Of a DNA stretch of 43,378 bases, positions 1 through 43,378 are shown piece by piece. Position 1 is the stretch's first letter. Each line of letters starts with the position of its first letter. The stretch is from an uncultured Clostridium sp. (lineage in GTDB: Bacteria > Bacillota_I > Bacilli_A > Acholeplasmatales > Anaeroplasmataceae), in contig CAMNHY010000009.1 in assembly GCA_946540005.1 (NCBI GenBank), forward strand, positions 1 to 43,378, written 5' to 3'. Under the pieces are notes generated by a model. The model saw only the letters and a program-made list of their open reading frames with translations, did no database searches and was not told the DNA's origin. A program made the translations under genes and the position numbers.

Positions 1-20
1 TTTGTTCAGTTTTCAAAGAC
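1..20 (-). promoter_or_regulatory. rRNA operon leader boxA-like sequence, runs off left edge
   Basis: Read on the minus strand, bases 20-1 give CTTTGAAAACTGAACAAA after GT. This closely matches the boxA-type leader/spacer element found next to 16S and 23S genes in Bacilli. It lies downstream of the two strong promoters at 61-89 and 161-189. The rRNA genes themselves would lie beyond the left edge, so none is in view; the assignment rests on this element and the promoter arrangement. Confidence 0.6.
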
Positions 21-60
21 CTAATTTTGCTTGTTGATTTATTAACCAACGCGCTTATTT

Positions 61-89
61 AGTATATCACTCTTATGCTTTTAAGTCAA
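61..89 (-). promoter_or_regulatory. Strong sigma-A promoter P2 of putative rRNA operon
   Basis: On the minus strand, TTGACT (84-89), a 17-base spacer and TATACT (61-66). It is the promoter nearer the boxA-like leader at 1-20, and transcription would run off the left edge. The tandem arrangement with the promoter at 161-189 is typical of Bacilli rrn operons. Confidence 0.7.
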
Positions 90-160
90 TAATTTTTTAT
101 ATATTTTTAACTTGTTTTTAAAGAGTTTTACTATTTTGGTCAACTTAAGTGACCTCATGT

Positions 161-189
161 ATTATATGACTTTAGAAAGATTAAGTCAA
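161..189 (-). promoter_or_regulatory. Strong sigma-A promoter P1 of putative rRNA operon
   Basis: On the minus strand, TTGACT (184-189), a 17-base spacer and a perfect TATAAT (161-166), about 100 bases upstream of P2. The stretch 190-356, between this promoter and the end of rseP, holds no gene or convincing terminator that I can see. Confidence 0.7.
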
Positions 190-356
190 TGATTATTTTT
201 AATATTTTTAATATAATTTTCGATTATAAATTTAATCCTTAAAAAACAATATTTTTGACTTGTTTTGAACTATCTTCTAATACTTGAGCATATTTTTCAA
301 TTAAATATATTTAACAAATTTATGCATATAATTTTTCTATTATTTAAAATATCTAA

Positions 357-2036
357 TTAACGTCCAATTAATCTTCGTATATCGTTAGATGTAATATATA
401 TAAACAATATAATTAATAAAACGTATACAATTAATGTTAAATATGTTTCAAATTTCTTATTTGGTTTTCTTCTTGTAATTGCTTCATAAAGAACAAATAC
501 AATTCTTCCACCATCTAATGCTGGAATTGGTAATAAATTCATTATACCAATATTAATAGATAACATTGCTACAAAGAATAAAAATGCTTGTGGGCCTGCG
601 CTTAATGCGTTTTTTACCATACCAAATATACCAACAACTGAAGACATATTATTTAATCCAATTGTACGTGCTCCATTACTTGGTGCAATTAAAACCTTCA
701 ATGTTCTTACAACTAAACTAAAATATGATCCACATTCAGCGAGTGCATTAGATAAACATCCTTTAAAATCAATGTGATATGCAGGTTCAATTCCTAACAA
801 ATATTGTACTTTGACTACATTTTGCGCTCTTAATACTTCTTCACTATATGTAGTGATAGATTTAGTTGTTTTTACATCACTGTATGTTACAACACCATTT
901 TCTTCACTTCTAGATAAAAATTTGAAATATACTTGAGCAGCATCAACAGAGCTTAATTTATCTACAATATCATTCCAATTAGAAACAGCTTCAAAAGAAC
1001 TTTCTACATAATTCTTTTTATTCGCGTCCCACTTATCAACTCTAATTTCTGTAATGATATCTCCTTCATGAATTTTATCACCATCAGAATCATATTCAAT
1101 GGCTACCTTACCTACAACAACACCTTCAACAGAACTTTTATTCTCGTAATTTTCTGCATTTGCTGATGTAATACCAGTATTATAAATATAAACATATGGT
1201 CTAACTAATGAACTAGTATTTACTTCACCATTTCTCTTATAAACTATATTGAATGCAGGGTATGAATCTTCTTTATAAATTTGACCTAATTTATTAGAAA
1301 TATCATTCCATGTTTTTATTTCATAGGTCTTACCATTATAGATAAATCCTTCGATTTCATCACCCTTTTGTAATCCTGCCATCTTGAATGCAGGATATGA
1401 TTCTTCAACATTGCCTACAACATTAGAATCATAATTAGGTACACCGCGCCAAAAACTTGCGATTATACATAAAACAAGACCTAATATAAAATTCATTAAT
1501 GCTCCAGCAAATAGAATGATTAAACGTTGCCAAATCTTTTTAGAATCAAAACTTCTTTCATATGGTACTAATTCCATTCTTTCTGATTTAGAAAATACAT
1601 ATGAAGCATTGCTTAATACAGAATATGTATTAATAACACCATCAACTTCTAAATCAAGTTCAAGATCTTCACCATGAATTGATTTCAATTCTTTTCTTTT
1701 GCATATACCAACAACATCAGCACTAATTCTATTGTCTAGAATGATTTCTTTAACATTCCCAGATTCATCTAAATTTATACCTAATTCTTTATCTAAATCA
1801 ATATATAAATCAGATTCATTTCCATCAACCATTTGAACATATCCACCAAGTGGTATCCAACGAAGTGAAATAGTAGTTTCATCTTTTTGCCATTGTTTTA
1901 TAATAGGTCCCATTCCAATTGAAAATTCACTGCATTTTACACCTGCTTTTTTAGCAGTTATGAAATGACCTAATTCATGAACTAAAATGATTACTCCAAT
2001 TACTAAAATGAAGGCTATAAAATTAACAACAATCAT
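357..2036 (-). CDS. rseP: Site-2 intramembrane zinc protease RseP/RasP
   Basis: Intramembrane metalloprotease that cuts membrane-embedded substrates such as anti-sigma factors and signal-peptide remnants. The zinc site HELGH is at residues 20-24 in the first membrane helix and the second ligand motif LDG is at 507-509, followed by a last helix near 530-550. A cytoplasmic insert after GGYVQM, as in Bacilli RasP, covers roughly 75-165. Two PDZ-like regions lie near 200-290 and 300-420. At 559 residues it is about 140 longer than typical Bacilli RasP, the excess being in the PDZ part. The ATG overlaps the TGA of dxr by four bases (ATGA), so translation is probably coupled. It ends the uppS-cdsA-dxr-rseP run, the usual Bacilli order. 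Confidence 0.95.
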   Translation of the reverse strand: MIVVNFIAFILVIGVIILVHELGHFITAKKAGVKCSEFSIGMGPIIKQWQKDETTISLRWIPLGGYVQMVDGNESDLYIDLDKELGINLDESGNVKEIILDNRISADVVGICKRKELKSIHGEDLELDLEVDGVINTYSVLSNASYVFSKSERMELVPYERSFDSKKIWQRLIILFAGALMNFILGLVLCIIASFWRGVPNYDSNVVGNVEESYPAFKMAGLQKGDEIEGFIYNGKTYEIKTWNDISNKLGQIYKEDSYPAFNIVYKRNGEVNTSSLVRPYVYIYNTGITSANAENYENKSSVEGVVVGKVAIEYDSDGDKIHEGDIITEIRVDKWDANKKNYVESSFEAVSNWNDIVDKLSSVDAAQVYFKFLSRSEENGVVTYSDVKTTKSITTYSEEVLRAQNVVKVQYLLGIEPAYHIDFKGCLSNALAECGSYFSLVVRTLKVLIAPSNGARTIGLNNMSSVVGIFGMVKNALSAGPQAFLFFVAMLSINIGIMNLLPIPALDGGRIVFVLYEAITRRKPNKKFETYLTLIVYVLLIILFIYITSNDIRRLIGR

Positions 2037-3181
2037 CTTACTCCTCCAAATTCATTATATAATCTATCTTGTATTTCTTTATCTAGTTTTAAAATATTTT
2101 CAATATTCGCTTCAATAGTATATGTTTTATCTAATTCACGACGAATTATTTTTTCAATATCTAAAAACTTAATTTTCTTTTGTAAAAATAAATGTACACT
2201 AGCTTCATTTGCAGCATTTAATACTGTAGGATAAACTCCACCTTTTTTACCTGCTTCATATGCATAAGCTAAACAAGGAAATCTTTTCCAAGATAATTCT
2301 TCAAAATTAAGTGTTGCAACCTTAGTAAGATCTAGTGCTTCTCCACCAAAATCATAATGATGAGGATATAATATTGCATATGCAATAGGTCCTCTCATAT
2401 CAGCAACTCCAAGTTGAGCTTTAATTAAGTGATCTTTAAATTCAACTAAAGAATGAACTATTGATTCTTTATGCATAATAGTTTTTATATGCTCGTAATC
2501 TATATGAAATAAATGATGAGCTTCCATTACTTCAAAGCCTTTATTCATCATAGTAGCACTATCAATAGTTATTTTAGCACCCATACTCCAATTTGGATGT
2601 TTAAGTGCATCTTCAGGAGTAACATCTACTAATTCTTCTCTCTTTTTATTTCTAAAAGAACCACCACTAGCAGTAATAATTAAATTAAGTATTTCATCAT
2701 GTTCTTCATTATGAATACATTGCCATATAGCACTATGTTCGCTATCAATAGGATATAAATTAACGTTATATTCTTTTATTAAGTCATTAATAATATCGCC
2801 AGCCATAACTAATGTCTCTTTATTTGCTAGAGCGATATTTTTTCTAGCCTTTATGGCATAAACTGTAGGTTTTAAGCCTGCACTTCCAACAAGTGCATTA
2901 ATAAATAATTCATCATTACCTTCTGTATATGATGCGATTTTTAATAATCCTTCATCGCCATACACTTTTTCAAAATTATAATCTTTAAAACTATCGATAT
3001 CTTCTTTATGTCTGAAGCAAACAATCTTAGGATTAACTTCATCAATAACTGTTTTCGCTTTTGCTAAATCATGACCAACAGATATACCGATTATTTCAAA
3101 TTTATCTTTATTTTTTAACAAAACATCAATTGATTGTAAACCAATTGAACCACAAGATCCAACTAAATATACCTTTGTCAT
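2033..3181 (-). CDS. dxr: 1-deoxy-D-xylulose 5-phosphate reductoisomerase
   Basis: Makes MEP, the committed step of the non-mevalonate isoprenoid pathway, from DXP with NADPH and a divalent metal. The N-terminal nucleotide-binding motif reads GSCGSIG at residues 8-14, with Cys where most family members have Thr. The ANKE motif is at 119-122, metal ligands D146 and E148 sit in DSEHSAI, SGGSF is at 172-176, and N213, K214 and E217 lie in the MNKGFEVMEA segment. Length 382 residues is normal. It starts 11 bases after cdsA and ends by overlapping rseP. Its product feeds undecaprenyl diphosphate made by the nearby UppS, so the cluster links isoprenoid and lipid precursor supply. Confidence 0.96.
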   Translation of the reverse strand: MTKVYLVGSCGSIGLQSIDVLLKNKDKFEIIGISVGHDLAKAKTVIDEVNPKIVCFRHKEDIDSFKDYNFEKVYGDEGLLKIASYTEGNDELFINALVGSAGLKPTVYAIKARKNIALANKETLVMAGDIINDLIKEYNVNLYPIDSEHSAIWQCIHNEEHDEILNLIITASGGSFRNKKREELVDVTPEDALKHPNWSMGAKITIDSATMMNKGFEVMEAHHLFHIDYEHIKTIMHKESIVHSLVEFKDHLIKAQLGVADMRGPIAYAILYPHHYDFGGEALDLTKVATLNFEELSWKRFPCLAYAYEAGKKGGVYPTVLNAANEASVHLFLQKKIKFLDIEKIIRRELDKTYTIEANIENILKLDKEIQDRLYNEFGGVR

Positions 3182-3192
3182 AAAACCAATCC

Positions 3193-4161
3193 TTACAATA
3201 ATACATTTGTTAAACTTGATAGCATTGTAAATACTACAAGTAAGAACATTGCAGCAAATAATGCACTATCAAATCTATCTAATACTCCACCATGTCCAGG
3301 GAATATATTACCATAATCTTTCAAATCATAAGTTCTCTTCAATTTAGATGCAACCAAATCACCAAGTTGTGAACAAATTGATGTAAATAATGTTAAAGAG
3401 AATAATATAAATACAATTTCAACTTGATTTCTTTGTGCTAAAAATTCAGCATTAAAGAAAAATGCTTCTTCTAATAAGGTTCCTTTTATACTTACAGGAC
3501 CAAATGCTTGAGCAAACATTTTTCCATATAATACAGCATAAATTGTACCAAAAATAGTAGCAACTAATGAACCACCAATTGAACCTTCCCATGTTTTATG
3601 TGGAGAAATATGAGGACACATTTTATGCTTACCAATCAATGAACCAACTACATATGCAAATACATCTGTTAAAACTGTAATAATAAACATATAAATAACA
3701 AATCTTAAACCTGTAGCTCTAAGACATGTAAGTGCACCAAATCCTACACCAGCATAAATTATAACAGTTAAGGCTTTACCAATATCAGCACCATCAAAAT
3801 CTTTATAGATAACTAGCATTGAAAATAAAAGTAGTGTGCTTAACAACATCATTGGTAAGAAACCAATATTAATATTTAACGCTTTAAGCATTTCATAGCT
3901 TATAGAATGATTATGTTGTAGTTTTTCGCCTTCCCACTGTGCTACAGTTGAAAGATAAATAAGTATTGTACAAATTATTATCAACCATTTTGAAACACCT
4001 GGGAATTTTTTCTTCTTTTCATACATTCTAATAAGCTCATAACTAGCTATTAAAGCTAATCCTGCCATTAATAATTGAAATAGTGGGAATAAATCATTTT
4101 CAATTAATAATGGAATGAAAATGATCATCATCAATAATCCTGTTATAGTTCTTTTTTTCAT
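3193..4161 (-). CDS. cdsA: Phosphatidate cytidylyltransferase (CDP-diglyceride synthase)
   Basis: Integral membrane enzyme that converts phosphatidic acid and CTP to CDP-diacylglycerol, the precursor of phosphatidylglycerol and cardiolipin. The protein is 322 residues of mainly hydrophobic helices. Its C-terminal signature SQLGDLVASKLKR, followed by KDYGNIFPGHGGVLDRFDS, is the family hallmark with the metal-binding Asp residues. Somewhat longer than the usual 260-280 residues, the extra being loops near 85-100 and 210-240. The start shares one base with the stop of uppS (TAATG), indicating translational coupling. Confidence 0.95.
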   Translation of the reverse strand: MKKRTITGLLMMIIFIPLLIENDLFPLFQLLMAGLALIASYELIRMYEKKKKFPGVSKWLIIICTILIYLSTVAQWEGEKLQHNHSISYEMLKALNINIGFLPMMLLSTLLLFSMLVIYKDFDGADIGKALTVIIYAGVGFGALTCLRATGLRFVIYMFIITVLTDVFAYVVGSLIGKHKMCPHISPHKTWEGSIGGSLVATIFGTIYAVLYGKMFAQAFGPVSIKGTLLEEAFFFNAEFLAQRNQVEIVFILFSLTLFTSICSQLGDLVASKLKRTYDLKDYGNIFPGHGGVLDRFDSALFAAMFLLVVFTMLSSLTNVLL

Positions 4162-4907
4162 TATTTGCTCTCCTTTAGGCCACCAAATCTTCTATTTCTA
4201 TTTTGATAATTATCAATTGCTTTCAACAATTCATTTTCATTAAAATCTGGCCAATATACATCTGTAAAATATAATTCAGCATATGCAATTTGTAGCATTA
4301 AAAAATTAGATATTCTAATTTCTCCACTTGTACGAATTAACAAATCAACAGGTGGCATATTTCGAGTATATAAACTAGACATAATTAATTTTTCATTAAT
4401 ATCTTCAATACTCAATTTATTATCTACAACATCTTTACAAATACTTTTAACAGCATGAGTTATTTCTTCCATAGAACCATAATCAATTGCAAGAGTTAAT
4501 TGTAATCCTGTATGATTTTTAGTCTTTTCTTCTATTTCTAATAAAGTATCAATCAAAGGATGTGGAATTCTATCTCTTCTTCCAATAAATGTAATTTTAA
4601 TACTTCCATTTATTATATCAGACATGTAACGCTTTAAATATCTAACAGGATGTTGCATCAAATAATCAACTTCTTGTTGAGGTCTTTTCCAATTCTCAGT
4701 AGAAAAACAATATACTGTTAAATATTTAATGCCTATTTTGTTAGCATATCTAGCTATATTTCTAATATTAAATGCACCTTTTCTATGTCCCATAGTTCTT
4801 GGTAAAAGTCTCTTCTTTGCCCATCTACCATTACCATCTAATATTATAGCTACATGATCAGGTACACCTTTTTCAATAATCTTTTTTTCATCAAATTGCT
4901 GACTCAT
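4161..4907 (-). CDS. uppS: Isoprenyl (undecaprenyl) diphosphate synthase
   Basis: Cis-prenyltransferase that condenses isopentenyl diphosphate onto farnesyl diphosphate to give the undecaprenyl carrier lipid for cell-wall polymers. The catalytic motif DGNGRWAKK lies near residues 24-32 with the essential Asp first. Further family motifs are YCFSTENWKRP, and RTSGEIRISNF with YAELYFTDVYWPDF near the end. I chose the ATG at 4907 (248 residues) over an in-frame GTG nine bases upstream: the GTG lies inside GAGTGAT, which serves as ribosome binding site for the ATG. A terminator and a -10 element precede it, so it begins its own transcription unit with cdsA, dxr and rseP. Confidence 0.95.
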   Translation of the reverse strand: MSQQFDEKKIIEKGVPDHVAIILDGNGRWAKKRLLPRTMGHRKGAFNIRNIARYANKIGIKYLTVYCFSTENWKRPQQEVDYLMQHPVRYLKRYMSDIINGSIKITFIGRRDRIPHPLIDTLLEIEEKTKNHTGLQLTLAIDYGSMEEITHAVKSICKDVVDNKLSIEDINEKLIMSSLYTRNMPPVDLLIRTSGEIRISNFLMLQIAYAELYFTDVYWPDFNENELLKAIDNYQNRNRRFGGLKESK

Positions 4908-4931
4908 TATAATCACTCATTTCTTAACTAA

Positions 4932-4937
4932 ATTATA
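4932..4937 (-). promoter_or_regulatory. Candidate -10 element for uppS-cdsA-dxr-rseP
   Basis: A perfect TATAAT on the minus strand, 25 bases before the chosen uppS start. The region 17 bases further upstream reads TTTTAA, a poor -35, so this is a modest candidate. Its position just after the frr terminator supports it. Confidence 0.4.
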
Positions 4938-4961
4938 CTATAATTAGAATTTAATTAAAAG

Positions 4962-4982
4962 AAAAAAGGTGCCTTGGCACCC
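4962..4982 (-). terminator. Intrinsic terminator after frr
   Basis: On the minus strand GGTGCC-AA-GGCACC (arms 4976-4981 and 4968-4973) is followed by six T residues (4967-4962). It lies 18 bases beyond the frr stop and separates pyrH-frr from uppS. Confidence 0.85.
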
Positions 4983-4999
4983 TTTCATTAATGAAATTA

Positions 5000-5554
5000 T
5001 TAGAAAGACATTAATTCTTTACTCTTAATATCTACAACTTTTTCAACTTCAGCAATATATTTATCAGTTAATTTTTGAACATCATCTTTATATGCGTTCT
5101 CTTCATCTTCTGGTAATTCAAGTTTTTTAATTGCATCGTTTAAATCACGTCTAACGTTTCTAACTTGAACTTTGAAGTTTTCACCCATCTTTGAAACTTC
5201 TTTAACAAGTTCCTTACGACGTTCCTCTGTCATTTGAGGGAATACAAGTCTAATACCTGTACCGTCATTTTGAGGGTTAATTCCTAAATTAGAAGCATTT
5301 AGTGCTTGAACGATATCCTTTAAACAAGACTTATCAAAAGGCTTAATATAAAGTTGATTAGCTTCAGGTGATGTAATACCAGCAAGTGACTTTAATTGTG
5401 TTGGAGCACCATAATAGTCAACATAAATTTGATCTAATACACCTGGATTAGCTCTACCAGTACGAACTGTATTTAGTTCATGTTGGCATGAAGTAATGAC
5501 ATTAGTCATTTTTTCTTCATTTTCTAATAATAACTCGTCTGCTAATTCTGACAT
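5000..5554 (-). CDS. frr: Ribosome recycling factor
   Basis: Cytoplasmic factor that, with EF-G, splits the post-termination ribosome. The 184-residue length is standard. The N-terminal segment contains VRTGRANPGVLD near residues 30-41, the conserved tip of the three-helix bundle. QLYIKPFDKS is in the beta domain near 67-76, and the return helix carries NDGTGIRLVFPQMTEERRKEL. It follows pyrH by 17 bases and is followed by a strong terminator, so pyrH and frr form one unit, the usual arrangement in Bacilli. Confidence 0.97.
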   Translation of the reverse strand: MSELADELLLENEEKMTNVITSCQHELNTVRTGRANPGVLDQIYVDYYGAPTQLKSLAGITSPEANQLYIKPFDKSCLKDIVQALNASNLGINPQNDGTGIRLVFPQMTEERRKELVKEVSKMGENFKVQVRNVRRDLNDAIKKLELPEDEENAYKDDVQKLTDKYIAEVEKVVDIKSKELMSF

Positions 5555-5571
5555 AAAATCTTTCCTTTCTA

Positions 5572-6297
<726 letters not shown>

Positions 6298-6318
6298 TTA
6301 ATTTCTACCTGTTTTTGT

Positions 6319-6346
6319 AAAAAAAGAGAGGCAAAAGTTGCCTCTC
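6319..6346 (-). terminator. Intrinsic terminator after tsf
   Basis: On the minus strand a nine-base-pair stem GAGAGGCAA/TTGCCTCTC (arms 6338-6346 and 6326-6334) with a three-base loop, followed by seven T residues. It closes the rpsB-tsf unit. Confidence 0.9.
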
Positions 6347-6358
6347 AATTTGATTTTT

Positions 6359-7261
6359 TTACTTATTTAAACCAGCTTGAGCAGCAACTTCAGCAGCGAA
6401 GTCAACTACTTCTTTTTCAATACCTTCACCAACTGCAAGTCTGATGAATGTCTTTACTGTTGATTTAGTATGAGATAAGAATTCTCTTACTGTTTCCTTA
6501 TCATTCTTAACGAATGGTTGGTCTAATAAACAAGACTCTTTGAAATGCTTGTCAACACGACCTGGAAGGATCTTCTCACGAATGATATTTTCTGGCTTTG
6601 GCTTATCTGCCTTAGCATTTTCATTTAATGTTTCAGTTAAAATGATTTGAGTTTCTGATTCTACAACTGAAGCAGGAATATCTTCACGAGAAACATATGA
6701 TGGGTTGCAAGCAGCGATGTGCATAGCTACATCCTTAGCAACTGTTTCATCAGCGTTAGCTAATACAACAGCTGAAACGATGCTACCACCCATGTGCTTG
6801 TAAGCACCGAAAGATTCTGCATCTTCCTTAACGATTCTGTTAACACGACGTAAAGATACCTTTTCACCGATAACTGAAGAATCTTCAAGGATGATTTGAG
6901 AAAGAGCCTTACCTTCGAATTGGAAATTTAAAGCTTCTTCATCATTTGAAGCGTTAGACTTTACAAGGATTGAACCAATCTTTTCAACTAAAGCCTTGAA
7001 CTTGTCATTTGTAGCAGCGAAGTCTGTTTCACAGTTAACTTCATATACAACCATAGTATTACCATCGATTGCATAGCTGCAAAGACCTTCAGCAGCAGTA
7101 CGACCAGACTTCTTTAAAGCCTTTGCCATACCCTTTTCACGTAACCAAACAATAGCCTTTTCGATGTCGCAATCATTAGCTTCTAAAGCTTTCTTGCAGT
7201 CCATCATACCAGCTTGTGTACGATCACGTAATTCTTTTACCATTTGAGGTGTAGCTTTCAT
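6359..7261 (-). CDS. tsf: Translation elongation factor Ts
   Basis: Guanine nucleotide exchange factor for EF-Tu. The N-terminal UBA-like domain carries VKELRDRTQAGMMDCKKAL, and the TDFAATNDKF motif of the core, which contacts the EF-Tu nucleotide site, is present near residues 75-85. I place the start at the ATG at 7261 (300 residues). A longer frame starts with TTG at 7276, but that codon is part of the GGAGG ribosome binding site region, and the family normally begins just before VKELR. It lies 18 bases after rpsB and ends before a strong terminator. Confidence 0.96.
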   Translation of the reverse strand: MKATPQMVKELRDRTQAGMMDCKKALEANDCDIEKAIVWLREKGMAKALKKSGRTAAEGLCSYAIDGNTMVVYEVNCETDFAATNDKFKALVEKIGSILVKSNASNDEEALNFQFEGKALSQIILEDSSVIGEKVSLRRVNRIVKEDAESFGAYKHMGGSIVSAVVLANADETVAKDVAMHIAACNPSYVSREDIPASVVESETQIILTETLNENAKADKPKPENIIREKILPGRVDKHFKESCLLDQPFVKNDKETVREFLSHTKSTVKTFIRLAVGEGIEKEVVDFAAEVAAQAGLNK

Positions 7262-7279
7262 ATTAATATCCTCCAAATA

Positions 7280-8194
7280 CTACTTTGATTCTTTTGACTC
7301 TGTTTCAGAAGCTTCAGCAGCTGGCTTAGCAGCTTTTGGAGCTCTTGTCTTATTACCGTTCTTATTTACTGGTTTCTTACCATCTTTGTTGAATGGCTTA
7401 CGTGGACGACGTTCAGTAATAGCTGTACCATCTTTCTTAGTTTGAGTATCTTTTGTTAACTCTTCACCTAAGTTAAGGTTAGCATCTTGGCTGTCATCAA
7501 CCTTTTCAACAACACCACCATTAGCTTCGATAACAGCGTTGTTCATAGTAGCAGTGATTAACTTAACTGCTCTAATAGCGTCATCGTTAGCTGGGATGCA
7601 GTAATCAACATCTTCTGGGTCGCAGTTAGTATCAACAATACCAAATACTGGGATGTTTAACTTTCTTGCTTCAAGGATTGCGTTGTGTTCCTTACGAGGG
7701 TCAACTACGAATACTGCTTGTGGCATAGCCTTCATTTCTTTAATACCACCAAGGTTCTTCTCTAGCTTTTGACGCTCTTGGATTAACTTAGCAACTTCCT
7801 TCTTTGGAAGAGCATCATAAATTCCGTCTTCTTCCATCTTATATAAATCATTTAATCTCTTAATTCTCTTACGAATAGTCTTGAAGTTAGTAAGAGTACC
7901 ACCTAGCCAACGTTGGTTAACATAGTATTGACCAGATCTCTCTGCTTCTTCCTTAACTGCTTCTTGAGCTTGCTTCTTAGTACCTACGAATAAAACCTTA
8001 CCACCATCTTTAGTTGCTTCAAGTAAAGCCTTGTAAGCCTCTTCGATAGCGTTAGCTGTCTTTTGTAAGTCGATGATATAAATACCATTTCTTGATGTAT
8101 AGATGTACTTAGCCATCTTAGGGTTCCATCTACGAGTTGCATGTCCAAAATGAACACCAGCTTCTAATAATTGTTTCATTGAAACTACTGACAT
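7280..8194 (-). CDS. rpsB: 30S ribosomal protein S2
   Basis: Small-subunit ribosomal protein bridging head and body of the 30S particle. Residues 1-228 match the S2 fold: [20 protein letters not shown] at the N-terminus, [12 protein letters not shown] and [14 protein letters not shown] inside, and [20 protein letters not shown] near 185-205. Residues about 229-304 form an extra C-terminal tail rich in Lys, Ala, Asn and Glu ([20 protein letters not shown]), longer than the usual S2 of about 230-260 residues. The tail is probably disordered. The gene heads the rpsB-tsf operon, has a good ribosome binding site, and is preceded by a structured leader at 8235-8314. Confidence 0.96.
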
Positions 8195-8234
8195 AAAAAT
8201 TTTTCCTCCATAATTTTATTTTGTTTTTTCCTCT

Positions 8235-8314
8235 GTTTATCATCATTGCTTATTTGTCATATGCACCGCCCCATCTATTAATATAGACGTACATGACGGT
8301 GAGCTCCGATAAAC
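8235..8314 (-). promoter_or_regulatory. Structured 5' leader of rpsB, candidate S2 autoregulatory RNA
   Basis: Between the promoter at 8337-8365 and rpsB the minus-strand RNA can fold into a closing stem GTTTATC/GATAAAC (8308-8314 with 8235-8241). Inside it, CACCG (8297-8301) pairs with CGGTG (8264-8268), a small hairpin TCTAT/ATAGA lies at 8274-8287, and GTCAT (8293-8297) can pair with ATGAC (8256-8260), giving a pseudoknot-like crossing. There is no terminator, so control would be at translation. S2 leaders are known in other bacteria; I cannot match this one to a named family. Confidence 0.55.
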
Positions 8315-8336
8315 ATGTGTTTTTAATGCCTTGTAA

Positions 8337-8365
8337 ATTATATCATAGCAAACTAATAATTACAA
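8337..8365 (-). promoter_or_regulatory. Promoter of rpsB-tsf
   Basis: Minus strand TTGTAA (8360-8365), 17-base spacer, perfect TATAAT (8337-8342). Transcription would start near 8330, giving a leader of about 135 bases before rpsB. Confidence 0.75.
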
Positions 8366-8420
8366 GCAATTTTGTAAAAATAACTTTTTTTATATGTCAC
8401 TTTATTTTGTAAAATAAAAT

Positions 8421-8452
8421 TTAAAAGACATACACTTTTAAAATGTATGTCT
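8421..8452 (-). terminator. Terminator after the lipoprotein gene 8459-9214
   Basis: Minus strand hairpin AGACATAC/GTATGTCT (arms 8445-8452 and 8426-8433) followed by TTTTAAATTTT. The T-run is interrupted, so efficiency is uncertain, but its position 6 bases after a stop codon supports it. Confidence 0.65.
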
Positions 8453-8458
8453 CATATT

Positions 8459-9214
8459 TTAAGCTATAGTTTTAGTGCTAGAAGAATAATTATATGTGAT
8501 ATATTTGTTATTATCTAAATAACTTTGAGCTAATTTGTTATCTACAGAAACTAATGTTGAATTTCCTTCTTCATTAAATTTATATGTAGCTTGTACTAAA
8601 TCAGCCTTTACTGGTACTGCAATAAATGCTGCAACAGTTGCTGATCCTGATGAATATTGTCTGAAGAACATAGGAACATAATAAATTGCAACATAATTAT
8701 CCTTATCTTCAACTAAATTTGAAGATGTTACACCATAATCATTTAAGTTCTTTGACCAAGTTGTTTGAACAACTGATTCAAATCCTTTAACGGCTGAATT
8801 AATATCACTTTCTTTATTCTTAATCTTTTCTGCACAAGTATTTTGAATTGTTGAAGAGAATGATACAGTTTGTAAATAATTTACAACACTATTTGTTGCT
8901 CTACCTTCATTTTCAAAATTAGATTTAGATACAGGAGTTAATGTGAATCTAATTGAAGCTTCAATATCTGTAGGTGCATATAAACTATAATAATTACCTT
9001 TAGATTTATCTTCTAATTCTTCTCCGCCATCATAAATCTTTGTTGAATAAACTTCTGAAAAAGATTTTTCTCCCTTATTTAGTGAAAACCACTTGTTTGC
9101 TATATTTGTTGCTAATGAACTAGTGTCAGCTGTTGATTCATTTTTTTTGCATGATGTCATACCAATGATAGATGCAAATCCTAGTCCTAATAAAATTATC
9201 TTAGTTAACTTCAT
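8459..9214 (-). CDS. Predicted lipoprotein of unknown function
   Basis: A 251-residue protein starting with a lipoprotein signal peptide: positive MKLTK, hydrophobic core, lipobox GMTSC with the lipidated Cys at residue 22, then KKNESTADTSS, a polar linker. The mature part is Ser, Asn and Thr-rich with alternating beta-like segments and no transmembrane helix or catalytic motif that I recognise. It should sit on the outer face of the membrane. The gene has its own promoter (9248-9276), a good ribosome binding site (AAGGAGTGA), and its own terminator. It is therefore a single-gene unit. I cannot assign a family. Confidence 0.8.
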   Translation of the reverse strand: MKLTKIILLGLGFASIIGMTSCKKNESTADTSSLATNIANKWFSLNKGEKSFSEVYSTKIYDGGEELEDKSKGNYYSLYAPTDIEASIRFTLTPVSKSNFENEGRATNSVVNYLQTVSFSSTIQNTCAEKIKNKESDINSAVKGFESVVQTTWSKNLNDYGVTSSNLVEDKDNYVAIYYVPMFFRQYSSGSATVAAFIAVPVKADLVQATYKFNEEGNSTLVSVDNKLAQSYLDNNKYITYNYSSSTKTIA

Positions 9215-9247
9215 AATAAAGTCACTCCTTCTATTTTTACTGAAAAA

Positions 9248-9276
9248 AGTTTAACATAAAATGATATTTTTTACAA
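9248..9276 (-). promoter_or_regulatory. Promoter of lipoprotein gene 8459-9214
   Basis: Minus strand TTGTAA (9271-9276), 17-base spacer, TAAACT (9248-9253). It begins immediately after the xerC stop codon. Confidence 0.55.
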
Positions 9277-9278
9277 TA

Positions 9279-10199
9279 CTATTCATTCTTTTTGTGAGCC
9301 CTAGGATGGCTTGCCATATACTCTGATTTCATCTTTTCAACTGAAACGTGAGTATATATTTGAGTTGTTGATAAACTCTCATGTCCTAAAAGTTCTTGAA
9401 CACTTCTTAAATCAGCACCATGATCTAACATAGATGTTGCAAAAGAATGTCTTAACATATGAGGTGTAATATGGTATGTCTCACCTGCATTTTCTATAAT
9501 ATCATTTAATATAACTCTAACACCTCTTGGTGTAAGACTTGTACCATTTTTATTTAAAAAAACATTTCTATTATCAATATCAGAACTTTTTCTTAATAAT
9601 GATAATCTTTCATTAGCTAAATAATGCTTCAAATCTTTAACTAAATCATCAAACATTATTACTAATCTATCTTTAGAACCTTTACCAAATATCTTTATAG
9701 TCGAATCAGCAAAATTAATATCTTTAATTTGCATATTGCATAATTCACTTACACGAAGTCCACATCCATATAAGACTTCTAAAATAACATAATTTCTAAA
9801 GCCTAATACAGTATTTACATCGATTGAATCAAATAGATGTTTTAATTCTGGTTCTTTAAGTACCTGTGGCAATCTCTTTTCTTTTTTTATAGCTTCAACA
9901 TTATCAAAAAAGTTTTCTCTGACAAGTTCTTCTTTTAATAAATATTTATAAAATGAATGAAGACTAGATATTTTTCTATCAATACTTGTAATGCTTAATT
10001 TCTTATATCTTAAGCTAGATTTAAAATTTTGAGCAACCCTGTCTCTTATATGTAATAAGTCAGGAGCCATCTTTTCTTCTTTTATAAATTTTTTAAAATC
10101 TAAAATGTCTTCTTTATAACTTTTAATAGTATTTGAAGAATAATTTTTAACTGCAAGTAAATAATCAAGGTACTTTTCAATTACCTCGTCATCACTCAT
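9279..10199 (-). CDS. xerC: Tyrosine recombinase XerC (CodV type)
   Basis: Site-specific recombinase that resolves chromosome dimers at dif. Numbered from the upstream TTG at 10205, the catalytic residues are R151 (CGLRVSEL), K175 (GKGSKDR), H249 and R252 (HMLRHSFAT), H275 (LLGHE) and nucleophile Y284; subtract two for the ATG start used here. The N-terminal SAM-like core-binding domain covers about the first 90 residues. The ATG at 10199 overlaps the TGA of trmFO by eight bases (ATGAGTGA). Adjacency to trmFO is the classic Bacilli gid-codV arrangement, so this is the housekeeping Xer protein, not a phage integrase. The clpQY-codY genes that often follow are absent. Confidence 0.93.
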
Positions 10200-11550
10200 G
10201 TTCAATAAATTCCTTCGCTTTCTTTATATCTTCTAAAGCTCTTTCACCATATAATCTCTTTCTATCTTTCTTAGAATGCTTGAAATTTAGATCTTCCATA
10301 ATACCAAAATTAGCATTCATAGGTTCAAATCCATCTTTAGAGGCATGAGTTATATAATAAGCTTCAGCTCCCATTGCGGTTGTTCGTGGGAATGTATATA
10401 ATTCTTTGTGATTTAAATATCTAAACATGTTGATTGCTGCAACTAATCCTGATGCAGCAGATTCAACATATCCTTCAACTCCTGATAATTGCCCTGCAAA
10501 GAAAATATTTGGATATTTCTTCGTTTGGAATGTAGCATTAGAATTTAATATTTGAGGTGCATTAATAAAGCTGTTTCTATGCATTACTCCATATTTTGCA
10601 AATCTAGCATTTTCTAAACCTGGAATCATAGAAAACACTCTTTTTTGTTCAGGATATTTTAAATGAGTTTGGAATCCAACTAAATTATACATTGTCTTAG
10701 CCGCATCATCTTGTCTAAGCTGTACAACTGCATAAGGAGTTGTGCCATCAGGTTTTCTTAATCCTACCGGTTTTAGTGGACCAAATAATAATGTTTGCGG
10801 TCCTCTTTTAGCCATGATTTCAACTGGCATACAACCTTCAAAAACTTTAACTTCGTCATTTGGATTATTTCTATTATCTTTTTCAACTGTACCAGGAATA
10901 TCTTCAAAATCATGAGGAATTACACCTTCAGCAGTAATTAATGCCTCATAAAACTTTTCAAATTCCTCTTTAGTCATAGGACAGTTATAATAACTAGCTT
11001 CTCCTTTATCATATCTACTCTTTAAATAAACTTTTGAATAATCTAAAGAATCTGCATATACGATAGGTGCCGCAGCATCATAGAAATGGAAATTATCACT
11101 ATCAAACATCTTAATAATATTATTTGCAAGTTCGTTTGCAGTTAAAGGTCCTGTTGCAATAATAGTAGGAACACTTGGATCAATTTCTTCTATTTCTTCA
11201 TAATGGATAGTAATGTTTTTGTTGTTCTTAATTTCTCTAGTAATATAATCAGAAAAGCCTTCTCTATCAACTGCTAATGCTCCTCCTGCCTCAACTTTAT
11301 TACTTCTTGCAGCTTTCATAATTAATGAACCAAATTCTTCCATTTCACGCTTCATTATTCCTACTGCATTTTCAATTGAATCAGCACGAAGTGAATTTGA
11401 ACAAACTAATTCACCAAATTTATCTGTTTTATGAGCTGGAGTCATTTTAATTGGTCTCATTTCATATAAATCAACAAGAACACCATGATTTGCTAAATAA
11501 TATGCAGCTTCACATCCAGCTAATCCTGCTCCGATAATTTTAACTTTCAT
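10192..11550 (-). CDS. trmFO: FAD/folate-dependent tRNA (m5U54) methyltransferase TrmFO
   Basis: Methylates U54 in the T loop of tRNA using methylenetetrahydrofolate and FAD. The N-terminal FAD motif [10 protein letters not shown] lies at residues 7-16. Both cysteines important for catalysis in the family are present: C50 in [11 protein letters not shown] and C240 in [24 protein letters not shown] near the C-terminal third completes the FAD domain. Length 452 is slightly above average. It starts 7 bases after ung and its end overlaps xerC. It ends in TGA, which confirms that TGA is a stop here. Confidence 0.95.
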
Positions 11551-11557
11551 AATACAC

Positions 11558-12205
11558 CTATTTTACCCACTTAATTTCTTCAACACCTTTTTCTTTCAAG
11601 AAATTATTAGTTCTTGAAAAAGGTTTACTGTCAAAGAAACCTCTATAACTTGATAGAGGTGAAGGGTGAGCACTTTCTATAATTAAATGATTTGGATTTG
11701 TAATATATTTTCTTTTACTTCTAGCATTACTACCCCATAAAATAAATACAATTGGATTGTTATTTTTATCTAATTCTTTTATTACATTATCAGTAAATGT
11801 TTCCCAACCAAATTTTGCATGGCTATTAGCTTCATGTATTCTAACAGTTAAAGTTGTATTTAATAATAAAACACCTTGTTTAGCTAAATAATCCAGATTA
11901 CCATCTTGATTAACTTTAACACCTAAATCAGTTTCCATTTCTTTATATATGTTTACTAGTGAAGGAGGAAGCTTATCACATAAAACACTGAAAGCCAATC
12001 CATGTGCTTGATTAGGTTCATGATATGGATCTTGACCTAATATTACAACTTTAATATCTTCATATTTTGTTAATTCAAATGCTCTATATATATTTTCTTT
12101 TAAAGGAAAGCATATATTAGTATCATATTCTTTATTAACATATTCCATTAATTTTTTAAAATATTCTTTTTTAGATTCATTTTCAATAAAAATATTCCAA
12201 TTCAT
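11558..12205 (-). CDS. ung: Uracil-DNA glycosylase, family 1
   Basis: Removes uracil from DNA in base excision repair. The catalytic water-activating motif [18 protein letters not shown] starts at residue 57 with D59. LLNTTLTV is the uracil-recognition strand and HPSPLS near residue 180 is the minor-groove intercalation loop with the catalytic His. Length 215 is typical of family 1. It is the first gene of ung-trmFO-xerC, preceded by the gap terminator and by a TATAAT at 12231-12236. Confidence 0.96.
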
Positions 12206-12230
12206 ATTTAATTACCTTTTATATACATCT

Positions 12231-12236
12231 ATTATA
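12231..12236 (-). promoter_or_regulatory. Candidate -10 element for ung-trmFO-xerC
   Basis: Perfect TATAAT on the minus strand 26 bases before the ung start and just after the gap terminator. No good -35 is seen at 17 bases. Confidence 0.4.
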
Positions 12237-12255
12237 TTTTATTACAAGAAAAATT

Positions 12256-12289
12256 AAAAGAAAAAGAGTTTCACTTTAAAATGAAACTC
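12256..12289 (-). terminator. Intrinsic terminator after gap
   Basis: Minus strand GAGTTTCA/TGAAACTC stem (arms 12282-12289 and 12266-12273), then TTTTTCTTTT. It lies 22 bases beyond the gap stop. Confidence 0.88.
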
Positions 12290-12311
12290 CTTATTAAGTA
12301 TTTTAATTAAA

Positions 12312-13352
12312 TTACTTTAATTCAGCGAAATACTTAATTGTTCTAACCATTTGGCTAGTATATGAATTCTCGTTGTCATACCATGAAACAACTTGAACTT
12401 GATATCTACCATTACCTAATGGTAATACCATTGTTTGAGTAGCATCGAATAATGAACCATAACGCATACCGATAACGTCTGAAGAAACGATTGGATCTTC
12501 ATTGTAACCGAATGTTTCTGGATCTGAAGCAGCCTTCATTGCAGCATTGATTGAATCAACAGTAACTTCCTTATCGCTGTTTACAACTGCAATAAGAATA
12601 GTTGTTGAACCAGTAGGAACTGGAACACGTTGAGCTGCACCAATTAACTTACCATTTAATTCTGGTAATACAAGACCGATAGCCTTTGCAGCACCTGAAG
12701 AAGCAGGAGTAATGTTAGCTGCACCAGCACGAGCTCTTCTTAAATCACCCTTACGGTGTGGTCCATCAAGGATCATTTGGTCACCTGTATAAGCGTGAAT
12801 TGTAGTCATAATACCTGACTCAATTGGAGCAAAGTCATTTAAAGCCTTTGCCATTGGAGCTAAGCAGTTAGTTGTGCATGAAGCTGCTGAAATGATTTGG
12901 TCATCAGCAGTTAATGTTTCATTGTTTACATTGTAAACGATTGTCTTTACATCATTACCAGCTGGAGCTGAAATAACAACCTTCTTAGCACCTGCATTAA
13001 TGTGTGCCATAGCTTTTTCTTTCTTTGTATAGAATCCAGTACATTCAAGAACTACATCTACACCAAGCTTACCCCAAGGTAAGTTATTAGCATCTGGTTC
13101 TGCATAAATAGTAATTGTCTTACCATCTACAGTAATTGTACCCTTTTCATCATCACCTACAACAGTGTGCTTGTTTTCACCGATGAAACCAGCATATCCA
13201 CCTTGTGCAGTGTCATACTTTAATAAATTAGCAAGCATTGATGGCTTAGTTAAGTCATTGATTGCTACAACATCATAACCTTCAGCACCAAACATTTGTC
13301 TGAAAGCTAAACGTCCAATACGTCCAAAACCGTTAATTGCAACTTTAACCAT
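12312..13352 (-). CDS. gap: Glyceraldehyde-3-phosphate dehydrogenase, type I
   Basis: Glycolytic enzyme oxidising glyceraldehyde 3-phosphate to 1,3-bisphosphoglycerate with NAD. The Rossmann motif NGFGRIGR is at residues 7-14 and the Asp of INDL (residue 33) favours NAD. The catalytic loop [10 protein letters not shown] has nucleophile C159, and the partner His is in [10 protein letters not shown] near 186. [19 protein letters not shown] binds inorganic phosphate. Length 346 is slightly above the usual 330-340. It stands alone with its own promoter (13392-13420), a strong ribosome binding site (AGGAGGAA) and terminator, as expected for a highly expressed gene. Confidence 0.97.
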
Positions 13353-13391
13353 AGTTAAATTCCTCCTATATATTGCATTTTTACCGAATAT

Positions 13392-13420
13392 ATTTTAATA
13401 CTTTTACATAATATTTTCAA
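13392..13420 (-). promoter_or_regulatory. Promoter of gap
   Basis: Minus strand TTGAAA (13415-13420), 17-base spacer, TAAAAT (13392-13397). It sits between the end of nadK and gap. Confidence 0.65.
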
Positions 13421-13436
13421 TATATTTAACATCGTA

Positions 13437-14210
13437 TTAAATGAAATTTTTCTTTACTCTTTCAAGATATTGAATACCTCTATTTATAAGTCTAGCTTTT
13501 TTATTAGATAGTTTTAAGTTAATTGATTTAAAATCTTTAAAACTTAAGCTTTTAGAATCAGCAGTAATCCAAATTTCATTATTCCATTCACTAGATAGGC
13601 AACAAACATCTTCTTTGCCTAAAATTAAAGGGCTAGATAATGTATGATATAAATTTGAATTAATACTTGCTATTTCTGTCATTTGATAAACTTCAAGGCT
13701 AGGTTTAATAACTGCACCATGTAAAGATTTATTATATCCTGTAGAACCAGTAGGTGTAGAAAGACACATACCTGTTCCTCTATAATGTTCAAAATGCATG
13801 TTATTGATATAAACATCTAATATTAAAGTTCTTCTAGGATTTAAAATAGTTACTTCATTAAGCGCATATCCACATACATTTTCACCAGATAATGTATTTA
13901 TAGAGTATTCTATCAAATTCAAATTATCGTAAGTAAAATTCTTTTTATTAACGAAAGATATAAATTCATCAAATTCATTTATATTAAAGCTTGAAAAAAA
14001 TCCTAAATGTCCCGCATTATATGCAATAAAATAAATATTTTCTAATTTATCATCATATTTATGAATTGCTTGTAATGTAGTACCATCTCCACCTACAGTA
14101 ATAACTAATTCAGGATTTTCCTCATCATAATCAAAACTTAAAATATTTTTTATTTTAGAAGCTATTAATTTACAATCTTCATCTTCTTTTGAAATTATTG
14201 CGTATTTCAT
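13437..14210 (-). CDS. nadK: NAD kinase
   Basis: Phosphorylates NAD to NADP. The GGDGT motif is in VITVGGDGTTLQAI near residues 40-53, and NAGHLGF, NEVTILNPRR and LSTPTGSTGYNKSLHGAV are the other family blocks. I place the start at the ATG at 14210 (MKYAIIS, 257 residues), because GGTGAT six bases before it is a good ribosome binding site and the GTG at 14222 is part of that site. The gene is transcribed divergently from the CYTH-domain gene at 14297; in Bacillus both occur in the same yjbK-yjbN neighbourhood. Confidence 0.94.
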   Translation of the reverse strand: MKYAIISKEDEDCKLIASKIKNILSFDYDEENPELVITVGGDGTTLQAIHKYDDKLENIYFIAYNAGHLGFFSSFNINEFDEFISFVNKKNFTYDNLNLIEYSINTLSGENVCGYALNEVTILNPRRTLILDVYINNMHFEHYRGTGMCLSTPTGSTGYNKSLHGAVIKPSLEVYQMTEIASINSNLYHTLSSPLILGKEDVCCLSSEWNNEIWITADSKSLSFKDFKSINLKLSNKKARLINRGIQYLERVKKNFI

Positions 14211-14245
14211 AATAATCACCACTTATGTTAATTTTACCATATTAC

Positions 14246-14274
14246 TTGATTTTTATCTATAAATATATGATAAT
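14246..14274 (+). promoter_or_regulatory. Promoter of CYTH-domain gene
   Basis: TTGATT (14246-14251), 17-base spacer, GATAAT (14269-14274) on the plus strand, 22 bases before the start codon. Confidence 0.55.
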
Positions 14275-14296
14275 GAGCCTAGAAAGAGTGGATATT

Positions 14297-14839
14297 ATGA
14301 TTAGTCATTTAGAAATTGAATTCAAAACTTTAATTGATGAAAAAACATATAATAATTTATTAAAAGAGTTTAATTTATTAGATAAAACATTCGTACAAAC
14401 AAATTATTATTTTGATACAAAAAATTACGATTTAATGGATAAAAAAACAGTTCTAAGAATAAGAAAAAAAGATCAATATAAATTGACCAAAAAAGAAAAA
14501 AATGAGTTAGGCAATCAAGAAACTAGTATTTATTTAACTGATGAAGAAGCTAATAAAATGCTTAAAAATGGATTTGATGCAAATATTATTAGCGAAGATT
14601 GTTATGTTAATTTAGTTACATCACTAAAAACTACAAGAACTAAAACTAATTATAAAAATGGAATAATCTTCTTTGATAAATCCGAATATAACGGAATTAC
14701 TGATTATGAAATAGAATATGAAGCATTAGATTATGAAGAAGGAAAAAAAGATTTCATAGAGTTTCTAAAACTTCATAATATCTTAGAAAAAACTCCAGTT
14801 TCGAAATCAAAAAGAGCTTTTAACTCTTTAAAAAAATAA
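14297..14839 (+). CDS. CYTH-domain protein (YjbK-like, triphosphate tunnel fold)
   Basis: A 180-residue protein of the CYTH/triphosphate tunnel metalloenzyme superfamily. The signature EIEFKTLI at the N-terminus, TNYYFDT near residue 33, the basic strand TVLRIRKKDQYKLTKKEK and the acidic YEIEYEALDYEEGKKDF fit a polyphosphate- or triphosphate-binding barrel lined with Lys, Arg and Glu. I start it at the ATG at 14297, after AGAGTGGAT, because the upstream in-frame ATG at 14225 gives an unrelated hydrophobic extension. The Bacillus homologue YjbK lies near nadK. Substrate unknown; inorganic triphosphatase activity is possible. Confidence 0.85.
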   Translation: MISHLEIEFKTLIDEKTYNNLLKEFNLLDKTFVQTNYYFDTKNYDLMDKKTVLRIRKKDQYKLTKKEKNELGNQETSIYLTDEEANKMLKNGFDANIISEDCYVNLVTSLKTTRTKTNYKNGIIFFDKSEYNGITDYEIEYEALDYEEGKKDFIEFLKLHNILEKTPVSKSKRAFNSLKK

Positions 14840-14850
14840 TAAAATTTACT

Positions 14851-14881
14851 GTACTACTTATTTTAAAGTAGTACTTTTTTA
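14851..14881 (+). terminator. Terminator of CYTH gene
   Basis: Plus strand GTACTACTT/AAGTAGTAC stem (14851-14859 and 14866-14874) followed by seven Ts. Confidence 0.88.
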
Positions 14882-14883
14882 AT

Positions 14884-14909
14884 AAAAAAACTGTATCATT
14901 AAGATACAG
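14884..14909 (-). terminator. Terminator of spx-like gene
   Basis: Minus strand CTGTATC/GATACAG stem (arms 14903-14909 and 14891-14897) followed by seven Ts. It lies back to back with the plus-strand terminator of the convergent CYTH gene. Confidence 0.88.
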
Positions 14910-14920
14910 CTTTATTAATT

Positions 14921-15364
14921 CTATTTATTCTTTTTTAACCCATGTAGTTGTGTAACTAAAGCTTTTTCATATTCGCAGTCTTTACAATCACCACAACTAA
15001 ATAAATTTCTTAATTCTCTAGGAATAAAAACTCTAATATCGTCATCATTATATCCTATTTGAATTTTATTATCATCAATGATGATAGGTCTTCTTAAAAT
15101 GCTTGGATTGTCAATGATAAGCTGTTCAAGCTCACTGGTCTTCATTGAATCAAGATCAAGATCATTTTCAGTAAACACTTTTGAACGAGTGGAAATAATA
15201 TCATCATAACCATTTTCAGTATTCTTAAGTATCTTTCTAAGATCCTTAATTGTAAGTCGTTCAGTAAAAATGTTTTTTTCCTTAAATGGAATATTGTGTT
15301 CTTTCATCCAGGCTATGGCTTTTCTACAAGATGAACAACTACTAGTAGTATAAATTGTTACCAT
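14921..15364 (-). CDS. spx: Spx-family regulator with C-terminal cysteine extension
   Basis: Thioredoxin-fold ArsC/Spx family protein; Spx binds the RNA polymerase alpha C-terminal domain and redirects transcription under thiol stress. The redox switch CSSC is at residues 10-13, the alpha-contact Gly is retained at 52 (ENGYDDIISTRSKVF), and LRRPIIID (90-97) and GYNDDDIRVFIPRELR are Spx hallmarks. The protein is 147 residues against about 131 in Bacillus. Instead of the LAN end recognised by ClpXP it has SCGDCKDCEYE with Cys at 124, 127 and 130, then QLHGLKKNK. It is a single-gene unit with an extended -10 promoter and its own terminator. Confidence 0.88.
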   Translation of the reverse strand: MVTIYTTSSCSSCRKAIAWMKEHNIPFKEKNIFTERLTIKDLRKILKNTENGYDDIISTRSKVFTENDLDLDSMKTSELEQLIIDNPSILRRPIIIDDNKIQIGYNDDDIRVFIPRELRNLFSCGDCKDCEYEKALVTQLHGLKKNK

Positions 15365-15384
15365 ATTATCACCCTTTCGATAAT

Positions 15385-15413
15385 ATTATATCAAATATTA
15401 AATTATTTTTAAA
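15385..15413 (-). promoter_or_regulatory. Promoter of spx
   Basis: Minus strand TTTAAA (15408-15413), 17-base spacer, TGATATAAT, i.e. an extended -10 with TATAAT at 15385-15390. Confidence 0.6.
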
Positions 15414-15434
15414 TAAAAATTACCATCTTTGATA

Positions 15435-15465
15435 TAAAAAGAAAACACTAGTCACCGACTAGTGT
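15435..15465 (-). terminator. Terminator of the opp/membrane-protein operon
   Basis: Minus strand ACACTAGTC/GACTAGTGT nine-base-pair stem (arms 15457-15465 and 15445-15453) with a three-base loop, then TTTCTTTTT. The TAG stop of the upstream gene (15459-15461) lies within the first arm. Confidence 0.88.
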
Positions 15466-15959
15466 AATCTATAATTATCATTATTAATTTTAACAAATTG
15501 AATTACATTTAAAATAGCAATTACAAATGAGATTGTACTTGTAACATATGCACCATATAACAATTTATATTTATTATTATTTCTTGCTACAAGCTCAAAA
15601 TCAGCATCTGCAATATGCGTAAAACTTATTTTAAACAAAGTAAATATTGTTATAAATAAAGAAATGCATAATAAGATAATTAATATTTGTTTGTAATATT
15701 TTTGAAAATATTTAAATATTGATAATATACTAATTATAAAACCAGCTAATATCAATAATATTACAAGTATATTCATGAATGAAAATTGTAAGAAATATGT
15801 TACTGTTCCATGATCAAATATTGGAAAACCTGCAGCATTAAATGCACTAAACTTTGTATTTAAGCCTACATCAATATTTGGCATAAACAATGTTAAAAAT
15901 AATACTAAATATAAAATACTATAAATTATAGAAAATATTAAATTGTTATACTTCTTCAT
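15459..15959 (-). CDS. Small integral membrane protein, four helices, unknown function
   Basis: A 166-residue protein with about four transmembrane segments (near residues 8-28, 60-85, 95-115 and 135-155) and a short outside loop NIDVGLNTKFSAFNAAG after the first. I start it at the ATG at 15959, preceded by GGGGTGGAAG; a longer frame to 16037 only adds sequence overlapping the upstream gene. It follows the 137-residue membrane gene by 11 bases and is the last gene of the opp run. I do not recognise a family. Its position hints at a role tied to peptide uptake, but that is context only. Confidence 0.7.
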   Translation of the reverse strand: MKKYNNLIFSIIYSILYLVLFLTLFMPNIDVGLNTKFSAFNAAGFPIFDHGTVTYFLQFSFMNILVILLILAGFIISILSIFKYFQKYYKQILIILLCISLFITIFTLFKISFTHIADADFELVARNNNKYKLLYGAYVTSTISFVIAILNVIQFVKINNDNYRLH

Positions 15960-15970
15960 ACTTCCACCCC

Positions 15971-16384
15971 TTAAATAATACTTGAAAAAATTAATCCTAT
16001 TCCAACTAATACAATTCCAACAATAATTAAATGCCAAATATAAATTTGTTCATCAGCAGGATGCTTGATTAATTTATATTCAGAATAACTATATGGATAT
16101 TTAACTTTTCTAAATAAAGTAGAAAAGACTTGCTTAGTAGTATATGAAATAGCATCGAAAGCTCCTTCACTACTTGTCCAATAAATAACTCCTGAAGCGA
16201 TTGAAAATAAACCAGAAACTTCAAATGCATTTGAAGTAAAAAGTTTCCAATGTTTAGCTAGATCAAATGCTAATCCGCTCTTTTCATCTATATTTTTATT
16301 AATTGCATATTGGAAAATCCAAAATAGAAAAGCTAAAAATATAAAAATACTTGAAGTTATTAAATAAAGTTTCCACTTTTTCAT
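15971..16384 (-). CDS. Small membrane protein, possibly DUF3899-like
   Basis: A 137-residue protein with three predicted membrane helices: near residues 6-26, 52-72 and 116-136. The central stretch IYWTSSEGAFDAISYTTKQ resembles the EGxFDxxxY pattern of small Bacillota membrane proteins grouped as DUF3899; I recall this similarity without being able to search. It starts 18 bases after the oppF-like gene and is followed after 11 bases by another membrane protein. Both appear to be accessory genes of the peptide transporter operon. Function unknown. Confidence 0.7.
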   Translation of the reverse strand: MKKWKLYLITSSIFIFLAFLFWIFQYAINKNIDEKSGLAFDLAKHWKLFTSNAFEVSGLFSIASGVIYWTSSEGAFDAISYTTKQVFSTLFRKVKYPYSYSEYKLIKHPADEQIYIWHLIIVGIVLVGIGLIFSSII

Positions 16385-16402
16385 GAAGTCACCTCGTTTA
16401 AA

Positions 16403-17776
16403 TTAATCTTTTTTTGAATCAATTGCTTCAATTTCTTTTAAATAACGTTGTTCCTCATCATCATTGCATGATACAAAATGACCTGGAATAACTTCTCTAA
16501 ATGAAGGCTTTTGAACAGAATAATCGTGTGCAACTACAGGATTGTAGGTAATACGAACTCTATGTTTCTCATAGTGTGGATCTGGATAAGGAATTGCAGA
16601 TAATAATGACTTTGTATATGGGTGTAATGGATGCTTAAATAATTCTTCTGAAGTAGTTAATTCTACCATGTTACCAAAATACATAACAGCAATTCTATCA
16701 CAGAAATATTTAACAACTGATAAGTCATGGGCAATGAAAATAATTGTAAGGCCTAACTTATGTCTTAAATCATCTAATAGATTAATAACTTGTGCTTTAA
16801 TAGAAACGTCAAGAGCTGAGATAGGTTCATCAGCAATGATTAATTCTGGATCCATAATTAATGCACGAGCAATACCAATTCTTTGACGTTGTCCACCTGA
16901 GAATTCATGTGGATAACGTGATGCATGTTCAGGAACAAGACCTACAGTTTCAAGAGCCTCATTAACTCTCTTTGTGATGTATTCTTGATCTCTAACACCC
17001 TTAATTACTAAACCTTCAGAGATAATTTCTCTTACAGTCATACGAGGGTCAAGACAAGCAATTGGGTCTTGGTAAATCATTTGAATCTTTGTTACAAGCT
17101 TATCATGCTTTGCAATACGTAATTCTGACTTATATTGACCTTTCAATTCTTTATAAGCTTTAATATCTTCTTCATTACCAGATTGAGCTTTAGCTTTAGC
17201 TGCATCTAGTAAAGGTAAGAATTTTTCATTACATTTAGCAATTTGTTCATTTTGATAAATCTTATCGCAATATTTATGATCAAATTTAGCTTTCTTGATA
17301 ATTGCAGTTTGCTCTTCTACAACAGCTTTAATGTGTTCTCTTACATGTTGAATTTTGATATTATATTCATTATGTAAACGAATTTTTTCTGCTTTACAAG
17401 CATCTACATCATCTGAATTAGCATGCTCAAATTCGTTGTAAAGATCAAGACATTCCTTATGAAGTCTCTTAATTTCAGCATTACCACGAATTCTAGTATA
17501 CTTAATTTCTTTTTCATTCCAACGTGTACCAGCAGCAATTCTGTGGCCTTGGAAATGAACATTACCTGAAGTGATATCATAAAGTTTAATAATAGATCTA
17601 CCTGTAGTAGTCTTACCACAACCAGATTCACCTACGATACCAAAAACTTCACCTTTACGAACTTCAAATGTAACATCATGAACAGCTTTTAATTTACCTT
17701 CACCTAATTTGAAGTATTGTTTTAAATGCGAAACACGAAGGATAGTTTCAGCATTTTCAAATTTATCAACAACCAT
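16403..17776 (-). CDS. oppF: Oligopeptide ABC transporter ATPase (OppF type) with coiled-coil insertion
   Basis: ATP-binding subunit of the peptide importer. The Walker A GESGCGKT is at residues 49-56, the Q-loop Gln at 236 (MIYQDP), signature SGGQRQR at 293-299, Walker B LIIADEP at 312-318, and the OppF-type C-terminal region with HPYTKSLLSAIP follows. Between Walker A and the Q-loop lies an insertion of about 130-145 residues (roughly 85-228), rich in Lys, Glu and Ala and predicted to be coiled coil, making the protein 457 residues against about 310-330. Insertions in Opp ATPases are known in mycoplasmas. It follows oppD by 11 bases. All ATPase motifs are intact, so it should be functional. 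Confidence 0.93.
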   Translation of the reverse strand: MVVDKFENAETILRVSHLKQYFKLGEGKLKAVHDVTFEVRKGEVFGIVGESGCGKTTTGRSIIKLYDITSGNVHFQGHRIAAGTRWNEKEIKYTRIRGNAEIKRLHKECLDLYNEFEHANSDDVDACKAEKIRLHNEYNIKIQHVREHIKAVVEEQTAIIKKAKFDHKYCDKIYQNEQIAKCNEKFLPLLDAAKAKAQSGNEEDIKAYKELKGQYKSELRIAKHDKLVTKIQMIYQDPIACLDPRMTVREIISEGLVIKGVRDQEYITKRVNEALETVGLVPEHASRYPHEFSGGQRQRIGIARALIMDPELIIADEPISALDVSIKAQVINLLDDLRHKLGLTIIFIAHDLSVVKYFCDRIAVMYFGNMVELTTSEELFKHPLHPYTKSLLSAIPYPDPHYEKHRVRITYNPVVAHDYSVQKPSFREVIPGHFVSCNDDEEQRYLKEIEAIDSKKD

Positions 17777-17787
17777 AAACTAACCTC

Positions 17788-19965
17788 CTATTTCTCTTCA
17801 TTTAATATACTATTGTTGTTAAAATCAACAATTGTTTCTCCGCTTTCGGCGTAGTCTTGTTCAACAATATGACGCATATTCTTAATACGTTCAATTACAA
17901 TCTTTGGTGGATTAACCTTTGGAGCATCCTTATGTAATAACCATGTTGCTGCATAGTGAGTATCACTAACTTTAAAGAATGGAGGTTGCTTTTCAAAATC
18001 AATCTTCATTGCATATTTATTACGTGCAGCAAATGCATCTCCCTTTGGAGGGAATAACATATTAGGTGGAGTACCTGGAATTGAATCAAGTTTTTCATTA
18101 GTATTAATATCTGGCATAGCAGATAATAATGCCCAAGTATATGGATGACGAGGTTCATAGAAGATTTCGTCAGCTAAACCATATTCTACAATCTTACCAG
18201 CATACATTACGGCAATTCTATCAGCCATATTTGCAACAACACCTAGGTCATGTGTAATAAAGATGATTGATAATTGACGTTCTACCTTCAACTTATTAAT
18301 TAATTCAAGAATTTGAGCTTGAATAGTAACGTCTAAAGCTGTTGTAGGTTCATCACAAATAAGAACCTTTGGATTAGAAGCAATCGCAATTGCGATAACT
18401 ATACGTTGTCTCATACCACCTGAGAATTGGAATGGATATTGATCAAATCTCTTTTCAGGGAAAGGAATACCTACTTCTCTCATTAATTCTAAGGCTTTAT
18501 CTTTAGCTTTAGCTTTAGTAATTACTGAAACTTCTTGAATAATATATTGATTAATCTTTTCAAAAATATATGAAGCGTTAGTCTTCTCATCTAATTCATG
18601 ATTTGCTATTCTTGTAACAAATTCTTTTAAGTTTTCTGTTACTTCATTAGCTTTAGTTACACATGGCATTGAATCTCTTTGTGCAACTTGCTCTCTATCG
18701 GGAACTAGTGTGCCTTTCTTATTTGCAAGTTTTACTTGTTGAGCATATTTTTTATCAGCAGCTTTAACAGCACTTTCATTTAACTTAATAGTATTGAAAT
18801 ATGATTGAACAAATCCTAATACAGCTGGTAAATAAAGATTATCTGGTGTTTCTTCAAAGATTAATAAAGGATTAATATTTGCCTTTAACACCTTATTAAA
18901 TGCTTTATATTTAGAAATTGTTTTCTTATCAAATTGTTCAAAATTAGAAACATCATTTGCTGCCTCTAAAATTGTATTAGCTAAATCATCATATTTAGAA
19001 TTTATATTTTTAACAGAAATTTCTAATGTGGCCTTAACTTTTGAAATGAATTCAGCAATTTCATTCTTTTCTTGTTCACTGCCAGTATATTTCTTGTTAA
19101 ATACACTCTTATAGAATAAGTCTGAATAATCTATTTTAGCTTTTTCTTTATAAGAATCAATTGAATTTTTACATTCATCTAATAATTCTTTAACATGATC
19201 TTTAATTTCAACAATTTCAACTTTACCTTCGTCAGCCTTTTTAGTAATTGTTACTAATTCTTTATAAGCTTCATGAGCTTTAGATTCAAAAGGAATAACA
19301 TCATTATTAAAAGAAGCACCAAAATATGTTAAGAAATTATTACTTGAAGTATAGAAGTTTGTATTAGATAAACCTTTTAGTTTTAATAAATCATATACAG
19401 CGTTTAATCCAGCAATAGACTTATCTAAATAATAATTTGAGTAATTATATTCGTATAAATTCTTTTGTTGAATCTTATAGGCATTAATATATTTAGATAA
19501 TAAATCTTTACCTTCAGCATCTTCAAGAAGACCTTGATTAATAGTTTTTCTTAAAATAGATAAATACTTCTTAGCTTCCTTAACATCAGCCTTACCCTTT
19601 AAAATTGTAGATTCAGTTATTTGCTTACCTACATGCATAATTGGGTTTAAACTTGACATTGGGTCTTGGAAAATCATGGCAATCTTTGCACCACGAATTC
19701 TTACATAATCTTCTTCTGAAGTCTTTAATAAATCTTTACCTTCAAATAGAATTTCACCATCTTCAACTATTTTATTATTAGCAAGAATACCCATAATTGC
19801 ACGGCTAGTAACTGATTTACCTGAACCAGATTCACCTACAATTGCAAGAGTTTCACCTTTGTGAAGATCAAAGCTAATATCACGAACAGCCTTAACTGTA
19901 CCATTGTTAGTTCTGAAAGAGATAGTTAAATCTTTAACTTGGACAACTTTTTCTTTATTTTCCAT
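17788..19965 (-). CDS. oppD: Oligopeptide ABC transporter ATPase (OppD type) with ~350-residue insertion
   Basis: Second ATPase subunit of the importer. The Walker A GESGSGKS is at residues 44-51, the Q-loop IFQDPMSSLNP with Q100, signature SGGMRQR at 515-521, Walker B LICDEP at 535-540, then HPYTWALLSAMPD and the C-terminal region. In ordinary OppD (about 340-360 residues) the Q-loop and signature lie about 60 residues apart. Here they are more than 400 apart because about 350 extra residues (roughly 135-485) interrupt the helical domain. The insert is charged, helical, with many Lys, Asn and Tyr, and has no motif I recognise. The reading frame is continuous and base composition matches the neighbours, so this is not a frameshift. 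Confidence 0.92.
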   Translation of the reverse strand: MENKEKVVQVKDLTISFRTNNGTVKAVRDISFDLHKGETLAIVGESGSGKSVTSRAIMGILANNKIVEDGEILFEGKDLLKTSEEDYVRIRGAKIAMIFQDPMSSLNPIMHVGKQITESTILKGKADVKEAKKYLSILRKTINQGLLEDAEGKDLLSKYINAYKIQQKNLYEYNYSNYYLDKSIAGLNAVYDLLKLKGLSNTNFYTSSNNFLTYFGASFNNDVIPFESKAHEAYKELVTITKKADEGKVEIVEIKDHVKELLDECKNSIDSYKEKAKIDYSDLFYKSVFNKKYTGSEQEKNEIAEFISKVKATLEISVKNINSKYDDLANTILEAANDVSNFEQFDKKTISKYKAFNKVLKANINPLLIFEETPDNLYLPAVLGFVQSYFNTIKLNESAVKAADKKYAQQVKLANKKGTLVPDREQVAQRDSMPCVTKANEVTENLKEFVTRIANHELDEKTNASYIFEKINQYIIQEVSVITKAKAKDKALELMREVGIPFPEKRFDQYPFQFSGGMRQRIVIAIAIASNPKVLICDEPTTALDVTIQAQILELINKLKVERQLSIIFITHDLGVVANMADRIAVMYAGKIVEYGLADEIFYEPRHPYTWALLSAMPDINTNEKLDSIPGTPPNMLFPPKGDAFAARNKYAMKIDFEKQPPFFKVSDTHYAATWLLHKDAPKVNPPKIVIERIKNMRHIVEQDYAESGETIVDFNNNSILNEEK

Positions 19966-19966
19966 T

Positions 19967-21634
19967 TTATTCAGCTCCTCTCAATGATGGGTTAAATGCG
20001 TCACGTAAACCATTACCAAATATGTTGAAGCAAATCATTAATACAGCAACAAATATAGATGGGAATAATAATACGAATGGTGCGTTAAGCATACACTTTT
20101 GACCACTAGATAATAATGAACCTACAGATGCAATAGGACCTGTTTCAAAATTAATAATACCTAAGTAAGATAAACTTGATTCAGAGAAAATAACTGATGG
20201 AATATATAATACACCACTAGTTACAAGTGGACCAACTGCATTAGGTAAAATATGTCTAAAGATAATTCTTCTATCTTTTGCACCTAAAGTTCTTGCAGCT
20301 AATACATATTCTTGTCCTTTATATCTATAGAATTGTGAACGAACTGTACCAGCCATTCCAGTCCAACCGGACAAGAAGAATACAAATATCAAAATTCTAG
20401 CTTTCTTTTCAAACGTATCAACACCTACATGGAATACCATAAGCGAACATATAACAATTGTTGGAACATTTGTTATTAATTCAATAATACGTTCAATGAT
20501 TAAGTCAACAACACCGCCATAATAACCTTCAATGGCACCAATAAAAATACCTACTGAAATGTTGATTATAGATACAACAATACCTAATAATAAAGAGAAT
20601 CTAAATCCATTACCAAGTCTTGAGAATAGATCTTGACCTAAATCATTTGTACCGAATAAGAAATGAGGCTTAAATCCATGCATATAAACATAATAATTAT
20701 AATAATTAACTCTAACAGTATATGTTTTAGCTAAATCTGAATAATAAGCAGTAGAGAAATATACATCATCACTAACAGTCTTTAACGCTTCTTCTGATGT
20801 AACTTTATCACTAATAACTGCTGACTCTAATACATTTCCTTTTGAATCATATTGTGTATATTTGCTATATGCAACATTTCCACCCCATGTGTCTTTTTCA
20901 GCATAAGGGACGATTATTTCATTTTCGCTTCTAGACCATGAATTAGCTCTAGTAATATAAACATCTTTATTAACACTAGAAGGAGTATAGTTATCAAGTA
21001 AATGATTATCAACACAGTATTTTAATAAATTCTTATAATCTTCTTCATTTAAACTTAAAAGAACATAAGATCCTCTATAATGATATGAATCATATGTTAC
21101 TTCATATTGTGTAGCATCAACATAGAATTTATTAGGTGTTACGTTGGCATAAACTTTCCAATCTACACCTTTAACTGCAAGTCTAAAAGTACCATCGTCG
21201 TTTTTTAAATAATATTTATTTTCAGCAACGAATTTTTTATCTTTTGTTAATTCATATTTAGATTCACCACTATGACTAACATATGTACCTAATGGGAAAT
21301 AGTTTTTATAAATATTTAAACCATCAAGATTAATCTTAGAATCTAATTTTCCATTACCATTTAATCCAAATAAACCATTCATATCAGGAGTTACATATTT
21401 TAAATATGGATCTGTATATGTAGATTCATAACGAGAAGTAGCAGGAGCTAAAATTGAAAAAAGAACAATTAATATAATTATAACAAAGGCAACGATTGAA
21501 GCTTTATTTGTTGCAAAACGAATCATTGCATCCTTAAAGAAACCAATATTCTTTGTTTCGAATTTTTGGTCATAGATTTTCTTATCAGATTGAACAAATT
21601 CAAAGTCTTCTTTTGAAATTTCAATATTTTCCAT
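19967..21634 (-). CDS. oppC: Oligopeptide ABC transporter permease (OppC type) with large extracellular domain
   Basis: Membrane permease subunit. The first helix is at about residues 45-65. Residues about 66-324 form an inserted extracellular domain rich in Tyr, Asn and Asp; ordinary OppC of about 300 residues has only a short loop here. The permease core resumes at HFLFGTNDLGQDLFSR (324-339), and the coupling helix EYVLAARTLGAKDRRIIFRH contacts the ATPases. The core carries five further helices. Total length is 555. It shares one base with oppB and lies one base from oppD, so translation is tightly coupled. The ectodomain may contact OppA or peptide substrates outside the cell; this is inference. 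Confidence 0.92.
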   Translation of the reverse strand: MENIEISKEDFEFVQSDKKIYDQKFETKNIGFFKDAMIRFATNKASIVAFVIIILIVLFSILAPATSRYESTYTDPYLKYVTPDMNGLFGLNGNGKLDSKINLDGLNIYKNYFPLGTYVSHSGESKYELTKDKKFVAENKYYLKNDDGTFRLAVKGVDWKVYANVTPNKFYVDATQYEVTYDSYHYRGSYVLLSLNEEDYKNLLKYCVDNHLLDNYTPSSVNKDVYITRANSWSRSENEIIVPYAEKDTWGGNVAYSKYTQYDSKGNVLESAVISDKVTSEEALKTVSDDVYFSTAYYSDLAKTYTVRVNYYNYYVYMHGFKPHFLFGTNDLGQDLFSRLGNGFRFSLLLGIVVSIINISVGIFIGAIEGYYGGVVDLIIERIIELITNVPTIVICSLMVFHVGVDTFEKKARILIFVFFLSGWTGMAGTVRSQFYRYKGQEYVLAARTLGAKDRRIIFRHILPNAVGPLVTSGVLYIPSVIFSESSLSYLGIINFETGPIASVGSLLSSGQKCMLNAPFVLLFPSIFVAVLMICFNIFGNGLRDAFNPSLRGAE

Positions 21635-22629
21635 TATTTTCTACCTCCCATTCTGATACGTGGATCAATTAATCCATATGATAAGTCAACGATTAATGCA
21701 CCAACGAATCCTAATATAGTATAGAATGATGTCATAATAACATAAACGTCATAATCAGGTGGAGTAGCATTAATAGCTTTTAATGTTAATGAACCAATAC
21801 CTGGAACACTAAATACAGTTTCAATAACATAACTACCTGCAAGAATACTAATAAAATTCCAGATAATAATAGGCATTACAGGAACCATTGAGTTTCTTAA
21901 AGCATGTCTAACAGTAGCTTGACCTCTTGTTAAACCTTTAGCTCTAGCTAAAAGCATAAAATCAGAAGTTAATACTTCTGTTAACTCCGCTCTTGTATAA
22001 CGTGTTAACGAACATATTGTACCAAATGATAATGCTAATACTGGTAATACAACAGTTCTAGCATCTTGAGTAGAATATTTTAATGTATAAGTCAATCCAG
22101 CTTTATATGAAATAAAATATTGCATTAATAATGCAAGTACGAAAGATGGAACTGAAATAAATAGCATTACAATAATACTAATTAAATGGTCTTCCCATTT
22201 ATTCTTCTTTAATGCAGCAATAACACCAAAAAGCAATCCAAGTGGGATTGAAATAATAATAGAAATAATATTTAATTGAACAGTAACGCCAATTCTTTCT
22301 TTAAAAATTTCAGCAACAGCTGTTGAACCATTTGTAGCTGAAACTGATGTAGATGTACCAAAATCACCTTTAAATACATTTCCTAAGAAAATGAAAAATT
22401 GTTTAATAATTGGTGCACCATTAACTACTTCTCTAGCATGAGTATCAGGATTAATCCATGTGAATGTACATCCGATAGACTTGTAGTAAGCTCCTAATGC
22501 ACGAATTTCAGATTCTTTAGTTGATGCAATTGATACTGGTAATAAACGGATTAAAGCAAATAATATAAATGTAACAATGAATACATTTACGATCATTAAC
22601 AATAATCTTTTTAGAATGTATTTACCCAT
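21634..22629 (-). CDS. oppB: Oligopeptide ABC transporter permease (OppB type)
   Basis: Membrane permease of 331 residues, near the usual length. The N-terminal MGKYILKRLLLMIVNVFIV helix is typical, six membrane segments are visible, and the coupling helix reads DFMLLARAKGLTRGQATVRH, followed by NSMVPVMPI and SIPGIGSL-like VFSVPGIGSLTLKAI. A modest insert around residues 45-75 in the first periplasmic loop is common in this family. It is the first gene of oppBCDF and has its own candidate promoter at 22681-22709, separated from oppA by a terminator. Confidence 0.94.
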   Translation of the reverse strand: MGKYILKRLLLMIVNVFIVTFILFALIRLLPVSIASTKESEIRALGAYYKSIGCTFTWINPDTHAREVVNGAPIIKQFFIFLGNVFKGDFGTSTSVSATNGSTAVAEIFKERIGVTVQLNIISIIISIPLGLLFGVIAALKKNKWEDHLISIIVMLFISVPSFVLALLMQYFISYKAGLTYTLKYSTQDARTVVLPVLALSFGTICSLTRYTRAELTEVLTSDFMLLARAKGLTRGQATVRHALRNSMVPVMPIIIWNFISILAGSYVIETVFSVPGIGSLTLKAINATPPDYDVYVIMTSFYTILGFVGALIVDLSYGLIDPRIRMGGRK

Positions 22630-22680
22630 TCAAATTCAACTCCTTTATATATTTTAACTTTCTTAAAAAGTTTTACATTT

Positions 22681-22709
22681 ATAATACTATATTTTTAATA
22701 TAAATGCAA
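22681..22709 (-). promoter_or_regulatory. Promoter of oppBCDF
   Basis: Minus strand TTGCAT (22704-22709), 17-base spacer, TATTAT (22681-22686), between the oppA terminator and oppB. It would let oppBCDF be expressed independently of oppA. Confidence 0.55.
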
Positions 22710-22733
22710 TCAAATAACAGTCCAATAATAAAC

Positions 22734-22771
22734 CAAAAAATAGAAGTGGAATATCTAAATCCCACTTCTAT
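22734..22771 (-). terminator. Terminator between oppA and oppB
   Basis: Minus strand ATAGAAGTGG/CCACTTCTAT ten-base-pair stem (arms 22762-22771 and 22740-22749) followed by TTTTTTGG. Partial read-through would give more OppA than permease and ATPase, the usual stoichiometry. Confidence 0.85.
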
Positions 22772-22792
22772 AACCTTTTAACACCCGCGAAA

Positions 22793-25171
22793 TTAGTAAT
22801 TTAATCCCTTAGCGATTTCTGCTTCCCATTCAACTGAATCATAATTATATGACATATATTGAATTCCACCGAATCCAACACCAGTTACATAAGTCTTAGT
22901 TGGATATGCAACCTTATATGAATATAATGATTTTGAACCATTTGCATATAAAGGGATAATTTCATCTAATGCTAAATATGCAGCCTCAAGTCTAGATAAG
23001 ATATATACTCTAGTTTCTGCACTAATTGCTCCTGTAGCAACTTTAGCGGCAGAATATTCACCTTGATTAAGTGCTAAATACCATTGATAGAATGATTTCT
23101 TAACAGCAGTTCCGTTAACAACGATTTCTGTTGATTCAACTTCAGGATCAAATCCTGGCATATAGTTAACAGCTTTAGAGAAATAGCACTCTACAAACTT
23201 ATAAGGGTCAAATGTAGCACCACCCCAAGCACAGAATGCAAGTACAGTTTTACCAGCTAGTAAGTCAGCATAACGAGCAGATGCAGTACCATTACCAATT
23301 AATGTAAACTTAACATTACCGAACTTTGTCTTTGGTAATACAGTATTAATATATTTGTTTATATTTGTTAGAAGCATAGTATATTCAGATGATGTTGTAT
23401 TAGTTAATCCAATGTTAAATTTAATTTCAGCACCATTTGTATAATCACCAGCAGCAACTGCAGCATCATATGCTTTATTGAAATAATCAATAGCTAATTG
23501 TTCAGAATATGAATCCTTAACAGATTTAGCACCTTCGCCATAAACTAGTGAATAAACTTCTTTTGCAGCATCTTGATTACGATAAACTTCACCATGTTCT
23601 GCGTCTGACATATATAATGTGTTTAATAATAATGCAGAAGCTGATGAACCAGGTGCGGCAAGAGCAGCATCTTCTCTGTTCATAGCATATGAGAATGCCT
23701 TACGGAAATCATCATATGAGAATAATACAGCATTTTTTGTAGTTCCGTCACTATCAAGTTTCTTTAATAAATCCTTATTAGAATTTGTAAATAGTGACAT
23801 TGTATATGATGTTGGAGAATCTAATAATTGAGATGATGTTAAATAATCATTAACATTATCAGCTGTTAAAGTTACTTCATCATATTCACCCTTCTTAAAT
23901 CCCATTAAAATTGTTGCATCATTTTCACAGAAATGATATACCATTCTATCTGTTTCATATTGTCCTTCATGACGTCCATCAGAATAACCGTACCAAGAAT
24001 CATTTCTAACAAGTGAGAATTCAGTTGTTGTATATGTATCCATCTTATATGGTCCATATGAAACAGAAGTATCAACAGTATGATTGTATTTAGTTGATTT
24101 GTTTCCATCTTTACCTGTTTCAGTTAAATCCTTATATACTTGTGGATCAACTAACCAAGTTGAAGTCATTTGTGTCTTGAATGTAAATACATCAACAGGT
24201 TGATCTAATACAAGTAAGATTGTATAATCATCAACTTTCTTTAAACCTACATTTTGATCAAACCATGCTTCATCTACTTCTGGATATGTATAATTAACAA
24301 ATGATTCATCTGGGAACCATCCTTCAAACTTATCCGCATAGCTACCTAATCCTGCTTCATTACAGAATTGAACATATTTTGCATAAGCTTCTGTATATGT
24401 AGAACCTAAATTGATATAATCACCATTTTCAGTGAAATATTCATCAGTGTATTCTGGATGAGCAGTTTGAACATCTTCCTTAGTATAACCAAATGAATTA
24501 TCTAAATTTACCCAATACTTCTTTTCTTTTACATTTGTGTCTATATCTACTTTTGTAGGATCAGAAAGATTATCAAGTGCTACAACTTTAGATGTAGAAA
24601 CTAATGTAGTTTGTCCTTTGTAATGATAATTTGCCGAATTAGTAATTGAGAAACCATTTGCTTCATAATTGTTTGCACGATAATTCTCATATTTTGAATC
24701 AATTAATAATTTATAAGATTCAATAAATGTATCTGCATTTACTGCATGACCATTATCAAACTTAATGTCATCTCTAAATGCAATTTCATAAGCATAACCA
24801 TCACCATTTTTTGCTCCTTGAGGTACGTTATACTTACCTTGATAGTCTGCTGTTACATCTTTAGGCTCAGCAGTAGCCATTTCTGGATCAAATGTATATC
24901 CATTATAATCTTCATTAAAGTTAAATGCATAGAAACCGATAGATGTATAAGATAGTGGTACATCATCTAGATTAGATTGCCAATCAAGTGGATCCCATGC
25001 ACCTTCTGAGAATGTTCCACCATATGTAGTATTGAAAACATACTCACCTTTTTTTGCATTAGGTGTTGTAACCTCAGAAGTTGTTCCTGGTTTGCTACAT
25101 GAAGCTAGTGTTCCAACAGCAGCTACTGAAGCTAAACCAAAATATAAAGTTTTTAATAATTTCTTCTTCAT
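22793..25171 (-). CDS. oppA: Oligopeptide-binding lipoprotein (OppA type, SBP family 5)
   Basis: Substrate-binding protein that delivers peptides to OppBCDF from the outer face of the membrane. The signal peptide ends in lipobox TLASC with lipidated Cys at residue 25. Family 5 features include EIAFRDDIKFDNGHAVNADT near 130-150, the region SYGPYKMDTY, and VLFSYDDFRKAFSYAMNRED near 490. At 792 residues it is larger than the usual 540-600, with extra segments near 185-260 rich in Tyr and Asp. It has a strong ribosome binding site (AAAGGAG), its own promoter, a perfect cre box upstream and a terminator downstream. Confidence 0.93.
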   Translation of the reverse strand: MKKKLLKTLYFGLASVAAVGTLASCSKPGTTSEVTTPNAKKGEYVFNTTYGGTFSEGAWDPLDWQSNLDDVPLSYTSIGFYAFNFNEDYNGYTFDPEMATAEPKDVTADYQGKYNVPQGAKNGDGYAYEIAFRDDIKFDNGHAVNADTFIESYKLLIDSKYENYRANNYEANGFSITNSANYHYKGQTTLVSTSKVVALDNLSDPTKVDIDTNVKEKKYWVNLDNSFGYTKEDVQTAHPEYTDEYFTENGDYINLGSTYTEAYAKYVQFCNEAGLGSYADKFEGWFPDESFVNYTYPEVDEAWFDQNVGLKKVDDYTILLVLDQPVDVFTFKTQMTSTWLVDPQVYKDLTETGKDGNKSTKYNHTVDTSVSYGPYKMDTYTTTEFSLVRNDSWYGYSDGRHEGQYETDRMVYHFCENDATILMGFKKGEYDEVTLTADNVNDYLTSSQLLDSPTSYTMSLFTNSNKDLLKKLDSDGTTKNAVLFSYDDFRKAFSYAMNREDAALAAPGSSASALLLNTLYMSDAEHGEVYRNQDAAKEVYSLVYGEGAKSVKDSYSEQLAIDYFNKAYDAAVAAGDYTNGAEIKFNIGLTNTTSSEYTMLLTNINKYINTVLPKTKFGNVKFTLIGNGTASARYADLLAGKTVLAFCAWGGATFDPYKFVECYFSKAVNYMPGFDPEVESTEIVVNGTAVKKSFYQWYLALNQGEYSAAKVATGAISAETRVYILSRLEAAYLALDEIIPLYANGSKSLYSYKVAYPTKTYVTGVGFGGIQYMSYNYDSVEWEAEIAKGLNY

Positions 25172-25204
25172 TGTCTTTTGCTCCTTTGTCGATTGCTTGA
25201 ATTG

Positions 25205-25233
25205 ATTTTAACATATTACGCTAACTAGTGCAA
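25205..25233 (-). promoter_or_regulatory. Promoter of oppA
   Basis: Minus strand TTGCAC (25228-25233), 17-base spacer, TAAAAT (25205-25210), 34 bases before the start codon. A second, weaker candidate is TATAAT at 25270-25275 with poor -35, directly upstream of the cre box. Confidence 0.6.
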
Positions 25234-25256
25234 TAGTTTTCAATAATAAAGTTTCG

Positions 25257-25270
25257 TGAAAACGTTATCA
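25257..25270 (-). promoter_or_regulatory. Catabolite-responsive element (cre), candidate CcpA site
   Basis: TGAAAACGTTATCA fits the consensus TGWNANCGNTNWCA at all positions, on both strands. Its centre is about 65 bases upstream of the transcription start predicted from the promoter at 25205-25233. In Bacilli that location is compatible with activation by CcpA; if the upstream TATAAT is the true promoter, it would repress. The rest of 25172-25627 is AT-rich with no gene I can support. Confidence 0.65.
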
Positions 25271-25459
25271 TTATAAATTTAAGTTTGATTTTATGATAAT
25301 CTTATCGTATTTAATTTGCTTATAAGAGATAATTATTGTAAATAATTGAAAAAAGTATGACTTTAGACACTTGAATTTTATTCATAAAGTATCTATTATT
25401 TAGAATTTAATTTTAAGGGTCAAAAAAATGGGCGTTTTTAGCGTTTTTTAAGCATATAT

Positions 25460-25489
25460 TTGGCTTGATTTCAAAAGATTTGGTATAAT
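25460..25489 (+). promoter_or_regulatory. Candidate promoter of cysE
   Basis: Plus strand TTGGCT (25460-25465), 18-base spacer, perfect TATAAT (25484-25489). It gives an untranslated leader of about 130 bases in which I see no riboswitch or T-box motif. Confidence 0.5.
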
Positions 25490-25627
25490 AATAAAAGAAT
25501 TGTATCAAAATCATATTTTAGAATAAATTGAATTTTATTTCAAAAAGTGTATTTTATACGATTATTATTAAATTTTATGTAAAAATTAGCTCATTATGCT
25601 TTAAAATTAATATAGAGGACTTAAAAT

Positions 25628-26155
25628 ATGAAAAAAAAGATAAGTTATTTTAAATCAATTAAATTAAGAGATCCTGCAGCTAGAAATAATTTACAAATAC
25701 TTTTTACCTATTCTGGCGTAAAAGCATTAATCAATTATAGAATAGCACATTGGTTTTGGAAACATCATATGAAATGTATTGCAGATTTAATTACATATCA
25801 TACTCGAAAGAAATATTCTATTGAAATACATCCTGCAGCAAAGATTGGTAAACACTTATTTATTGATCATGGTGCTGGTGTTGTTATTGGTGAAACTGCA
25901 ATTATTGGTGATAATGTTACTATGTATCACGGTGTAACTTTAGGTGGTAGAGGTACTTCTCATGGTAAAAGACACCCTACTGTTGGCAACAATGTAATGA
26001 TTGGTGCAGGTGCACAACTATTAGGTAATATTACAATAGGTGACAACACAAGAATCGGTTCTAATGCTACTGTATTAGAAGATGTTCCTGCAGGTCAAAC
26101 AGTAATTGGATATAAAGGAAAAGTTTTATATAGAGAACCTGATTATTCAATATAA
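25628..26155 (+). CDS. cysE: Serine O-acetyltransferase
   Basis: Acetylates serine with acetyl-CoA, the first step of cysteine synthesis. The left-handed beta-helix repeats are clear from [23 protein letters not shown] onward, with the catalytic Asp-His in [12 protein letters not shown] and the YHGVTLGG loop. [20 protein letters not shown] and [14 protein letters not shown] complete the fold. At 175 residues it is the short, EpsC-like form and lacks most of the C-terminal tail that binds cysteine synthase in longer enzymes. It has a good ribosome binding site (AGAGGAC) and stands alone on the plus strand without cysK nearby. Confidence 0.93.
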
Positions 26156-26252
26156 AAAAAGATTTAGTCTTATTAATATGTACTCAATGTCAAGGACACT
26201 AAAAATGGTATATGTTATTAATAAGGAATTAATTCTCTAGGGGATTCGCGGC

Positions 26253-26474
26253 TTAGATTGAAGCTGATTGTACATTTGTACTTTCGGCTTCTTTTTTATG
26301 TAATAACTGAATTCCACCTTCAAGTAAATATATACGATATTCAACTGAGCTCCTTTTACCTAAATCAATTTGATATCTATAGTTGTTGTAATAATCCATA
26401 TAATCATCTAGGCGTAAAATAGTTTTTGCCCATAAAATCATCTCATTTCTATTTATTCTATTATGCAACGACAA
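26253..26474 (-). pseudogene. IS3-family transposase OrfB, C-terminal fragment
   Basis: A 73-codon remnant. The stretch DDYMDYYNNYRYQIDLGKR followed by SSVEYRIYLL matches the final helix region of IS3/IS150 integrase-type transposases (consensus IxxYNxxRxxxxLxxxSPxEYR). It has no DDE catalytic part and a stop codon lies in frame just upstream, so it cannot transpose by itself. The apparent start is a TTG and is probably not used. Confidence 0.65.
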
Positions 26475-26519
26475 AAAAACCTACAAAGTAGAAACATCTC
26501 TTTTATAAGTGTCTACTTT
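26474..26519 (-). terminator. Candidate terminator of the Thr-rich lipoprotein gene, inside IS left end
   Basis: Minus strand AAAGTAGA/TCTACTTT (arms 26512-26519 and 26485-26492), then GTAGG and seven Ts. It lies within the terminal region of the IS remnant, so the IS may supply the terminator for the gene at 26558. Confidence 0.5.
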
Positions 26520-26557
26520 ATAGGGTCTATTTTAGAAAGTTTGATTCTTATATTTTT

Positions 26558-27253
26558 TTAGTCTGCATATGTTAATGAATAATATGTTAAAAGATTTAAA
26601 TCATGAGTAATGTTTTTATTAATATTTAACCAATATTGATAATCATATCCACTGTTTAATTTTGAGTATTGTCCTTGCTCATAATATGACTTCCATGTGT
26701 TCATAGCATATGTTGTATACGCTGAATCGTAGTTCACAGTAAATGTAAAAGTAACCTTTTCTCCATTTTTTATATTGGTACCATCACTCTTTTTGTTGTT
26801 TGTAAAAGAACCTGCCGCTCTAACATAGCCATCTATGGAATAAGCCAAATCAATGTTAAAGTTCTTGATATCTCTACCTGTTTTGTTTTCAAAATAAACA
26901 TTGAATGTAAATGTTGAAGCATTGACACTCCAATACCAATTTTGAGTACTTGTACTTAAATATGATTTAAAACCATTATCATCTTGTACTTGAGTGCTTG
27001 TTCTAGTAGTTGTAGTTGTAGTACTAGGAGTAGTTGTTGTAGTTACTACTGGTTCTGTTGTTGTTTTGGTTGATGCACTAGGAGTAGTTTTAGTTACAGG
27101 TTCTTTGGTAGTTGTTGTAGTTGTAGTAACAGGATTTGAAGTGGTCTTTTCCAAAAAAGAAAGATTAAGTTCAGGTAAAAATCTACAGCTTGATAAAGAT
27201 ACTAAGCTAACTCCTAAAACTATAAAAACTAATTTCTTTAATAATTTATTCAT
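26558..27253 (-). CDS. Thr-rich surface lipoprotein of unknown function
   Basis: A 231-residue lipoprotein: signal peptide with lipobox SLSSC and lipidated Cys at 23. Residues about 37-87 are a low-complexity Thr-rich stretch broken by Pro, Lys and Glu (KEPVTK, TTPSAST, TEPVVT), giving an extended, possibly glycosylated stalk. The C-terminal domain, about 95-231, has alternating beta strands (NWYWSVNASTFTFNVYFENKTG) that look like an immunoglobulin-like or FxLD-type surface fold. No enzyme motif is seen. It has its own promoter at 27311-27339. The opposite strand is open only because of the repeats. Confidence 0.82.
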   Translation of the reverse strand: MNKLLKKLVFIVLGVSLVSLSSCRFLPELNLSFLEKTTSNPVTTTTTTTKEPVTKTTPSASTKTTTEPVVTTTTTPSTTTTTTRTSTQVQDDNGFKSYLSTSTQNWYWSVNASTFTFNVYFENKTGRDIKNFNIDLAYSIDGYVRAAGSFTNNKKSDGTNIKNGEKVTFTFTVNYDSAYTTYAMNTWKSYYEQGQYSKLNSGYDYQYWLNINKNITHDLNLLTYYSLTYAD

Positions 27254-27275
27254 TTTGTTCGCCCCTTATTTTAAC

Positions 27276-27292
27276 ATCTATATGATGTTACA
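27276..27292. promoter_or_regulatory. Palindrome in leader of the Thr-rich lipoprotein gene
   Basis: AACATC-TATAT-GATGTT, six-base perfect arms, lies between the promoter and the ribosome binding site. It could be an operator or an mRNA hairpin; there is no T-run. Confidence 0.3.
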
Positions 27293-27310
27293 CACGTTTT
27301 TTATATTTAT

Positions 27311-27339
27311 ATTTTACTACTTATATAAGTATTTATCAA
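27311..27339 (-). promoter_or_regulatory. Promoter of Thr-rich lipoprotein gene
   Basis: Minus strand TTGATA (27334-27339), 17-base spacer, TAAAAT (27311-27316). Confidence 0.55.
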
Positions 27340-27379
27340 GGCTATTTATAGTATCTATTTTATGTGACTAAATCTTTTT

Positions 27380-28198
27380 TTATCTTTCAATATCTATACA
27401 TCCAGAAAATTCTCTAACTTCTCCTTCTGCTTGTAAAAATAAATCAGGAGTTTTAGATTCTAATTTAACTTTTTTACATCTATAATATACAACATTCTTT
27501 TTTACTAATGTATGAAGCCCTAAATATATAAGTGGGAACAACATTAATAATTTTGTTAAACCTATATTATATACAATATATAAATCTAGATAATCATCAT
27601 TTCTTTTTGCAAATGGTGCTATTTTCATACCACCGCCAAAATATTTTCCATGTTGGCATGTACAAAATAGCACTTTATCATAATGATGCTTTATACCATC
27701 AATTTCTAAATCAATACTAAATGGTTTAAAATCTTTAAATGCAGCTTTTGCTACTTTGAAATAAGTAGATTTATGAATATTCTCATTAATTCTCTTACAT
27801 ACTAGTGCGTCTACACCAACACCTACACCATTTATAAATCTAATAGTTTTCTCATTCATTTTAAATGTGGGAAGATTTTTTAATTCATCAGTAATTTCAA
27901 ATAATTTACCTTTATGTTCTTTAGCATAATCATTACCAGAACCATCTTTAAGAAGATAAACTTTTGTATTAATATTATTTGTATCAATATTATTAATAAA
28001 GTGATGTAGTGTACCATCACCACCAGAAATTACTAATTTATCATTTTCACCAAGTTTATTTAAATCATCATTTAGAGTATTAATATCTAATTCTTTAATT
28101 AATGTTTCCTCTTTTTTGGATAATTTTTTATATAGTTTATATGCTCTTCTATTCCCACGCCCGTTATTAGCATTTTTATTATAAAGAATACAAATCAT
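27380..28198 (-). CDS. Diacylglycerol kinase-family lipid kinase (YegS/BmrU/DagK type)
   Basis: Soluble lipid kinase of the DAGK catalytic-domain family, which phosphorylates diacylglycerol or related lipids with ATP. The nucleotide motif ISGGDGTLHHF lies at residues 57-67, DGSGNDYAKE near 85-94, the region RFINGVGVGVDALV near 122-135, and a C-terminal QAEGEVREF corresponds to the family DGE motif. Length 272 is slightly short. It begins 10 bases after tyrS and is probably cotranscribed with it under T-box control. The exact lipid cannot be deduced; recycling of diacylglycerol to phosphatidic acid for the CdsA pathway is a reasonable guess. Confidence 0.85.
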   Translation of the reverse strand: MICILYNKNANNGRGNRRAYKLYKKLSKKEETLIKELDINTLNDDLNKLGENDKLVISGGDGTLHHFINNIDTNNINTKVYLLKDGSGNDYAKEHKGKLFEITDELKNLPTFKMNEKTIRFINGVGVGVDALVCKRINENIHKSTYFKVAKAAFKDFKPFSIDLEIDGIKHHYDKVLFCTCQHGKYFGGGMKIAPFAKRNDDYLDLYIVYNIGLTKLLMLFPLIYLGLHTLVKKNVVYYRCKKVKLESKTPDLFLQAEGEVREFSGCIDIER

Positions 28199-28208
28199 AT
28201 AGATATAA

Positions 28209-29435
28209 TTAATTTACTTTAACAAGTGCGTATAATTTCTTACCACGGCGAATAACAATAAATTCATTACCAATTGCATTTTCTTTAGTTAATGTATAAT
28301 TTAAATCATTAATCTTATCACCATTTACCATAACTGCATTATTTGTAATAAATTCTCTTGCTTCTCTCTTAGATTTTGCAAGACCTGATGAGATTAATGT
28401 ATCAATTAATAATGCACCTTCATTTACTTCATTTAAAGGTAAATCATTAAATCCCATTTTTATTTCTTCAGCTGTTAATGATTTAATATCACCAGCAAAT
28501 AAAGCTTTTGAAATCTTTAAAGCTTGTTGATATGCTTCTTCACCATGTAAGAATTTTATAACTTCATGTGCTAATGTTTGTTGAGCTAATCTATCTTCTG
28601 GTTTAGCTTTATGTTTTGCCTCAATATCTTCAATTTCTTCTTTAGATAAGAAAGTTAAGAACTTTAAGTAATCAATAACCTTTTCATCTTCAGCATTAAT
28701 AAAGAATTGATACATTTCATATGGTGATGTTTTTGTCTTATCAAGCCAAATAGCTTTACCATTTGTCTTACCAAATTTTGTGCCATCAGACTTAGTTAAA
28801 AGTGGCATTGTGAATCCATATAATTCAGTTCCACATTTTTTACGTGCAAGTTCAATACCAGCAGTGATATTACCCCATTGATCTTGACCTGCAACTTCTA
28901 ATGTTACATTCTTAGTTTGATTTAAATGAACAAAATCAAGAGCTTGTAAAATCATATATGAGAATTCAGTAAATGAAATACCTTCATCTAATCTTCTCTT
29001 AATAATATCTTTTTGTAACATGTATGTTACATTAAAATATTTACCATAATCTCTTAAGAAATCTAAGATATTGATGTCCTTTAACCAGTCAGCATTATTA
29101 ACAACTTCAAATCCAAAGATATCATGAGCTTGTTTAGCTAAGCATTCATAATTATGCTTAACTTGTTCATATGTAATCATAGGACGTTCAGCATTTGGCT
29201 TTGGATCACCAATTAATCCTGTACCACCACCAACTAATAAAATTGGATGGTGTCCTGCTTCAGCTAATCTCTTAGAAATTAAGAAACTTGAAAAATGACC
29301 AATGTGTAGTGAATCACCTGTTGGATCTGTACCAATATAGAAAGTCATTCCTCCAGCATTTAATTTTTCTCTAAGGCTTGGATCTGATACATCTTTAATT
29401 AATCCACGCCATTCTAGTTCTTCATAAATACCCAT
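28209..29435 (-). CDS. tyrS: Tyrosyl-tRNA synthetase
   Basis: Class I aminoacyl-tRNA synthetase charging tRNA-Tyr. The HIGH motif is at residues 44-47 (HIGHFSS), GGGTGLIGDP follows, the tyrosine-binding YMILQALDF lies near 170, GQDQWGNITAG near 190, and the KMSKS motif appears as KFGKTNGKA near 229, as in bacterial TyrRS. The C-terminal S4-like RNA-binding domain (SKREAREFITNNAVMVNG) is present. Length 408 is normal. It is preceded by a T-box leader and an excellent promoter, so expression should rise when uncharged tRNA-Tyr accumulates. Confidence 0.97.
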   Translation of the reverse strand: MGIYEELEWRGLIKDVSDPSLREKLNAGGMTFYIGTDPTGDSLHIGHFSSFLISKRLAEAGHHPILLVGGGTGLIGDPKPNAERPMITYEQVKHNYECLAKQAHDIFGFEVVNNADWLKDINILDFLRDYGKYFNVTYMLQKDIIKRRLDEGISFTEFSYMILQALDFVHLNQTKNVTLEVAGQDQWGNITAGIELARKKCGTELYGFTMPLLTKSDGTKFGKTNGKAIWLDKTKTSPYEMYQFFINAEDEKVIDYLKFLTFLSKEEIEDIEAKHKAKPEDRLAQQTLAHEVIKFLHGEEAYQQALKISKALFAGDIKSLTAEEIKMGFNDLPLNEVNEGALLIDTLISSGLAKSKREAREFITNNAVMVNGDKINDLNYTLTKENAIGNEFIVIRRGKKLYALVKVN

Positions 29436-29455
29436 AATAATTATCTCCTTTACAA

Positions 29456-29485
29456 ATAAAAAAACGTCCCCAATCTAAGGACGTT
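29456..29485 (-). terminator. T-box regulated terminator before tyrS
   Basis: Minus strand AACGTCC/GGACGTT (arms 29479-29485 and 29463-29469) followed by seven Ts. It competes with the antiterminator built around the T-box sequence at 29491-29502. Confidence 0.88.
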
Positions 29486-29667
29486 AAATACGCGGTACCA
29501 CCTTAGTTCTAGATTTAATCTAGCACTTAGCCTTTTAACGAGAGGCACTCTTAGGTCTTGCTGAGTGTAATTTCATCAAATATATTTTATTTCTTTCACC
29601 AACCGAAATATCTCTAATTTTAAATATATTTAACTACTATGTTCAGGTCATCAACCTTATTAATATA
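29462..29667 (-). promoter_or_regulatory. T-box leader (tyrosine specifier) of tyrS
   Basis: The conserved T-box core GGTGGTACCGCG lies at 29491-29502 on the minus strand, just before the terminator. Upstream, CGGTTGGTG (revcomp near 29602-29610) is the conserved stem I distal-loop motif. The specifier is most likely TAC (Tyr) at 29567-29569, in the context GAAATTACACTC that matches the known tyrS pattern. Uncharged tRNA-Tyr would stabilise the antiterminator and allow tyrS and the downstream lipid kinase gene to be transcribed. Confidence 0.9.
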
Positions 29668-29672
29668 TTTGT

Positions 29673-29701
29673 ATTGTAAACTAGTTACAATTGATTGTCA
29701 A
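29673..29701 (-). promoter_or_regulatory. Promoter of tyrS T-box leader
   Basis: Minus strand perfect TTGACA (29696-29701), 17-base spacer, TACAAT (29673-29678). Confidence 0.8.
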
Positions 29702-29710
29702 ATATTAATT

Positions 29711-30703
29711 TTATAAAGTTTGTCTCTTAATTACTTTATGAGGTAATACAACTTTAATAGAATCAACTTGTTCACCCTTCATAAGTTTAGTAAGTAAGCG
29801 CATTGCTACTGCACCAATATCATATACAGGTGTATCAATGCAAGTTAAGCTTGGACGAGCTAACATTGCATATTTTGTGTTTTGATAACCACAAATAGAA
29901 ATATCTTGAGGAACTTTATATCCTTTATTAATCATAACATTCATAAATGATACTGCTATACTATCTCTAACTGCAATAGCACCATCTACTTTATTTTTTT
30001 CAAAATATTCTTCAAAGTGTGGAGTATTAATTGAAATATCGCCACTAGTTCTAAATATTTTTGAAGTTAATCCATTCTCTTCCATAGCTTTAGTATATCC
30101 TGCTTCTTTTTGAGTATTAACAGAATATCTTCTTACAGTAGAAAGTAAATAGATATCTTTTCTACCTTTTTCAATTAATTCTTTAGTTATTTGATATGAT
30201 GCATCAAAATAATCAATAGCTACACTAGCTAATTCAGGATCATCTGATATAACATTTGTTAATACTAATGGAATATTAGCATTTGAAGTTTGTTCTTTAA
30301 CAATGTTCATTTGAGCAGTGTCTAATTCATCATTTAAAAGTAAGACACCATCGACTTGTTCTGCAACCACATCACGTATGCTGTCTAATACATTTGTATC
30401 GCCAGACATTGAAAATATTTTAATAGAATAGCTATATTTTTTAGCAATATCTATAATACCACCTAACAATTGAGATGTAGATGCTCTTGTAACGTCACTT
30501 AAAACAATACCAACTGTTGTAGTCTTATGGCTTGCTAAACCTCTAGCAATAGCATTAGGTCTATATCCTAATTCTTTTATAACCTTTAATACTTTAGCTC
30601 TAGTTGCTTCATTAACTTTTTCAGGATTATTTAAAACTCTTGAAACGGTTGCCAATGAAACCTCAGCTTTACCAGCTACATCATATATAGTTGCATTTGA
30701 CAT
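29711..30703 (-). CDS. ccpA: LacI-family catabolite control regulator CcpA
   Basis: DNA-binding regulator of carbon metabolism. The N-terminal helix-turn-helix TIYDVAGKAEVSLATVSRVL is at residues 5-24, followed by the hinge helix region YRPNAIARGLASHKTTTVGIV, which is very close to Bacillus CcpA. The C-terminal YDIGAVAMRLLTKLMKGE is a CcpA hallmark. Length 330 is right. It binds cre boxes with Ser46-phosphorylated HPr. A pair of operator-like palindromes lies on its own promoter, and a perfect cre box lies upstream of oppA. It is downstream of pyk but separated by a terminator. Confidence 0.88.
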   Translation of the reverse strand: MSNATIYDVAGKAEVSLATVSRVLNNPEKVNEATRAKVLKVIKELGYRPNAIARGLASHKTTTVGIVLSDVTRASTSQLLGGIIDIAKKYSYSIKIFSMSGDTNVLDSIRDVVAEQVDGVLLLNDELDTAQMNIVKEQTSNANIPLVLTNVISDDPELASVAIDYFDASYQITKELIEKGRKDIYLLSTVRRYSVNTQKEAGYTKAMEENGLTSKIFRTSGDISINTPHFEEYFEKNKVDGAIAVRDSIAVSFMNVMINKGYKVPQDISICGYQNTKYAMLARPSLTCIDTPVYDIGAVAMRLLTKLMKGEQVDSIKVVLPHKVIKRQTL

Positions 30704-30727
30704 GATAACACCTCTTTATTCAAATAA

Positions 30728-30756
30728 ATTATATCATTTATGAAAATCGTTTTCAA
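30728..30756 (-). promoter_or_regulatory. Promoter of ccpA
   Basis: Minus strand TTGAAA (30751-30756), 17-base spacer, perfect TATAAT (30728-30733). The palindrome at 30741-30755 covers the -35 and the spacer. Confidence 0.7.
30741..30755. promoter_or_regulatory. Operator-like palindrome on the ccpA promoter
   Basis: TGAAAATCGTTTTCA, six-base perfect arms around TCG. It resembles a cre/LacI-family operator with one extra central base relative to the 14-base consensus, and overlaps the ccpA -35 and spacer, suggesting self-repression. Confidence 0.5.
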
Positions 30757-30764
30757 TACGTTTT

Positions 30765-30778
30765 TGAAAACGCTTTTA
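30765..30778. promoter_or_regulatory. Second cre-like site upstream of ccpA
   Basis: TGAAAACGCTTTTA on the plus strand; read on the minus strand it fits TGWNANCGNTNWCA except for one position (TAAAAGCGTTTTCA). It lies 9 bases from the first palindrome, about two helical turns centre to centre. Confidence 0.5.
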
Positions 30779-30779
30779 G

Positions 30780-30829
30780 CAAAAAAGCATTCATTTATGT
30801 TCAAATAATTGCAACAATAATGAATGCTT
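30780..30829 (-). terminator. Terminator of pyk
   Basis: Minus strand AAGCATTCATT/AATGAATGCTT eleven-base-pair stem (arms 30819-30829 and 30785-30795) with a 23-base loop, then TTTTTT (counting the stem end). It lies 17 bases past the pyk stop. Confidence 0.75.
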
Positions 30830-30846
30830 AATGAATTAAATTCAAT

Positions 30847-32265
30847 CTACTTCATAGTATGAATTTTCATTGTATCTGTGATTCCACAACCAATATATGA
30901 ACCACCTAATATAATGATCTTATCACCTTTTTTAACTAAACCAGTCTCAGCTGCTTTCTTTGCAGCATATAAGAATAATTCGTCTGTTGAATGTTGTACT
31001 TCAGCTTTTACAGGTCTAACATTCCATACAAGTCCTAATTGATTATAACCTTTTTCATTTACTGTTACAGCAATAATAGGACAATCAGGTCTATATGCAG
31101 CTAAAGTTCTTGCTGTTACACCATTCATTGTAACACAAACAATAGCTTTTGCATCAATTTGGAAAGATGCAGCAACAGCACTATTGCATATTGTAGATAA
31201 TACACCCTCACCTAAATTTAAATTATTTCTATAAAATCTTTCTTGGAAGTTAATATCATCTTCTGTTGCAAGGGCAATATCTGACATAGCACTTACTGCC
31301 TCAACAGGATATTTACCTGCTGCAGATTCACCTGATAACATAATAGCACTTGTTCTATCATAAATAGCATTAGCTACATCTGATACTTCTGCACGTGTAG
31401 GACGTGGATTATGTTGCATTGAATCTAGCATTTGAGTTGCTGTTACAACAATTTTTCCACTTCTATAACATTTTGAAATTAAATCTTTTTGAATAGCAGG
31501 TAAGAATTTGAAAGCAACTTCAACGCCCATATCACCACGCGCAACCATAATACCATCAGAAGCTTCAATAATATCATTCATATTTTGAATACCTTCTGTA
31601 TTTTCAATTTTACAAATGATTTTTATATCTTTTCCACCATTTTCATCAAGAAGTTTTCTCATTTCAAGAACGTCTTCTTTTCTTCTTGTGAATGATGCAG
31701 CTACATAATCTACACCTTGCTCGCAACCAAAGATTAAATCGTTTCTATCTGTTTCTGAAATAAATGGTTGATCAATTATAACATTAGGAATATTAATTGA
31801 TTTATGATTTTTAATAACTGAAGTATTTAATATTTTAGTAACAACATTTTTTCCTTCAATTCTTTCAACACGAAGTTCAATTGAACCATCATCCACTAAT
31901 ATTGAATCACCTTTTTTAACAAAGTCAGCTAATCTTGGATAGGTAATACAAGTTTCTTTTGAATTACCAAGAGAACCATCATCTGGTTTTATAACAAATT
32001 CATTTCCTTCAATAAGTTCAGCACTACCGCCTTCAAAATCTCTAACTCTAATTTCAGGTCCTTTTGTGTCAAGCATGATAGGAAGAGAAATATCTAAATC
32101 TTTTCTTAATTTCTTAATTCTATCAATTCTTACTTTATGTTCTTCATGTGTACCATGAGAGAAATTTAATCTACAACAATTTAGACCATGTTCTACCATT
32201 TCTTTTAATTTATCATAAGAATCTATTGCAGGTCCTAATGTACATATAATTTTAGTTTTACGCAT
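30847..32265 (-). CDS. pyk: Pyruvate kinase
   Basis: Last step of glycolysis: phosphoenolpyruvate and ADP to pyruvate and ATP. MRKTKIICTLGPA at the start, LDTKGPEIR, KIENTEGIQNMNDII with the catalytic Lys and metal-binding Glu, and MVARGDMGVE followed by the TATQMLDSM motif are all present. The start at the ATG at 32265 (472 residues) places GGAGG eight bases upstream; the longer frame from 32280 would begin within that ribosome binding site. It lacks the extra C-terminal PEP-utiliser-like domain found in Bacillus Pyk. A TATAAT occurs in 32281-32351 but without a good -35 at normal spacing. Confidence 0.96.
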   Translation of the reverse strand: MRKTKIICTLGPAIDSYDKLKEMVEHGLNCCRLNFSHGTHEEHKVRIDRIKKLRKDLDISLPIMLDTKGPEIRVRDFEGGSAELIEGNEFVIKPDDGSLGNSKETCITYPRLADFVKKGDSILVDDGSIELRVERIEGKNVVTKILNTSVIKNHKSINIPNVIIDQPFISETDRNDLIFGCEQGVDYVAASFTRRKEDVLEMRKLLDENGGKDIKIICKIENTEGIQNMNDIIEASDGIMVARGDMGVEVAFKFLPAIQKDLISKCYRSGKIVVTATQMLDSMQHNPRPTRAEVSDVANAIYDRTSAIMLSGESAAGKYPVEAVSAMSDIALATEDDINFQERFYRNNLNLGEGVLSTICNSAVAASFQIDAKAIVCVTMNGVTARTLAAYRPDCPIIAVTVNEKGYNQLGLVWNVRPVKAEVQHSTDELFLYAAKKAAETGLVKKGDKIIILGGSYIGCGITDTMKIHTMK

Positions 32266-32351
32266 CGTAAATGCCTCCATTTAATAATAATTATCTTCAA
32301 TTGATATTATACTATAATTAAACTTTAAAAATAATAGTCAATTCAATTAAA

Positions 32352-33647
32352 TTAGTTTGAATTTGAAAATGATTTAAATTCAATATTATTTGAATTAGAA
32401 ACATTAAATAATTCCTTAATATAATCACATTCAATATTGACATTAAAATTATCAAAAGTAATGTTTGAAGCGCCATTTATTGTCAACGCATAAAAAGGTG
32501 AATCTAATATATCAAGTTTTGAAGGTCGTAAATCAATCTTTTCATGTGGATAATCAGTTTTCTTATTAATTACTAAATTAATATTTTCAAATTTGCAATT
32601 TGAAATATTATTTTCTCCATATATTAATAAGCCGTTTTCACTGTTTATATTGATATTTTTAAATAATAAGTTATCAATATGTCCGACTTCATCTTCTCTT
32701 CTTACAGCTGTAATAGCTATACCCTCATCTGAACCCCACCAATGAATCTTTGAAAAAAGTCTTAAATCCATATCTATATTTTCAAATGTACAATTTGAAA
32801 TATTTCCTCTATCTCTTAGCATTAAAGATATACCTCTGTTTGAAGATATAATTTTAATATTATTAAATCTAATATCTTTAAAATCATTCCATGTTTCTGT
32901 ACCAATCTTTATTGCAGCACTTGTTGATTTAAACACGCAATTACTTACTTCTATATCTTCGCAATCTCCGTATTTAATGCCACCTTTAGTATTTTTTAGC
33001 ACAACGCAGTCATCTGCACAAGATATATTACAATTAGTAATTTTAATATGCTTAGAATGATCAGGATCTATTCCATCACAATTTGTCAATTTTAAATTAT
33101 TATCAATTTTAATTGAATCAATAGTAACATATTCATCGCCAACTAAATGTAAAGTCCAAAATGCACTTCTTGTTAAAGTTACATTTTTGACAATAATATT
33201 TTTACAATTTTCAAAATATATTAATGGGATTCTTGGATAAAATGAGCCTTCAATATGCCATTTTGTAACTGTTCCATAAAAGATTTCTTCATTACCATCA
33301 ATAATACCTTTACCAGTTATTGATATATTTTGGCAATCCTTGGCATAGATAAAATACTTTGTTGGCATACCATCATAATCACAATTTTCCCATGTAGGTC
33401 TACTAATAGATTCATCTCTATGTCTATCAATAGTTTTAAATCTATTTAAATCATCATGTAAAACAATTCTTGCATCTTCTTCTAATTGTAATTCAACATT
33501 TGATTTAAATATAATTGTAGAAGCTTTATATATTCCCTTAGAAATATATACGCATCCACCTCCATTATTACTGCAGCTACTAATAGCTTCATTTATAATA
33601 TTTGCATAATCTAATTCTTCATTTTCTTTTTTAATAATAATCTTCAT
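32352..33647 (-). CDS. Glycoside hydrolase family 28-like right-handed beta-helix enzyme
   Basis: A 431-residue protein with the parallel beta-helix pattern of polygalacturonases: an N-terminal GGGCVYISKGIYKASTIIF segment, GKGIIDGNEE near 112-121, and repeated short strands (NISI, NIIVKNV, HIKITNC, NISNC). GH28 motifs are partly recognisable: N189-C-D191-G in place of NTD, the acid pair D212-D213 in CADDCVVLK, and RDRG in the place of RxK; the usual GHG is replaced by KIGTE. There is no signal peptide, so it acts inside the cell, possibly on imported uronide or rhamnose-containing oligosaccharides. The exact substrate is uncertain. It follows the HesB-like gene's terminator. Confidence 0.75.
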   Translation of the reverse strand: MKIIIKKENEELDYANIINEAISSCSNNGGGCVYISKGIYKASTIIFKSNVELQLEEDARIVLHDDLNRFKTIDRHRDESISRPTWENCDYDGMPTKYFIYAKDCQNISITGKGIIDGNEEIFYGTVTKWHIEGSFYPRIPLIYFENCKNIIVKNVTLTRSAFWTLHLVGDEYVTIDSIKIDNNLKLTNCDGIDPDHSKHIKITNCNISCADDCVVLKNTKGGIKYGDCEDIEVSNCVFKSTSAAIKIGTETWNDFKDIRFNNIKIISSNRGISLMLRDRGNISNCTFENIDMDLRLFSKIHWWGSDEGIAITAVRREDEVGHIDNLLFKNININSENGLLIYGENNISNCKFENINLVINKKTDYPHEKIDLRPSKLDILDSPFYALTINGASNITFDNFNVNIECDYIKELFNVSNSNNIEFKSFSNSN

Positions 33648-33655
33648 ACATTCAC

Positions 33656-33689
33656 CAATAAAAACAAATAGAAAGATTTCTCTTTCTAT
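33656..33689 (-). terminator. Terminator after the HesB-like gene
   Basis: Minus strand ATAGAAAG/CTTTCTAT eight-base-pair stem (arms 33682-33689 and 33668-33675), then TTGTTTTTA. Confidence 0.75.
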
Positions 33690-33700
33690 ATTTTTAAATA

Positions 33701-34036
33701 TTATTTTTCTTCTTCACATTTACAATGTTTTTTTGTTCCATCGCAATTACAACAGCCATTACTATGACAAGTTTTTCCTTTTTCAGTAACAACTATCTTA
33801 TGATTTTCATCAGTTTCGAAAACTACTCCAAGATCAAATAATGTATCTAAGTCATCTTGTGATATTTTAATCCAAACGCCATCAATCAAAACAAGACCCT
33901 TTTCGTCATTTGTAGTATCAAAATGTAATTCCCTTCCTGTAGGTCCTTCATGAACTATATATAAAACAAGTGCTTTCTTTTTTGCATCTAATAAACATTT
34001 ATTAACAGCTAAAGCTGCATCTTTAGTAAATAGCAT
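33701..34036 (-). CDS. HesB/IscA-like small protein with Cys-rich tail
   Basis: A 111-residue cytoplasmic protein. The N-terminal part (MLFTKDAALAVNK, ALVLYIVHEGPTGRELHFD, GLVLIDGVWIKISQDDLDTL) follows the strand and helix order of the HesB-like fold, but the conserved Fe-S-binding cysteines of IscA are not at their usual places. Instead residues 90-107 form a cluster with spacing C-x4-C-C-x-C-x6-C-x-C (Cys 90, 95, 96, 98, 105, 107), which could bind zinc, copper or an Fe-S cluster. I start it at the ATG at 34036 after AAGGTGAT; the longer frame from 34063 adds an unlikely MIYFFQGDI. Function unknown. Confidence 0.72.
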   Translation of the reverse strand: MLFTKDAALAVNKCLLDAKKKALVLYIVHEGPTGRELHFDTTNDEKGLVLIDGVWIKISQDDLDTLFDLGVVFETDENHKIVVTEKGKTCHSNGCCNCDGTKKHCKCEEEK

Positions 34037-34091
34037 AATATCACCTTGAAAAAAGTATATCACTATTTAAAAGAAATTTGTAAAAAAATGC

Positions 34092-34403
34092 TCATTTTTT
34101 ATTAATATAAAGTATTAACCCAAATATAATAATTAATGAAAAAATAATTGAAATAATAAACCTTTGTTTTTTAGTTTTAATATATCTATAAATAAATATT
34201 AAAATACCTACAACAAAATAAATGACCCAAGGTATTAAATTAGGTTTATCCATATTTTGTACAAAACCAACAATAAAAGTAACAATTACTAATATAATAA
34301 AACTTAATCCCCACACAAGAATTAAATAATCAGTATTATTCTTCTTCTCATCTATAATAGAATTATTAAATGATTTAATTATCTTCTTTTCTTCTTTATC
34401 CAT
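34092..34403 (-). CDS. Small membrane protein, three helices, unknown function
   Basis: A 103-residue protein: a charged N-terminus MDKEEKKIIKSFNNSIIDEK, then three hydrophobic helices near residues 26-46, 54-70 and 80-98, ending INKK. I start it at the ATG at 34403, after AGAGAGGA. The longer open frame to 34529 crosses the promoter of the small RNA on the other strand and gives unconvincing sequence. It lies 55 bases before the HesB-like gene and is divergent from the small RNA. No family recognised. Confidence 0.6.
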   Translation of the reverse strand: MDKEEKKIIKSFNNSIIDEKKNNTDYLILVWGLSFIILVIVTFIVGFVQNMDKPNLIPWVIYFVVGILIFIYRYIKTKKQRFIISIIFSLIIIFGLILYINKK

Positions 34404-34459
34404 TTGAAAAATCCTCTCTATAAGATAATTATACCATATAACATTATTTTTAAGAATAA

Positions 34460-34488
34460 TTGACAATATAAATGAATATTGATATACT
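34460..34488 (+). promoter_or_regulatory. Promoter of candidate small RNA
   Basis: Plus strand perfect TTGACA (34460-34465), 17-base spacer, TATACT (34483-34488). No coding gene follows on this strand before the terminator at 34555-34576. Confidence 0.75.
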
Positions 34489-34494
34489 ACAGTT

Positions 34495-34577
34495 GGACCA
34501 GGATAAGCGATTATCTCTGGAAGTCGCACACATTAATTTGTGTGCTCGGCATATAGTGGGTTAAACCCACTTTTTTA
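34495..34577 (+). ncRNA. Candidate small noncoding RNA, about 83 nt
   Basis: Bounded by a near-perfect promoter and an intrinsic terminator. Hairpin 1 is CCAG-GATAA-[GCGA]-TTATC-T-CTGG at 34498-34520, closed by a GNRA tetraloop. Hairpin 2 is GCACACA-[TTAATT]-TGTGTGC at 34526-34545. Hairpin 3 is the terminator GTGGG-[TTAAA]-CCCAC at 34556-34570. There is no start codon with a ribosome binding site followed by a useful frame. It does not match SRP RNA, 6S, tmRNA, RNase P or any riboswitch I recognise. Position is between a membrane-protein gene and the tRNA operon. Confidence 0.65.
34555..34576 (+). terminator. Terminator of candidate small RNA
   Basis: AGTGGG-TTAAA-CCCACT stem with six Ts at 34571-34576 on the plus strand. 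The minus strand has no T-run, so it serves the plus-strand transcript only. Confidence 0.85.
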
Positions 34578-34704
34578 TTTATTATATAGCTTGAATAAAA
34601 TATAAAGTTAAAAAATATGTAGTGATATGATGGCTATTTAGAAATTATATTCGAATGAGCTTTAAGTTTCATAAAAAAATAATAACATTATTAACAGTCG
34701 TAAA

Positions 34705-34740
34705 AAATAAAAAAAACACTATGTCATATGACATAATGTT
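34705..34740 (-). terminator. Terminator of tRNA operon
   Basis: Minus strand near-perfect palindrome AACATTATGTC/GACATAGTGTT (34715-34740) followed by a T-rich tract TTTTTTATTTTTT. It lies 14 bases past the tRNA-Gly CCA end. The stretch 34580-34704 is AT-rich with nothing recognisable. Confidence 0.75.
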
Positions 34741-34753
34741 GATTACTCTTTAA

Positions 34754-34827
34754 TGGAGCAGGTGATGAGAATCGAACTCACGTCAGCAGCTTGGAAGGCT
34801 GAGGTTCTACCATTAAACTACACCTGC
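34754..34827 (-). tRNA. tRNA-Gly (anticodon TCC)
   Basis: 74 nt including encoded CCA. Acceptor stem GCAGGTG/CACCTGC, anticodon loop CTTCCAA flanked by TCAGC/GCTGA, and T loop GTTCGATTC are all present. Last gene of the operon. Confidence 0.95.
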
Positions 34828-34839
34828 ATATAAAAAAGA

Positions 34840-34916
34840 TGGTCGGAAAGACAGGATTTGAACCTGCGACCTCCTGGTCCCAAACCAGGCGCTCTACCAA
34901 GCTAAGCTACTTTCCG
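34840..34916 (-). tRNA. tRNA-Pro (anticodon TGG)
   Basis: 77 nt including encoded CCA. Acceptor stem CGGAAAG/CTTTCCG, anticodon loop TTTGGGA between CCTGG and CCAGG, and T loop GTTCAAATC. Confidence 0.95.
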
Positions 34917-34976
34917 ATATGACTATTCGCATATTATAATGCTCAGTCAATGATTGATAAGATAAAAATTAATAAA

Positions 34977-35053
34977 TGGCGCGACATAGAGGATTTGAAC
35001 CCCTAGCCTTTTGGTTCGTAGCCAAACGATCTATCCAGTTGATCTAATGTCGC
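34977..35053 (-). tRNA. tRNA-Arg (anticodon ACG)
   Basis: 77 nt including encoded CCA. Acceptor stem GCGACAT/ATGTCGC, anticodon loop CTACGAA between TTTGG and CCAAA, so anticodon ACG, read as inosine at position 34 after editing in bacteria. The 60 bases between this gene and tRNA-Pro hold nothing else. Confidence 0.95.
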
Positions 35054-35060
35054 ATATAAA

Positions 35061-35136
35061 TGGCGGTTCGAACGGGGATCGAACCCGTGATCTTCTGCGT
35101 GACAGGCAAACATGTTAACCACTACACCACCGAACC
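35061..35136 (-). tRNA. tRNA-Asp (anticodon GTC)
   Basis: 76 nt including encoded CCA. Acceptor stem GGTTCGG/TCGAACC with one mismatch-tolerant pair, anticodon loop CTGTCAC between TTTGC and GCAGA. First gene of the operon. Confidence 0.94.
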
Positions 35137-35144
35137 AGCGCTCC

Positions 35145-35150
35145 ATTATA
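35145..35150 (-). promoter_or_regulatory. Candidate -10 element of tRNA operon
   Basis: Perfect TATAAT on the minus strand nine bases before tRNA-Asp. That is close to the mature 5' end, leaving little leader; no good -35 at 17 bases. A further TATAAT occurs at 35241-35246, in front of the inverted repeats. Confidence 0.4.
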
Positions 35151-35160
35151 ATAACACATT

Positions 35161-35239
35161 AGAGCCAACTTTGCAAGCCTTTTTTTATATTTTTTTGTTT
35201 TTTTTATTTTGGCTTGTGACTGGCTCTCTAACCAGTCAC
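35161..35239. repeat. Overlapping inverted repeats between aroC and the tRNA operon
   Basis: GTGACTGG/CCAGTCAC (35216-35223 and 35232-35239) forms a hairpin with an eight-base loop. AGAGCCA (35161-35167) and AAGCC (35175-35179) can instead pair with TGGCTCT (35221-35227) and GGCTT (35211-35215) across a T/A-only stretch. The two pairings share bases and are mutually exclusive. On the plus strand a long T-run follows AAGCC; the aroC message would end here on the minus strand. Confidence 0.5.
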
Positions 35240-35257
35240 TATTATACCAAAAAAAAC

Positions 35258-36247
35258 TTATTTTGTGTAGGCCTTTTTAATTAAAAATAAATCAGCCAAT
35301 GCAATAGCTACGGCATTTTCTAATACAACTGGCGCTCTTAACGCAATACATGCGTCATGTCTACCTTTAATTACTAATTCTTTAATTTTATTTTCTTTAA
35401 AATTATATGTTTCTTGTGCTTTAGAAATTGAAGCTGTAGGTTTTACAAATACATTAATAACTAAATCATTACCATTTGTAATACCACCATTTATGCCACC
35501 ATTATTGTTTGTGCTAGTTTTACCATTTTGATCAATAATTAAATCATTAAATTCAGAACCGTATAATTTTTCTCCTTCAAATCCAATACCAAATGATACA
35601 CCTTTAACTGCACCAATAGAATATAGGATATGACTTATATTTGATTCAACAGAGTCAAAGAATGGTTCTCCTAATCCTTTGTCAACATTCTTTACAATAA
35701 TTCGAATCTTTCCACCAATTGAATCACCATTTTTAAGAGCCTTATCAATTTCATTATCGAATTCTTCTTTGTTAGAATTATTATGTAAAGAAATAATATT
35801 TGATTCAAAATTATAATTAACAATCTTTTTTGCTACAACACCAGCAGCAACTATACCTAATGTTAATCTGCCTGAAAATGCTCCTCCACCTCTATAATCA
35901 TTAAATCCATTATATTTGATGTTTGCAGTATAATCACAATGTCCAGGTCTAGGATGATCAACTAAATTTGAATAGTCTGAATCATTTACATTCTCATTAT
36001 CAAATTTAATTAAAATAGGCGCTCCTGTTGTATATCCATTAAATACACCACTTAATATATGTGGAATATCTTTTTCAACTCTTGGTGTCATTCCTTTTTT
36101 TCCTGATTTTCTTCTTGATAAATCATTGGAAAAATCGTCAGCACTTAATTTTATACCTGTAGGTGTTCCATCAATTAAGACTCCAACACAATCACCATGA
36201 GATTCTCCAAATATTGAAACTTTAAATAATCTACCAAAACTATTCAC
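35258..36247 (-). CDS. aroC: Chorismate synthase
   Basis: Converts EPSP to chorismate with reduced FMN, the last step of the shikimate pathway. GESHGDCVGVLIDGTP near residues 14-29, SRRKSGKKGMTPRVE with FMN- and substrate-binding residues near 44-58, and DYRGGGAFSGRLT near 117-129 are present, and GRHDACIALRAPVVLE near the end carries the conserved RHD-like motif. Length 329 is at the short end of the family. The start is a GTG at 36247 that overlaps the TAG stop of aroE, with AAGGTGAT as ribosome binding site. Last gene of the aromatic operon. Confidence 0.95.
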   Translation of the reverse strand: MNSFGRLFKVSIFGESHGDCVGVLIDGTPTGIKLSADDFSNDLSRRKSGKKGMTPRVEKDIPHILSGVFNGYTTGAPILIKFDNENVNDSDYSNLVDHPRPGHCDYTANIKYNGFNDYRGGGAFSGRLTLGIVAAGVVAKKIVNYNFESNIISLHNNSNKEEFDNEIDKALKNGDSIGGKIRIIVKNVDKGLGEPFFDSVESNISHILYSIGAVKGVSFGIGFEGEKLYGSEFNDLIIDQNGKTSTNNNGGINGGITNGNDLVINVFVKPTASISKAQETYNFKENKIKELVIKGRHDACIALRAPVVLENAVAIALADLFLIKKAYTK

Positions 36248-37010
36248 AACAAATCACCTTCTTAATCTCATTATATATCTTTTTATAATCTAAATTATAA
36301 TTCTTATTTAACCAAATATCTTCACTCATCGCAGCTTGCATCAACAACATCATTAATCCATTATAACTATTTTTATTATAGCTCATTAATTTAGTTACAG
36401 AAGGATTAAAAATAATATCAACTATTGCTAGAGCTTTAGAAGCTTTATTAAAATCAAGAGGAGATGCATCCACATTTGGATACATTCCAACAGGTGTTGT
36501 ATTTATTATAATATCATTTGCATTAATTTCTAATTTATCATAACCAATTTCATTATTACTTGGTTTTCTTGAAACCAAATAATATGAAGCATTTAAATCT
36601 GCTAAAGCCTTTTTACAAGCTTTACTAGCTCCACCTGTACCTAGTATAAAACATCTCTTGTTATTTACATCAATGTTATAATATTTTAATTCTTCAATAA
36701 ACCCAAAATAGTCAGTATTAGTACCATGAACTTTTCCATCTTTTAAATAAATAGTATTTACAGCACCAATCTCTTTAGCATTTTCATCTATCACATCTAA
36801 ATATTTCATAACTTTTTCTTTATAAGGAATAGTTACATTATAGCCATTTACTAACCCATTTCTTAAATTATTAATATATTCTTCTATTTGATTTTCTTTA
36901 ATTTCAAATAATTCATAAGTTGCATCTATATTTTTATATTTGAACAACAAATTATGTATTAATGGTGAATAACTATGAGATAGTTTTTCACCTAGCAATC
37001 CAAATTTCAT
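36240..37010 (-). CDS. aroE: Shikimate 5-dehydrogenase
   Basis: Reduces 3-dehydroshikimate to shikimate with NADPH. The substrate motif SHSYSPLIHN is near residue 10, VTIPYKEKV with the catalytic Lys near 60, NTDYFGF near 95, the nucleotide motif GTGGASKACKKAL near 118-130, and NTTPVGMYP near 175. I start at the ATG at 37010 (256 residues), which has GAGG six bases upstream; the in-frame ATG at 37022 lies in the end of the chorismate mutase gene. The end overlaps aroC by eight bases. Confidence 0.95.
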   Translation of the reverse strand: MKFGLLGEKLSHSYSPLIHNLLFKYKNIDATYELFEIKENQIEEYINNLRNGLVNGYNVTIPYKEKVMKYLDVIDENAKEIGAVNTIYLKDGKVHGTNTDYFGFIEELKYYNIDVNNKRCFILGTGGASKACKKALADLNASYYLVSRKPSNNEIGYDKLEINANDIIINTTPVGMYPNVDASPLDFNKASKALAIVDIIFNPSVTKLMSYNKNSYNGLMMLLMQAAMSEDIWLNKNYNLDYKKIYNEIKKVICCE

Positions 37011-37011
37011 T

Positions 37012-37284
37012 TTAATCCTCATTTAATTTAGTTTGAAAATCTTTACTAACTTTTAATAAAGATTTAAAAAACTCTAAATAATATTCTTCTAATTCTTTAT
37101 CGTTTAATAAATTAATATTTTTTTCTATAATTAAATCTTCTCTATTTTTATCTAAAATTGGAAGATTATTTTCTTTTTTATATTCAGCTACAAGTCTAAC
37201 AGCTGACATTCTTCTTTTAAATATATTCATTAATTCTTTATCACACTCATTAATAATTAATCTTGCATCATCTAATTTACTCAT
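37012..37284 (-). CDS. Chorismate mutase, AroQ type, free-standing
   Basis: A 90-residue all-helical enzyme that rearranges chorismate to prephenate. The pattern LDDARLIINECDKELMNIF then RRMSAVRLVAEYKKENNLPI, with DKNREDLI following, matches the AroQ-alpha active-site helix spacing, including Arg in the first helix region, Lys in EYKK and Arg-Glu in NREDLI. The start at the ATG at 37284 overlaps the aroA stop by eight bases (ATGAGTAA). The longer frame to 37362 is only the aroA end in another frame. It supplies TyrA, encoded in the same operon. Confidence 0.88.
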   Translation of the reverse strand: MSKLDDARLIINECDKELMNIFKRRMSAVRLVAEYKKENNLPILDKNREDLIIEKNINLLNDKELEEYYLEFFKSLLKVSKDFQTKLNED

Positions 37285-38539
37285 ATTTAACAATACCTCC
37301 AAGAGCTTGATAAATCTCAAAGAAATCAGGATAACTTTTACTAACTGCATTAGCATTTTCAATAACTACATCTTCTTTTGCCACTGTAGCTAATATTGCA
37401 AATGCCATAACAAGTCTATGATCATTTACGCTTGAAACATGACCACCTTTAACAATTGTTTTACCTTCAATAACTAATGTGTCTTCTGTTTCAGATAAAT
37501 TACATCCTAATTTATTTAATTCTTCTTTAACGCATGTAATTCTATCACATTCTTTTATGCGTAATCGTTTTGCATTTACTAATCTAGACTTACCCTCGAC
37601 TTGTGTTAAAATTGCAGCAAGTGCAGGACCAAGATCAGGTGTTTGAGAGACATCGATATCTAAACAATTAAACTTATTAGGAATAGCCTTTAAAACGCCA
37701 TTTCTAAATCCAACAGTAGCACCAATTTTTTTAATATCATTAATTATTTCTTTGTCACCTTGAAGTGATTTTTCTGATAATCCTAAAATATTAATATCAT
37801 TACCTAACATATTAGCTTCAAGCCAAAATGCCGCTTGTGAATAATCACCTTCTACAATATATTCACGAGGTTTATATTTTTGAGCTCCTTTAATAATAAA
37901 TTCATTATTATTAAATTCAATATTAACTCCAAACTTCTTAAGAATATCTAATGTTAAATTAATATAACCTAAGCTTTCTAATTCTGTAGTAATTATAATT
38001 TTGCTATCTCCGTTGCATAAAGGTAGAGCAAATAACAATCCTGTAATAAATTGGCTGGAAACATTTCCTTCCAATTTATATACACCATTATGTAATTTTC
38101 CCTCTACAGATAAAGGTAAATAATGTCCTCTTGGCTTAGTATATGAAATACCATGCTTTTTAAATATATCAAAATAAGTATCGAGTGGTCTATCAACCAA
38201 TTTATTATGTCCATGAAATTCAACAGGATTTGAATCAAGTAAAGCTATAGGAATTAAAAAACGTAATGTAGAACCTGATTCATTTGCATCTATAACTTTT
38301 CCAATACGACGTGGATAAGTTCCATCTATTATTAGATAATCTTCATGTCTTTCAATATTAGCTCCAAGTCTAGACATAGCGTCTATTGTGGCTAATATAT
38401 CATTAGAATAAGCAACATTTCTAATAATAGATCTACCACATGCTAAACTAGCTGCAATAATAGCTCTATGAGCTAAGCTTTTAGATGGTGGTAATACCAC
38501 ATCACCACTTAATTTATGAGGTGTTATTCTAACATTCAT
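37277..38539 (-). CDS. aroA: 5-enolpyruvylshikimate-3-phosphate synthase
   Basis: Transfers the enolpyruvyl group of PEP to shikimate 3-phosphate. PPSKSLAHRAIIAASLACG near residues 17-35 is the shikimate-phosphate binding motif, NESGSTLRFLIPIAL near 84-98 replaces the usual NAGT, SSQFITGLLFALPL near 160-173, and LRIKECDRITCVKEEL with DHRLVMAFAI near the end. Length 420 is standard. The NES(G/S)TLRF form suggests a class II, Bacillota-type enzyme; this class often tolerates glyphosate better, which is family knowledge only. Coupled to aroB by a one-base overlap. Confidence 0.95.
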   Translation of the reverse strand: MNVRITPHKLSGDVVLPPSKSLAHRAIIAASLACGRSIIRNVAYSNDILATIDAMSRLGANIERHEDYLIIDGTYPRRIGKVIDANESGSTLRFLIPIALLDSNPVEFHGHNKLVDRPLDTYFDIFKKHGISYTKPRGHYLPLSVEGKLHNGVYKLEGNVSSQFITGLLFALPLCNGDSKIIITTELESLGYINLTLDILKKFGVNIEFNNNEFIIKGAQKYKPREYIVEGDYSQAAFWLEANMLGNDINILGLSEKSLQGDKEIINDIKKIGATVGFRNGVLKAIPNKFNCLDIDVSQTPDLGPALAAILTQVEGKSRLVNAKRLRIKECDRITCVKEELNKLGCNLSETEDTLVIEGKTIVKGGHVSSVNDHRLVMAFAILATVAKEDVVIENANAVSKSYPDFFEIYQALGGIVKYE

Positions 38540-39564
38540 TATACTAACTCCTTTAACTTCTCTTCATCTACTTTATATATACAAGTTTTTCCAACCTCAG
38601 ATATTAATATAAAAGAAACAACTCCGGCTAAATTTTTCTTATCATAAATAGTCTTAGATAAATATTTCTTATAATCATATTCTTTTGTTGGTAAATTATA
38701 TCCATTTAAGATGTCTACGACATCTTTATAAATATCTTTATTAGTAATGTTTAAATCAATACCAAATTTTATTGCCATAAGCATACCTATAGCTACAGCT
38801 TCACCATGCTTATAACCTTCCTCAAGTTCAATGATATGACCAAATGTATGACCAAAATTTAAAATCATTCTATTTCCTTGATCAAATTCATCTTCTAATA
38901 CAACTTTTTGTTTAACCTTTAATGATTCAAAAATAATATTTTCATCAATTTTTGGATGTGCCTTTAATTTATCAAATAAATCCTTATTACCAATTAAACC
39001 ATGTTTAATTAATTCACCCATACCATTTGAAAATTCTCTTTTATCTAATGTATCAAGCGTTTTAGGGTCAATTAAAACTGCTAAAGGCTGTTTAAATGCA
39101 CCAACTACATTCTTTCTACCATAAAAATCAATTCCCGTTTTGCCACCAATTGAAGAATCCATTTGTGACAATAATGATGTAGGAATTCCAATATATGGAA
39201 TACCTCTATAAATACTTGACGCAATAAATCCTGTTAAATCACCAATAACTCCCCCACCTAAAGCTATTAATAACTCGTTTCTTCTAATATCTAATTTAAA
39301 TAATTGTTCTAAGACATTAACATATGTTTCAAATGATTTAGATTTTTCTCCAGCTTCTACTATAATACTCTTAACTATAAATTCATCTTTTAAGATATTT
39401 TCTAATTCTTCTAAATATAATTTGGAAACATTTGTATCAGTAATAATATATATTTTTTTATTATGATATACTTCTTTAATATATTTTTTTGAATTTAATA
39501 ATATTCCATCTTCAATATAGACTTTATATGGATTATTTTTAAGATTCATATCAATAATTTTCAT
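38539..39564 (-). CDS. aroB: 3-dehydroquinate synthase
   Basis: Cyclises DAHP to 3-dehydroquinate with NAD and a divalent metal. EAGEKSKSFETY near 71-82, GGGVIGDLTGFIASSIYRG near 103-121, PTSLLSQMDSSIGGKTGID near 127-145 and the metal ligands in LIKHGLIG, FGHTFGHIIE and HGEAVAIGM are all visible. Length 341 is normal. It starts one base after tyrA and ends with a one-base overlap with aroA. No DAHP synthase gene is in the window, so the substrate must come from a gene elsewhere. Confidence 0.96.
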   Translation of the reverse strand: MKIIDMNLKNNPYKVYIEDGILLNSKKYIKEVYHNKKIYIITDTNVSKLYLEELENILKDEFIVKSIIVEAGEKSKSFETYVNVLEQLFKLDIRRNELLIALGGGVIGDLTGFIASSIYRGIPYIGIPTSLLSQMDSSIGGKTGIDFYGRKNVVGAFKQPLAVLIDPKTLDTLDKREFSNGMGELIKHGLIGNKDLFDKLKAHPKIDENIIFESLKVKQKVVLEDEFDQGNRMILNFGHTFGHIIELEEGYKHGEAVAIGMLMAIKFGIDLNITNKDIYKDVVDILNGYNLPTKEYDYKKYLSKTIYDKKNLAGVVSFILISEVGKTCIYKVDEEKLKELV

Positions 39565-39565
39565 A

Positions 39566-40393
39566 TTATTTTTCCATCTTCTCTCTAATTAATTTCGCAC
39601 TAACAAATTGTTCTTTTAACAATTCTTCATCATTTGTATCAAGTGCTGTTCTTATCTTTTCTAATTCAGTTACAAAATTATCTAATTCATTAATTAAATA
39701 ATCTTTGTTTGAAAAAAATAATTCAGACCATAAATCTTTATTAATTTTAGCAATTCTTGTTAAATCTCTATATGAATCACCAATAAAATTGATTGTATCA
39801 TCTTCAGTATCGCTATTTACTAATGCTACAGCAATAGCATGTGTTAATTGGCTAGTAAAGCCAATCATTTTATCATGTTTCTCTGGGCTTATGACACTAA
39901 TTCTATTAAATTCTAAATCTTTCGCTATTTCTCTTAATACTTCTATTCCTTTATCATTAACATCATCATTAACTATTAAGAAATTAGCTTTTTTAAAAAT
40001 AGTTGGATCACTATATTCAATACCAACTTTTTCACGTCCTGCCATAGGATGATGTGAGATATATTTAGCTGGTTTACTAATCTTTTTAGCTTCTTCAACA
40101 AAGCATCTTTTAACTCCACATACATCTGTAATAATTTGTTTATCATTAAATAAATTATGATATTTATTTAAAAAAGCTAAAATGTTGAAAGGATATAAAC
40201 CAATTATTATCAAATCAGATTTTGGTATAAAATCTTTAGCATCCAATGCGGCCTCATCAACAATATTATTTCTAAGTGCGTAATTAATAGTCTCGTAATT
40301 TATATCAACGCCATAAATATAATGACCTTTATTTTTTAATCCTCTTGCATAAGATGCACCTATTAATCCCAATCCTACTACTAATATATTCAT
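39566..40393 (-). CDS. tyrA: Prephenate/arogenate dehydrogenase
   Basis: Oxidative decarboxylation of prephenate (or arogenate) on the way to tyrosine. The Rossmann motif GLGLIGASYARGL is at residues 7-19, VDIN near 29 is the NAD specificity region, TDVCGVKR near 92 and the catalytic HHPMAGREKVGIE near 115-127. Length 275 is the short form without an ACT domain, so feedback control by tyrosine through ACT is not expected. First gene of the operon; the region 40394-40483 before it has a TATAAT at 40445-40450 without a good -35. Confidence 0.93.
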   Translation of the reverse strand: MNILVVGLGLIGASYARGLKNKGHYIYGVDINYETINYALRNNIVDEAALDAKDFIPKSDLIIIGLYPFNILAFLNKYHNLFNDKQIITDVCGVKRCFVEEAKKISKPAKYISHHPMAGREKVGIEYSDPTIFKKANFLIVNDDVNDKGIEVLREIAKDLEFNRISVISPEKHDKMIGFTSQLTHAIAVALVNSDTEDDTINFIGDSYRDLTRIAKINKDLWSELFFSNKDYLINELDNFVTELEKIRTALDTNDEELLKEQFVSAKLIREKMEK

Positions 40394-40483
40394 AATTACT
40401 TCACCATATATTCTAAAATTTCAATAAATATTATTTATCTTATTATTATAATAGCATTTTTTTAAATTCTTTTAAACTTACAA

Positions 40484-40511
40484 ATAAAAAAAGAACTCTT
40501 TAAAAGAGTTC
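40484..40511 (-). terminator. Terminator of the metal-efflux cassette
   Basis: Minus strand GAACTCTTT/AAAGAGTTC (40493-40511) followed by seven or more Ts. It lies 8 bases past the ATPase stop and insulates the aromatic operon. Confidence 0.88.
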
Positions 40512-40518
40512 AAATAAT

Positions 40519-42471
40519 TTAATATTTTTTTGAATTAGCACGCATCGCATTTAATATTGCGATTATAGCTACTCCAACATCACCAAATACAGAAATCCAC
40601 ATATTTGCATAACCTAGGGCTGCAAGTATTAAAATTAAGACTTTAACGCATATTGCAAATACTATATTTTCATAAACAATTCTCATAGTTTTTTTTGCTA
40701 CTTTTTTTGCACAAATTAAACTTTCTAAATCATCATGCATAAGTACTATATCACTAGCTTCAATAGCTGCATCGCTACCTACTCCACCCATCGCAATTCC
40801 AATATCTGATTTCATTATTACAGGGGCATCATTAATTCCATCCCCAATAAATGCTACAAATTCATCCTTAGACTTATTATTTATAATATTATCTAATTCT
40901 TTCACTTTATCTTGTGGTAAAAGATTTGATTTAAATTCAGTTATATTTAATTCTTCACTAACATTTTTTGCAATATTGTCATTGTCACCAGTTAGCATAA
41001 TAGTTTTTGCACCTATCTTATTTAGATATTCTACAGTTTCCTTAGCCTCTGGTTTTACTTCATCACTTATTGTAATAAATCCAATAAATACATTGTTTTT
41101 GGCAACATATACAATTGTACCATAAGAATTATTTACAGGGTATTTAATATTATATTTATCCATTAATTTATTATTACCACAAAGTATTATATCATTACCT
41201 AAATTAGCTTTTATTCCCATTCCTGAAATATCTTCTAATTGGTAATTTGAAGGAATTTCTTTTTTATATTCAGCTTTAATAGATAATGCAATCGGATGAT
41301 TAGAATCTTTTTCAGCAATGGCGGCAAGTTCTAATATTTCATCTTTTTTATCAATTGGATATATTTCTTTAATTTTAAAATTACCTTTTGTTAGTGTACC
41401 TGTTTTGTCAAATACGAATATATTTGTCTTATTGAATCTTTCTAAATGAATAGAACCTTTAATTAAAATTCCATTTCTACTAGCACCACCAAGTCCTGCA
41501 AAAAAAGAAAGAGGTACAGATATAACTAATGCGCAAGGACAAGATACAACTAAAAATGATAAAGCTCTATAAATCCATAATGAAAATGTTGACCAATTTC
41601 CATTAAATCCATTAATTAATGGTGGAACGATTGCGACAATTAATGCTAATACTACTACTATTGGAGTATAATATTTTGCAAACTTATTAATAAAGGTTTC
41701 TGATTTAGATTTTTGATTGCTTGCGTTTTCAACAAGTTCTAAAATCTTTGTTACAGTTGAATTACTAAATTCTTTAGAAGTTTTAATTTCAATTGATTTT
41801 GTTAAATTAATTGTACCTGATAAAACTTCAGATCCTTCTATAACTTCTCTAGGTAAAGATTCACCTGTAAGTTTTGAAGTATCTAATGTTGAATTTCCTT
41901 TAATAATTACACCATCTAGTGGAATCTTTTCACCAGGCTTTACCAAAATAATTGAGCCAACACTAACTTCATTTGGATCAATAACATCTATGCTTCCATC
42001 ATCTTTTATTAGATTTGCATAATCTGGTCTAATATCCATTAACTCACTTATATTCTTACGACTTTTACCAGCTGCATAGCTTTGGAACCATTCACCTACT
42101 TGATAAAATAATAATACTGCACATGCTTCATCAAAACCTTCAGGTCTATGATAATTTATACCTGTATATATACCTAGTCCAAAAGCTCCAAGTGTCGCAA
42201 CAGCCATTAAAAAGTTTTCATCAAAAACTTGTCCATGAATTATATTAATAAAAGATTTTTTCAAAACATTAAATCCTATATAAACATATATTAAGAAATA
42301 TAATGCAAAAGTTAATATCCATCCATAATCATTATTAATAATAGATGATAATCCATATGGAAACAAATTATTAAATCCTTTTTCTAATATAAGATTTGTA
42401 ATTGTAACGATTAAAAATAAAATCGATGAAATTATAATTTTCTTTAATAACTTTCTTTGTTTTTTTGTCAT
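40519..42471 (-). CDS. Heavy-metal exporting P1B-type ATPase (Zn/Cd type)
   Basis: Membrane pump that uses ATP to expel metal ions. The transport-site motif SCPCALVISVP is present (CPC near residues 311-313), phosphorylation site DKTGTLT at 355-361, TGESLP in the actuator domain, the HP motif in KDSNHPIALS, and GDGINDAP near the end. The start at the ATG at 42471 (650 residues) is set by AAGGAAGG seven bases upstream. It has no N-terminal metal-binding domain; that domain is encoded separately by the gene at 42544. The CPC with following GGASRNGILIKG and the SmtB-like repressor point to zinc or cadmium rather than copper. Confidence 0.92.
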   Translation of the reverse strand: MTKKQRKLLKKIIISSILFLIVTITNLILEKGFNNLFPYGLSSIINNDYGWILTFALYFLIYVYIGFNVLKKSFINIIHGQVFDENFLMAVATLGAFGLGIYTGINYHRPEGFDEACAVLLFYQVGEWFQSYAAGKSRKNISELMDIRPDYANLIKDDGSIDVIDPNEVSVGSIILVKPGEKIPLDGVIIKGNSTLDTSKLTGESLPREVIEGSEVLSGTINLTKSIEIKTSKEFSNSTVTKILELVENASNQKSKSETFINKFAKYYTPIVVVLALIVAIVPPLINGFNGNWSTFSLWIYRALSFLVVSCPCALVISVPLSFFAGLGGASRNGILIKGSIHLERFNKTNIFVFDKTGTLTKGNFKIKEIYPIDKKDEILELAAIAEKDSNHPIALSIKAEYKKEIPSNYQLEDISGMGIKANLGNDIILCGNNKLMDKYNIKYPVNNSYGTIVYVAKNNVFIGFITISDEVKPEAKETVEYLNKIGAKTIMLTGDNDNIAKNVSEELNITEFKSNLLPQDKVKELDNIINNKSKDEFVAFIGDGINDAPVIMKSDIGIAMGGVGSDAAIEASDIVLMHDDLESLICAKKVAKKTMRIVYENIVFAICVKVLILILAALGYANMWISVFGDVGVAIIAILNAMRANSKKY

Positions 42472-42486
42472 AATTTTACCTTCCTT

Positions 42487-42506
42487 AGTTGAACAAACGC
42501 TCAACT
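42487..42506. promoter_or_regulatory. Operator-like palindrome before the ATPase gene
   Basis: AGTTGA-N8-TCAACT, starting AGTTGAACAAA and ending CTCAACT, followed by ATT. It shares GTTGAACA and TCAACTATT with the site at 43116-43133 upstream of the arsR-family gene. It lies between the -10-like TACAAT and the ATPase ribosome binding site, suggesting separate repression of the ATPase gene. Confidence 0.6.
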
Positions 42507-42522
42507 ATTGTATAAAATTTTA

Positions 42523-42541
42523 ATAGCACTTAGTGCTATTA
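42523..42541. repeat. Perfect palindrome after the HMA gene
   Basis: AATAGCACT-T-AGTGCTATT, nine-base arms, two bases after the HMA stop codon. The following minus-strand TTAAAATTTTA is a weak U-tract, so it may be a leaky terminator or an mRNA-protecting hairpin. Confidence 0.5.
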
Positions 42542-42543
42542 AA

Positions 42544-42753
42544 TTAATCATTTATTTCAAAATCAGGTTCAACCTTTTTTGCAGCCTTTAAAGCTTTTTT
42601 TATGATAGAATCATGATCTTCAGCATCTAAACTCATCTTTTGAGTCATAAAATTGATGTTACAATCATTTACACCTTCTACTTTTTTTATAGCCTCTTGG
42701 CATTTTAATGCACATGCTGCACAATCTACTTCTATTGAATAAACTTTTTTCAT
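42544..42753 (-). CDS. Heavy-metal-associated (HMA) domain protein, metallochaperone
   Basis: A 69-residue ferredoxin-like HMA domain. The metal loop is VDCAACALKC with Cys at residues 11, 14 and 18; the family motif is CxxC, so the third Cys is extra. VEGVNDCNINFMTQKMSL is the typical second strand. I start at the ATG at 42753, which has AAGGAGG seven bases upstream; the longer frame from 42777 overlaps the arsR stop. It corresponds to the N-terminal domain fused to ZntA/CadA in many bacteria, here made as a separate protein between the repressor and the pump. The aspartate before the first Cys is typical of the Zn/Cd group. Confidence 0.88.
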   Translation of the reverse strand: MKKVYSIEVDCAACALKCQEAIKKVEGVNDCNINFMTQKMSLDAEDHDSIIKKALKAAKKVEPDFEIND

Positions 42754-42763
42754 AATATCCTCC

Positions 42764-43081
42764 TTATTTATCCTCACTTATATGTTCTAATCCATATTTA
42801 AAGATGGTAGAAATATGATCATCATCAAATGAATAATAAACTTCTTTACCATCTTTTCTAGCTTTAACTAATTTAGCATCTCTTAATATTCTTAATTGAT
42901 GTGAAACCGCAGATTTTTGCATACCAACGCATTCACATATTTCAGTTACATTTAATTCCTGATCCTCTAATGTATATAATATTTTAGATCTCGTTGAATC
43001 CCCTAATACTTTAAATAGATTAGATAAGTCTTCTATTTGTTTGATACTTGGCATATTCTTTTTTATATCTTCTAAGCTCAT
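42764..43081 (-). CDS. ArsR/SmtB-family metal-responsive repressor
   Basis: A 105-residue winged-helix repressor. The recognition helix SAVSHQLRILRDAKLV is at residues 58-73 and the wing GKEVYYSF at 78-85. The last helix carries D87, H89, H100 and E103 at exactly the spacing of the alpha-5 zinc site of SmtB (D-x-H, 11 residues, H-x-x-E). It lacks the CVC motif of ArsR and CadC, with C49 and C51 elsewhere in the helix region. It is therefore most likely a zinc-sensing repressor. It starts the cassette, with AAGGAG upstream and its operator on the promoter. Confidence 0.92.
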   Translation of the reverse strand: MSLEDIKKNMPSIKQIEDLSNLFKVLGDSTRSKILYTLEDQELNVTEICECVGMQKSAVSHQLRILRDAKLVKARKDGKEVYYSFDDDHISTIFKYGLEHISEDK

Positions 43082-43104
43082 AATATCACTCCTTATCTAC
43101 TTTT

Positions 43105-43133
43105 ATTATACTACGGTTGAACAGTTTGTCAAC
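43105..43133 (-). promoter_or_regulatory. Promoter and operator of the metal-efflux cassette
   Basis: Minus strand perfect TTGACA (43127-43132), 16-base spacer, perfect TATAAT (43105-43110). The palindrome GTTGA-N8-TCAAC (43116-43133) covers the -35 and spacer, so the repressor would block polymerase until metal binds. The same element recurs at 42487-42506. Confidence 0.75.
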
Positions 43134-43143
43134 TATTAAACTG

Positions 43144-43186
43144 TAAAAAATAAAATTAGCATATTACATGTCGTTTGTAATATGCT
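43144..43186 (-). terminator. Terminator for a gene entering from the right edge
   Basis: Minus strand AGCATATTAC/GTAATATGCT ten-base-pair stem (arms 43177-43186 and 43158-43167), then AATTTTATTTTTTA. It is downstream of the partial frame ending at 43271. Confidence 0.6.
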
Positions 43187-43270
43187 GTTATATTTTATAT
43201 TATGATTGTACATTAATAATTTTATTTGAATACTTAAAAAATTCATCCGTTCTTCAAAACCTATAAAACT

Positions 43271-43378
43271 CTATAATACTATAAAGTTTTTGTTTGATTC
43301 CTTTATAATTGAGTCCCAAAGATTTTTATCTTTAGTTAAAATTAACTCTCCAAAGGCGTTAATTTCGCACGAACGTAT
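43271..43378 (-). CDS. 3' end of an unidentified gene, cut by the window edge
   Basis: On the minus strand a frame open from the edge for 35 codons ends with TAG at 43271-43273. The visible residues include INAFGELILTKDKNLWDSI and end NKNFIVL. The other two frames on this strand close within about 12 codons, and a terminator lies 85 bases further on. These facts favour a real gene, but the piece is too short to name. The stretch 43187-43270 holds nothing else I can support. Confidence 0.4.
   Translation of the reverse strand: MRSCEINAFGELILTKDKNLWDSIIKESNKNFIVL

Follow-up and report, generated by a model that had tools for sequence, protein, structure and literature searches.

A short intergenic locus on the plus strand of the window (the whole stretch of 43,378 nt that was analysed) is probably transcribed as a real RNA, to judge from its sequence signals. 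The reading we prefer for it, held tentatively and at slightly less than an even chance, is an orphan, lineage-specific sRNA that acts in trans, lies beside a tRNA cluster and has a strong, probably constitutive promoter. The gene would be a stand-alone one of about 82-83 nt, limited to the species or to a narrow lineage of Anaeroplasma-like Acholeplasmatales. Five features argue for a real RNA: an extended near-consensus promoter, a strong fold, rarity of the arrangement across the genome, an island of high GC, and a terminator that serves no plus-strand gene. Against the preferred reading stand the lack of a homologue, the little unpaired sequence left for a long seed, target predictions that equal those of shuffled segments and, as a weak test, a tblastn search without a match to Hfq or CsrA. 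The elements of the locus and its divergent neighbour are as follows.

34092..34403, minus strand: divergent neighbour gene, 103-aa membrane protein, DUF6442-like (Pfam PF20040)
34460..34465, plus strand: -35 hexamer TTGACA, matching the consensus exactly (motif scans)
34480..34488, plus strand: extended -10 element TGA-TATACT, with TGn (TG at 34480-34481) and TATACT (34483-34488)
34495..34577, plus strand: predicted small RNA of about 82-83 nt, putative start and end; fold z -4.9; 45% GC
34498..34520, plus strand: hairpin 1, CCAG-GATAA-(GCGA)-TTATC-T-CTGG, pair probability near 1
34523..34550, plus strand: hairpin 2 (MFE and pair probabilities)
34551..34554, plus strand: AUAU linker, unpaired probability about 0.9
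34555..34576, plus strand: intrinsic terminator AGTGGGT-TAA-ACCCACT with T-run (motif scans)

Promoter, fold and rarity of the locus

The promoter TTGACA-N17-TATACT has a 17-nt spacer, a score of 11/12 and a TG ahead of the -10 hexamer. It ranks first among 15 promoter-like sites within a 2-kb region and is the sole 11/12 site there. Driven by this promoter, the RNA would start near G34495, 7 nt past the -10 hexamer, and would end at 34572-34577, as placed by the T-run of the terminator. Hairpin 1 consists of 9 pairs with a single bulged U and the GNRA loop GCGA. The core of hairpin 2, GCACACA/TGTGTGC at 34526-34545, has 7 pairs; the MFE structure lengthens it to ten by pairing GUC 34523-34525 with GGC 34548-34550. 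The terminator hairpin (34555-34571) has 7 pairs and the loop TAA, and is followed by a run of six Ts, the first of which closes the stem. The promoter, the GNRA-capped hairpin, the seven-pair hairpin and the terminator described in the initial annotation were thus all recovered by sequence reading and motif scans.

The predicted RNA has an MFE of -31.3 kcal/mol, against -17.2 +/- 2.9 for shuffled sequences (z -4.91), and none of 200 shuffles was as good. When the terminator is left out, hairpins 1 and 2 give -22.0 against -11.7 +/- 2.6 (z -3.96). Since the minus strand gives as good a fold (z -5.22), the strand of the RNA is assigned from the promoter and the T-run. As to composition, the predicted body (34495-34571) has 45% GC, while 75-nt non-coding windows of the readable host genome have a median of 25%. 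Of these windows, 1.8% attain the GC content of the body, and they include tRNA genes and leaders (ARAGORN, Rfam). Another GC-rich non-coding island of the window, at 8229-8338 upstream of rpsB, has no Rfam match and is possibly a ribosomal-protein leader.

How often does such an arrangement occur in the host? On both strands of the readable host genome (about 850 kb), no other promoter that scores 11/12 or more is followed by a terminator at a distance of 20-120 nt. Simulated intergenic sequence, 5 Mb in all, contained no such pair; the simulation states 166,682 intergenic bases, about 81 kb of which are N, and the result is unchanged. Five other intergenic modules of a promoter of at least 11/12 and a terminator were found within 250 nt. 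Four of them are Rfam elements (one T-box and riboswitches of the purine, c-di-GMP-I and SAM classes), and the fifth is a leader that precedes tyrS and carries the T-box motif AAGGTGGTACCGCG. As the other modules are T-box or riboswitch leaders, the arrangement marks genuine RNA elements well in this host. The tyrS leader (window 29463-29701, minus strand) consists of the promoter TTGACA-17-TACAAT, the T-box motif and a terminator, and Rfam reports nothing there at the gathering score. Elsewhere in the host genome, two THF riboswitches lie in tandem (L092, 9065-9279, minus strand).

Genomic context

Does the RNA belong to any gene? The initial annotation saw no coding frame at the locus. Literally this does not hold, since two frames, of 30 and 25 codons, run across the RNA; in effect it does, because both begin upstream of the site where transcription is predicted to start, and neither has a visible Shine-Dalgarno sequence. 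Its count of only two protein genes on the plus strand is borne out by the ORF list (14225-14839 and 25628-26155). The closest upstream plus-strand protein gene stops at 26155; on the downstream side all tRNAs and genes lie on the minus strand. With no associated plus-strand gene, the RNA looks like a stand-alone one of about 83 nt. The divergent neighbour has a weak DUF6442 assignment, with 27.3 bits against PF20040, where the cut-off is 25. On reading the sequence, it has GAGAGGAT upstream of its ATG and an extended -10 element TGGTATAAT at 34436-34428 on the minus strand. Since this promoter of its own lies outside the RNA, the message of the neighbour should start to the left of the RNA promoter and not overlap the RNA.

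On the other side lies a minus-strand tRNA-Gly-Pro-Arg-Asp cluster with its own terminator; the cluster is conserved in the genus and also in several members of the family. The sequence adjoining tRNA-Gly differs in both congeneric genomes, G001 and G002. At this flank (window 34577-34754; loci L006 and L007), an XRE-like regulator is found in G002 and a short lipoprotein-like frame in G001, and the flank resembles an insertion hotspot. A search for an integration scar at the tRNA end found no second copy of any tRNA-Gly 13-mer in the window and no attachment-site repeat. The synteny search gave no clear orthologue of the neighbour proteins in the congeners. The RNA sits in a variable stretch beside a conserved tRNA cluster.

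Two observations concern other genes of the host. The relatives of the chorismate synthase (window 35258-36247, minus strand) are a mixture of Acholeplasmatales-type and Bacteroidetes MAGs at about 50-65% identity, which suggests horizontal transfer. Its matches put the host near Anaeroplasma and Acholeplasmatales MAGs, a provisional placement given by the similarity of this one protein together with general likeness. Three tandem tRNA-Gly genes with anticodon ACC, which is unusual among bacterial glycine tRNAs, stand at the very end of a host contig (L084, 14620-14877), and the array may continue past the assembly break.

This context bears on one alternative: the locus may once have been a cis-regulatory leader, either riboswitch or attenuator, that lost its downstream gene in a rearrangement of the tRNA flank and is now orphaned, still transcribed but controlling nothing. 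The comparable promoter-terminator modules of the host are leaders, and the flank of the tRNA cluster does vary among congeners. However, no convincing Rfam leader match appears even at E 10, suboptimal folds offer no alternative that disrupts the terminator, and the hairpins are intact. We consider this origin unlikely.

Search for homologues

Is the RNA found in other genomes? BLAST of 141 nt against 60 relatives returned only AT-rich scraps of promoter and terminator, and within the genus no homologue appeared at E 10. Two covariance models were built, each from a single sequence, one of the whole RNA and one of the RNA without its terminator. The former found no homologue in 160 genomes of the order, 11 relatives and 395 genomes of the class; the matches inspected (order-level, and the best at class level) were bare terminators, one of them upstream of infC. 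The latter found none in the order genomes either, its matches being coding genes (L195, L194 and others by appearance) or a CRISPR-like array. This array, with the 36-nt repeat GTTTGCTAGGTATGTTATTCAAAGTATAAAGTGAAC, belongs to a family member (L198, about 1380-1680). Matches in phages and plasmids were to the AT-rich promoter only, and three sequence patterns searched in viral contigs gave nothing beyond that. No paralogue was found in the own genome. When the place was located through the tRNA cluster, G001 and G002 carried other sequence where the RNA would be. The genus is represented by three assemblies that are 63-76% complete, and the RNA may therefore occur in a sister species.

The initial annotation had named a lack of hairpin conservation in close relatives as counting against the RNA; neither DNA search nor covariance models found any homologue at all. 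Thus there is no covariation and no sign of selection, and comparative support for the hairpins falls away. Missing homologues do not show absence of function. The RNA, with no detectable relative in the genomes searched, is probably a small regulatory RNA of the ordinary, species-specific sort.

The same lack of any conservation favours another scenario, in which the sequence is a product of chance or decay and is purposeless if transcribed at all. From promoter density, chance alone would put a promoter scoring 11/12 or better in the 100 nt before a given terminator in about 0.6% of cases. Against the scenario stands a terminator with no plus-strand gene to serve, and coincidence leaves unexplained the two other hairpins, both perfect (z -4.0 once the terminator is left out), and the high GC amid AT-rich surroundings. 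The scenario is thus improbable, yet it deserves some weight.

Possible mode of action

There is a further question, by what means would such an RNA act? In the mechanism we favour, the stem-loops would keep the RNA stable, and it would act in trans through short pairing at a few exposed positions. According to the pair probabilities, the 5' GGA, the GCGA and UUAAUU loops, and the AA and AUAU linkers are open; the only clearly unpaired linkers are AUAU 34551-34554 and AA 34521-34522. Two unpaired segments had been proposed in the initial annotation as antisense seeds. Because GUC 34523-34525 pairs with GGC 34548-34550, most of both is lost: AA 34521-34522 and AUAU 34551-34554 stay open as suggested, and most of the named segments is paired in the ensemble. 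When the named segments were compared with 783 translation starts, their pairing energies fell within the range of shuffled segments. The seed idea is thus not supported, with segments mostly paired and predicted targets no better than those of shuffled seeds. The power of such target predictions is low, however, and the RNA may still regulate by base-pairing in trans, with a probability that we would place a little under one half.

One may ask instead whether the RNA binds protein, as a sponge or as part of a ribonucleoprotein, through its stem-loops and GNRA loop and without pairing to mRNA. Almost all bases lie in a stem or a short loop, a GNRA loop is present, and the predicted pairing targets are noise. 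On the other hand, no known family, repeated motif or partner gene is found, and tblastn gave no match to CsrA. Such a role seems rather unlikely. Still less likely is a structured RNA class not yet described, from an undersampled Anaeroplasma-like lineage, whose stem-loops act on protein and not as mRNA antisense.

Comparison with known RNAs

In Rfam 15 no family reaches its gathering threshold at the RNA locus; the best bit score is 18.1 and the best E-value 0.79. The initial annotation could not match the RNA to a known class, and this stands, for no Rfam family fits at the gathering score or convincingly at E 10. The promoter, the structure, the terminator, the absence of an associated plus-strand gene and the isolation in the databases are established at the level of sequence.

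The top bit score belongs to ctRNA_pT181 (RF00242), which like the RNA has hairpins followed by a terminator. This weak resemblance (18.1 bits, E 4.6) and similar architecture might point to an antisense or antitoxin RNA, directed at a small gene or at the replication or toxin gene of a mobile element. The score is far under the gathering score of 56, however, and the opposite strand has neither a replication gene nor a convincing hydrophobic toxin ORF. The limitation of plasmid, phage and viral matches to the AT-rich promoter speaks against it as well, and we regard it as the least probable of these alternatives.

Some well-known RNAs were considered and rejected. A bacterial small SRP RNA would be a single long hairpin, not three, and RF00169 has no match at the locus; it was also not found elsewhere in the incomplete host assembly. 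For a tracrRNA, neither Cas9 nor a convincing CRISPR array was found: a search of the three congeneric genomes, none of them complete, gave no Cas9, and the repeat scan of the readable host genome gave one match (L056), which looks like a coding repeat. That the 5' end of the RNA pairs with itself also speaks against a tracrRNA. In a CsrA-sequestering RNA, GGA motifs should be exposed; here they lie in stems or stem ends save the 5' GGA, and CsrA has no match. Single-sequence tblastn found neither Hfq nor CsrA in the readable host genome, which is a weak test as the assembly is 75.7% complete and about 81 kb of it stand as N. A T-box or riboswitch leader is rejected for want of an aptamer match in Rfam and of a downstream gene. 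The T-box, SAM, purine and c-di-GMP-I leaders of the host do share with the RNA a strong promoter, structure and an intrinsic terminator, but the RNA is shorter and shows no competing antiterminator.

Bacteria commonly have orphan sRNAs of such a kind, and the expected surprise is therefore small. Our literature search found no sRNA study for the Anaeroplasma-like lineage; if transcribed, the RNA would be a clear sRNA gene there and a neat case of an RNA gene without detectable ancestry. A promoter of its own, stem-loops and a Rho-independent terminator are usual for intergenic trans-encoded sRNAs. The RNA has the sequence-level marks of a stand-alone intergenic sRNA, with its own promoter, an intrinsic terminator and no associated ORF. 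In Mycoplasma, lineage- or species-specific sRNA candidates have been described (PMC5088518). Compared with the intergenic trans-encoded sRNAs of Firmicutes and Mollicutes, the RNA is a predicted one that differs in having no sequence relative in the genomes searched and no target that stands out from shuffled controls, while it resembles them as a stand-alone intergenic gene with narrow distribution and an intrinsic terminator.
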